A stretch of DNA of 24,084 nucleotides, taken from IMG/VR virus record IMGVR_UViG_3300032288_005818, positions 1-24,084 of that record. The stretch is one strand, 5' to 3'. The stretch is from a virus. The notes beneath the pieces were generated by a model that was not told the origin of the DNA, searched no databases, and worked only from the letters and a program-made list of their open reading frames with translations. A program made the translations under genes and the position numbers. Within the stretch, counting starts at the first letter, position 1. Each line of letters opens with the position of its first letter. This document shows positions 1 through 24,084 of the stretch, in pieces.

Positions 1-54
1 CCACAGTAGGTAACAGCCACACGTTCTAAACAGTTTCACAGGTAGTACCCGGAA

Positions 55-78
55 AACCCTGCCTTGAGCAGGGTTATT
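55..78 (+). terminator. Possible intrinsic terminator of an upstream transcript
   Basis: An 8-bp perfect inverted repeat (AACCCTGC at 55-62, GCAGGGTT at 68-75) with a 5-nt loop is followed by a weak T-containing tail (ATT). No reading frame stays open through positions 1-80, so this stretch is intergenic and the hairpin probably ends a transcript that began outside the window. The short T-tract makes it a weak terminator at best. Confidence 0.5.
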
Positions 79-82
79 CGTA

Positions 83-100
83 GGTTAGTGCTCACTGACC
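83..100 (+). repeat. 18-nt hairpin element, copy 1, just upstream of promoter
   Basis: GGTTAGTGCTCACTGACC can fold on itself. A near copy lies at 20689-20706, also only a few bases upstream of a TTGAC -35 box. The three differences between the copies keep the pairing (T-A to T-G, G-C to G-T, T-G to T-A), which suggests that the structure matters rather than the exact sequence. Confidence 0.5.
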
Positions 101-106
101 TTGAGG

Positions 107-136
107 TTGACCAACAAAGGCCTTTTCGGCTATAAT
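107..136 (+). promoter_or_regulatory. Sigma70-type promoter, cassette copy 1
   Basis: TTGACC (107-112) and TATAAT (131-136) are separated by 18 bp. The spacer ends in TTTTCGGC, and the downstream leader carries TACAGTAAAC and AAGGAG (154-159) before the ATG at 168. The whole module from about 105 to 160 recurs at 564-619 and 963-1018, so this is one copy of a repeated expression cassette. Confidence 0.88.
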
Positions 137-167
137 AGTTCTACAGTAAACATCAAGGAGCCACAGC

Positions 168-341
168 ATGTCTAAGAAACACTTTGAACTGCTCGCCAAA
201 TACATTGAGTCCATCATGGACCCGCATTGCCGTCTACAGGCGGCCGTGGCAGTGGCATCAGCCTGCCGAGAAGCCAACAGCAGATTCGACCAGCAGAGAT
301 TCTTCGTGGCCTGTGGCATCAGTTCCCCGGAGGCTCAATAA
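168..341 (+). CDS. Small conserved-type phage hypothetical protein (57 aa)
   Basis: This 57-residue ORF begins MSKKHFELLAKYIESI and ends PEAQ. The start is set by AAGGAG at 154-159, 8 nt upstream, inside the repeated promoter-leader cassette, so it is well supported despite its size. The sequence looks helical (Ala-rich centre, AAVAVASACREA) with no membrane segment or signal peptide. I recognise no function. It is the first gene of a probable early transcript and is followed after 1 nt by the next ORF. Confidence 0.8.
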   Translation: MSKKHFELLAKYIESIMDPHCRLQAAVAVASACREANSRFDQQRFFVACGISSPEAQ

Positions 342-342
342 C

Positions 343-546
343 ATGGCCTATCATGTGTTCAAGCACAACCAGGACTATGGTCCAAGATCCGGCTTGGAAG
401 GTCCGTTTCACTATCCCAACGGCCAGGTCCTGTACTACGATCCGCGTGAGGGCGAGTATTATGACCCACGCACCGACTTCTATGTGCCCGCAGAAGATGT
501 GGCTCTTTTACAACAGAGCATTTTTGACCAGGTAAGTGCCCGCTAA
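343..546 (+). CDS. Tyr/Asp/Pro-rich small hypothetical protein (67 aa)
   Basis: The 67-residue product begins MAYHVFKHNQDYGPRS and contains the near-repeat YYDPREGEYYDPRTDFY (about residues 33-49), giving a Tyr-Asp-Pro-rich acidic middle. GGAGG at 329-333 lies 9 nt before the ATG, inside the end of the preceding gene, so the two are probably translated from one message. I do not recognise a family. The longer in-frame extension upstream (to 184) overlaps the previous gene out of frame and was not used. Confidence 0.75.
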   Translation: MAYHVFKHNQDYGPRSGLEGPFHYPNGQVLYYDPREGEYYDPRTDFYVPAEDVALLQQSIFDQVSAR

Positions 547-565
547 CCTGCTTGTTTTAGGGTGG

Positions 566-595
566 TTGACCAAAAAATCCATTTTCGGTTATAAT
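566..595 (+). promoter_or_regulatory. Sigma70-type promoter, cassette copy 2
   Basis: TTGACC (566-571), an 18-bp spacer ending in TTTTCGGT, then TATAAT (590-595). Downstream come TATAGTGAATATC and AAGGAG (614-619), matching cassette copies 1 and 3. ATCCAT in the spacer and ATGGGT just after the -10 form a short imperfect dyad around the -10 box. Confidence 0.9.
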
Positions 596-624
596 ATGGG
601 TATAGTGAATATCAAGGAGCAGAT

Positions 625-954
625 ATGAGTTTCTTTTCCCCAGCCACAGGCCGCGAAGCCCGTGCCCTGCGACGGCACTTAGATTCCGAGCAAAATCTTC
701 AGGCCATCGCCCAGCGTTGCCTGGATCCCGATTACCTGACAGAGGTCAGCCGGCTTCGAGAATTCCATCGCAACCTGTATGCCAACATCGACGCCGCCGA
801 CATCATCCACCCGCAAGGAGGATGCCCATGGGTGACATCGGGACTGACAGCCGAGTGTGAGAGAGTGGCTGATGCCTATCAAGTGCCCATCTGGAATGTG
901 TCCGATGCGGCCAATTCAGCGGCTGAAAACTGCTTCGCAGTAAATCACCGCTAA
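625..954 (+). CDS. Hypothetical protein, cassette gene 2 (109 aa)
   Basis: This 109-residue ORF begins MSFFSPATGREARALRRHLD, with AAGGAG ending 5 nt before the ATG. The N-terminal two thirds are rich in charged helices (LRREFHRNLYANI type) and the C-terminal part has three Cys and no obvious metal motif. There is no signal peptide or membrane segment. It is driven by its own promoter cassette and followed by another cassette, so it is likely a monocistronic early gene. Function unknown. Confidence 0.8.
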   Translation: MSFFSPATGREARALRRHLDSEQNLQAIAQRCLDPDYLTEVSRLREFHRNLYANIDAADIIHPQGGCPWVTSGLTAECERVADAYQVPIWNVSDAANSAAENCFAVNHR

Positions 955-964
955 ATTGAGCCGG

Positions 965-994
965 TTGACCAGAAATGCCTGTTTCGGTTATAAT
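965..994 (+). promoter_or_regulatory. Sigma70-type promoter, cassette copy 3
   Basis: TTGACC (965-970), an 18-bp spacer ending in TTTCGGT, and TATAAT (989-994). The leader continues TATAGTGAACTAC and AAGGAG (1013-1018), then the ATG at 1025. Spacing and conserved bases match copies 1 and 2. It probably drives the long chain of overlapping genes from 1025 onward. Confidence 0.9.
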
Positions 995-1024
995 GTGTGT
1001 ATAGTGAACTACAAGGAGCCAGCA

Positions 1025-1447
1025 ATGACCCAACTCTACGCAGAAATGACAGCCCGCCAACTATGGCAGACCCGTGCCTACGGTGCCACTGAAGAGCAGG
1101 TGCAAGAATGCCTGACTGAATATCGACGCCGCATGACATCAGTCGATATCGTGCGACATATGATGTCGTCAGCCTGGCGTGAAGCCAATGGGGGTCTGTT
1201 GGAAGATGCCCGGCAGACTTTGAACCGCACCAAACTGGCCATAGACCAATTCTACCGTGGCCAAGATCGTGGCTTTTTTGACACACCAGCAGGCGACGCC
1301 TACAGCAAACTGTCTGACGCCCAAGAACTGCTGGAGATGGGTGACATCCGCCGAGCCCAAGTCTTAATAGACGACGCCTATTGCTATACACTGGTACTCG
1401 AAGGGCATGATACCTTGACTCTGGTAGAAAAGATGGAGCAACAATAA
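1025..1447 (+). CDS. Helical hypothetical protein, cassette gene 3 (140 aa)
   Basis: A 140-residue protein starting MTQLYAEMTARQLWQTRAYG. The in-frame ATG at 1025 was chosen because AAGGAG sits 6 nt upstream; an upstream start at 956 would lie inside the promoter. The sequence is predicted by eye to be almost entirely helical and resembles tandem helix pairs (residues about 55-75, 95-125: DARQTLNRTKLAIDQF, DAQELLEMGDIRRAQVLIDDA), which could be TPR-like. Its stop codon overlaps the next ATG by one base (TAATG). Function unknown. Confidence 0.82.
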   Translation: MTQLYAEMTARQLWQTRAYGATEEQVQECLTEYRRRMTSVDIVRHMMSSAWREANGGLLEDARQTLNRTKLAIDQFYRGQDRGFFDTPAGDAYSKLSDAQELLEMGDIRRAQVLIDDAYCYTLVLEGHDTLTLVEKMEQQ

Positions 1448-1791
1448 TGACAACCACTATTAGTCTTGAAGCCATAGAAGAAATACATTTCGAAGCCACC
1501 CGGGCCGCTGAGCAGGCCGCGGCCAAATTCTTCCAGGAAAAACTCGGCGGCCAGGATCAGATGTGCTGTGGCTTCGCCTGGGTCACTGTGTTTGAAAAGG
1601 CATCGACCAAACTGGGCCGGCGTCTCAAAGAAGTGGGCTTCCGCCGGGCCTACGACGGTGGCCTTCAGCTGTGGAATCCCAGCAAGTTTGGGTGCCAGAA
1701 TGTGGACACCCTGGAAGAAGGTGCCCGAGCCTATGCCGAGGTGTTGAAACGGTATGGCATCCAAGCCTACGCAGGATCGAGACTGGACTAA
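1447..1791 (+). CDS. Conserved phage hypothetical protein (114 aa)
   Basis: This 114-residue protein belongs to a family I recognise as widespread, unannotated, in aquatic T4-like phages. Members share a CGFAWV motif (here residues 41-46, CCGFAWV), a GG-x-x-LWNPS block (about 71-78) and a C-terminal ARAYAEVLKRYGIQAYAGSRLD-like ending (here about 94-114). It is soluble, with no signal peptide. It overlaps the previous gene by 1 nt and its stop codon overlaps the AAGGAG of the next, so it is translationally linked to both. Function unknown. Confidence 0.85.
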   Translation: MTTTISLEAIEEIHFEATRAAEQAAAKFFQEKLGGQDQMCCGFAWVTVFEKASTKLGRRLKEVGFRRAYDGGLQLWNPSKFGCQNVDTLEEGARAYAEVLKRYGIQAYAGSRLD

Positions 1792-1800
1792 GGAGACACG

Positions 1801-1977
1801 ATGACCATGGACGAACTCAAAGCAGATATCGCCAAAAGCACCACCGAAGTATTGCAACAAAGATACAGTCTTTATCGCGGACTCCGGAGCATGGGAGTCA
1901 AGGATGTCGTGGTGCGAGACTTATTGGAATCAGAATTAGAACGCCGCCGGGCAGGTGGCACAAAGGACACAGTATGA
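1801..1977 (+). CDS. Small helical hypothetical protein (58 aa)
   Basis: A 58-residue ORF beginning MTMDELKADIAKSTTEVLQQ with a perfectly placed AAGGAG (1790-1795), which itself overlaps the stop codon of the preceding gene. It is mostly helical and charged, and ends GGTKDTV. It overlaps the next gene by 4 nt (ATGA). No domain recognised. Confidence 0.72.
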   Translation: MTMDELKADIAKSTTEVLQQRYSLYRGLRSMGVKDVVVRDLLESELERRRAGGTKDTV

Positions 1978-2126
1978 GAACCATGAACGATGTGATAGAA
2001 GAACTGATCCGCCTCTGCGAGATCCGCGGCGAATTGGATCTAGAAGCCAATGCTCGTAACGAGCGTCGTATCGCTGAACTCAACCAAGAGTATCTGCGAC
2101 TGCAGGCCCTGGAGGAACTGCAATGA
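1974..2126 (+). CDS. Small charged helical protein (50 aa)
   Basis: A 50-residue ORF beginning MRTMNDVIEELIRLCEIRGE, with heptad-like Leu/Ile spacing that suggests a short coiled coil. It starts inside the stop of the previous gene (ATGA overlap at 1974-1977) and ends inside the start of the next (ATGA at 2123-2126). Two ATGA junctions in a row strongly support translation by coupling. Function unknown. Confidence 0.7.
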   Translation: MRTMNDVIEELIRLCEIRGELDLEANARNERRIAELNQEYLRLQALEELQ

Positions 2127-2206
2127 AAATGTTGATCATGTCCGTGTCGGTGGGTGTGCTGTCAGGATGCCTGCTGTCGGGCTGTATGAGTTTCCACTTG
2201 TTCTAG
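2123..2206 (+). CDS. 27-residue lipoprotein-like micropeptide
   Basis: A 27-residue ORF starting MKMLIMSVSVGVLSGC. It has a positively charged first residue pair, a hydrophobic stretch and two possible lipoboxes, VLSGC (Cys16) and LLSGC (Cys21). Processing at either Cys would leave a tiny lipopeptide of 7-12 residues. It begins in an ATGA overlap with the previous gene, and the small intergenic gap after it holds the ribosome site (AGGAAAG) of the next. It may be too small to be functional, but the signal sequence is convincing. Phage Rz1-type spanins are also tiny lipoproteins; no Rz partner overlaps it, so that identity is not supported. Confidence 0.5.
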   Translation: MKMLIMSVSVGVLSGCLLSGCMSFHLF

Positions 2207-2216
2207 GAAAGAAACT

Positions 2217-2453
2217 GTGAACGAACGAATTCAAGAACTTTCTAAACAAATAGGCTACATCTGGCATGCCAGTGGTGAGCCACAAATTTACGAATTTACT
2301 CCAGAAAAATTGGAAAAGTTTGCCCAGTTGATCGTGGCAGAATGTATCAGCGTCGTGGATGATGCTGAGCGAGGTGGCAGCAATGAAATCTGGGACAATG
2401 CAGTAAAGTTTATTAGAAAAGATATCAAAGAACATTTCGGAGTTGGGCGATGA
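2217..2453 (+). CDS. Conserved T4-like phage hypothetical protein (78 aa)
   Basis: This 78-residue protein starts from GTG (NERIQELSKQIGYIW) after AGGAAAG. It belongs to a small, very widespread phage family recognisable by an N-terminal MNER-I-ELA-Q helix, a central EKFAQLIVAEC block (about residues 31-45) and a C-terminal K-HFGV (KEHFGVGR). The family has no known function. It overlaps the next gene by 4 nt (ATGA). Soluble, no membrane segment. Confidence 0.85.
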   Translation: MNERIQELSKQIGYIWHASGEPQIYEFTPEKLEKFAQLIVAECISVVDDAERGGSNEIWDNAVKFIRKDIKEHFGVGR

Positions 2454-2629
2454 GCGAACTCCGACCCAACCCCGATGTCAGGATCACTGTGACCATTACC
2501 GACGCTGATCGAGAAGTCTTGGAAATGCTCCGTGAGCGTAGTGGTCGCTTGGACCAGACTGGTATCCTGGAGCACATCATGAACGAATACTACAACCGAT
2601 TAGACTTGGCGATGGAGACCGATCGATGA
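2450..2629 (+). CDS. Small hypothetical protein (59 aa)
   Basis: A 59-residue ORF, MSELRPNPDVRITVTITDAD at the N terminus, with a beta-rich start followed by a helix (REVLEMLRERSGRL) and a second helix (GILEHIMNEYYNRL). The strand-helix-helix order resembles ribbon-helix-helix proteins (VRITVTI strand then two helices), which would make it a small DNA-binding regulator. This is an inference from pattern only. ATGA overlaps link it to both neighbours. Confidence 0.68.
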   Translation: MSELRPNPDVRITVTITDADREVLEMLRERSGRLDQTGILEHIMNEYYNRLDLAMETDR

Positions 2630-2853
2630 TCTATCAACTGGTATTGATAACCAATCTAGGAGTGATAACACCCCTGGCACAGTTTGACAATCGCATGGAC
2701 TGTATCCGCGAGCAAGCCTACATCCAGAAAACCGAACAGTTTTCAGCCACCTGCCTGCCGGCCAACGATGCCAAACATGCCAAGGCACAGATGGAGCAAG
2801 GCATGCGGATGATGACAGAAATGATGAACAAGATGAAGGAGACAATGAAATGA
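2626..2853 (+). CDS. Small protein with hydrophobic N terminus and Met-rich tail (75 aa)
   Basis: A 75-residue product starting MIYQLVLITNLGVITPLAQF. Two Cys residues (C27, C43) could form a disulfide if it is exported. The C-terminus is strongly Met/Lys/Glu-rich (MRMMTEMMNKMKETMK), an amphipathic helix. The hydrophobic start lacks a typical positive n-region, so export is uncertain. It overlaps neighbours by 4 nt on both sides. Function unknown. Confidence 0.72.
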   Translation: MIYQLVLITNLGVITPLAQFDNRMDCIREQAYIQKTEQFSATCLPANDAKHAKAQMEQGMRMMTEMMNKMKETMK

Positions 2854-3326
2854 ATACCGCAGTCACGCTCACCGCAGACGAGTTCAAGGTCCTGCACAAC
2901 AGTCTGTATGATCTTAACCAGTTGGCCTATTATCACCATGTGCCCAAAGTAGAAGAGATCGTAGAACGCATCCGCAAGGTGGCACTGAAATCGGCCTACG
3001 AGCAGGAGAATCAGGACTTCGATAGAAAACACCGTGAATACCAGCATTGGCAACAACACTATGGGCTCCGCTCTACTTGGAGCATGTACCAGGTCAACTT
3101 GATGACCACCTGCCATCCCTACAAAGATGCCACGCATGTGGTCTATGACGAACACTGGGGAGATAAAGAAGTCGTGGTTGAGATCGATGGTAAGGACTGG
3201 AACGCTCTGTATCGTGCGGCCGATGCGGCCATCCAGCAGTCAGGTGACTCGCATCACTGTTTCATCGAGTCGTTCTCTACCACAGTGGATAAACCTGGGC
3301 ATTTAAGGTTGCACACCGGGAGTTAA
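2850..3326 (+). CDS. Conserved-type hypothetical protein (158 aa)
   Basis: This 158-residue soluble protein starts MNTAVTLTADEFKVLHNSLY. It has a helical N-terminal half (residues 8-65) and a mixed C-terminal half rich in His, Trp and Asp (for example SHHCFIESF near 133-141). No catalytic motif is recognised. It is the last of an unbroken chain of ATGA-type overlaps begun at 1974 and is separated from the ligase gene by only 3 nt, so it is probably co-transcribed with it. Confidence 0.8.
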   Translation: MNTAVTLTADEFKVLHNSLYDLNQLAYYHHVPKVEEIVERIRKVALKSAYEQENQDFDRKHREYQHWQQHYGLRSTWSMYQVNLMTTCHPYKDATHVVYDEHWGDKEVVVEIDGKDWNALYRAADAAIQQSGDSHHCFIESFSTTVDKPGHLRLHTGS

Positions 3327-3329
3327 ATA

Positions 3330-4724
3330 ATGTCACAAGGCAAAGCACAGGCATTTGACCCCACAGACGAAAAGGCATTTACAGGCACGGTGTCAGCAGA
3401 CTGGATAACTGATCTCGAGTCATCAGACTCACGCATACACAAAGAACAGGTCATAGAAAAGGCCCTGATGGCGGCCAATCTCGGATCAGCCTCGGCACAG
3501 GCCTTTCTCTACAACTGCTATCTCGCACTGAATCCCTTCCATGTGTACGGGGTGAAGAAGGTACCCGAAAGCACAGCACTCACGGATCAAGAGAATCCCT
3601 GGGTCTCGTTCTGGGGTCTGTGTGAAAGCCTCCGCACACGATCAGTCACTGGTGGTGATGCTCGGCGTGCCATCGACGCCATGATGGCGAGATTCGACTC
3701 GGAACAATGGAACAAGATGTGTAGGCGTGTGCTGATCAAAGATCTACGCTGTGGGGTTTCGGAAAAGACCGTGAACAAGATCTGCGGCCGCACACAATGG
3801 GCCATACCGGTGTTCTCCTGCCAGTTAGCCCAGGACTCAAATGATCGACCCAAAGACATGCAAGGCCGCAAGCGTCTGGAATGCAAACTGGATGGTGTGC
3901 GTGTGCTGGCCATGGTCAATGGCCCCACTTGCACTCTTTACAGCAGGAACGGCAAGGTTTTTGAAAACTTTCCCCAGATCCAACAGGCAGTGGAAGAGAA
4001 CTGGTTGGCTTTCCGGACAGGATTAAATTCGGGTCCAAAATTTGTCCTGGATGGTGAGATCGTGGGAGAATCATTCCAGAAGTTGATGCGACAAGCACAT
4101 CGCAAAAGTGACGCTGAAACCACGGACATGGTGTATCATATATTTGATGTGATCCCTTTGAAAGATTTTGAGCGTGGACATTGGAATGCCCAGCAACACA
4201 AAAGATTAACCATCTTAGAGAAGGCTAGCCCTCGTATTGAAAGCATTAACGATTGCGTAAAGATCATGCCCGGCTTGGAAGTGGATCTTGACACAGCCGA
4301 GGGACATGACATCCTGCGTCGCTTCGCCGAAGACGCTGTCACGGCCGGCTACGAAGGCATCATGATCAAGGATCTAGATGCACCTTACGAATGCAAACGC
4401 AGTTCGTTCTGGATGAAATGGAAGCCCACTATTACAGTGGACTTAAATATCACGGGTTTCGAGGCCGGCACCGGTCGAAACTCCGGACGCCTTGGTGCCA
4501 TCATCTGTGAAGGAGAAGACAATGGTAGACACATTATGGTTAATGTTGGCAGTGGTCTGTCTGATAGTGATCGGGATCAGTACTGGGCCGCTCGCGATGA
4601 CTTACTTGGCAGAGTTATTGAAGTCCAAGCGGACGCAGTCACGCAAAACCAAGACGGATCGTACAGTCTAAGGTTTCCTAGGTTTGTGAGATTCCGTGGA
4701 TTCGAAGTAGGAGAGAAAATCTAA
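3330..4724 (+). CDS. lig: ATP-dependent DNA ligase (T4-type)
   Basis: This 464-residue enzyme seals nicks in phage DNA during replication and repair. The N-terminal helical DNA-binding domain spans about 1-170. The nucleotidyltransferase motifs follow in order: motif I KLDG with adenylated Lys186, motif III FVLDGEIVG (238-246), IIIa YHIFDV (269-274), motif IV YEGIMIKD (341-348) and motif V WMKWKP (361-366). The OB-fold includes VNVGSGLSD (404-412), as in T4 gp30-like ligases. The length is close to T4 ligase (487). The start is set by GGGAG at 3317-3321, 8 nt before ATG. Its stop overlaps the next ATG (TAATG). No key residue is missing, so it should be active. Confidence 0.95.
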   Translation: MSQGKAQAFDPTDEKAFTGTVSADWITDLESSDSRIHKEQVIEKALMAANLGSASAQAFLYNCYLALNPFHVYGVKKVPESTALTDQENPWVSFWGLCESLRTRSVTGGDARRAIDAMMARFDSEQWNKMCRRVLIKDLRCGVSEKTVNKICGRTQWAIPVFSCQLAQDSNDRPKDMQGRKRLECKLDGVRVLAMVNGPTCTLYSRNGKVFENFPQIQQAVEENWLAFRTGLNSGPKFVLDGEIVGESFQKLMRQAHRKSDAETTDMVYHIFDVIPLKDFERGHWNAQQHKRLTILEKASPRIESINDCVKIMPGLEVDLDTAEGHDILRRFAEDAVTAGYEGIMIKDLDAPYECKRSSFWMKWKPTITVDLNITGFEAGTGRNSGRLGAIICEGEDNGRHIMVNVGSGLSDSDRDQYWAARDDLLGRVIEVQADAVTQNQDGSYSLRFPRFVRFRGFEVGEKI

Positions 4725-4903
4725 TGTACACTATCTATGCGGTGCTATTTTCAGTGGTACACAATATCTCGATGACCGTGACTCTTCCGGATCAGTTTGG
4801 TTCTTATTTTGAGTGTTTGTACTGGGGCAGTGCCTACCAGTCAGTGGTCAACGATCAATCTGGGCCTGTCGAAGTTCGTGCCTGGGAATGCCGACAATCA
4901 TGA
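4724..4903 (+). CDS. Small hypothetical, possibly exported (59 aa)
   Basis: A 59-residue ORF starting MYTIYAVLFSVVHNISMTVT. The hydrophobic N terminus could be a weak signal or membrane anchor. The rest is polar, with two Cys (C31, C56) and aromatic residues. It starts on the last base of the ligase stop codon and ends with an ATGA overlap to the next gene, both typical of this operon. Function unknown. Confidence 0.62.
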   Translation: MYTIYAVLFSVVHNISMTVTLPDQFGSYFECLYWGSAYQSVVNDQSGPVEVRAWECRQS

Positions 4904-5031
4904 GATTCGCTATTTGGCTTGCTGTTTTTTTCTTGGCCGTTGAGGCCATTACATTCGGCAACGGATGGGCCTTGATAACAGGATTATTATTGGCCACAAT
5001 TGGTATGATTCTAGAGGCAAGGAAAACATGA
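4900..5031 (+). CDS. Small two-helix membrane protein (43 aa)
   Basis: The 43-residue product begins MRFAIWLAVFFLAVEAITFG, has two hydrophobic stretches (about 3-19 and 24-38) and ends EARKT. It looks like an inner-membrane hairpin. It is linked by ATGA overlaps to both neighbours. The family is unknown; small membrane proteins of this kind in phages include holin-like and superinfection-exclusion proteins, but nothing here points to either. Confidence 0.66.
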   Translation: MRFAIWLAVFFLAVEAITFGNGWALITGLLLATIGMILEARKT

Positions 5032-5303
5032 TAAATTTTTGGATAGCATTCCGTAACCCGTTCCGTGTGAAACCGTTCCGCATGATTTGGAACAAAACAG
5101 GGCATTTTTCACCCAACAAAGTCTGGGAACTACAGATCAGCAGATATGCCTGGAACTGGCTAGAGATACAACTTGATCTCAACTGGCGACAGACTAACCA
5201 TGCTGGGCCCAAGATCATGCTGGGATTATTCGGTTGGCAGTTTGATGCATGGACTTATGATCGTAGAGAATGGGATCATGATCGTGGCAGTTGGAAATCT
5301 TAA
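5028..5303 (+). CDS. Conserved phage hypothetical, Trp-rich (91 aa)
   Basis: This 91-residue protein starts MINFWIAFRNPFRVKPFRMI, with AAGGAAA upstream. It is basic and rich in aromatic residues, with a DHAG-like motif (NHAGPKIMLGLFG, about 58-70) and a C-terminal YDRREWDHDRGSW. I recognise that pattern in small conserved proteins of aquatic phages, where no function is known. The start at 5028 was preferred to the upstream in-frame ATG at 4965, which lies inside the preceding gene. Confidence 0.8.
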   Translation: MINFWIAFRNPFRVKPFRMIWNKTGHFSPNKVWELQISRYAWNWLEIQLDLNWRQTNHAGPKIMLGLFGWQFDAWTYDRREWDHDRGSWKS

Positions 5304-5317
5304 CGAAAGGAAAACCA

Positions 5318-5449
5318 ATGTTTTACAGAGGCATGTTGTCTGTGGCCATAGCGGCAGCAGGAATTTCAGTGGTGTTTCAATCGGTACCAGCCTTGATAGT
5401 CTCTTTGGTCGCAGGGCTATTTGCACTTTATCAGAAAGGAATAGAATGA
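5318..5449 (+). CDS. Small membrane protein (43 aa)
   Basis: A 43-residue ORF starting MFYRGMLSVAIAAAGISVVF, with AAAGGA 7 nt upstream. It is almost wholly hydrophobic from residue 7 to 38 and ends YQKGIE. The product is a one- or two-pass membrane peptide. It overlaps the next gene by 4 nt. Function unknown. Confidence 0.65.
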   Translation: MFYRGMLSVAIAAAGISVVFQSVPALIVSLVAGLFALYQKGIE

Positions 5450-5529
5450 AGATCCATCCTCGTGAATGGTTGTCTTATATTAAATGGCGTTTCCAACGCA
5501 TGTTCCGCAGCCGCAGGTATGAGGTATAA
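5446..5529 (+). CDS. Basic micropeptide (27 aa)
   Basis: A 27-residue ORF, MKIHPREWLSYIKWRFQRMF then RSRRYEV, strongly basic and aromatic and likely an amphipathic helix. It has a good ribosome site (AAAGGA in the preceding gene) and an ATGA overlap at its start. Its last 11 bases overlap the next ORF. It is small enough that it could be a coupling leader for the next gene and not a protein of its own. Confidence 0.45.
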   Translation: MKIHPREWLSYIKWRFQRMFRSRRYEV

Positions 5530-5668
5530 GATCTACTGGCGTACTATCAGTCCTTGGATCTTAGTGCCCGTGGCCCTGGTCGCCACACCTTTTATAGTGG
5601 TATACATGTGGATCCGGCATCCAAGGCAATGCTGGCGATTATGGCGAGAAAGCCGTGGACTGTATTAA
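5519..5668 (+). CDS. Single-pass membrane protein with basic tail (49 aa)
   Basis: A 49-residue ORF starting MRYKIYWRTISPWILVPVAL, with one membrane helix (about 11-31) flanked by basic residues and a basic C-terminus (RHPRQCWRLWRESRGLY). It is the last gene before a strong intrinsic terminator at 5673-5697, so it closes the ligase transcript. Function unknown. Confidence 0.62.
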   Translation: MRYKIYWRTISPWILVPVALVATPFIVVYMWIRHPRQCWRLWRESRGLY

Positions 5669-5672
5669 CCAG

Positions 5673-5697
5673 AAACCGCCTCCAGGGCGGTTTTTTT
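5673..5697 (+). terminator. Intrinsic (rho-independent) terminator
   Basis: A perfect 8-bp stem (AAACCGCC at 5673-5680, GGCGGTTT at 5686-5693) with a 5-nt loop runs into seven consecutive T residues (5691-5697). It begins 5 nt after the stop codon at 5668 and should end the operon that carries the ligase. Confidence 0.92.
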
Positions 5698-5698
5698 G

Positions 5699-5707
5699 TG
5701 CTAAAAT
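5699..5707 (+). promoter_or_regulatory. Possible extended -10 promoter
   Basis: TG-C-TAAAAT matches an extended -10 element immediately after the terminator. No recognisable -35 box lies 16-18 bp upstream. It would start an RNA near 5714, with about 250 nt of leader before the next ATG. Confidence 0.4.
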
Positions 5708-5713
5708 ACTATG

Positions 5714-5950
5714 GCAGTGATGGGGTATTATTGAAGGCAAAGGTGGATGGAACCCGGGATATCCAGTCCGTGGCGATGAGTCCTGATAAGTCCTTCAAAG
5801 GCTGAGGCACCACCAGATCGGATCAGCCGCTGGAAAAGATCCGATCAAAATCGAACTCGTAAGCGACCTTGGGTCGCCACTGCGGTCGGGAGTAAGCCAC
5901 TATGGTGCGGCTGGGTGAAAGCAGGTATCGGCAACTGTATCGAAACGGAG
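5714..5950 (+). ncRNA. Candidate structured RNA or long structured leader
   Basis: The 296 bases from 5669 to 5964 contain no convincing gene. After the terminator they hold several hairpins: a perfect 9-bp stem GATCGGATC (5816-5824) with GATCCGATC (5838-5846), a perfect 6-bp stem GCGACC (5863-5868) with GGTCGC (5872-5877), and GGTGG (about 5742) able to pair with CCACC (about 5810). The region is GC-rich with A-rich loops, as in folded RNAs. I could not match it to a known riboswitch, ribozyme, tRNA or tmRNA. It may be a free ncRNA or the 5' leader of the 5965 gene. Confidence 0.45.
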
Positions 5951-5964
5951 ATCTCTAAACTAAT

Positions 5965-6264
5965 ATGTCAACGCAACTCGATCCTCTTAAAACAACGGCC
6001 CCGGATCTGCACCGGTTTTGGTTCTTTGTATCCACAGAGAAGCAATGGTATGACATCATCCGAGAGTGCCGATCATGGTTCGGTCGCAACTGGCGAGGCA
6101 TGGCCAAGGTGCGTAAAAAACTCGATCCTTCGAATCGCACACATATCAGGATCGCTCCTTTGCCCATATGGTTTGAAGTGCCAGATCCGCGGTTTGCCAC
6201 TTGGATTTCTATAAAATTATCAATGCAAGTACAGAGCGATGCCAAGTTCCAGGCCGCTAAATAA
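5965..6264 (+). CDS. Hypothetical protein (99 aa)
   Basis: A 99-residue protein starting MSTQLDPLKTTAPDLHRFWF. It is basic and Trp/Arg-rich in the middle (WFGRNWRGMAKVRKKL, about 38-53), which suggests nucleic-acid or protein contact, with no membrane segment. It lies downstream of the structured leader and 6 nt before the membrane/coiled-coil gene, so the two are probably co-transcribed. No family recognised. Confidence 0.7.
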   Translation: MSTQLDPLKTTAPDLHRFWFFVSTEKQWYDIIRECRSWFGRNWRGMAKVRKKLDPSNRTHIRIAPLPIWFEVPDPRFATWISIKLSMQVQSDAKFQAAK

Positions 6265-6270
6265 TAAATT

Positions 6271-7809
6271 ATGTTCTTAACCTGGTTAATGTTAGCAGTG
6301 GCGCTGAGTCTTAGTACCATCGCTGCTTTTTATAGTATCATTGGTCTTACAGCCATTTTTGCTTCCGCTGTGGTTCCTGTGGCCGTCATGGGATCCATCC
6401 TAGAGATCGCCAAGCTAGTGGTCACAGTGTGGTTACATGAATACTGGGATCGTTGCCGCCGGCTGATGAAGGTCTATCTCGTCCCTGCTGTAGGCGTGCT
6501 CATGCTGATTACCAGCATGGGCATCTTTGGATTCCTTTCAAAGGCCCACCTTGACCAAACCGTGATCTCAGGAGATAGCATCACTCGTATCTCTATCTAC
6601 GATGAAAAGATAAAACAATCTCGGGAAAACATAGATACCAATCGCCGCGCACTGAAACAGATGGATGAGGCTGTGGACCAACAGATGTCTAGATCCACAG
6701 ACGAGCAAGGTGCCCAGCGCGCCGCTAACCTGCGCCGTAATCAGCAAGGTGAACGCACTCGTTTACAGAAAGAGATAGAAACAGAGCAGCGCAAGATCCA
6801 AAGCCTTAGCGAAGAGCGTGCGCCTATAGCCGCTGAGGTGCGCAAAGTCGAAGCCGAGGTAGGTCCTATCAAATACATCGCGGCCTTGATCTATGGCGAC
6901 AACCCCGATGCCAATCTCTTGGAAAAGGCCGTGCGCTGGGTCATCATAATACTGGTAGTGGTGTTTGACCCCCTAGCCATATTCATGTTGCTGGCCGCCA
7001 CAGAAAGTTACAAGTGGGAAAAGTACGGACGAGAAGGCAATCTCAAAGAACGCGATGCCCCTCCACCGCAACAGCCGGTCAAGGACGCTGTGGCAAAGAC
7101 CAGGTCCTGGGCTGAAATTTGGATTGAGAAAATCAAAGGATCACGAAATGCAATTGTACCTAATGATGCAAGTGTTACCAAGGATTTGGATGGACACCCT
7201 GCAGGAGATAGTGTGGACAGCCAACCCGTGGTTACGGTGGTGGAACAATCTAAAACCATCCCCCCGGAACAATGGGGAGGACAAGATTTAACCATTGACC
7301 TGTCTAACAAAACACCAGACCCTCTGGTATCTAGTAGTCCTGTTTATGTCAACATGCCGGATATCGTGTCATCTCATAGCGACGATGAGTACGCAAGTGA
7401 CGATATGACCAAGGCTGCCCAGCGTCGATGGAAGGTTGAAAATCCTGACAAAACTCTCAAAGAACAACGACATCTGTTGGAAATTGGACAGATAGATCAT
7501 CTGCCTTGGGAAGATTATCTCCGGGCCGATCGCAGGGTCAGCGAATCTGGATTCGGCTCCCAGTTCCCCGACGATCCCGAAAAGGGACAGATCTGGATCA
7601 GAACAGATCATCTGCCTACCACACTCCATAAATTCAACGGAGAAAAATGGATTGAAGTGATCAAAGATCAATCCGACTCTTATGCTTTCAATGAAGAATA
7701 CATCAATCATCTCATAGCCAAGATTGGTTCTGGTGAATATGATCCAGAATTACTTACGGATGCTGAGAGATTACAGATTGAATCTCGTTTGCGCACGGAC
7801 TTGACATGA
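6271..7809 (+). CDS. Phage membrane/coiled-coil protein (512 aa)
   Basis: This large integral membrane protein is of a type common and unnamed in aquatic T4-like phages. Three N-terminal membrane helices (about 3-25, 27-52, 67-90) carry the family's FYSIIGLTAIFASAVVPVAV-like start (here 20-39) and ITSMGIFGFLSKAH (80-93). A long coiled coil follows (about 105-200), then a fourth helix (about 223-245, VRWVIIILVVVFDPLAIFML). A polar linker and a soluble C-terminal domain (about 370-512) contain a KGQIWIRTDHLP-type motif near 435-446. The ATG has no clear ribosome site. It overlaps clpX by 4 nt. A role in membrane remodelling or lysis is possible but not shown. Confidence 0.85.
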   Translation: MFLTWLMLAVALSLSTIAAFYSIIGLTAIFASAVVPVAVMGSILEIAKLVVTVWLHEYWDRCRRLMKVYLVPAVGVLMLITSMGIFGFLSKAHLDQTVISGDSITRISIYDEKIKQSRENIDTNRRALKQMDEAVDQQMSRSTDEQGAQRAANLRRNQQGERTRLQKEIETEQRKIQSLSEERAPIAAEVRKVEAEVGPIKYIAALIYGDNPDANLLEKAVRWVIIILVVVFDPLAIFMLLAATESYKWEKYGREGNLKERDAPPPQQPVKDAVAKTRSWAEIWIEKIKGSRNAIVPNDASVTKDLDGHPAGDSVDSQPVVTVVEQSKTIPPEQWGGQDLTIDLSNKTPDPLVSSSPVYVNMPDIVSSHSDDEYASDDMTKAAQRRWKVENPDKTLKEQRHLLEIGQIDHLPWEDYLRADRRVSESGFGSQFPDDPEKGQIWIRTDHLPTTLHKFNGEKWIEVIKDQSDSYAFNEEYINHLIAKIGSGEYDPELLTDAERLQIESRLRTDLT

Positions 7810-9005
7810 CCGACAGCACAGGATTGCAGACCTGTAGTTTCTGCGGGAAACATAAAGATTCTGTGGCCAAACTCATAGTCAGTGACGAGGTTGCCATTTG
7901 CAACGAGTGTGTAATCTTGTGCCAAGAATTATTGGTAGATGCTCCAATCAAGATACCATCTAATGACATCAATGATCCTAGGAAACTCAAACAATATCTC
8001 GACCAATACTGCATAGGACAAGACCAGGCTAAGATCATGCTCAGCGTGGCCATTATCAATCATTATAAACGAATCAAGAATCAAGATCCTGATCACGAAA
8101 TCGCCAAAGCAAACATACTCATGATCGGCCCCACTGGGTCCGGTAAAACACTGCTGGCCAGGACAGTGGCGCGATATCTAGATGTGCCTTTTGCCATAGC
8201 CGATGCCACTAGCATCACTGAAGCAGGGTATGTTGGCGACGATGTCGAAAGTTTGATTTCCAGACTGTATGCCAATTCTGGGCATGATATCCAACGCACC
8301 CAGCAGGGCATTATCTTCGTAGACGAGATTGACAAGATAGCCAGGAAGAGTGAATCGGTGTCCATAACAAGAGATGTGTCTGGTGAAGGCGTGCAACAGG
8401 CCTTGTTGAAAATGGTAGAAGGTACCCGTTGCCGCATACCCGCGGGCGGTGGCCGCAAACATCCAGCCGGGGAAATGATAGAAATAGACACCACCAATAT
8501 ACTGTTTATTGCCGGAGGTGCTTTTGTTGGCCTCGACAAGATCATAGGCAATCGAATCAATGGATCCAGCATAGGTTTCAACTCCCCGGTCCGAGATCAA
8601 CAAGCCATCAACTTGGACCAAGTTGATCCTGATGATTTGGTGAGATTTGGTATGATTCCAGAGTTTGTGGGCCGGTTTCCTGGTGTAGTAAATCTCCAAC
8701 CCTTGGAACGGCCGGACTTGGTACGAATCCTTACTGAAGTAAAAAACAACTACATCGATCAATATCAGTGGTTGTTCCGGCAAGATGAGGTTGAATTGAC
8801 TTTTGCACAATCCGCACTGGATGCCATAGTGGATCGTGCCCACAGCAGTGGCACAGGTGCCCGGGCACTTCACAGCGAGATTGAGCGTGCTCTAATGCCG
8901 CACATGTTTAATCTAAGAGCATATCACGAGGCGGGTATAAACTGCGTAGATATTGATGCAGGCTTGGTAAATAATCCCAAGCCCTTGAAGGAGGTCGCAG
9001 TTTGA
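7806..9005 (+). CDS. clpX: ClpX, AAA+ unfoldase of ClpXP
   Basis: A full-length 399-residue ClpX (E. coli 424). The N-terminal zinc-binding domain has C10-x2-C13 and C32-x2-C35. The AAA+ module has Walker A GPTGSGKT (108-115), pore-1 loop GYVG (141-144), Walker B IIFVDEID (169-176), the RKH loop (217-219), sensor 1 near 230-240, arginine finger R290 in EFVGRFP and sensor 2 GARAL (351-355). The ClpP-docking IGF tripeptide is present at 256-258, so it should dock ClpP from phage or host. It unfolds tagged substrates and feeds them to ClpP in the cytoplasm. It overlaps the upstream membrane gene (ATGA) and the downstream rpsU start. Phage-borne complete ClpX is uncommon; no key residue is lost. 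Confidence 0.97.
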   Translation: MTDSTGLQTCSFCGKHKDSVAKLIVSDEVAICNECVILCQELLVDAPIKIPSNDINDPRKLKQYLDQYCIGQDQAKIMLSVAIINHYKRIKNQDPDHEIAKANILMIGPTGSGKTLLARTVARYLDVPFAIADATSITEAGYVGDDVESLISRLYANSGHDIQRTQQGIIFVDEIDKIARKSESVSITRDVSGEGVQQALLKMVEGTRCRIPAGGGRKHPAGEMIEIDTTNILFIAGGAFVGLDKIIGNRINGSSIGFNSPVRDQQAINLDQVDPDDLVRFGMIPEFVGRFPGVVNLQPLERPDLVRILTEVKNNYIDQYQWLFRQDEVELTFAQSALDAIVDRAHSSGTGARALHSEIERALMPHMFNLRAYHEAGINCVDIDAGLVNNPKPLKEVAV

Positions 9006-9223
9006 AATTCACAGGAAAATCGGTAATCGTGCAAGATGGCAATGTAGAAAAAGCCATGCGCAAGTTCAAAAAGAAAATCCAAAATTCTGGACTATTGTTG
9101 GAACTGCGCGAACGGGAGACCTATGTCAAACCCACCACCCGCCGCAAACTCAAACGCGGGCAAGCCAAAAGCCGCTGGAAAAAGTATCTCCGCGGCCAGC
9201 AGATGCCTCCCCGTCTTTATTGA
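9002..9223 (+). CDS. rpsU: Ribosomal protein bS21 (phage-encoded)
   Basis: This 73-residue basic protein matches bS21 throughout: V-x-V-x-x-GNVEKAMRKFKKK, then SGLLLELRERETYVKPTTRR and a Lys/Arg-rich tail. bS21 sits near the anti-Shine-Dalgarno end of 16S rRNA in the 30S subunit; known phage copies are thought to enter host ribosomes and favour phage mRNA. The start is TTG at 9002, not ATG, chosen because AAGGAGG (8988-8994) lies 7 nt upstream and the residues after it fit the family N terminus. It overlaps the clpX stop by 4 nt. Its own stop codon is inside the -35 box of the hsp20 promoter. Confidence 0.94.
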   Translation: MKFTGKSVIVQDGNVEKAMRKFKKKIQNSGLLLELRERETYVKPTTRRKLKRGQAKSRWKKYLRGQQMPPRLY

Positions 9224-9248
9224 CAGAATCCGGAAAATCCTGTATAAA
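9220..9248 (+). promoter_or_regulatory. Strong sigma70-type promoter of hsp20
   Basis: Consensus TTGACA (9220-9225), a 17-bp spacer and TATAAA (9243-9248). The spacer contains CCGGAAAATC ending 3 bp before the -10; the clpP promoter at 23278-23305 has the same 10-mer at the same place. TATAAATA (9243-9250) also matches the T4 late promoter core, so late transcription is an alternative reading. Confidence 0.88.
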
Positions 9249-9255
9249 TATATTT

Positions 9256-9310
9256 GTAGCGCCGATGGTCGGGCTACGCTATAGTCAACTTGCTTAATTC
9301 AAAGGAGAAG
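9256..9310 (+). promoter_or_regulatory. hsp20 leader: hairpin plus ROSE-like sequestration of the ribosome site
   Basis: The leader can form a 9-bp hairpin (9256-9265 with 9269-9277, one bulged G). It is followed by TTGCTT (9290-9295), which can pair with AAGGAG (9302-9307) through U-A, U-A, C-G, a G-G mismatch, U-A and U-G. A UUGCU strand with a G-G mismatch over the ribosome site is the signature of ROSE thermometers found before small heat-shock genes. The helix is short and not extended further, so this is tentative. Confidence 0.35.
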
Positions 9311-9315
9311 ACATC

Positions 9316-9756
9316 ATGACTAAAATCACATCGTTTGACCTCACCCCTTTCTACCGCTCCACGGTAGGTATCGACAGCCTGTTCGATCGCATCACACGCA
9401 ACATCGACATGGCTGCCAACGCAGGCAATTACCCTCCCTACAACATCGTCAAGACCGGCGATGAGACCTATGAGATCCAGATCGCGGCAGCAGGTTTCCG
9501 CCAAGACGAGATCGAAGTAGAAGTCAAGGATGGCCAACTTGTGGTACAAGGTGGACAAGGCAACCAAGCACGCCCAGAAGTAGAGTATCTACATCACGGT
9601 ATTTCAAACCGTAGTTTCATCCGTACCTTCCAACTCAGCGATTATGTCGAGGTCAAGGAAGCCCAGATGAAAGATGGTATCTTGACCGTGAGGTTAGAGC
9701 GTGAAATTCCTGAGGCTGCCAAGCCCAAGAAGATTGCCATCTCGTATCAAGCATGA
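9316..9756 (+). CDS. hsp20: Small heat-shock protein, Hsp20/IbpA family
   Basis: This 146-residue holdase chaperone binds unfolding proteins and keeps them refoldable. The alpha-crystallin domain (about 38-135) shows YNIVKTGDETYEIQIAAAGF, the DEIEVEVKDGQLVV strand pair, HHGISNRSFIRTFQL (about 93-107) and KDGILTVRLEREIPE (about 118-132), all typical of IbpA-like proteins of aquatic T4-like phages. The N terminus (SFDLTPFYRSTVGID) matches the FD-x-x-P-x-x-R-x-x-VGFD pattern of the family. It has its own strong promoter and a hairpin downstream, and lies between rpsU and clpS. Confidence 0.95.
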   Translation: MTKITSFDLTPFYRSTVGIDSLFDRITRNIDMAANAGNYPPYNIVKTGDETYEIQIAAAGFRQDEIEVEVKDGQLVVQGGQGNQARPEVEYLHHGISNRSFIRTFQLSDYVEVKEAQMKDGILTVRLEREIPEAAKPKKIAISYQA

Positions 9757-9768
9757 TGATGTAAATAT

Positions 9769-9792
9769 GGGTGAGAGAATCCTCTCTCACCC
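9769..9792 (+). terminator. Strong hairpin between hsp20 and clpS
   Basis: A perfect 10-bp stem (GGGTGAGAGA at 9769-9778, TCTCTCACCC at 9783-9792) with loop ATCC. No T-tract follows (AAACGG), so it is more likely an mRNA 3'-stabilising or processing hairpin than a full terminator; clpS may still be read through from hsp20. Confidence 0.6.
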
Positions 9793-9813
9793 AAACGGTA
9801 ACAAGGAATCCAC

Positions 9814-10125
9814 ATGTCGCAGGTCGAAATAAAAACAAAAACACGGACAAAAACTAATTTGGATGTCAAAGAACCTCCCATGTTTCGGATTATCTACATC
9901 AATGATGATCAGACTCCCATGGAGTTCGTGGTCAGCACTCTGATCGAACATTTTGATTACACCATAGACAGTGCCCAGGATATAACAATAGCCATCCACG
10001 AGACCGGATCTGCTGTGGTGGCTGTGCTGCCATATGAGTTAGCCGAGCAAAAAGGCGTAGAGATCACTGTGTCTGCCCGGTCTGAAGGTTACCCTTTGCA
10101 GATCAAACTGGAGCCGCAGACATGA
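9814..10125 (+). CDS. clpS: ClpS, N-degron adaptor
   Basis: A 103-residue ClpS. This adaptor binds proteins with N-terminal Leu, Phe, Tyr or Trp and hands them to ClpA or ClpC for degradation. The hallmark N30-D31-D32 (in YINDDQTPMEF), gate Met36 and His62 (AIHETG) are all present and correspond to E. coli N34, D35-D36, M40 and H66. The C-terminal AEQKGVEITVSARSEGYPL also fits. The N-terminal extension (1-22), needed for delivery, is Lys/Thr-rich. AAGGAA precedes the ATG by 7 nt. No ClpA is seen in the window, only ClpX, so its partner is either host ClpA or, less expectedly, phage ClpX. Confidence 0.95.
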   Translation: MSQVEIKTKTRTKTNLDVKEPPMFRIIYINDDQTPMEFVVSTLIEHFDYTIDSAQDITIAIHETGSAVVAVLPYELAEQKGVEITVSARSEGYPLQIKLEPQT

Positions 10126-10484
10126 ACATCATTATGGGACGAGAAAACGCCGCTGAAATTGGCAAAAAATATACAGTATTAGAATTAGACACCTTGTGTA
10201 TAGATGCTGAAAAAGATCCGGTGACAGCTTATTGCTTGATCGAAACTGTCAATATCAACGACCTAGCCATCTCAGACACACTCAAAGAACATCATGGTCG
10301 CTTGATGCAAAATTACAAAACCCGGCAATGGCATCAGTGTTTACAGGACATTGAAAGTCTGCGCGGATCGTGGAGTGGCCAGGTTGATAGTTTTTATGAA
10401 GAGATAGACGGCCGGGTGCGCCGTTTAATAGAAACTGATCCTGGGGAGGATTGGGATCCAGTGTTAAACAAGATCTCTACATAG
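10122..10484 (+). CDS. Conserved aquatic-phage hypothetical protein (120 aa)
   Basis: A 120-residue soluble protein of a family I recognise as common in marine phages: MNIIMGRENAAEIGKKYTVL at the start, ELDT, AYCLIE (about 36-41), a LMQNYKTRQWHQC block (about 61-73) and SWSGQVDSFYEEI (about 82-94). The function is unknown. It overlaps clpS by 4 nt (ATGA). Its last 21 bases overlap the 3' end of the antisense gene at 10464, so transcripts from the two strands collide here. Confidence 0.83.
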   Translation: MNIIMGRENAAEIGKKYTVLELDTLCIDAEKDPVTAYCLIETVNINDLAISDTLKEHHGRLMQNYKTRQWHQCLQDIESLRGSWSGQVDSFYEEIDGRVRRLIETDPGEDWDPVLNKIST

Positions 10485-11702
10485 GGTTTGGTATTGTCGT
10501 AGGATCTCATCATATCTTGTGCGATCATGCTTGTTGAGGAACTTAAGTATGTCTGCTATTTTTTTCTTAAGATGTATCGGGTCCATACCTCTTTCTAGTA
10601 TTTTTTCTAAAATATAGAAAACTGATCCTCCGGGGAATTCTTTTGTTTTTTCATCCTGCCAAGATAGACAAGTAGACATGTTTGCTTGAAGTTCCTTAAG
10701 CATCTTGTCTTCAAATTGATTACTAAAAAATCTCCGATGGTTGTGCAGGATGATCGACTCGGCTTGGGCTATTTTTTGGTCTAATATTTTTTCATCAAGA
10801 TTACCTAGATAATAAACAAGATCTAAGATCTTTTGATATCTCTGTGCGTGATCAGAAATCAAATCATAGCTTTCATCCCATATGCTGCCAAAGGTTTGGA
10901 ACCCGTACTTCCGTAGGTATTCCAATGCACCTGCGCCGGCAAAAAGGATAAAAGGTTGCATCATAACAATTGGTTTAAAAATTTTTTCAGTGAGATGTAT
11001 TTTGTTTCGATCAAACAAAGTTTCTGCTACTAAATGTATTGCTGATGATTGCGCATCTTCCACTGATATTTCGGCACTAGCGGCAGAAGATAAAATGTTG
11101 GTTTGATCCCAATTGTATTTTACAGTGTTTTTGATCGGCAATAAATCATTGATCAGTTGAGATCGATATTGTCGGGAACCGGTATGATCACGGGCATAAA
11201 GTAAAAATCGATGTTGATAAGATTTATATGGCGATATCCCACCATGATGTTTCCAGTGTCTAAACCAGTCTCGAGAAATCAATCCATGCCAGAAGTAGTG
11301 ACAATCACTGGCACCCGATTTTCTCACAACTTCAATATCATTACTTTCGTATTCGCTGTGACAAAAAATAGGCCAGCCAATGGAACAATCTTTGTTTAGT
11401 AGGATTATTTCTTCTGTGGGCCGGAATCTGCGCCAAGTTTCGTTTTTTTCTATGCTGTTTTCATATTTATAAATATCCAGCAGCGATAGATCAAATGGTT
11501 CTTGATCATGCAGTATGATAGATCCTTTTGTGCTATAAAAAGATCGATGTTGCCTTTGATGCGCCAAATCAATGAATCCGCCATATAGATCATTCCAATC
11601 TTTGCTGCCATGCGGACGGAAGAAATATAAAATATTTCGACCATCCGATTCAAGACCATAATGCGAATTCATAAAAGTATAAAAATTATCAACGGAGAAC
11701 AT
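10464..11702 (-). CDS. Glycosyltransferase-like protein, antisense (412 aa)
   Basis: This 412-residue soluble protein resembles the exostosin/fucosyltransferase-like glycosyltransferases of large aquatic phages. The recognisable core is a C-terminal nucleotide-sugar block: IHLVAETLFD, then HLTEKIFKPIVMMQPFILFA, then LRKYGFQTFGSIWDESYD (about residues 222-284). It would glycosylate a phage or host surface component; the substrate is unknown. It lies alone on the minus strand and is visibly AT-rich (about 27% GC by hand in 10561-10620), suggesting recent acquisition. No clear ribosome site precedes its ATG, which is 2 bp from the divergent start at 11705. Confidence 0.72.
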   Translation of the reverse strand: MFSVDNFYTFMNSHYGLESDGRNILYFFRPHGSKDWNDLYGGFIDLAHQRQHRSFYSTKGSIILHDQEPFDLSLLDIYKYENSIEKNETWRRFRPTEEIILLNKDCSIGWPIFCHSEYESNDIEVVRKSGASDCHYFWHGLISRDWFRHWKHHGGISPYKSYQHRFLLYARDHTGSRQYRSQLINDLLPIKNTVKYNWDQTNILSSAASAEISVEDAQSSAIHLVAETLFDRNKIHLTEKIFKPIVMMQPFILFAGAGALEYLRKYGFQTFGSIWDESYDLISDHAQRYQKILDLVYYLGNLDEKILDQKIAQAESIILHNHRRFFSNQFEDKMLKELQANMSTCLSWQDEKTKEFPGGSVFYILEKILERGMDPIHLKKKIADILKFLNKHDRTRYDEILRQYQTLCRDLV

Positions 11703-11704
11703 GA

Positions 11705-12964
11705 TTGATCAAGATAGGGTTTATCGGATTGGGCAAACTAGGCCTTGATTGCGCTGAAGTTTTTGCTCAGCGATACAAGGTATATGGGTATGATATTTAC
11801 CCTCGAATCAGTGATAGCGTAGAAGTTTGCTCAATTGAAGAAACGATTAAACAAAGTGATTGGATCTTTGTGGCCGTACCTACTCCACACAGCGAAGGCT
11901 ATGACGGGTCAGTTCCGTCTAGCCATATGGAACCAAAAGATTTCGGGCACGATGCCGTTACTGATGCCATTGATAAAATAAATCAATATGCGGATCAACC
12001 AAAAAAGATTGTACTGATATCTACAGTATTACCAGGCACGACTAGAAAGTATTTTATAGATAGATTGCAGTCCAAGCACCAATTCTTGTATAACCCCTAT
12101 CTCATCGCCATGGGTTCGGTCAAATGGGACATGGTCAATCCAGAGATGGTCATGATCGGTACCCGTGATGGTGATCGCTCTGCTCTGGCCGGCGAACTCA
12201 TTGATCTTTATCGTCCTGTGATGCAAAACATGCCGCGATATGTAGTAGGCACCTGGGAAGAGTGCGAAGCTATCAAGATCTTTTACAATACCTTTATCTC
12301 AGCCAAAGTTGGATTGGCCAATATGATCCAAGATTTTGCCATGCGTATAGGCAATATCAATGTGGACGTTGTCACAGATGCCTTGGCACAGAGCACTATG
12401 AGGATCATGGGACCCAAATACATGACCGCGGGCATGGGCGACGCCGGTGCCTGCCATCCTCGAGATAACATCGCTCTCCGTTGGCTGGCGCAAGAATATG
12501 ACATCGGATATGACATGTTTGACACCATCATGCATGCTCGAGAAATACAAGCGAAAAATCTTGCTAAATTCCTTGTTGATCAAGCAGACGCCAAAGGCAT
12601 GAGAGATACTGCCATAGTGATCCATGGCAAGGCTTACAAACCCGATGTGCCTTACTGTATCGGCAGTTATTCAACTTTGATTGGATTTTATGTACAGGAA
12701 TTAGGTCGCAAGGTGGCATATCTCGATCCCTTGGCTGACGATCCAACAGATGTCATCACCACTGTGGAAAGTCCTTGTGTGTTGCTGATGGCGCATAATC
12801 GAGCCATCACCTACGGCTATACGGGTGATATAAGAGATGATACATTCTATTGCAGTATTCCTGAGGGATCGATCATTGTGGATCCTTGGCGCAAGATGCC
12901 ACTTACTGGTCCCCACACAGTGATCCACTACGGTAACACCAGAGATGCTAACCCATCAATTTAA
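11705..12964 (+). CDS. UDP-glucose/GDP-mannose dehydrogenase family protein
   Basis: A 419-residue NAD-dependent nucleotide-sugar dehydrogenase, which oxidises UDP-hexose to UDP-uronic acid in two steps. It has the Rossmann motif GFIGLGKLG (5-13), a central KIFYNTF helix (K191), the catalytic-Cys loop GACHPRDN with C250, and the C-terminal GKAYKPDVPYCIGS (about 309-322), all as in Ugd-type enzymes. The start is TTG at 11705, supported by GGAGA at 11694-11698, which lies inside the first codons of the divergent antisense gene. It overlaps the next gene by 20 nt. The substrate sugar cannot be told from sequence. Confidence 0.9.
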   Translation: MIKIGFIGLGKLGLDCAEVFAQRYKVYGYDIYPRISDSVEVCSIEETIKQSDWIFVAVPTPHSEGYDGSVPSSHMEPKDFGHDAVTDAIDKINQYADQPKKIVLISTVLPGTTRKYFIDRLQSKHQFLYNPYLIAMGSVKWDMVNPEMVMIGTRDGDRSALAGELIDLYRPVMQNMPRYVVGTWEECEAIKIFYNTFISAKVGLANMIQDFAMRIGNINVDVVTDALAQSTMRIMGPKYMTAGMGDAGACHPRDNIALRWLAQEYDIGYDMFDTIMHAREIQAKNLAKFLVDQADAKGMRDTAIVIHGKAYKPDVPYCIGSYSTLIGFYVQELGRKVAYLDPLADDPTDVITTVESPCVLLMAHNRAITYGYTGDIRDDTFYCSIPEGSIIVDPWRKMPLTGPHTVIHYGNTRDANPSI

Positions 12965-13463
12965 AACCTATCACATAGAAAGATTCTGGGACGACGAATT
13001 CAAAACACTTGATTATCGCTATGAGCGATTCAACGATCCAGACATGCTACGCAAGTGGCATGATCACGGATTCACTGATAAAATCTGTGGCGACATGTGT
13101 GACATGCGTCTACCACAGCCCAGTTGGAACGATCGGTTCGTCCAATACTTTGAGTCTTTGGGATGGCAGGACATTGGCACGAGTTATTATCGCATGCGAT
13201 CGGGCACGGTAATGCCCACACACAGCGATCTATACAAGGCCTATGTGCAAAGATTTAATCTACACGGACAGGAACACACTATCCATCGTGCTTTGATCCT
13301 GTTAGAAGATTGGCAACCAGGGCATTATTTGGACTGCATGGGCCAGGCGTTCGTGCATTGGAAGGCAGGAGATGTGGTTGAATGGACTTACGATACTCCA
13401 CATACTGCTGCCAACATCGGATGGAATGACAGGTATACCCTACAGATCACAGGTCATTTGTGA
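12945..13463 (+). CDS. Fe(II)/2-oxoglutarate-type oxygenase-like protein (172 aa)
   Basis: A 172-residue protein with the facial-triad pattern of double-stranded beta-helix dioxygenases: H93-S-D95 (PTHSDLY), H153 (DTPHTAANIG) and R163 (DRYTLQITG). The GDVVEWTYDTPH block is typical of aspartyl/asparaginyl hydroxylase-like and small phage 2OG oxygenases. It would hydroxylate a protein or small molecule; the substrate is not known. It starts 20 nt inside the dehydrogenase gene and its stop overlaps the GTG of the amidinotransferase, so it is translationally coupled to both. Confidence 0.72.
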   Translation: MLTHQFKTYHIERFWDDEFKTLDYRYERFNDPDMLRKWHDHGFTDKICGDMCDMRLPQPSWNDRFVQYFESLGWQDIGTSYYRMRSGTVMPTHSDLYKAYVQRFNLHGQEHTIHRALILLEDWQPGHYLDCMGQAFVHWKAGDVVEWTYDTPHTAANIGWNDRYTLQITGHL

Positions 13464-14383
13464 AAATACATAGTTACAATGAATGGGATCGATTGAGAGA
13501 AATCATAGTTGGCGAAGCTAGCGGAGCCCGCTGGCCTTCTGAAGATCCTGTGTTCAGTCAAGAACATTTGCGTACCACTTGGAAAGAAACTCCAGTCCCT
13601 TCTGGTTCTGTGCCACAGTGGATAGTTGACGAAGCCAATGAAGATCTTCAGGGACTGGTTGATATTTTACAAACAGCCGGAGTACTGGTCCACAGACCAG
13701 CGCCGCAAGATTTTGTTCGTTATGGGGGCATGTATAATTATTGCCCCCGGGACAGATTACTCATAGCCGGTGACACCATAGTTGATGTCAGCATGATGAT
13801 TCCCACTAGAGATGCAGAAATTTTCGCATTAGAAAAAGTCTGGGAAATCAATCCTCACAGAGTGATGATAACCATGCCCAGAGATCAAGGCATGATCTGT
13901 GATGCTGCCAATGTATGCAGACTTAATGATACTTGGTTGTTCTTAGAAAGCGATTCCGGAAATCGCGCCGCGTCTGTATGGCTCCAAGAAAAATTTCCTC
14001 ATGTCAATGTCGAAGTTTGCAACTTTTATGCCGGGGTGCACATAGATAGCACTATCAGCGCTCTGCGTGAAGGCGTGGTCATGTTGAATGCCAGCCGCGT
14101 GACTCCGGATAATTGCCCAAAAGTATTCGATGGGTGGGATAAAATCTGGGTAGACGATGTAGTCCCGCAATCCTTTTATCAATATCCTTATGCATCCAAA
14201 TGGATAGCATTGAATGTCCTAAGCATCGACCCTGACACAGTTATAGTTGATGCTGACCAGATCACGCTAATTACTAGACTAGAACGACAGGGATTTACCG
14301 TTGTACCCCATAGACTACGCCATAGCCGGACTCTGGGGGGTGGTTTCCATTGTGTGACTCTAGATACCTGGAGAGAACCTTGA
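13460..14383 (+). CDS. Amidinotransferase (glycine/inosamine amidinotransferase family)
   Basis: A 307-residue pentein-fold enzyme that moves the amidino group of arginine to an amine acceptor. The triad residues are present: D148 (ICDAAN), H194 (AGVHIDSTI) and C298 (GGGFHCVTLD), the last matching the GGGFHC motif of glycine amidinotransferase. The N-terminal NEWDRLREIIVGEASGA is also characteristic. The start is GTG at 13460, overlapping the previous stop. The acceptor is unknown; neighbours for sugar oxidation and glycosyl transfer suggest an amino-sugar or peptide. It overlaps the next gene by 4 nt. Confidence 0.9.
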   Translation: MKIHSYNEWDRLREIIVGEASGARWPSEDPVFSQEHLRTTWKETPVPSGSVPQWIVDEANEDLQGLVDILQTAGVLVHRPAPQDFVRYGGMYNYCPRDRLLIAGDTIVDVSMMIPTRDAEIFALEKVWEINPHRVMITMPRDQGMICDAANVCRLNDTWLFLESDSGNRAASVWLQEKFPHVNVEVCNFYAGVHIDSTISALREGVVMLNASRVTPDNCPKVFDGWDKIWVDDVVPQSFYQYPYASKWIALNVLSIDPDTVIVDADQITLITRLERQGFTVVPHRLRHSRTLGGGFHCVTLDTWREP

Positions 14384-15594
14384 TTGATCAAAACGCCATC
14401 GCGGCCTTGGTGCAACAACAGATAACTGAAACAGTAAAGAATCAGATATCTCTGTTGCTGGGTGACCCTGAATGGATCAATCGCATAGAAAAGCGTGCAG
14501 TTGATGTGCTGTCTAATAAGATCGAGTCTCGATTCACTCGGCTCAACGAAGATCCAGAATTAAGCCAAGCAGTACACAGTGGTATCAGATCTTTGTTTGA
14601 ACACGGATATGTCCCTGACATAACAAGGTATGTAGATTCCAAAAAATTTCAGCAATCAGTTGACACAGGAGTACAAACTGCTGTCACGGATGTGATTGCC
14701 AATCTTAGCCTTGATCCTGTGTGGTTGACTAGGGTAGAAACCATGGTTAATCAGCAGATGCATGTCAAAGTCAACAAATATATCTCAGAGGTGCGCATAG
14801 AGCAAACCATTTCTGATGCATTTGATGGCGCCTTGGATCGTTGGTTGGAAAATAACCCTGGTATCAGGACCAAAGGAATTGACGATCAAGCGCAACATAT
14901 TGAACTCACAGTCATGGACGGCACCGTGGTTGTCGAAGGCGAATTAGCTGCTAGTCGTGTGTCCATCGTCAATGATGCCGTGGTACAAGGCAGTCTTACT
15001 GTGGGAGATCTTGATATCACAGGTGGAATCAAGGTAACTGAGCCAGCATGGAATCAAATCAGTGCTCGTGCTGCTGATCTTGCATTGAATAATCTCACAC
15101 AGGAATGGCGGCAGAGTTTAGTAGACGAAATTGCAGGTCAGATCAAATCTCATGGCATGAATCTAGATCAGGTCCTGATCAATGATCAACCGCTGATCAC
15201 AGACGGAGAGTTGAATCCTTCTATACAACACAGTAATTTGCAGACCTTGGGAGTCTTAAAAGAATTATCGGTGGCAACTTCAATCTGTGTCGGCAGAGAT
15301 ACTGCTCCATTAACTATTGGATCACGCAATGACTCTGCTTGGATCGGATCCAGTGCTAAATCTTTGATCTTTGGTATAGCTGATCAACCACAGATCACTT
15401 TGGATGTAGACGGAGTCACTGCTATCAATCAATTGAAGATCGGTGATATGCGTATAGGCTTTGCCGCCCAGGTGCCAGGATATCGAGGTCAGCGCGGAGA
15501 CATCGTGTTTAACAGTGCCCCTACACCTGGGGCGCCATTTGCATGGCAATGCTTGGGTGCCTTTAACTGGCAAAGCATACGAGGCGCTCAATGA
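14380..15594 (+). CDS. Probable phage structural / tail-fibre-like protein (404 aa)
   Basis: The start is TTG at 14380 (IDQNAIAALVQQQ), with GGAGAG upstream and the previous stop inside it. The helical N-terminal half has at least two copies of a DP-x-W-x-x-R-x-E unit (residues 29 and 112). The C-terminal part is beta-rich (VVVEGELAASRVSIVNDAVV) and ends with PGYRGQRGDIVFNSAPTPGA-like sequence and a Trp-rich tip (FAWQCLGAFNWQS), as in tail-fibre or baseplate-decoration proteins of marine myoviruses. It probably contacts the host surface. By hand count it contains 22 GATC sites, about 4-5 times chance. Confidence 0.68.
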   Translation: MIDQNAIAALVQQQITETVKNQISLLLGDPEWINRIEKRAVDVLSNKIESRFTRLNEDPELSQAVHSGIRSLFEHGYVPDITRYVDSKKFQQSVDTGVQTAVTDVIANLSLDPVWLTRVETMVNQQMHVKVNKYISEVRIEQTISDAFDGALDRWLENNPGIRTKGIDDQAQHIELTVMDGTVVVEGELAASRVSIVNDAVVQGSLTVGDLDITGGIKVTEPAWNQISARAADLALNNLTQEWRQSLVDEIAGQIKSHGMNLDQVLINDQPLITDGELNPSIQHSNLQTLGVLKELSVATSICVGRDTAPLTIGSRNDSAWIGSSAKSLIFGIADQPQITLDVDGVTAINQLKIGDMRIGFAAQVPGYRGQRGDIVFNSAPTPGAPFAWQCLGAFNWQSIRGAQ

Positions 15595-16145
15595 GGATAA
15601 ACTGGGTCTTTGCCGCTGACTATCAGATAGATCCAACAGTCGATATCTCGCAGATCAAAAACATAGGTGCCACCTGGGGTAGTTGGAGATCATGGAGATC
15701 CTGCCAAACTGACAATGTTATCTGTGATGATCTTCCTAAGGGCAAGGAACTATTAAAACGAGCCTTCCAGGCCGTGTGCAACTTCCATGTACCTCGTCGT
15801 TATTATCAAGACCTCGGTCGCCCAGTGGGCATTAAACTGTACGATGGACAATTCGCCGAACAAGTTGATGACATTGAAGACATCATCGCTCTGCACCTAG
15901 TACTGGGCATATCAGATATAGTGTTACTGGCTGGCTTTGATCTCCGCCAACCGGTCCCGACCAACGATCGATTTGAACAACATAAAATCCAAAATCGGTT
16001 AGGACTGATCCGCAGCGTGATCCAAAACAATCCCGAAGTACAGTGGGTATTGGTCGATCACCCCGGCGAATTGGACAAAGGTTTCCGAAACATAGCCAAT
16101 CTCACTTGCGATCAATTCCAAAATGTCATACAATTGTTGGTATGA
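15591..16145 (+). CDS. Conserved aquatic-phage hypothetical protein (184 aa)
   Basis: A 184-residue protein of a widespread unnamed family in marine phages, recognisable by MRINWVFA, NIGATWGSWRSWRSC (about 24-38), TDNVICDDL, RAFQAVCNFHVP (57-68) and the VDDIEDIIALHLV helix. The segment IIALHLVLGISDIVLLAGFDL (here split across 98-118) resembles the helix-strand of DUF115/sialyltransferase-like Rossmann proteins, a weak hint of sugar binding. GAGG lies before the ATG, which overlaps the tail-fibre-like stop by 4 nt. It overlaps uvsE by 4 nt. Confidence 0.8.
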   Translation: MRINWVFAADYQIDPTVDISQIKNIGATWGSWRSWRSCQTDNVICDDLPKGKELLKRAFQAVCNFHVPRRYYQDLGRPVGIKLYDGQFAEQVDDIEDIIALHLVLGISDIVLLAGFDLRQPVPTNDRFEQHKIQNRLGLIRSVIQNNPEVQWVLVDHPGELDKGFRNIANLTCDQFQNVIQLLV

Positions 16146-17167
16146 CTACACCCCGCGTTGGTTTCTGTTGCAAATGGATCGACCATCCAGACGAATGTGC
16201 TGGTCGCAAACCCACCAGTGAAAGCCGTGAGTTAAACGGCCGATCCACTACCATGCGTTGGTTGCGGGAGCACCCGGAACAAGCCGAACAACGACAATGG
16301 GATATCATGGATCACAACGCTCGTGCAGCCTTGCTCATGGTTGAGCGTGTGGGCAGTCTTCCTGAACATCTGCGCATGGTGCGCCTGGGTAGCGAAATGC
16401 TACAGGGCTATACCGAGCCCAACTGGATCGACTGGTGGCAGCAGGCAGATGTACAGCGTCATCTTGAACGGATATTTGCGCCTGTGGGCGAACGAGCAAG
16501 AGCACTGGAAGTGCGCCTGAGTTTCCATCCTGGACAGTTCTGTGTGCTGGCCTCAGCCGCTGATGAAATCGTGGAACGCAGCATCCTAGAGTTTGAATAT
16601 CATGCTGACATGGCACGCTGGATGGGCTATGGTAGCACATGGCATGATCATGGATTCAAGATCAATGTGCATCTGTCAGGCCGGGGTGGCCCAGCAAAAT
16701 TCCTGCAGACACTAAGTAAGCTGTCCCCCGAGGCTAGAAACCTCATAACTATAGAAAACGACGAGATATCAAATGGTTTGGATGTTACTCTTGCTGTGGC
16801 TGATCACGTGGCTCTTGTGTTGGACATTCATCACCACTGGATCAACACCGGCGAATATATTAGACCCCAGGACGATCGTGCGAAGCGGGTTATTGAGTCT
16901 TGGCGTGGTGTGCGTCCTGCTCTCCATTTTAGTGTTAGCCGCGAAGATATTCTTGTGGATCATCCTACCGGAGATCGTCCAGATCTTGCAGACTTACTTG
17001 GACGCGGCCATCGTAAACAGCACCTACGGGCACACTCGGACTTCTATTGGAACACCGCTGTAAACGACTGGGCCGCTGGATTCAGCAATGATTGGGATAT
17101 ACAATGTGAAAGCAAAGGCAAAAATCTAGCATCATTTGCATTCGCAGAGGCCCATGTCATCAGTTGA
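16142..17167 (+). CDS. uvsE: UV damage endonuclease UvdE/UvsE
   Basis: A 341-residue TIM-barrel endonuclease that nicks DNA 5' to UV photoproducts. Family motifs are clear: RVGFCCKW (5-12), RLSFHPGQF (125-133), TIENDE (203-208), LDIHHHW (227-233) with metal-binding His, HSDFYW (298-303) and the C-terminal ECESKGK-type motif (here CESKGKNLA, 322-330). The start at 16142 overlaps the previous stop and matches the family N terminus. It would repair phage DNA damaged by sunlight, a role played by DenV in T4. It overlaps the next gene by 14 nt. Confidence 0.92.
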   Translation: MTTPRVGFCCKWIDHPDECAGRKPTSESRELNGRSTTMRWLREHPEQAEQRQWDIMDHNARAALLMVERVGSLPEHLRMVRLGSEMLQGYTEPNWIDWWQQADVQRHLERIFAPVGERARALEVRLSFHPGQFCVLASAADEIVERSILEFEYHADMARWMGYGSTWHDHGFKINVHLSGRGGPAKFLQTLSKLSPEARNLITIENDEISNGLDVTLAVADHVALVLDIHHHWINTGEYIRPQDDRAKRVIESWRGVRPALHFSVSREDILVDHPTGDRPDLADLLGRGHRKQHLRAHSDFYWNTAVNDWAAGFSNDWDIQCESKGKNLASFAFAEAHVIS

Positions 17168-17936
17168 ATACCCTTTTCCAGTAGAAGTGCCCTACGCCAT
17201 GCGACCGCACATGCGGCCTTGGCAACCTGGTGAACCCATACTAACTAAAGATCAAGACTTTGATAGATATCAAGAACAAAAAATTTGGTCTTACGATCCA
17301 GTATACGGTGACTCAGCATCGCCAGATTTAGTGTATCACGCCGCAGAGGCTCTCGGGAAGTTTGATTTTTTAGCTCCAGTGATACAAGGTGATGCCCCGG
17401 TATGGCAACTATCTCGGGCCTTGCAGGAAGATTTTGTCATCTGGGCGCCAAATCGCTCTGGTCAACTATCAGCTCAGATCCTATCAGTTTGTTTGCCATC
17501 GGGTTGGAATCCCCGAGCCAAAGTCAACAAGACCTTTTTGGAAATACATGAACCCGTACCCGACTTTGATACAGTCAATCGTGCCGCCGATCACATGGCA
17601 AAGATGATCACAGAACGCGGACCTTACATCCGGCATGTATGGTCTATATGCAATCGACCTGGATTAAATCGCAGACCTGATCTCTGTAGACCTTGGTCCA
17701 ATGAGACTGTAGATGACATGTGGTTTAGGACTGAGCGCCAAGTCACTGTGCCAGTGGAAGGTACCATGGCCTTGTTCTTGATCAGAGTCTACATGCAACC
17801 CCTGCGAGATATCTTGCGTGATCCAGACAAAACTAAAACCTTGATAGACAGCATCATGTCCATGTCAGACGCTGTGATAGAATACAAAGATTTTGGTTAT
17901 CTAAAACTGTATTTTTCGAATCGACAGATCACTTAG
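17154..17936 (+). CDS. DUF3445 / heme-dependent oxidative N-demethylase-like protein
   Basis: A 260-residue protein matching DUF3445 (HODM alpha-subunit-like): FVIWAP, LPSGWNPRAKV (114-124), IHEPVPDFD (131-139), RHVWSICNRPGL (160-171) and the late TERQV-P beta strands. Characterised relatives bind heme and oxidatively demethylate N-methyl compounds. The ATG at 17154 was chosen because AGAGG precedes it; a TTG at 17136 is less likely. It lies in an overlap chain with uvsE, and its 3' end overlaps the antisense EF-hand gene by 8 nt. The substrate in a phage is unknown. Confidence 0.78.
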   Translation: MSSVEYPFPVEVPYAMRPHMRPWQPGEPILTKDQDFDRYQEQKIWSYDPVYGDSASPDLVYHAAEALGKFDFLAPVIQGDAPVWQLSRALQEDFVIWAPNRSGQLSAQILSVCLPSGWNPRAKVNKTFLEIHEPVPDFDTVNRAADHMAKMITERGPYIRHVWSICNRPGLNRRPDLCRPWSNETVDDMWFRTERQVTVPVEGTMALFLIRVYMQPLRDILRDPDKTKTLIDSIMSMSDAVIEYKDFGYLKLYFSNRQIT

Positions 17937-18120
17937 CGCGGGGCTTGCGGACCGCTTTGGCTTTGACTGCGGCTTTTTTAATCGCAACCCGTGCATTGGT
18001 TTTGACTTGGTTGGTTTTGGCCTTGACTCCTTCAACTGCTACTTTTGCGTCCTGGACATCAACCCGTCCATCGTTGTTGGCATCGGCCTTGGCGAACAAT
18101 TTTTTAAAGAATGCGAACAT
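17929..18120 (-). CDS. Single EF-hand mini-protein with basic tail (63 aa)
   Basis: A 63-residue protein: an amphipathic start (MFAFFKKLFAKA), one canonical EF-hand/dockerin-type calcium loop (DANNDGRVDVQD, 13-24; D13, N15, D17, D24) and a Lys/Ala-rich tail (KKAAVKAKAVRKPRAK) like histone H1. A single loop would need dimerisation for tight calcium binding. The tail suggests nucleic-acid or membrane contact. GGGAG precedes the ATG on this strand. It overlaps the DUF3445 gene by 8 nt at the 3' end. Confidence 0.75.
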   Translation of the reverse strand: MFAFFKKLFAKADANNDGRVDVQDAKVAVEGVKAKTNQVKTNARVAIKKAAVKAKAVRKPRAK

Positions 18121-18222
18121 GTGTCGGCTCCCATAATAAACATATATTTAGCCGGATACATCGGCATAAATCAAAATGATGTTGCGGTGCAAATAAATAT
18201 CCTTAATTAAACAGGAAACAAC

Positions 18223-18333
18223 ATGGCCAGCACTTGGTCCAAAATATCGACACGCAAGAAGATCAAATACGCTGTGATCGCGGTCTTATGGTTCGCAGGT
18301 TTGGGTCTGGCTATGTGGATCAATCTTCCATGA
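18223..18333 (+). CDS. Small single-pass membrane protein (36 aa)
   Basis: A 36-residue ORF, MASTWSKISTRKKIKYAVIA at the start, with a basic n-region then one hydrophobic helix (about 16-34, ending MWINLP). AGGAA lies 7 nt before the ATG. It overlaps the next gene by 4 nt (ATGA). It lies across a 102-bp divergent intergenic region from the EF-hand gene; I see A/T-rich but no convincing promoter there. Function unknown. Confidence 0.62.
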   Translation: MASTWSKISTRKKIKYAVIAVLWFAGLGLAMWINLP

Positions 18334-18524
18334 TACGAAGCATTGAGCGAATCTGGGCACGGGCCACAGGCCATGTCATGGGCGACACCGATGAAGACCG
18401 TCCCAGGGTGCCCATCCTCACGATACGAGAAGCAAGGATAGCACTTTGTCTCAAGACTTTCTGGATAGTGATCCATGTGATCACTTGCGGCTTCATAATA
18501 GCAAATGTGATAAGGCATTGGTAA
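18330..18524 (+). CDS. Conserved phage membrane protein (64 aa)
   Basis: A 64-residue protein of a small family common in T4-like aquatic phages. It carries a DEDRPRVPILTIREARIAL-like segment (here 21-39), then a hydrophobic membrane stretch LKTFWIVIHVITCGFIIANV (41-60) and a C-terminal RHW. One or two membrane passes. It is coupled to the upstream small membrane gene by ATGA and ends 1 nt before the aldolase gene. Function unknown. Confidence 0.82.
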   Translation: MIRSIERIWARATGHVMGDTDEDRPRVPILTIREARIALCLKTFWIVIHVITCGFIIANVIRHW

Positions 18525-18525
18525 A

Positions 18526-19179
18526 ATGTTAGAAACCATATGTGAAACACTGATAGAAGCCTACCGCAGAAACTGGATCACCAGCCGAGACGGCAATGTG
18601 AGCATCCGGCATCATGATCGAGATCATTTCTACATCACACCATCGGGTGTGAGGAAGCAGACTCTACAGCCCGACCAGTTCAAGAAGATTGGTATCCGCC
18701 GTAGTACCATGTTGGGTCATGACGCTGCTTGGACTGATCATGCCTGGGAGATCTTGGAATACACAGATATCAGCCACAAACTCCGGCCATCGGGAGAACT
18801 GCCTTTGCACTTTGGCCTACAGAAAGAACTTGGACAACACGCCAATGACGTTAGAGTGGTGGTACATCTGCACCCAACCTACTGTGTGGCCGCCATGCAT
18901 CGGGGCATAGAACTGGGCGAACTGGTGCGAGACTTTCCAGAACTCAGCAGATATACTCGAGTAGCACCCAATGTGGGTGATGTTCCTCCCATCAGCCAAG
19001 AACTGGCAGATCGGTGCCATGAGAATCTCGGACTTGATAGCCAGGGCCACATCCAGCATGACATAGTTGGCATCCGGGGCCATGGTGTGGTGGCCATTGA
19101 TACTAGCCCATGGCGTGCGTTTGAACACATAGAACGGCTTGAACACATCTGTAAGATAGTGTTGGCCTCAGGAGCGTAA
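18526..19179 (+). CDS. Class II aldolase/epimerase family protein
   Basis: A 217-residue zinc enzyme of the AraD/FucA/MtnB fold. Motifs: DGNVSIR (22-28), ITPSGVRK (37-44), RPSGELPLH (87-95), zinc ligands in HLHPTY (H114, H116), and IRGHGVVAI (183-191, H186), followed by the RAFEHIERLEHICKI helix. Glu91 stands where the catalytic or ligand Glu lies in the family. Members cleave or epimerise sugar phosphates or act as methylthioribulose dehydratase; the substrate cannot be told here. It sits between membrane proteins and a desaturase in the same direction. Confidence 0.88.
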   Translation: MLETICETLIEAYRRNWITSRDGNVSIRHHDRDHFYITPSGVRKQTLQPDQFKKIGIRRSTMLGHDAAWTDHAWEILEYTDISHKLRPSGELPLHFGLQKELGQHANDVRVVVHLHPTYCVAAMHRGIELGELVRDFPELSRYTRVAPNVGDVPPISQELADRCHENLGLDSQGHIQHDIVGIRGHGVVAIDTSPWRAFEHIERLEHICKIVLASGA

Positions 19180-19182
19180 AAC

Positions 19183-19890
19183 ATGATCGAATTTATCTTA
19201 GTATTGGTGATGACCCATATCACCATAGTATGCGTCACTGTATATCTGCATCGGCATCAAACCCATCTCGCACTGGAGTTGCATCCGTTGGTGAGTCATT
19301 TCATGCGGTTCTGGTTATGGCTCACTACAGGCATGGTCACGAAAGAGTGGGTGGCCATACACAGAAAACACCACCAGGCCTGTGAAACCGAAGCAGATCC
19401 ACATTCACCGCAGGTCTATGGTTTCTGGACCGTGCTCCTAGGTGGCGCATTCTTGTATGCAAAAGCCACCAATGATCGTGACATGATCGAACAGTACGGT
19501 CGTGGAACTCCAGATGATTGGATCGAACGAAATCTTTATACACCTTACAACAAGTGGGGATTCCTGCTGTTGCTGATCATTGAAGTGACCTTGTTCCATG
19601 GATGGGGACTAGTGATGTGGCTGGTACAAATGTCATGGATTCCTTTCTGGGCAGCCGGAGTGGTCAACGGAGTGGGCCACTGGTGGGGTTATCGCAATAC
19701 CAATACCCAAGACTCCAGCCGCAATATCTTCCCCTGGGGAATCATAATTGGCGGCGAAGAATTGCACAACAATCATCATGAACGGCCAGCATCGGCCAAA
19801 CTCAGCCATCGTTGGTGGGAGTTTGACATGGGGTGGATGTGGATCCGGGTCTTTGAAAGATTGGGCCTTGCCCGAGTCAAAAGAATTTAG
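19183..19890 (+). CDS. Fatty acid desaturase (delta-9 type)
   Basis: A 235-residue di-iron membrane desaturase. The three His boxes are HRHQTH (23-28), HRKHH (60-64) and the ELHNNHH segment (193-199), with an extra NGVGH (162-166). The hydrophobic segments lie where expected (about 3-22, 38-52, 126-162). It would introduce a double bond in host acyl lipids, altering membrane fluidity during infection. Similar genes occur in marine cyanophages and other aquatic phages. It is a short form compared with bacterial DesC-like enzymes (about 300). It overlaps the antisense gene at 19887 by 4 nt. Confidence 0.92.
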   Translation: MIEFILVLVMTHITIVCVTVYLHRHQTHLALELHPLVSHFMRFWLWLTTGMVTKEWVAIHRKHHQACETEADPHSPQVYGFWTVLLGGAFLYAKATNDRDMIEQYGRGTPDDWIERNLYTPYNKWGFLLLLIIEVTLFHGWGLVMWLVQMSWIPFWAAGVVNGVGHWWGYRNTNTQDSSRNIFPWGIIIGGEELHNNHHERPASAKLSHRWWEFDMGWMWIRVFERLGLARVKRI

Positions 19891-20267
19891 ATTCGAGAAA
19901 ATTTCATGTCAATGGTGCCACCGGATTCGAATCCGTTCCAGGGCACAACAGTGGCTCCACCATTTTGTGTTTGTATGAAGGCTGTACCGTTGACATCGGC
20001 GTCTAACCTTATAGTCTGATCGTTGGGTGCCATCCAACCACGATCCATGTACACGCCAGCCATGGGGCCATAGGCCACTGAGCCCTGCATGTACCACTGA
20101 TTGGGTACATTCCAGAATCTCAGGGCGTTGGTGTTGTTGGGATCAGAAGTGGTCCAGGACCAAGACTGACCGGGGGCGATAGTGGTCAAATCACCCACTG
20201 TGTTGTGGTTAACAGTGAGGTTGTAGTCAGTGTTGTTTGTGATGTTTAATTGAGCAGTCCAAGCCAT
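19887..20267 (-). CDS. Beta-rich hypothetical protein, antisense (126 aa)
   Basis: A 126-residue protein starting MAWTAQLNITNNTDYNLTVN, supported by GGAGG upstream on this strand. A longer in-frame ORF to 20366 has no ribosome site. It is predicted by eye to be all beta: ITNNT, LTTIAPGQSWSW, LRFWNVPNQW, IRLDADVNG. The ITNNT...IAPG pattern is reminiscent of aegerolysin-like or other small beta-sandwich lipid-binding proteins, but this is weak. No signal peptide. An unusual orientation for the region. Confidence 0.7.
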   Translation of the reverse strand: MAWTAQLNITNNTDYNLTVNHNTVGDLTTIAPGQSWSWTTSDPNNTNALRFWNVPNQWYMQGSVAYGPMAGVYMDRGWMAPNDQTIRLDADVNGTAFIQTQNGGATVVPWNGFESGGTIDMKFSRI

Positions 20268-20338
20268 GCGGGCCTCCGTTTTGGTAAAACTACTTAGCCA
20301 AAATTGCTTGTTTTGGTAATATATAGGTATATTATCTA

Positions 20339-20367
20339 TTGCACTGCAACATAAATTATTATACAAT
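20339..20367 (+). promoter_or_regulatory. Probable sigma70-type promoter of the phasin-like gene
   Basis: TTGCAC (20339-20344), a 17-bp spacer and TACAAT (20362-20367). It is in the AT-rich 135-bp space between the divergent antisense gene and the phasin-like gene. A short dyad CCAAAA/TTTTGG lies at 20299-20315. Confidence 0.6.
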
Positions 20368-20402
20368 CAACTCAGTTAGATGCCGCATGGGGCGGGTCTA
20401 AG

Positions 20403-20675
20403 ATGAAGAAAGGTTCGCTTACTATGAAAAGGAAACCCAAAATGGACTTTACCAAAATCGATTTTTCTAAATTTGATGTAGCCAAGATGTTTGATGTTGA
20501 CGCTGCCATCGCCCAGATGGAAGAAGCCAATTCCAAAGCCATCGCATTGATCACTGACACCAAAGCCAAATCTATCGCCGAAACCGTTTCCTCGGCCAGT
20601 TTTGAGTTTGCTCGTGCCCAAGCCGCTGCCGCCAAGGCATTTGGCGAAGCAGTGAAAAAAGCCGTACAGATCTAA
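20403..20675 (+). CDS. Phasin-like small helical protein (up to 90 aa)
   Basis: A helical Ala-rich protein with DFTKIDFSKFDVAKMFDVDA (about 15-34), then a long amphipathic helix (AIAQMEEANSKAIALI) and ARAQAAAAKAFGEAVKKA, the pattern of small phasin-family proteins that coat polyhydroxyalkanoate granules or membranes. Three in-frame ATGs exist (20403, 20424, 20442). AAAAGGA before 20442 makes a 77-residue form starting MDFTKIDF the best-supported product; the longer start has no ribosome site. It has its own promoter, and a hairpin element follows. Confidence 0.65.
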   Translation: MKKGSLTMKRKPKMDFTKIDFSKFDVAKMFDVDAAIAQMEEANSKAIALITDTKAKSIAETVSSASFEFARAQAAAAKAFGEAVKKAVQI

Positions 20676-20688
20676 GCCCGAAACCCCA

Positions 20689-20706
20689 GGTTAGTGCTTG
20701 CTAACC
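20689..20706 (+). repeat. 18-nt hairpin element, copy 2
   Basis: GGTTAGTGCTTGCTAACC folds into a 6-8 bp stem and matches the element at 83-100 at 15 of 18 positions, with pairing-compatible changes. It is 4 bp upstream of the TTGACA box of the next promoter; copy 1 is 6 bp upstream of its own. Confidence 0.5.
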
Positions 20707-20710
20707 AAGG

Positions 20711-20739
20711 TTGACACAAAAATCCTACCCATGTATTAT
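20711..20739 (+). promoter_or_regulatory. Sigma70-type promoter of the exported-protein gene
   Basis: Consensus TTGACA (20711-20716), a 17-bp spacer ending in an extended TG, and TATTAT (20734-20739). Its -10 box is the loop of a 13-bp inverted repeat (see next feature). Confidence 0.85.
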
Positions 20740-20757
20740 AAGAGGGTAGGATTTTTT
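20718..20757 (+). terminator. Terminator-like inverted repeat enclosing a promoter -10 box
   Basis: A perfect 13-bp inverted repeat (AAAAATCCTACCC at 20718-20730, GGGTAGGATTTTT at 20744-20756) with a 13-nt loop, ending in a T-run. Read through from upstream it would form an intrinsic terminator for the phasin-like transcript. The downstream promoter lies inside it, so a transcript starting near 20746 would contain only the right arm. Confidence 0.8.
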
Positions 20758-20781
20758 ATTGACCTCTCAAGGAGATCTCAC

Positions 20782-21294
20782 ATGAAACTAGCCACCATGG
20801 CTGTAGCACTGTCTTTCACACTTTCAGCCCAGGCCGGCGTGGAAATCCTCCACACTGGTCAGGATCAAAAACAAGGTGATCAGTCCATGGCCGCGGTACG
20901 CCTGGGAGATGGATCACGCACACACCTGCCCAGGGCCACAGACGGACGCCCAGTCTGGACCGGTGACCTCACTGCCTATGGCAACTGGCGGTCCTGGTTG
21001 AGCGACAACCAAGTGGGATATCTCACCCAATTTGGTGGCGAGTATCAGTACCACAACGGCAAGCTCATGCATCAGGACGCTGTGATCGTGGCCCAACGTG
21101 CAGAGACGGACGAGCGAAATCGCCAGTATGATGCGGAAATGGATCGGCAACGCCAACGCAACGGTGGCCTCACTGACGAACAATTGGACAAATTGGGCAT
21201 GGAAAAAGGTCTGGCCTGGTTGCGTGAATCTCGGTCTGGTCAGTCTGGCACCCAATCGGCCTCGAGACCAGTTGAGATCCGGCCTATCCAATAA
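20782..21294 (+). CDS. Exported hypothetical protein (170 aa)
   Basis: The start at 20782 is set by AAGGAG 7 nt upstream. MKLATMAVALSFTLSAQAG is a clear signal peptide with likely AQA cleavage (after residue 18). The mature part has beta-type sequence with WRSWLSDNQVGYL (about 64-76), then a highly charged helix (RAETDERNRQYDAEMDRQRQ, about 103-122) and a GGLTDEQLDKLG region. It is probably periplasmic. It is the first of four consecutive exported proteins. No family recognised. Confidence 0.8.
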   Translation: MKLATMAVALSFTLSAQAGVEILHTGQDQKQGDQSMAAVRLGDGSRTHLPRATDGRPVWTGDLTAYGNWRSWLSDNQVGYLTQFGGEYQYHNGKLMHQDAVIVAQRAETDERNRQYDAEMDRQRQRNGGLTDEQLDKLGMEKGLAWLRESRSGQSGTQSASRPVEIRPIQ

Positions 21295-21303
21295 TTAGCA
21301 GAG

Positions 21304-21332
21304 TTGACCAGAAAGCCTTGTTCGTGTAATAT
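21304..21332 (+). promoter_or_regulatory. Sigma70-type promoter of the entericidin-like operon
   Basis: TTGACC (21304-21309), a 17-bp spacer ending in extended TG, and TAATAT (21327-21332). It resembles the repeated early cassette (TTGACCAGAAA start) but is flanked by a terminator-like dyad, as at 20711. Confidence 0.82.
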
Positions 21333-21353
21333 ACACACATGAACAAGGTTTTT
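21312..21353 (+). terminator. Terminator-like inverted repeat enclosing a promoter -10 box
   Basis: CCTTGTTC (21316-21323) pairs with GAACAAGG (21341-21348). It extends through one G-T and three A-T pairs into a T-run (21349-21353), 12 bp in all. The 17-nt loop holds the -10 box and a small nested GTGT/ACAC dyad. Same arrangement as 20718-20757. Confidence 0.75.
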
Positions 21354-21379
21354 CTTTCAACCAAACAAGGACTATTTCA

Positions 21380-21502
21380 ATGAAAATCTTTTCCGTTTTA
21401 GTAGTGGCCATGATGTTACAAGCCTGTGGCACATTGGGTGGTGCAGTTTCGGGTGCCGGTGATGATCTCAAAGCCGCTGGTGGCTGGATCAAAAAACAAT
21501 AA
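21380..21502 (+). CDS. Entericidin-like small lipoprotein (40 aa)
   Basis: A 40-residue lipoprotein: MKIFSVLVVAMMLQAC with lipobox LQAC (Cys16), then GTLGGAVSGAGDDLKAAGGWIKKQ-type sequence (here residues 17-40). This matches the entericidin A/B family (GxG-x-D-x-K-x-AG-x-x-I), bacterial toxin/antidote-like membrane lipoproteins. AAGGA precedes the ATG. In a phage it may act on the cell envelope. It lies 6 nt before the next lipoprotein gene, so the two are co-transcribed. Confidence 0.82.
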   Translation: MKIFSVLVVAMMLQACGTLGGAVSGAGDDLKAAGGWIKKQ

Positions 21503-21508
21503 GGAACG

Positions 21509-22192
21509 ATGATGAAAAAAACTTATCTAGCAATGGCAGTGGCCTCCATGGTCATGCTGTCGGCCTGTAGTTCGACTAAACTCTCTGATGTTGGTTCCGG
21601 AGCACCGATGCCAGCAGGCACCCAACAGGCCATTTCTGAGCAACGAGCAGTCAATGACTTCAAGCGGCAAGGTGTCAAAGTCATCTTCAGCACCTTTGGT
21701 GCGTTCGAGGCTGTAGAGGCCACGGGCTATGCTCCTGTCTGGGGCAACAGCCAGAATGCCGTGCGTGAAGCCTATAGAGTGGCCGAACTGGAAGCCAAGA
21801 AGTCTCTAAACGACTTTATCAACTCCGAGCAGATCCGTAGTTCCACATCTGTGAAGATGATCAGCCGCAATCTAGAGAAGGCCCGTGACAACAAGTCCAA
21901 CAACATCGCGACCAATCGTAATCGTGACGAAGTATCAGCAGTCACAGACGATGCCGAAGTGGCCGCGGGAGATGTCAACACCGAACGCAACACAGCTACC
22001 CGCAACGATGCACTCAACATCGCTAGCCGTGTGAACACTGAAATATCAGTCAAGGCACAGGGAATACTCAGCGGCCTGCGTTTGGTCGAAGGCGAAGTGA
22101 TCAACGATGGTCGGAACGTGCGTGTGGTCTATCGTTGGGATCTCAAGAACCAGGAAGTACGCCAACAAATCCGTCGCATGATGATGCAGTAG
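21509..22192 (+). CDS. Lipoprotein, LPP20-like (227 aa)
   Basis: A 227-residue lipoprotein with LSAC lipobox (MKKTYLAMAVASMVMLSACS, Cys20). ATG at 21509 or the adjacent 21512; the ribosome site AAGGA (21501-21505) fits 21512 better. The mature part has a helical central region (REAYRVAELEAKKSLNDFI, about 86-104), an Asn/Asp-rich linker and a C-terminal beta segment (RNVRVVYRWDL). The AELEAKKSL-type block resembles LPP20-like domains. It lies just before the FlgT-like gene, so the pair may work together in the envelope. Confidence 0.75.
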   Translation: MMKKTYLAMAVASMVMLSACSSTKLSDVGSGAPMPAGTQQAISEQRAVNDFKRQGVKVIFSTFGAFEAVEATGYAPVWGNSQNAVREAYRVAELEAKKSLNDFINSEQIRSSTSVKMISRNLEKARDNKSNNIATNRNRDEVSAVTDDAEVAAGDVNTERNTATRNDALNIASRVNTEISVKAQGILSGLRLVEGEVINDGRNVRVVYRWDLKNQEVRQQIRRMMMQ

Positions 22193-22193
22193 C

Positions 22194-23264
22194 ATGCGCC
22201 GGCTCATCTCTGCGGGGCTAGCCGCCCTGATGATCACTGCCATGGCTCCGGCCACGGCCGCCACGGGCTTGGAACTGTTCCTCAAAGTACCCTGGAGCCT
22301 AGGGATCCACTTGTTCCAGTGGATGAACCGTGATCAGAAAAAGGTCTTGTATGTTGAAGTCATGGCAGAAGGTGCGGACCTGGAGGCAGCCCGCCAAAGC
22401 GCATTCCGCATGGCAGTGGAACGGGCAGTGGGCGTGATCGTGAGTTCGGAAACAGAAGTTCGCGATCAGCGCATCCGGCGTGATGACATCATTACCTATG
22501 CGTCAGGCTTCGTTAGTGATTACAAACTAGTGGACCAAACGCAACGCAGTGGACGCACCTGGGTCAAGATGCAGGTTTGGGTCAGCCACAGCGGCCTAAG
22601 GGATCGCTTGTTGAATCAAAGCCGCGGATCCGGACAGATTGAAGGTGGTCGCATCAGTGAACAGATCCAAAGTTTCCAGCACAGCCGACAGAGCGGTGAT
22701 CGGCTATTAGAATCCGTGCTGGCAGATTATCCACAGCGGGCTTTCGATATAGTAATGAAACCCACACAGGTAGTGGTAGATAACGACCGGCGCATGTTTT
22801 TGATCGTGCCGTTTGATATGACATGGAACGGTCACTATGTCAACAGCCTCAAAGAAGCAGTCAAGACTATAAATCAGCGCCCCGACTGCGGTGGCTGGCT
22901 TTCTATTTGCAACCATCTACAGGGTCGCATACAGGTCGGAGATGTCACCGGTTATTTTGATGATCAAGTAGCGGTCCTGGCCATGCAAAGGAACATGATC
23001 ACTAGCCAACCTGTGTTAGAAGCCACCTTTTACGATGCCAGCGGTCGGGCAGTGGGACGCGACTGCTGGAATCTGCCCGAACTTACACAGAATGACTATG
23101 CACCTCGACCCTTTGTTGACATAGGTGGCGGGCAAGTCACGGTTTGGAACCGCCGGGTAAGTGCCCATTTATCAGTGAATCTCGAGGCTTTGCCGGTTAA
23201 AAATCTAGATCGGGTAGATGTGAAGGCAGTGCGCCAAGCACAATGTCCGCAAGCCCGTCGTTAG
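22194..23264 (+). CDS. Exported protein with FlgT N-terminal-like domain (356 aa)
   Basis: A 356-residue protein with a signal peptide (MRRLISAGLAALMITAMAPA, cleavage near ATA at 21-23). Residues about 58-128 resemble the FlgT N-terminal fold: DLEAARQSAFRMAVERAVGV, then SSETEV, RRDDIITYASGFVSDYKLVD and TWVKMQVWVS. The rest (130-356) is mixed alpha/beta with cysteines (C241, C249, C307, C350) that could form disulfides. It begins 1 nt after the lipoprotein stop. A periplasmic structural or envelope role is likely; the phage use is unknown. Confidence 0.72.
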   Translation: MRRLISAGLAALMITAMAPATAATGLELFLKVPWSLGIHLFQWMNRDQKKVLYVEVMAEGADLEAARQSAFRMAVERAVGVIVSSETEVRDQRIRRDDIITYASGFVSDYKLVDQTQRSGRTWVKMQVWVSHSGLRDRLLNQSRGSGQIEGGRISEQIQSFQHSRQSGDRLLESVLADYPQRAFDIVMKPTQVVVDNDRRMFLIVPFDMTWNGHYVNSLKEAVKTINQRPDCGGWLSICNHLQGRIQVGDVTGYFDDQVAVLAMQRNMITSQPVLEATFYDASGRAVGRDCWNLPELTQNDYAPRPFVDIGGGQVTVWNRRVSAHLSVNLEALPVKNLDRVDVKAVRQAQCPQARR

Positions 23265-23277
23265 GCAGCATAAGTAG

Positions 23278-23305
23278 TTGTCGTGCCCGGAAAATCAGTT
23301 ATAAT
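23278..23305 (+). promoter_or_regulatory. Sigma70-type promoter of clpP, sharing the hsp20 promoter motif
   Basis: A weak -35 TTGTCG (23278-23283), a 16-bp spacer and perfect TATAAT (23300-23305). The spacer holds CCGGAAAATC ending 3 bp before the -10, identical in sequence and position to the hsp20 promoter at 9220. Confidence 0.7.
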
Positions 23306-23347
23306 ATAAGTAGTTAATAGGCACCTATAACCAATCACAAGCCCACG

Positions 23348-23920
23348 ATGACTACCGAAAAAGAACAAGTCTACGATAGCCCAAGCCAAGCCCTAAACGA
23401 TCACGGCATCTATGTGCTCATGGACGACATTGATCCCGAAAGCATCAAGCCCGTGATCGAGTGGATACTCCACGAAAACCATGTAAAAAAGAAAAAGCAC
23501 AAAGAACTCCTGCTCATGGTCTGCTCCAACGGGGGAAATATCTCCGAAGCATTTGCCCTGATTGATGTCATGCGCAGTAGCAAGATCCCAGTGAAAACCG
23601 TGGGCCTGGGTTGCATCGCTTCATGTGGATTGCTGATATTCTTGGCTGGTGCTCCTGGGCGGCGTGTGCTCACTCCCAACACTTCTGTGCTGAGCCATCA
23701 GTTCTCGTGGGATGTCGGGGGCAAGGCGCATGAACTGTTCGCCACTGTGAAAGAGTTTGATCTCACGCAAAAGCGGATGATCGAGCATTATCGGCGTAGC
23801 ACTGGCCTGGATGATGACACTATCCGACAGGTTCTGTTGCCTCCTCAGGATGTGTATCTTGATGCTGAAGAGGCCATGAAGTACAAAATCTGCGACGCCA
23901 TTGCTGATCTCGCAGCCTGA
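23348..23920 (+). CDS. clpP: ClpP-like serine peptidase
   Basis: A 190-residue ClpP, the proteolytic chamber that degrades substrates unfolded by ClpX or ClpA. The catalytic triad is intact: S92 (IASCG, for the usual ASMG), H117 (LSHQF) and D168 (PPQDVYLDAEEA). SNGGNISEAFALIDVMR (60-76) is the oxyanion/handle region. The N-terminus (1-19) is charged, without a long propeptide. The ATG has no good ribosome site. It has its own promoter, with a leader of about 35 nt, and the stop is 1 nt from the antisense gene's stop. It can partner with the phage ClpX, which keeps its IGF loop. Confidence 0.93.
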   Translation: MTTEKEQVYDSPSQALNDHGIYVLMDDIDPESIKPVIEWILHENHVKKKKHKELLLMVCSNGGNISEAFALIDVMRSSKIPVKTVGLGCIASCGLLIFLAGAPGRRVLTPNTSVLSHQFSWDVGGKAHELFATVKEFDLTQKRMIEHYRRSTGLDDDTIRQVLLPPQDVYLDAEEAMKYKICDAIADLAA

Positions 23921-23921
23921 T

Positions 23922-24083
23922 TTATTTTTTGCGTCTTTTCCTGCCCAGTTCCTTGGCAGTGCCCGCGGGCTCCACACCTTTGCTACGTGCAGTGACACTG
24001 GCTCGCGGCAGCTCAAAATCTTGATCCACATCGGGTTTGGTATCGGTCTGGGCCACGTCCAAGGTCACATTGGATTCTTTTGC
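23922..24083 (-). CDS. C-terminal part of an antisense gene, cut by the window edge
   Basis: An open frame on the minus strand enters from beyond 24084 and stops with TAA at 23922-23924. The 53 visible residues are polar and end in a strongly basic KELGRKRRKK, with ELPRASVTARSKGVEPAG before it. Such tails are common in nucleic-acid-binding or capsid-linked proteins, but this piece is too short to classify. It converges with clpP. Confidence 0.6.
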   Translation of the reverse strand, partial: AKESNVTLDVAQTDTKPDVDQDFELPRASVTARSKGVEPAGTAKELGRKRRKK

Positions 24084-24084
24084 A

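Follow-up and report, generated by a model that had tools for sequence, protein, structure and literature searches.

A proteostasis gene region of a large T4-like phage with a putative phage-encoded Clp system and a ROSE-like hsp20 leader

The window analysed here, the whole 24,084-base fragment of IMG/VR virus record IMGVR_UViG_3300032288_005818, carries on its + strand a gene cluster encoding the AAA+ unfoldase ClpX (7806-9005), ribosomal protein bS21 (rpsU, 9002-9223), an IbpA-like small heat-shock protein (hsp20, 9316-9756) and the N-degron adaptor ClpS (9814-10125), with a ClpP-type paralog, named ClpP2, 13 kb downstream of the cluster on the same strand (23348-23920). Pfam and NCBIfam matches support these open reading frames, in agreement with an earlier note on this DNA that had grouped them. 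ClpX contains a zinc-binding domain with its zinc finger, Walker A/B motifs, GYVG pore loop, RKH loop and the IGF loop that the note had singled out, and scored 498.8 bits against TIGR00382, above the cut-off of 370.75. The bS21 gene (PF01165; TIGR00030 56.7 bits, cut-off 28.95) has a TTG start overlapping the clpX stop, Hsp20 matches PF00011 (70.2 bits) and phrog_432 (140 bits), and ClpS, encoded ~57 nt 3' of hsp20, falls within PF02617 (77.8 bits, cut-off 23). Directly 5' of clpX lies a gene for a predicted 512-aa membrane protein (6271..7809, + strand), the stop of which overlaps the clpX start, with a median gap of -4 nt across 90 loci. On the other side, a phage protein of conserved type (10122..10484, + strand) overlaps the clpS stop and is in frame in 94 distinct relatives; its confident model (pLDDT 91) had no significant match in the PDB, and its fold matches three predicted structures from uncultured phage proteins.

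The same-strand order ClpX..Hsp20..ClpS was found in all 95 distinct loci on viral contigs that encode both ClpX and ClpS, with bS21 recognised between them in 64, an arrangement that is far beyond chance. The relatives of the window are records of 300-350 kb with a T4 gp21-type prohead protease, which, together with the IMG/VR record, upholds the phage origin that the note had assumed for the contig. A recent host origin of ClpX was rejected, given that the window ClpX fell in one phage clade (support 100/99) separate from 69 bacterial sequences.

ClpS matched ClpS proteins in the PDB (E 1.6e-15) and scored under the NCBIfam ClpS equivalog cut-offs (78.7 vs 143). The NDD, Met and His residues on which its reading as an N-degron adaptor had been based are present in the window, and the N-degron pocket is kept among 112 distinct phage ClpS sequences (E. 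coli numbering), with N34 and D35 in 112/112 each, H66 in 110/112 and a variable M40 position (M in 77), supporting such a role. Also invariant in these relatives are E79, A81 and K84, of which E79 and K84 face the ClpA N-domain in the E. coli complex.

No clpA was found in the 24-kb fragment itself, from which the note had concluded that ClpS either diverts the host's ClpA or has come to function with ClpX. However, the fragment comprises only 24,084 bases, so the lack of clpA or of a second clpP inside it is uninformative, and a full-length ClpA is encoded by the nearest relative, a 136-kb record with a 90% identical ClpX, as well as by 10 of the 11 records searched that measure 200 kb or more, the kind of finding that the note itself had named as refuting its view. 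The ClpA proteins of the relatives, 13 ORFs that are 39-44% identical to the E. coli protein, contain an N-domain, two AAA modules, both Walker sites and an IG(L/F) loop, without the middle domain, and their best NCBIfam model is ClpA, at a score under the equivalog cut-off (797.8 vs 993.15). Judging from these relatives, the phage studied here probably encodes a ClpA as well.

The co-occurrence of clp genes, which the note had proposed as a check, also spoke against its conclusion, because ClpS accompanied ClpA in 12 of the 13 records that encode ClpA and reach 200 kb and was retained in records that have ClpA but lack ClpX (G013 and G016), arguing against ClpX as the ClpS partner. Where ClpX was missing, a search with the full-length protein was negative, with weak G013 matches in its ClpA and another ORF, and this rejected the idea that ClpX had been overlooked there because its zinc finger was absent. 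We consider it very improbable that ClpS, through rewiring, now delivers substrates to its operon neighbour, the phage ClpX: although clpX and clpS are neighbours in 95/95 distinct loci, whereas in E. coli clpS is paired with clpA, the residues of ClpS that face ClpA are invariant, ClpS is present in five records where ClpX was not found, and a PA5oct-like phage has Hsp20 and ClpS adjacent away from its ClpA, indicating that adjacency is not partnership. Matches labelled 'Acinetobacter phage MD-2021a', in which clpS adjoins clpA, look like bacterial contigs and were excluded.

The ClpA-facing ClpS residues are common to E. coli, making cross-binding to the host ClpA possible. Such a hijack has been suggested for jumbo-phage ClpS (PMC7824862); here, ClpS would capture the host ClpA-ClpP, the phage ClpA would handle other substrates and the phage set would reprogramme host proteolysis. 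We regard this version as quite unlikely, given that the phages have their own ClpA with an N-domain and that ClpS accompanies ClpA even where ClpX is absent. Most likely, ClpS binds the phage-encoded ClpA at its N-domain and would hand over to it proteins with bulky hydrophobic N-termini. A phage-encoded generator of N-degrons was rejected, as leucyl/phenylalanyl-tRNA transferase (PF03588) was absent from 42 records. That the phage set may reprogramme host proteolysis is plausible.

The peptidase had been described as having an intact triad, and this part of the description stands: the Ser/His/Asp of ClpP2 (PF00574, 100.5 bits) align with E. coli S97/H122/D171, and the triad is present in 65/65 distinct relatives. 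The gene does not, however, encode a canonical unfoldase-docking ClpP but a diverged paralog, since these 65 relatives, compared with 58 canonical phage ClpP, lack the axial hairpin and the hydrophobic docking cleft (Y62->M, F82->S, L114->T, R192 lost, hairpin gapped), and ClpP2 failed the NCBIfam ClpP cut-offs (68.5 vs 308.6 bits and 87.6 vs 249). It has the ClpP fold, with M. tuberculosis ClpP1P2 as best structural match (4u0g, TM 0.86), and probably forms a non-docking ring or a mixed ring. In 70 of 80 loci, ClpP2 is followed on its own strand, after 25-3635 nt, by a canonical ClpP1, and by this synteny one is expected just past the window end. The best PHROG match of ClpP2 is phrog_94, head maturation protease, which, together with the lost docking cleft, would suit a protease of head maturation unrelated to Clp unfoldases; we find this improbable, because 9 of 16 related records have a separate T4 gp21-type prohead protease and the ClpP2 gene accompanies canonical ClpP1 in those 70 loci. 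We propose instead that ClpX, ClpS and ClpP2 belong, with ClpP1 and ClpA encoded outside the fragment, to one phage-encoded Clp system, in which ClpA-fed substrates would be degraded in a chamber built on canonical ClpP1, and ClpX would run a parallel ClpXP1 route.

Upstream of hsp20, we identified an exact T4-type late promoter element, TATAAATA (9243..9250, + strand), 73 nt 5' of the ATG, followed by a ROSE-like structured leader (about 9251..9326, + strand) recognised with Rfam ROSE_3, our own covariance model and covariation. The promoter element occurs within 120 nt upstream of 59 of 111 distinct Hsp20 starts and upstream of the other genes in at most 1 of ~95, suggesting that Hsp20 and ClpS would be transcribed late. 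The leader comprises a bulged hairpin (about 9255-9278), a GUCA box, a CUUGCU anti-Shine-Dalgarno, an AGGAG Shine-Dalgarno and AUGAC; it has the structural hallmarks of ROSE, a small heat-shock protein leader in which U(U/C)GCU faces the Shine-Dalgarno and a hairpin is conserved further upstream. Of 104 distinct leaders, 98 have UUGCU or UCGCU (TTGCT/TCGCT) facing AGGAG. Full-length ROSE_3 alignments fell at the same place in four phage leaders with 29.8 (the window, 9253-9321), 35.8, 32.1 and 28.6 bits, all under the Rfam gathering score of 43, at which no ROSE match was obtained in 20 relatives; the leader of isolate Melnitz also aligned over its full length, with 34.1 bits. Our own model scored 78.3 bits on the window leader, which belongs to its training set, and found no match in 0.6 Mb of negative loci. 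When 2.9 million viral contigs were scanned for the pattern, an Hsp20 ORF followed directly after 116 of the 120 matches. Double changes were present in 13 of 18 pairs (165 double-change cells vs 32.8 shuffled), and, as the SD/anti-SD and GUCA/AUGAC helices are nearly invariant, this covariation supports mainly the first hairpin. A Pseudomonas phage Y7 leader (ROSE_3 69.2 bits) comes from an UNVERIFIED record that probably represents host DNA, and it was left out of the counts.

The leader closely resembles temperature-sensing leaders of bacterial heat-shock genes, and its thermometer role is putative. Pairing of UUGCU to the AGGAG Shine-Dalgarno, and of GUCA(U) to AUGAC, would gate Hsp20 translation, so that ribosomes would load poorly until the hairpin loosens, presumably in response to temperature. 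ViennaRNA predicted a sequestered Shine-Dalgarno with a mean P(unpaired) of 0.39 at 10 C and 0.44 at 42 C, an almost nil temperature response in a calculation that does not model the ROSE G-G pair. This weak predicted opening, and the occurrence of the leader 5' of small proteins without a significant Pfam family, would suit a ROSE-derived translation brake or mRNA-stability element on late transcripts that senses something else. We consider such an element less probable than a thermometer, though not implausible, because the other strongly supported targets are the heat-shock chaperones Hsp20, DnaK and GroES, and ROSE_3 is itself a thermoregulator family.

Beyond hsp20, the same leader occurs 5' of DnaK and of GroES in relatives, where the DnaK leaders are without the GUCA/AUGAC helix and were predicted to be fairly open (ViennaRNA), and related leaders precede hsp20 in isolated cyanophages. 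A possible second, degenerate copy in the window (20372..20458, + strand; R1 14.6 bits, E 0.12) precedes a small helical protein with a start probably near 20442; relatives, too, have a second copy, in several cases 2-3 kb 5' of ClpP2. We speculate, with the odds about even, that T4-like and jumbo phages, both cultured cyanophages and uncultured giants, run a small heat-shock regulon of their own, in which ROSE-type thermometers on the mRNAs made from late promoters for Hsp20, DnaK and GroES would gate chaperone supply by temperature during virion production.

Taking the two lines together, we take the window, with a probability of roughly 0.7, to come from a large T4-like phage and to be its proteostasis region, combining a Clp system of its own with a ROSE-like Hsp20 leader. 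A likely partner for ClpS, ClpA, is encoded in the phage group to which the window belongs, and the window ClpP is a non-canonical paralog. The view that a full set with ClpS is unusual was only partly right, as ClpX, ClpA, ClpB, ClpS and two Clp peptidases have been reported for the Agrobacterium phage Atu_ph07 (PMC6102473), and the Clp part is thus not new. No ROSE element of a T4-like, cyano- or jumbo phage was described in the literature searched, which covered subscription journals sparsely, and the region amounts to an ordinary Clp set of a phage and, on phage chaperone genes, a ROSE-like leader that is probably unreported. Phage RNA thermometers are very rare in the literature, and the role of hsp20, a cyanophage core gene, is still under debate. 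If many phages do carry a conserved ROSE-like leader on hsp20, dnaK and groES, their chaperone output would be tied to temperature.

Among known systems, Atu_ph07 resembles the window in its one-strand order ClpX..Hsp20..ClpS, which runs across the record start, and the window group in uniting Clp peptidases with ClpX, ClpA and ClpS in a single phage. It differs in that the genes extend over ~6 kb, interrupted by IF3 and thymidine kinase and with no bS21 annotated among them, whereas the relatives of the window have a compact cluster, and in having ClpB. Sinorhizobium phage Phosso has ClpX, bS21, Hsp20 and ClpS in the same order and on the same strand, with a ClpP2-type gene and ClpA elsewhere in the genome, but its cluster genes are spread over 18 kb. 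In huge phages, Hsp20 (n = 127) and Clp protease families (n = 50, 47) were found within 10 genes of bS21 across 900 phages (PMC9723584); these neighbour statistics concern other phage clades, and the passages in question mention neither ClpS nor a conserved gene order. M. tuberculosis ClpP1P2 likewise comprises two ClpP paralogs, one with an ATPase-docking patch (PMC4416901), but phage ClpP2 has lost the axial hairpin too, and phage mixed rings are hypothetical. The phage leader shares with ROSE thermometers (RF02523 ROSE_3) the small heat-shock protein leader position, the bulged GCC..GGG hairpin, U(U/C)GCU against AGGAG and the start codon at the 3' end, and differs in its T4-type late promoter, its extra GUCA(U)/AUGAC helix, its scores under the Rfam cut-off and its location on phage genes, DnaK and GroES too. 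Lambda cIII is a phage RNA thermometer; its leader and the fourU of SP-beta blyA are temperature-dependent phage leaders as well, of thermometer classes and on target genes that differ from those of the window. The blyA fourU is the subject of a 2023 paper that counts only one earlier example in phages (PMC10586365).

Open reading frames and profile searches bore out the gene set proposed in the earlier note: ClpX (7806-9005), bS21 (9002-9223), Hsp20 (9316-9756) and ClpS (9814-10125), with a ClpP-like protein at 23348-23920, in a window that is a complete IMG/VR record yet a genome fragment of 24,084 bases. The window ClpX retains the zinc finger, Walker motifs, pore loop and IGF loop, all conserved across 97 distinct phage ClpX. 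Searches of viral contigs with ClpS and ClpX yielded 159 loci, and ClpX lay 5′ of ClpS with Hsp20 in between in all 95 distinct loci having both genes, with bS21 recognised between ClpX and ClpS in 64 of the 95; spacing across distinct loci was tight, with a median of −4 nt between the overlapping ClpX and bS21 and of 59 nt between Hsp20 and ClpS. The isolates Phosso and Atu_ph07 have the same order as the window but spread out, and in Atu_ph07 also split by the record start. ClpS directly follows Hsp20 in a PA5oct-like Pseudomonas phage as well. In Pseudomonas phage phi30-2 (L622), of another jumbo-phage family, ClpS comes immediately after an Hsp20 whose leader contains a GTGCC..GGGC hairpin. 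Overlapping the clpS stop, positions 10122-10484 encode a conserved protein with a confidently predicted fold, for which the PDB offered no known relative; the model shows a weak structural resemblance to portions of phage proteins whose annotation is guanylate cyclase or transmembrane sensor domain.

A T4 late promoter element, TATAAATA, was located at 9243-9250, 73 nt before the Hsp20 ATG; of 111 distinct Hsp20 starts, 59 have this element in the preceding 120 nt, whereas it is nearly absent before the other genes tested. The stretch from promoter to start codon (the leader, about 9251-9326) aligned end to end with the Rfam thermoregulator family ROSE_3 at 29.8 bits, short of the gathering score of 43 (E = 0.014 when the window was searched and 0.00012 when 201 bases were), and three relatives, along with the phage isolate Melnitz, had full-length, sub-threshold matches at this same position. 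TTGCT or TCGCT stood opposite the Shine-Dalgarno (SD) AGGAG in 98 of 104 distinct leaders, and GTCA(T/A) occurred together with ATGA in 90 of 104.

A covariance model built from 29 leaders matched 103 places in 94 sources (training leaders included), and none of 54 negative loci at E up to 1. In 96 distinct matches, whose alignment was fitted to the structure, pairing cells reached 98.9% versus 87.6% when shuffled, with double changes at 13 of 18 pairs and 165 doubly changed cells versus 32.8, a signal destroyed by sliding the partners 1-3 columns. Covariation was weaker yet present in an unfitted MAFFT alignment (12 versus 2.6). Most of the support lies in the first hairpin; variation is scarce in the SD and start-codon helices. 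ViennaRNA predicted a sequestered SD (mean unpaired probability 0.39 versus 0.63 for ClpS at 10 °C) with hardly any response to temperature, and DnaK leaders that are not closed. Temperature is a candidate signal for the ROSE-like leader.

A pattern comprising only the anti-SD, SD and ATGAC boxes, scanned over 2.9 million viral contigs, returned at least 120 stretches, and 116 of the 120 listed directly precede an Hsp20 ORF; the remaining four lacked a significant match to Hsp20, and at least two of them are very short ORFs. The leader model also produced unplanned matches upstream of phage DnaK in 11 loci (L147, L124, L045, L046, L012, L047, L048, L108, L062, L069 and L044), where full DnaK is about 625-640 aa, lies in several cases between bS21 and Hsp20, and was Pfam-confirmed for one locus. 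Further matches precede GroES, recognised by sequence alone, in two large records (L637 and L639 in G004 and G008); in several other records, the gene after the match encodes a small helical protein. In the window, 20372-20458 may be a second, degenerate leader copy before a small helical protein (ORF 20403-20675); the actual start of this protein probably lies near 20442, in keeping with the relative L645. By eye, a hairpin and UUGCU/UCGCU box precede the Hsp20 SD in the isolates Syn33, P-SSM4, S-SM1, S-CAM1, S-RIM2, S-B64, S-CRM01, Melnitz, Atu_ph07 and Phosso; none was seen there in SCTP-2. The leader model scored Melnitz strongly and the cyanophages weakly, and did not match Phosso or Atu_ph07.

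The view in the earlier note that ClpS lacks a ClpA of its own does not hold among relatives. Clp_N, the domain on which ClpS docks, turned up in 14 of 42 related records; it was present in 10 of 11 records measuring 200 kb or more, and G001, the closest relative, also has it. Thirteen complete ORFs were ClpA: aligned with E. coli ClpA across some 730-755 residues, they are 39-44% identical to it, have both AAA modules intact and lack a middle domain; the phage proteins carry an IGF loop where E. coli ClpA has IGL. With ClpA as the starting point instead, the 13 ClpA-bearing records of 200 kb or more included 12 with ClpS and 11 with ClpX. ClpX was not found in five ClpS-bearing records, two of which have ClpA. 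Of 24 GenBank phage records with ClpS, at least 17 were among the ClpA matches listed, two of these looking bacterial. We infer from the relatives that the missing partners, ClpA and the canonical ClpP (ClpP1) of the window's own phage, lie outside the fragment.

Residues N34, D35, E79, A81, Q83 and K84 are the same in all 112 distinct phage ClpS compared, H66 is kept in 110, and the gatekeeper M40 varies. With the ClpA-interface residues taken to be those of the E. coli complex, phage ClpS keeps both substrate pocket and ClpA face, and a ClpS-ClpA pairing fits the residue conservation better than ClpS-ClpX.

Most related records contain two ClpP genes, and the window carries the diverged one (ClpP2). 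In 65 distinct relatives, ClpP2 has an intact triad, a gapped axial hairpin and replaced cleft residues Y62, F82, L114 and R192, which 58 canonical phage ClpP keep almost without exception; the documented chaperone-docking patch (Y74, Y76 and F96 by the full E. coli numbering; PMC4416901) falls among the cleft positions. In 70 of 80 loci, a canonical ClpP follows ClpP2 on its own strand at a distance of 25-3635 nt, and in the relative with a 96%-identical ClpP2 it begins about 1.6 kb past ClpP2, a position beyond the window end. The AlphaFold model shows the window ClpP2 to be a ClpP subunit, with M. tuberculosis ClpP1P2 as its nearest structural match, and by this analogy ClpP2 most likely contributes to a mixed or non-docking ring. 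A role as head-maturation protease is less likely, because related phages have a separate gp21-type protease. The window ClpX and ClpS are closest to G001 (89-90%); ClpP2 is 96% identical to that of G003 but only 76% to that of G001, reflecting either a mosaic genome or an assembly join. Genes at 16136-19890 encode a UvdE-type UV endonuclease, a HODM-like haem oxidative demethylase, a class II aldolase and a fatty acid desaturase.

Our literature search found no ROSE-like leader on phage chaperone genes, and when the SP-beta blyA element was described in 2023, just one phage RNA thermometer had preceded it (PMC10586365). The Clp set itself is already known in kind, since a published phage has ClpX, ClpA, ClpB, ClpS and two Clp peptidases (PMC6102473), delivery by phage ClpS to host ClpAP has been put forward (PMC7824862), and counts exist of the Hsp20 and Clp genes that neighbour bS21 (PMC9723584).

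Follow-up and report, generated by a model that had tools for sequence, protein, structure and literature searches.

Promoters nested in predicted terminator hairpins at two gene borders of an uncultured, probably T4-like phage fragment

Can one short stretch of phage DNA both end the transcript of the gene before it and start that of the gene behind it? The question is raised by two intergenic sites in IMG/VR record IMGVR_UViG_3300032288_005818, the whole of which (24,084 bases) was analysed and is referred to here as the window. Its genes include ligase, ClpX, Hsp20, UvdE and ClpP-like ones, and searches anchored on ClpX, ClpP and the desaturase led to its relatives. Gp23, the capsid protein of T4, is found in five relatives (including G012, G008, G013 and G014; E about 1e-98 to 1e-100), and as the large relatives encode it the lineage is probably T4-like; the window itself is a 24-kb fragment, and its nearest contigs are likewise fragments, without Gp23. 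A 356-aa window protein has relatives in G001 and G002 and none among annotated phages or in the viral contigs scan, and Rfam and tRNA scans over the window returned no matches.

Two promoters inside inverted repeats

The two sites share a layout (Table 1). At site 1 a TTGACA-N17-TATTAT promoter (20711-20739) is interleaved with a perfect inverted repeat of 13 bp with a 13-nt loop, and at site 2 a TTGACC-N17-TAATAT promoter (21304-21332) is interleaved with a stem of 17 bp, counting G-U pairs, with a 9-nt loop. An earlier note on this DNA had described −10 boxes in the loops of 12-13 bp repeats that end in a T-run, which holds at both sites except that the stem of site 2 is longer. At each site a GC-containing stem is directly followed by a U-tract, as in an intrinsic terminator, with loops of 9-13 nt that are longer than is usual for one. 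A promoter/terminator scan of the window listed both promoters and neither nested terminator, because it admits loops up to 8 nt only.

Table 1. Features at and around the two nested sites, in window coordinates
Feature	Position	Strand	Length	Remark
Small phasin-like gene (name by eye)	20403..20675	+		directly upstream of site 1
Site 1 −35 hexamer TTGACA	20711..20716	+		
Site 1 hairpin 5' arm AAAAATCCTACCC	20718..20730	+		within promoter spacer; 100% complementary to 20744-20756
Site 1 −10 hexamer TATTAT	20734..20739	+		whole hexamer in hairpin loop 20731-20743
Site 1 hairpin 3' arm GGGTAGGATTTTT	20744..20756	+		complementarity, fold
Site 1 T-run T6	20752..20757	+		predicted U-tract
Gene of 170-aa secreted-type protein	20782..21294	+		downstream of site 1; SD AGGAG 20770-20774
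Site 2 −35 hexamer TTGACC	21304..21309	+		
Cassette around site 2	21304..21357	+	54 nt	89% identical to L107:12633-12686
Site 2 hairpin 5' arm	21311..21327	+		G-U pairs included; RNA fold
Site 2 −10 hexamer TAATAT	21327..21332	+		5/6 bases in loop 21328-21336
Site 2 hairpin 3' arm ACATGAACAAGGTTTTT	21337..21353	+		RNA fold
14-codon ORF MNKVFLSTKQGLFQ	21339..21383	+		start at predicted +1
Site 2 T-rich tail TTTTTCTTT	21349..21358	+		predicted U-tract
Entericidin-like 40-aa lipoprotein gene (name by eye)	21380..21502	+		downstream of site 2

RNA spanning site 1 folds at −17.4 kcal/mol (z −5.1) and RNA spanning site 2 at −21.3 kcal/mol (z −6.0), and in neither case was any of 200 shuffles as good. 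The combination of promoter, stem (arm of at least 12, with at least 5 GC pairs) and T-run occurs twice in the window and in none of 400 dinucleotide shuffles together, and a chance origin of the elements was rejected on this count. By the usual 7-nt rule, +1 is predicted at 20746 for site 1 and at 21339, the A of an ATG, for site 2. Both positions lie inside the 3' arm, and therefore the promoter's own RNA should lack the hairpin; RNA starting there shows no unusual fold when compared with its shuffles (z 0.07 at site 1, 0.76 at site 2).

Taken together, these features make it likely that both sites are composites of a terminator and a promoter, of the type known from T4-like phages as PeSL (promoter early stem-loop), for which Arbiol 2010 (10.1093/gbe/evq006) and Comeau 2014 (10.1093/gbe/evu129) are reportedly the defining papers. 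A polymerase arriving from the upstream gene would transcribe both arms, the RNA would fold, and the U-tract would release it. A polymerase bound at the sigma70-type promoter would instead initiate at +1 within the 3' arm, and its RNA, having part of one arm only, would not be terminated at that hairpin. One stretch of about 50 bp could thus close the upstream gene and open the downstream one, with termination, initiation and gene insulation all predicted here from the DNA sequence. It has been reported that E. coli polymerase, having terminated, can stay bound to DNA and begin again close by (PMC11347151). Such behaviour would fit the nested layout, and if bacterial polymerase does act in this way, nested elements would be good places to test restart. 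Ribosomes can repress terminators close to a stop codon (PMC4824070), and by analogy the upstream stop codons near these elements may weaken termination.

A further dyad, like GTTAGTGnnnACTAAC and without a T-run, lies at 20690-20706, a few bases upstream of the site 1 −35 hexamer. In both the window and G001, dyads of this kind recur shortly before −35 hexamers, and they are also listed for L089, L090 and L093.

Recurrence, pairing and position in related phages

Nested elements are present in many relatives (two each in G001, L196 and L212; also L107, L139, L190, L191, L205, L206, L213 and others). They occur in the ClpP-anchored relatives and hardly at all in the ClpX-anchored ones (80 loci), and a DNA search with both elements in annotated phages gave chance-level matches only. 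In an alignment of 12 related elements 92% of stem positions are paired, a value biased upward in that most of the 12 were chosen by a scanner requiring a stem, and at 8 of the 16 pairs both partners have changed without loss of pairing. Pairing as high was reached in none of 500 shuffles, and partners slid out of register are 23-44% paired. We also searched viral contigs with a pattern whose outer part was fixed and in which five pairs were left free on both sides: all 25 free pairs recovered are standard, 23 of them Watson-Crick (permutation p 0.001), in a set of five distinct sequences that includes the window's own. Sampling the lipoprotein family by protein added one nested case, L263, in a sample that is only partly independent, one query peptide overlapping the 3' arm.

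Sites 1 and 2 themselves match at 24 of 54 positions (ungapped). The claim that they have the same geometry with different stem sequence is borne out, and the pattern extends to relatives with compensatory changes. Covariation at the sequence level is evidence that selection keeps nested promoter-terminators, and the element is real and probably functional. A variant is seen at L006 19705 and also in L098, where the −10 runs directly into the 5' arm (TATAATATCAGA..TTCTGATATTTTTTT) and the predicted +1 falls at the start of the loop.

The promoters of these phages follow a consensus to which site 2 conforms, with many TTGACC-aataattcccaatttgc-TATAATATACACATA promoters on the coding strand of relatives. 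The spacer of this consensus starts A-rich, and therefore any 3' arm that pairs with it should end in a T-run automatically. Around 657 unique strong promoters, terminator hairpins fall into two groups, one with centres about 60 nt before +1 and one, the nested class, with centres at −7 to −9; the nested class has 8 members against 0.6 in permuted flanks. The dyad centre would lie at about −8 because no other position leaves room for two long arms, one between the hexamers and one behind the −10. Among 17 elements, 12 begin 7-37 nt after a same-strand upstream ORF.

The majority of promoters in this phage group are not nested, and in the same phages a tandem form, in which the terminator ends just before the −35, outnumbers the nested one several-fold. 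The tandem form also ends one transcript and begins another; it does so by two separate signals, with the hairpin centre about 60 nt before +1, where the nested form uses one shared stretch. Its abundance, together with tiny intergenic gaps, leaves some room for the view that a compact genome simply makes terminator and promoter overlap, with no coupling and no selection for restart or insulation. We regard this as possible but doubtful, given that phages with only 45-60% protein identity retain the nested form, their stems having changed in a compensatory way.

Start codons within the 3' arm

In L107, L139, L206, L263 and G001 the 3' arm contains the ATG of a lipoprotein gene, which coincides with the predicted +1, 6 nt after the −10. 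A wider count gives an ATG at exactly this offset in 50 of about 365 promoter-ORF pairs, 48 of the 50 without a Shine-Dalgarno-like motif, although the independent genes are fewer than 50, several cases being orthologues of one UvdE-like gene. The main promoter-to-ATG peak is near 30 nt, where a Shine-Dalgarno-like motif is usual. Leaderless genes with the ATG at +1 seem to form a major class here, which, if correct, has consequences for gene calling and for views of translation during infection. The cI mRNA of phage lambda is a leaderless phage message with its start codon at +1; the lipoprotein starts resemble it in predicted position and differ in sitting within a terminator arm.

On balance we lean towards a reading in which the same stretch of about 50 bp serves as promoter, as terminator of the upstream gene and, in its 3' arm, as the place where a lipoprotein gene has its leaderless start codon and its first signal-peptide codons, with the non-coding 5' arm tracking K to R and V to I changes in a compensatory manner and leaderless ATG-at-+1 genes forming a general class of these phages. 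The doubling of the 3' arm as a leaderless lipoprotein start in relatives is possibly new.

The 14-codon ORF at site 2, whose TGA overlaps the ATG of the next gene, looks like the cut-off start of the L107 lipoprotein gene (MNKVFLLPILLMTGCA..). Site 2 could accordingly be a leftover: a lipoprotein gene with its start inside the element would have been lost or replaced, and a promoter, a hairpin and a 14-codon stub remain. This is a tentative explanation to which we give less than even weight. The stub begins MNKVFL.., as the lipoprotein does, homology to L107 ends at the borders of the element, and L105 retains the 3' arm only; against it, none of the 17-bp stem has been lost, and the gene that the promoter faces is a conserved one.

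Because the start codon lies within the 3' arm in the five genomes named above, the hairpin might act mainly on translation, hiding the start codon in read-through RNA so that only RNA from the element's own promoter is translated. This seems unlikely, as stem and T-run are kept where the start codon lies beyond the hairpin (site 1 of the window, L191, L205, L212 and L213).

The predicted +1 is also the start of short ORFs, 13-24 codons long, in the window (21339-21383), in L105 (13550-13591) and in L240 and L243, with the products MNKVFLSTKQGLFQ, MGRIFIDQNKDQR and MNWIFLGCKQT.. among them, and the TGA of the L105 ORF overlaps the next gene's ATG, as in the window. Such ORFs may be relics or leader peptides. 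Candidate leaderless genes with the ATG 6 nt after the −10 are listed for contigs from L009 to L235, and the UvdE-like gene is an example in many contigs; in the window, at about 16106-16144, TTGCGA-N17-TACAAT is followed 7 nt later by the UvdE-like ATG.

Turnover, gene exchange and known systems

The phasin-like gene is conserved in G001, L105, L106 and L107, and behind it G001 keeps a nested element with a changed stem. L105 and L106 keep the hairpin and T-run there with no evident promoter, as would be expected if the hairpin serves as a terminator. At the position of site 2, the promoter before the entericidin-like gene stands without a hairpin in G001, L187, L188 and L189, and in L105 the promoter and the 3' arm remain and the 5' arm is gone. 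Since the hairpin is lost at these orthologues, the element turns over, and its conservation is partial. The earlier note had held that loss of the stem with retention of the promoter would count against its proposal of a compact terminate-and-restart element; this pattern is what G001 and L105 display at site 2. The proposal gains from recurrence, compensatory changes, preferred positions and the placement of most elements just after ORF ends, and loses where the hairpin has gone.

Elements stand at the borders of exchanged genes in two comparisons. Between sites 1 and 2, G001 has an unrelated gene, for a lipoprotein, in place of the window's, and the genes further out match (desaturase and ClpP 75%, a 227-aa lipoprotein 32%). 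The comparison with L107 pairs the two copies of the site 2 cassette, and no flank homology was reported on either side of it. Such identity over 54 nt between unrelated flanks, and a differing gene between matching outer genes, would suit an element kept chiefly as a recombination cassette for phage gene swapping. We find this improbable as the main role: a hairpin is unnecessary for exchange, and the window's two copies are too unlike to recombine together.

PeSL copies within one genome are typically alike enough to recombine; here the window's two copies are dissimilar and site 2 is far closer to the copy in another phage (L107). PMC4503421 treats PeSLs in T4-like phages, citing the defining papers. 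To judge from that account, the window elements resemble PeSLs in being composites of a sigma70-type promoter and a stem-loop terminator between small variable genes, associated with gene swapping (PMC4503421). Judged by their bases, they do combine a strong promoter of this type and a stem-loop terminator in one element. They differ in their stems, their longer loops and their uncultured lineage, and further in that the 3' arm of the elements in relatives doubles as the site of a predicted leaderless start codon.

The nested layout is not a new kind of element. RB49, which with its kin is among the phages from which PeSLs were described, has it before gene 39, an arrangement common to about 60 phage records, and in GEC-3S (NC_025425.1) the annotated promoter (3175-3202) has its −10 inside the annotated terminator (3164-3191). 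The gene 39 element has similar spacing, a T-run and a fold of −21.5 kcal/mol; its ORF start lies beyond the hairpin, and no sequence relation to the window elements was found. The window elements are thus mostly of an already known kind, and they extend nested promoter-terminators from RB49-like coliphages to uncultured T4-like phages. Where insulated gene expression is wanted, a nested element could also serve as a compact building block.

Operators classically occupy dyads centred on the −10, but a repressor site over the −10 without any terminator is very improbable and was rejected as the main explanation, since stem sequences diverge between sites and genomes while pairing stays and the T-run never stands on the 5' side, only on the 3' one. 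Hairpin promoters of the N4 type are small hairpins recognised by a virion RNA polymerase that does not need sigma70 hexamers, and they were rejected given stems of 13-17 bp and near-consensus sigma70 hexamers.

Elsewhere in the window, ClpX-, Hsp20-, ClpS- (by eye) and ClpP-like genes (7806-9005, 9316-9756, 9814-10125 and 23348-23920) make up a nearly whole protein-turnover gene set on a phage fragment. Between the Hsp20-like and ClpS-like genes lies a perfect 11-bp hairpin with a 4-nt loop (9768-9793), perhaps an ordinary terminator.
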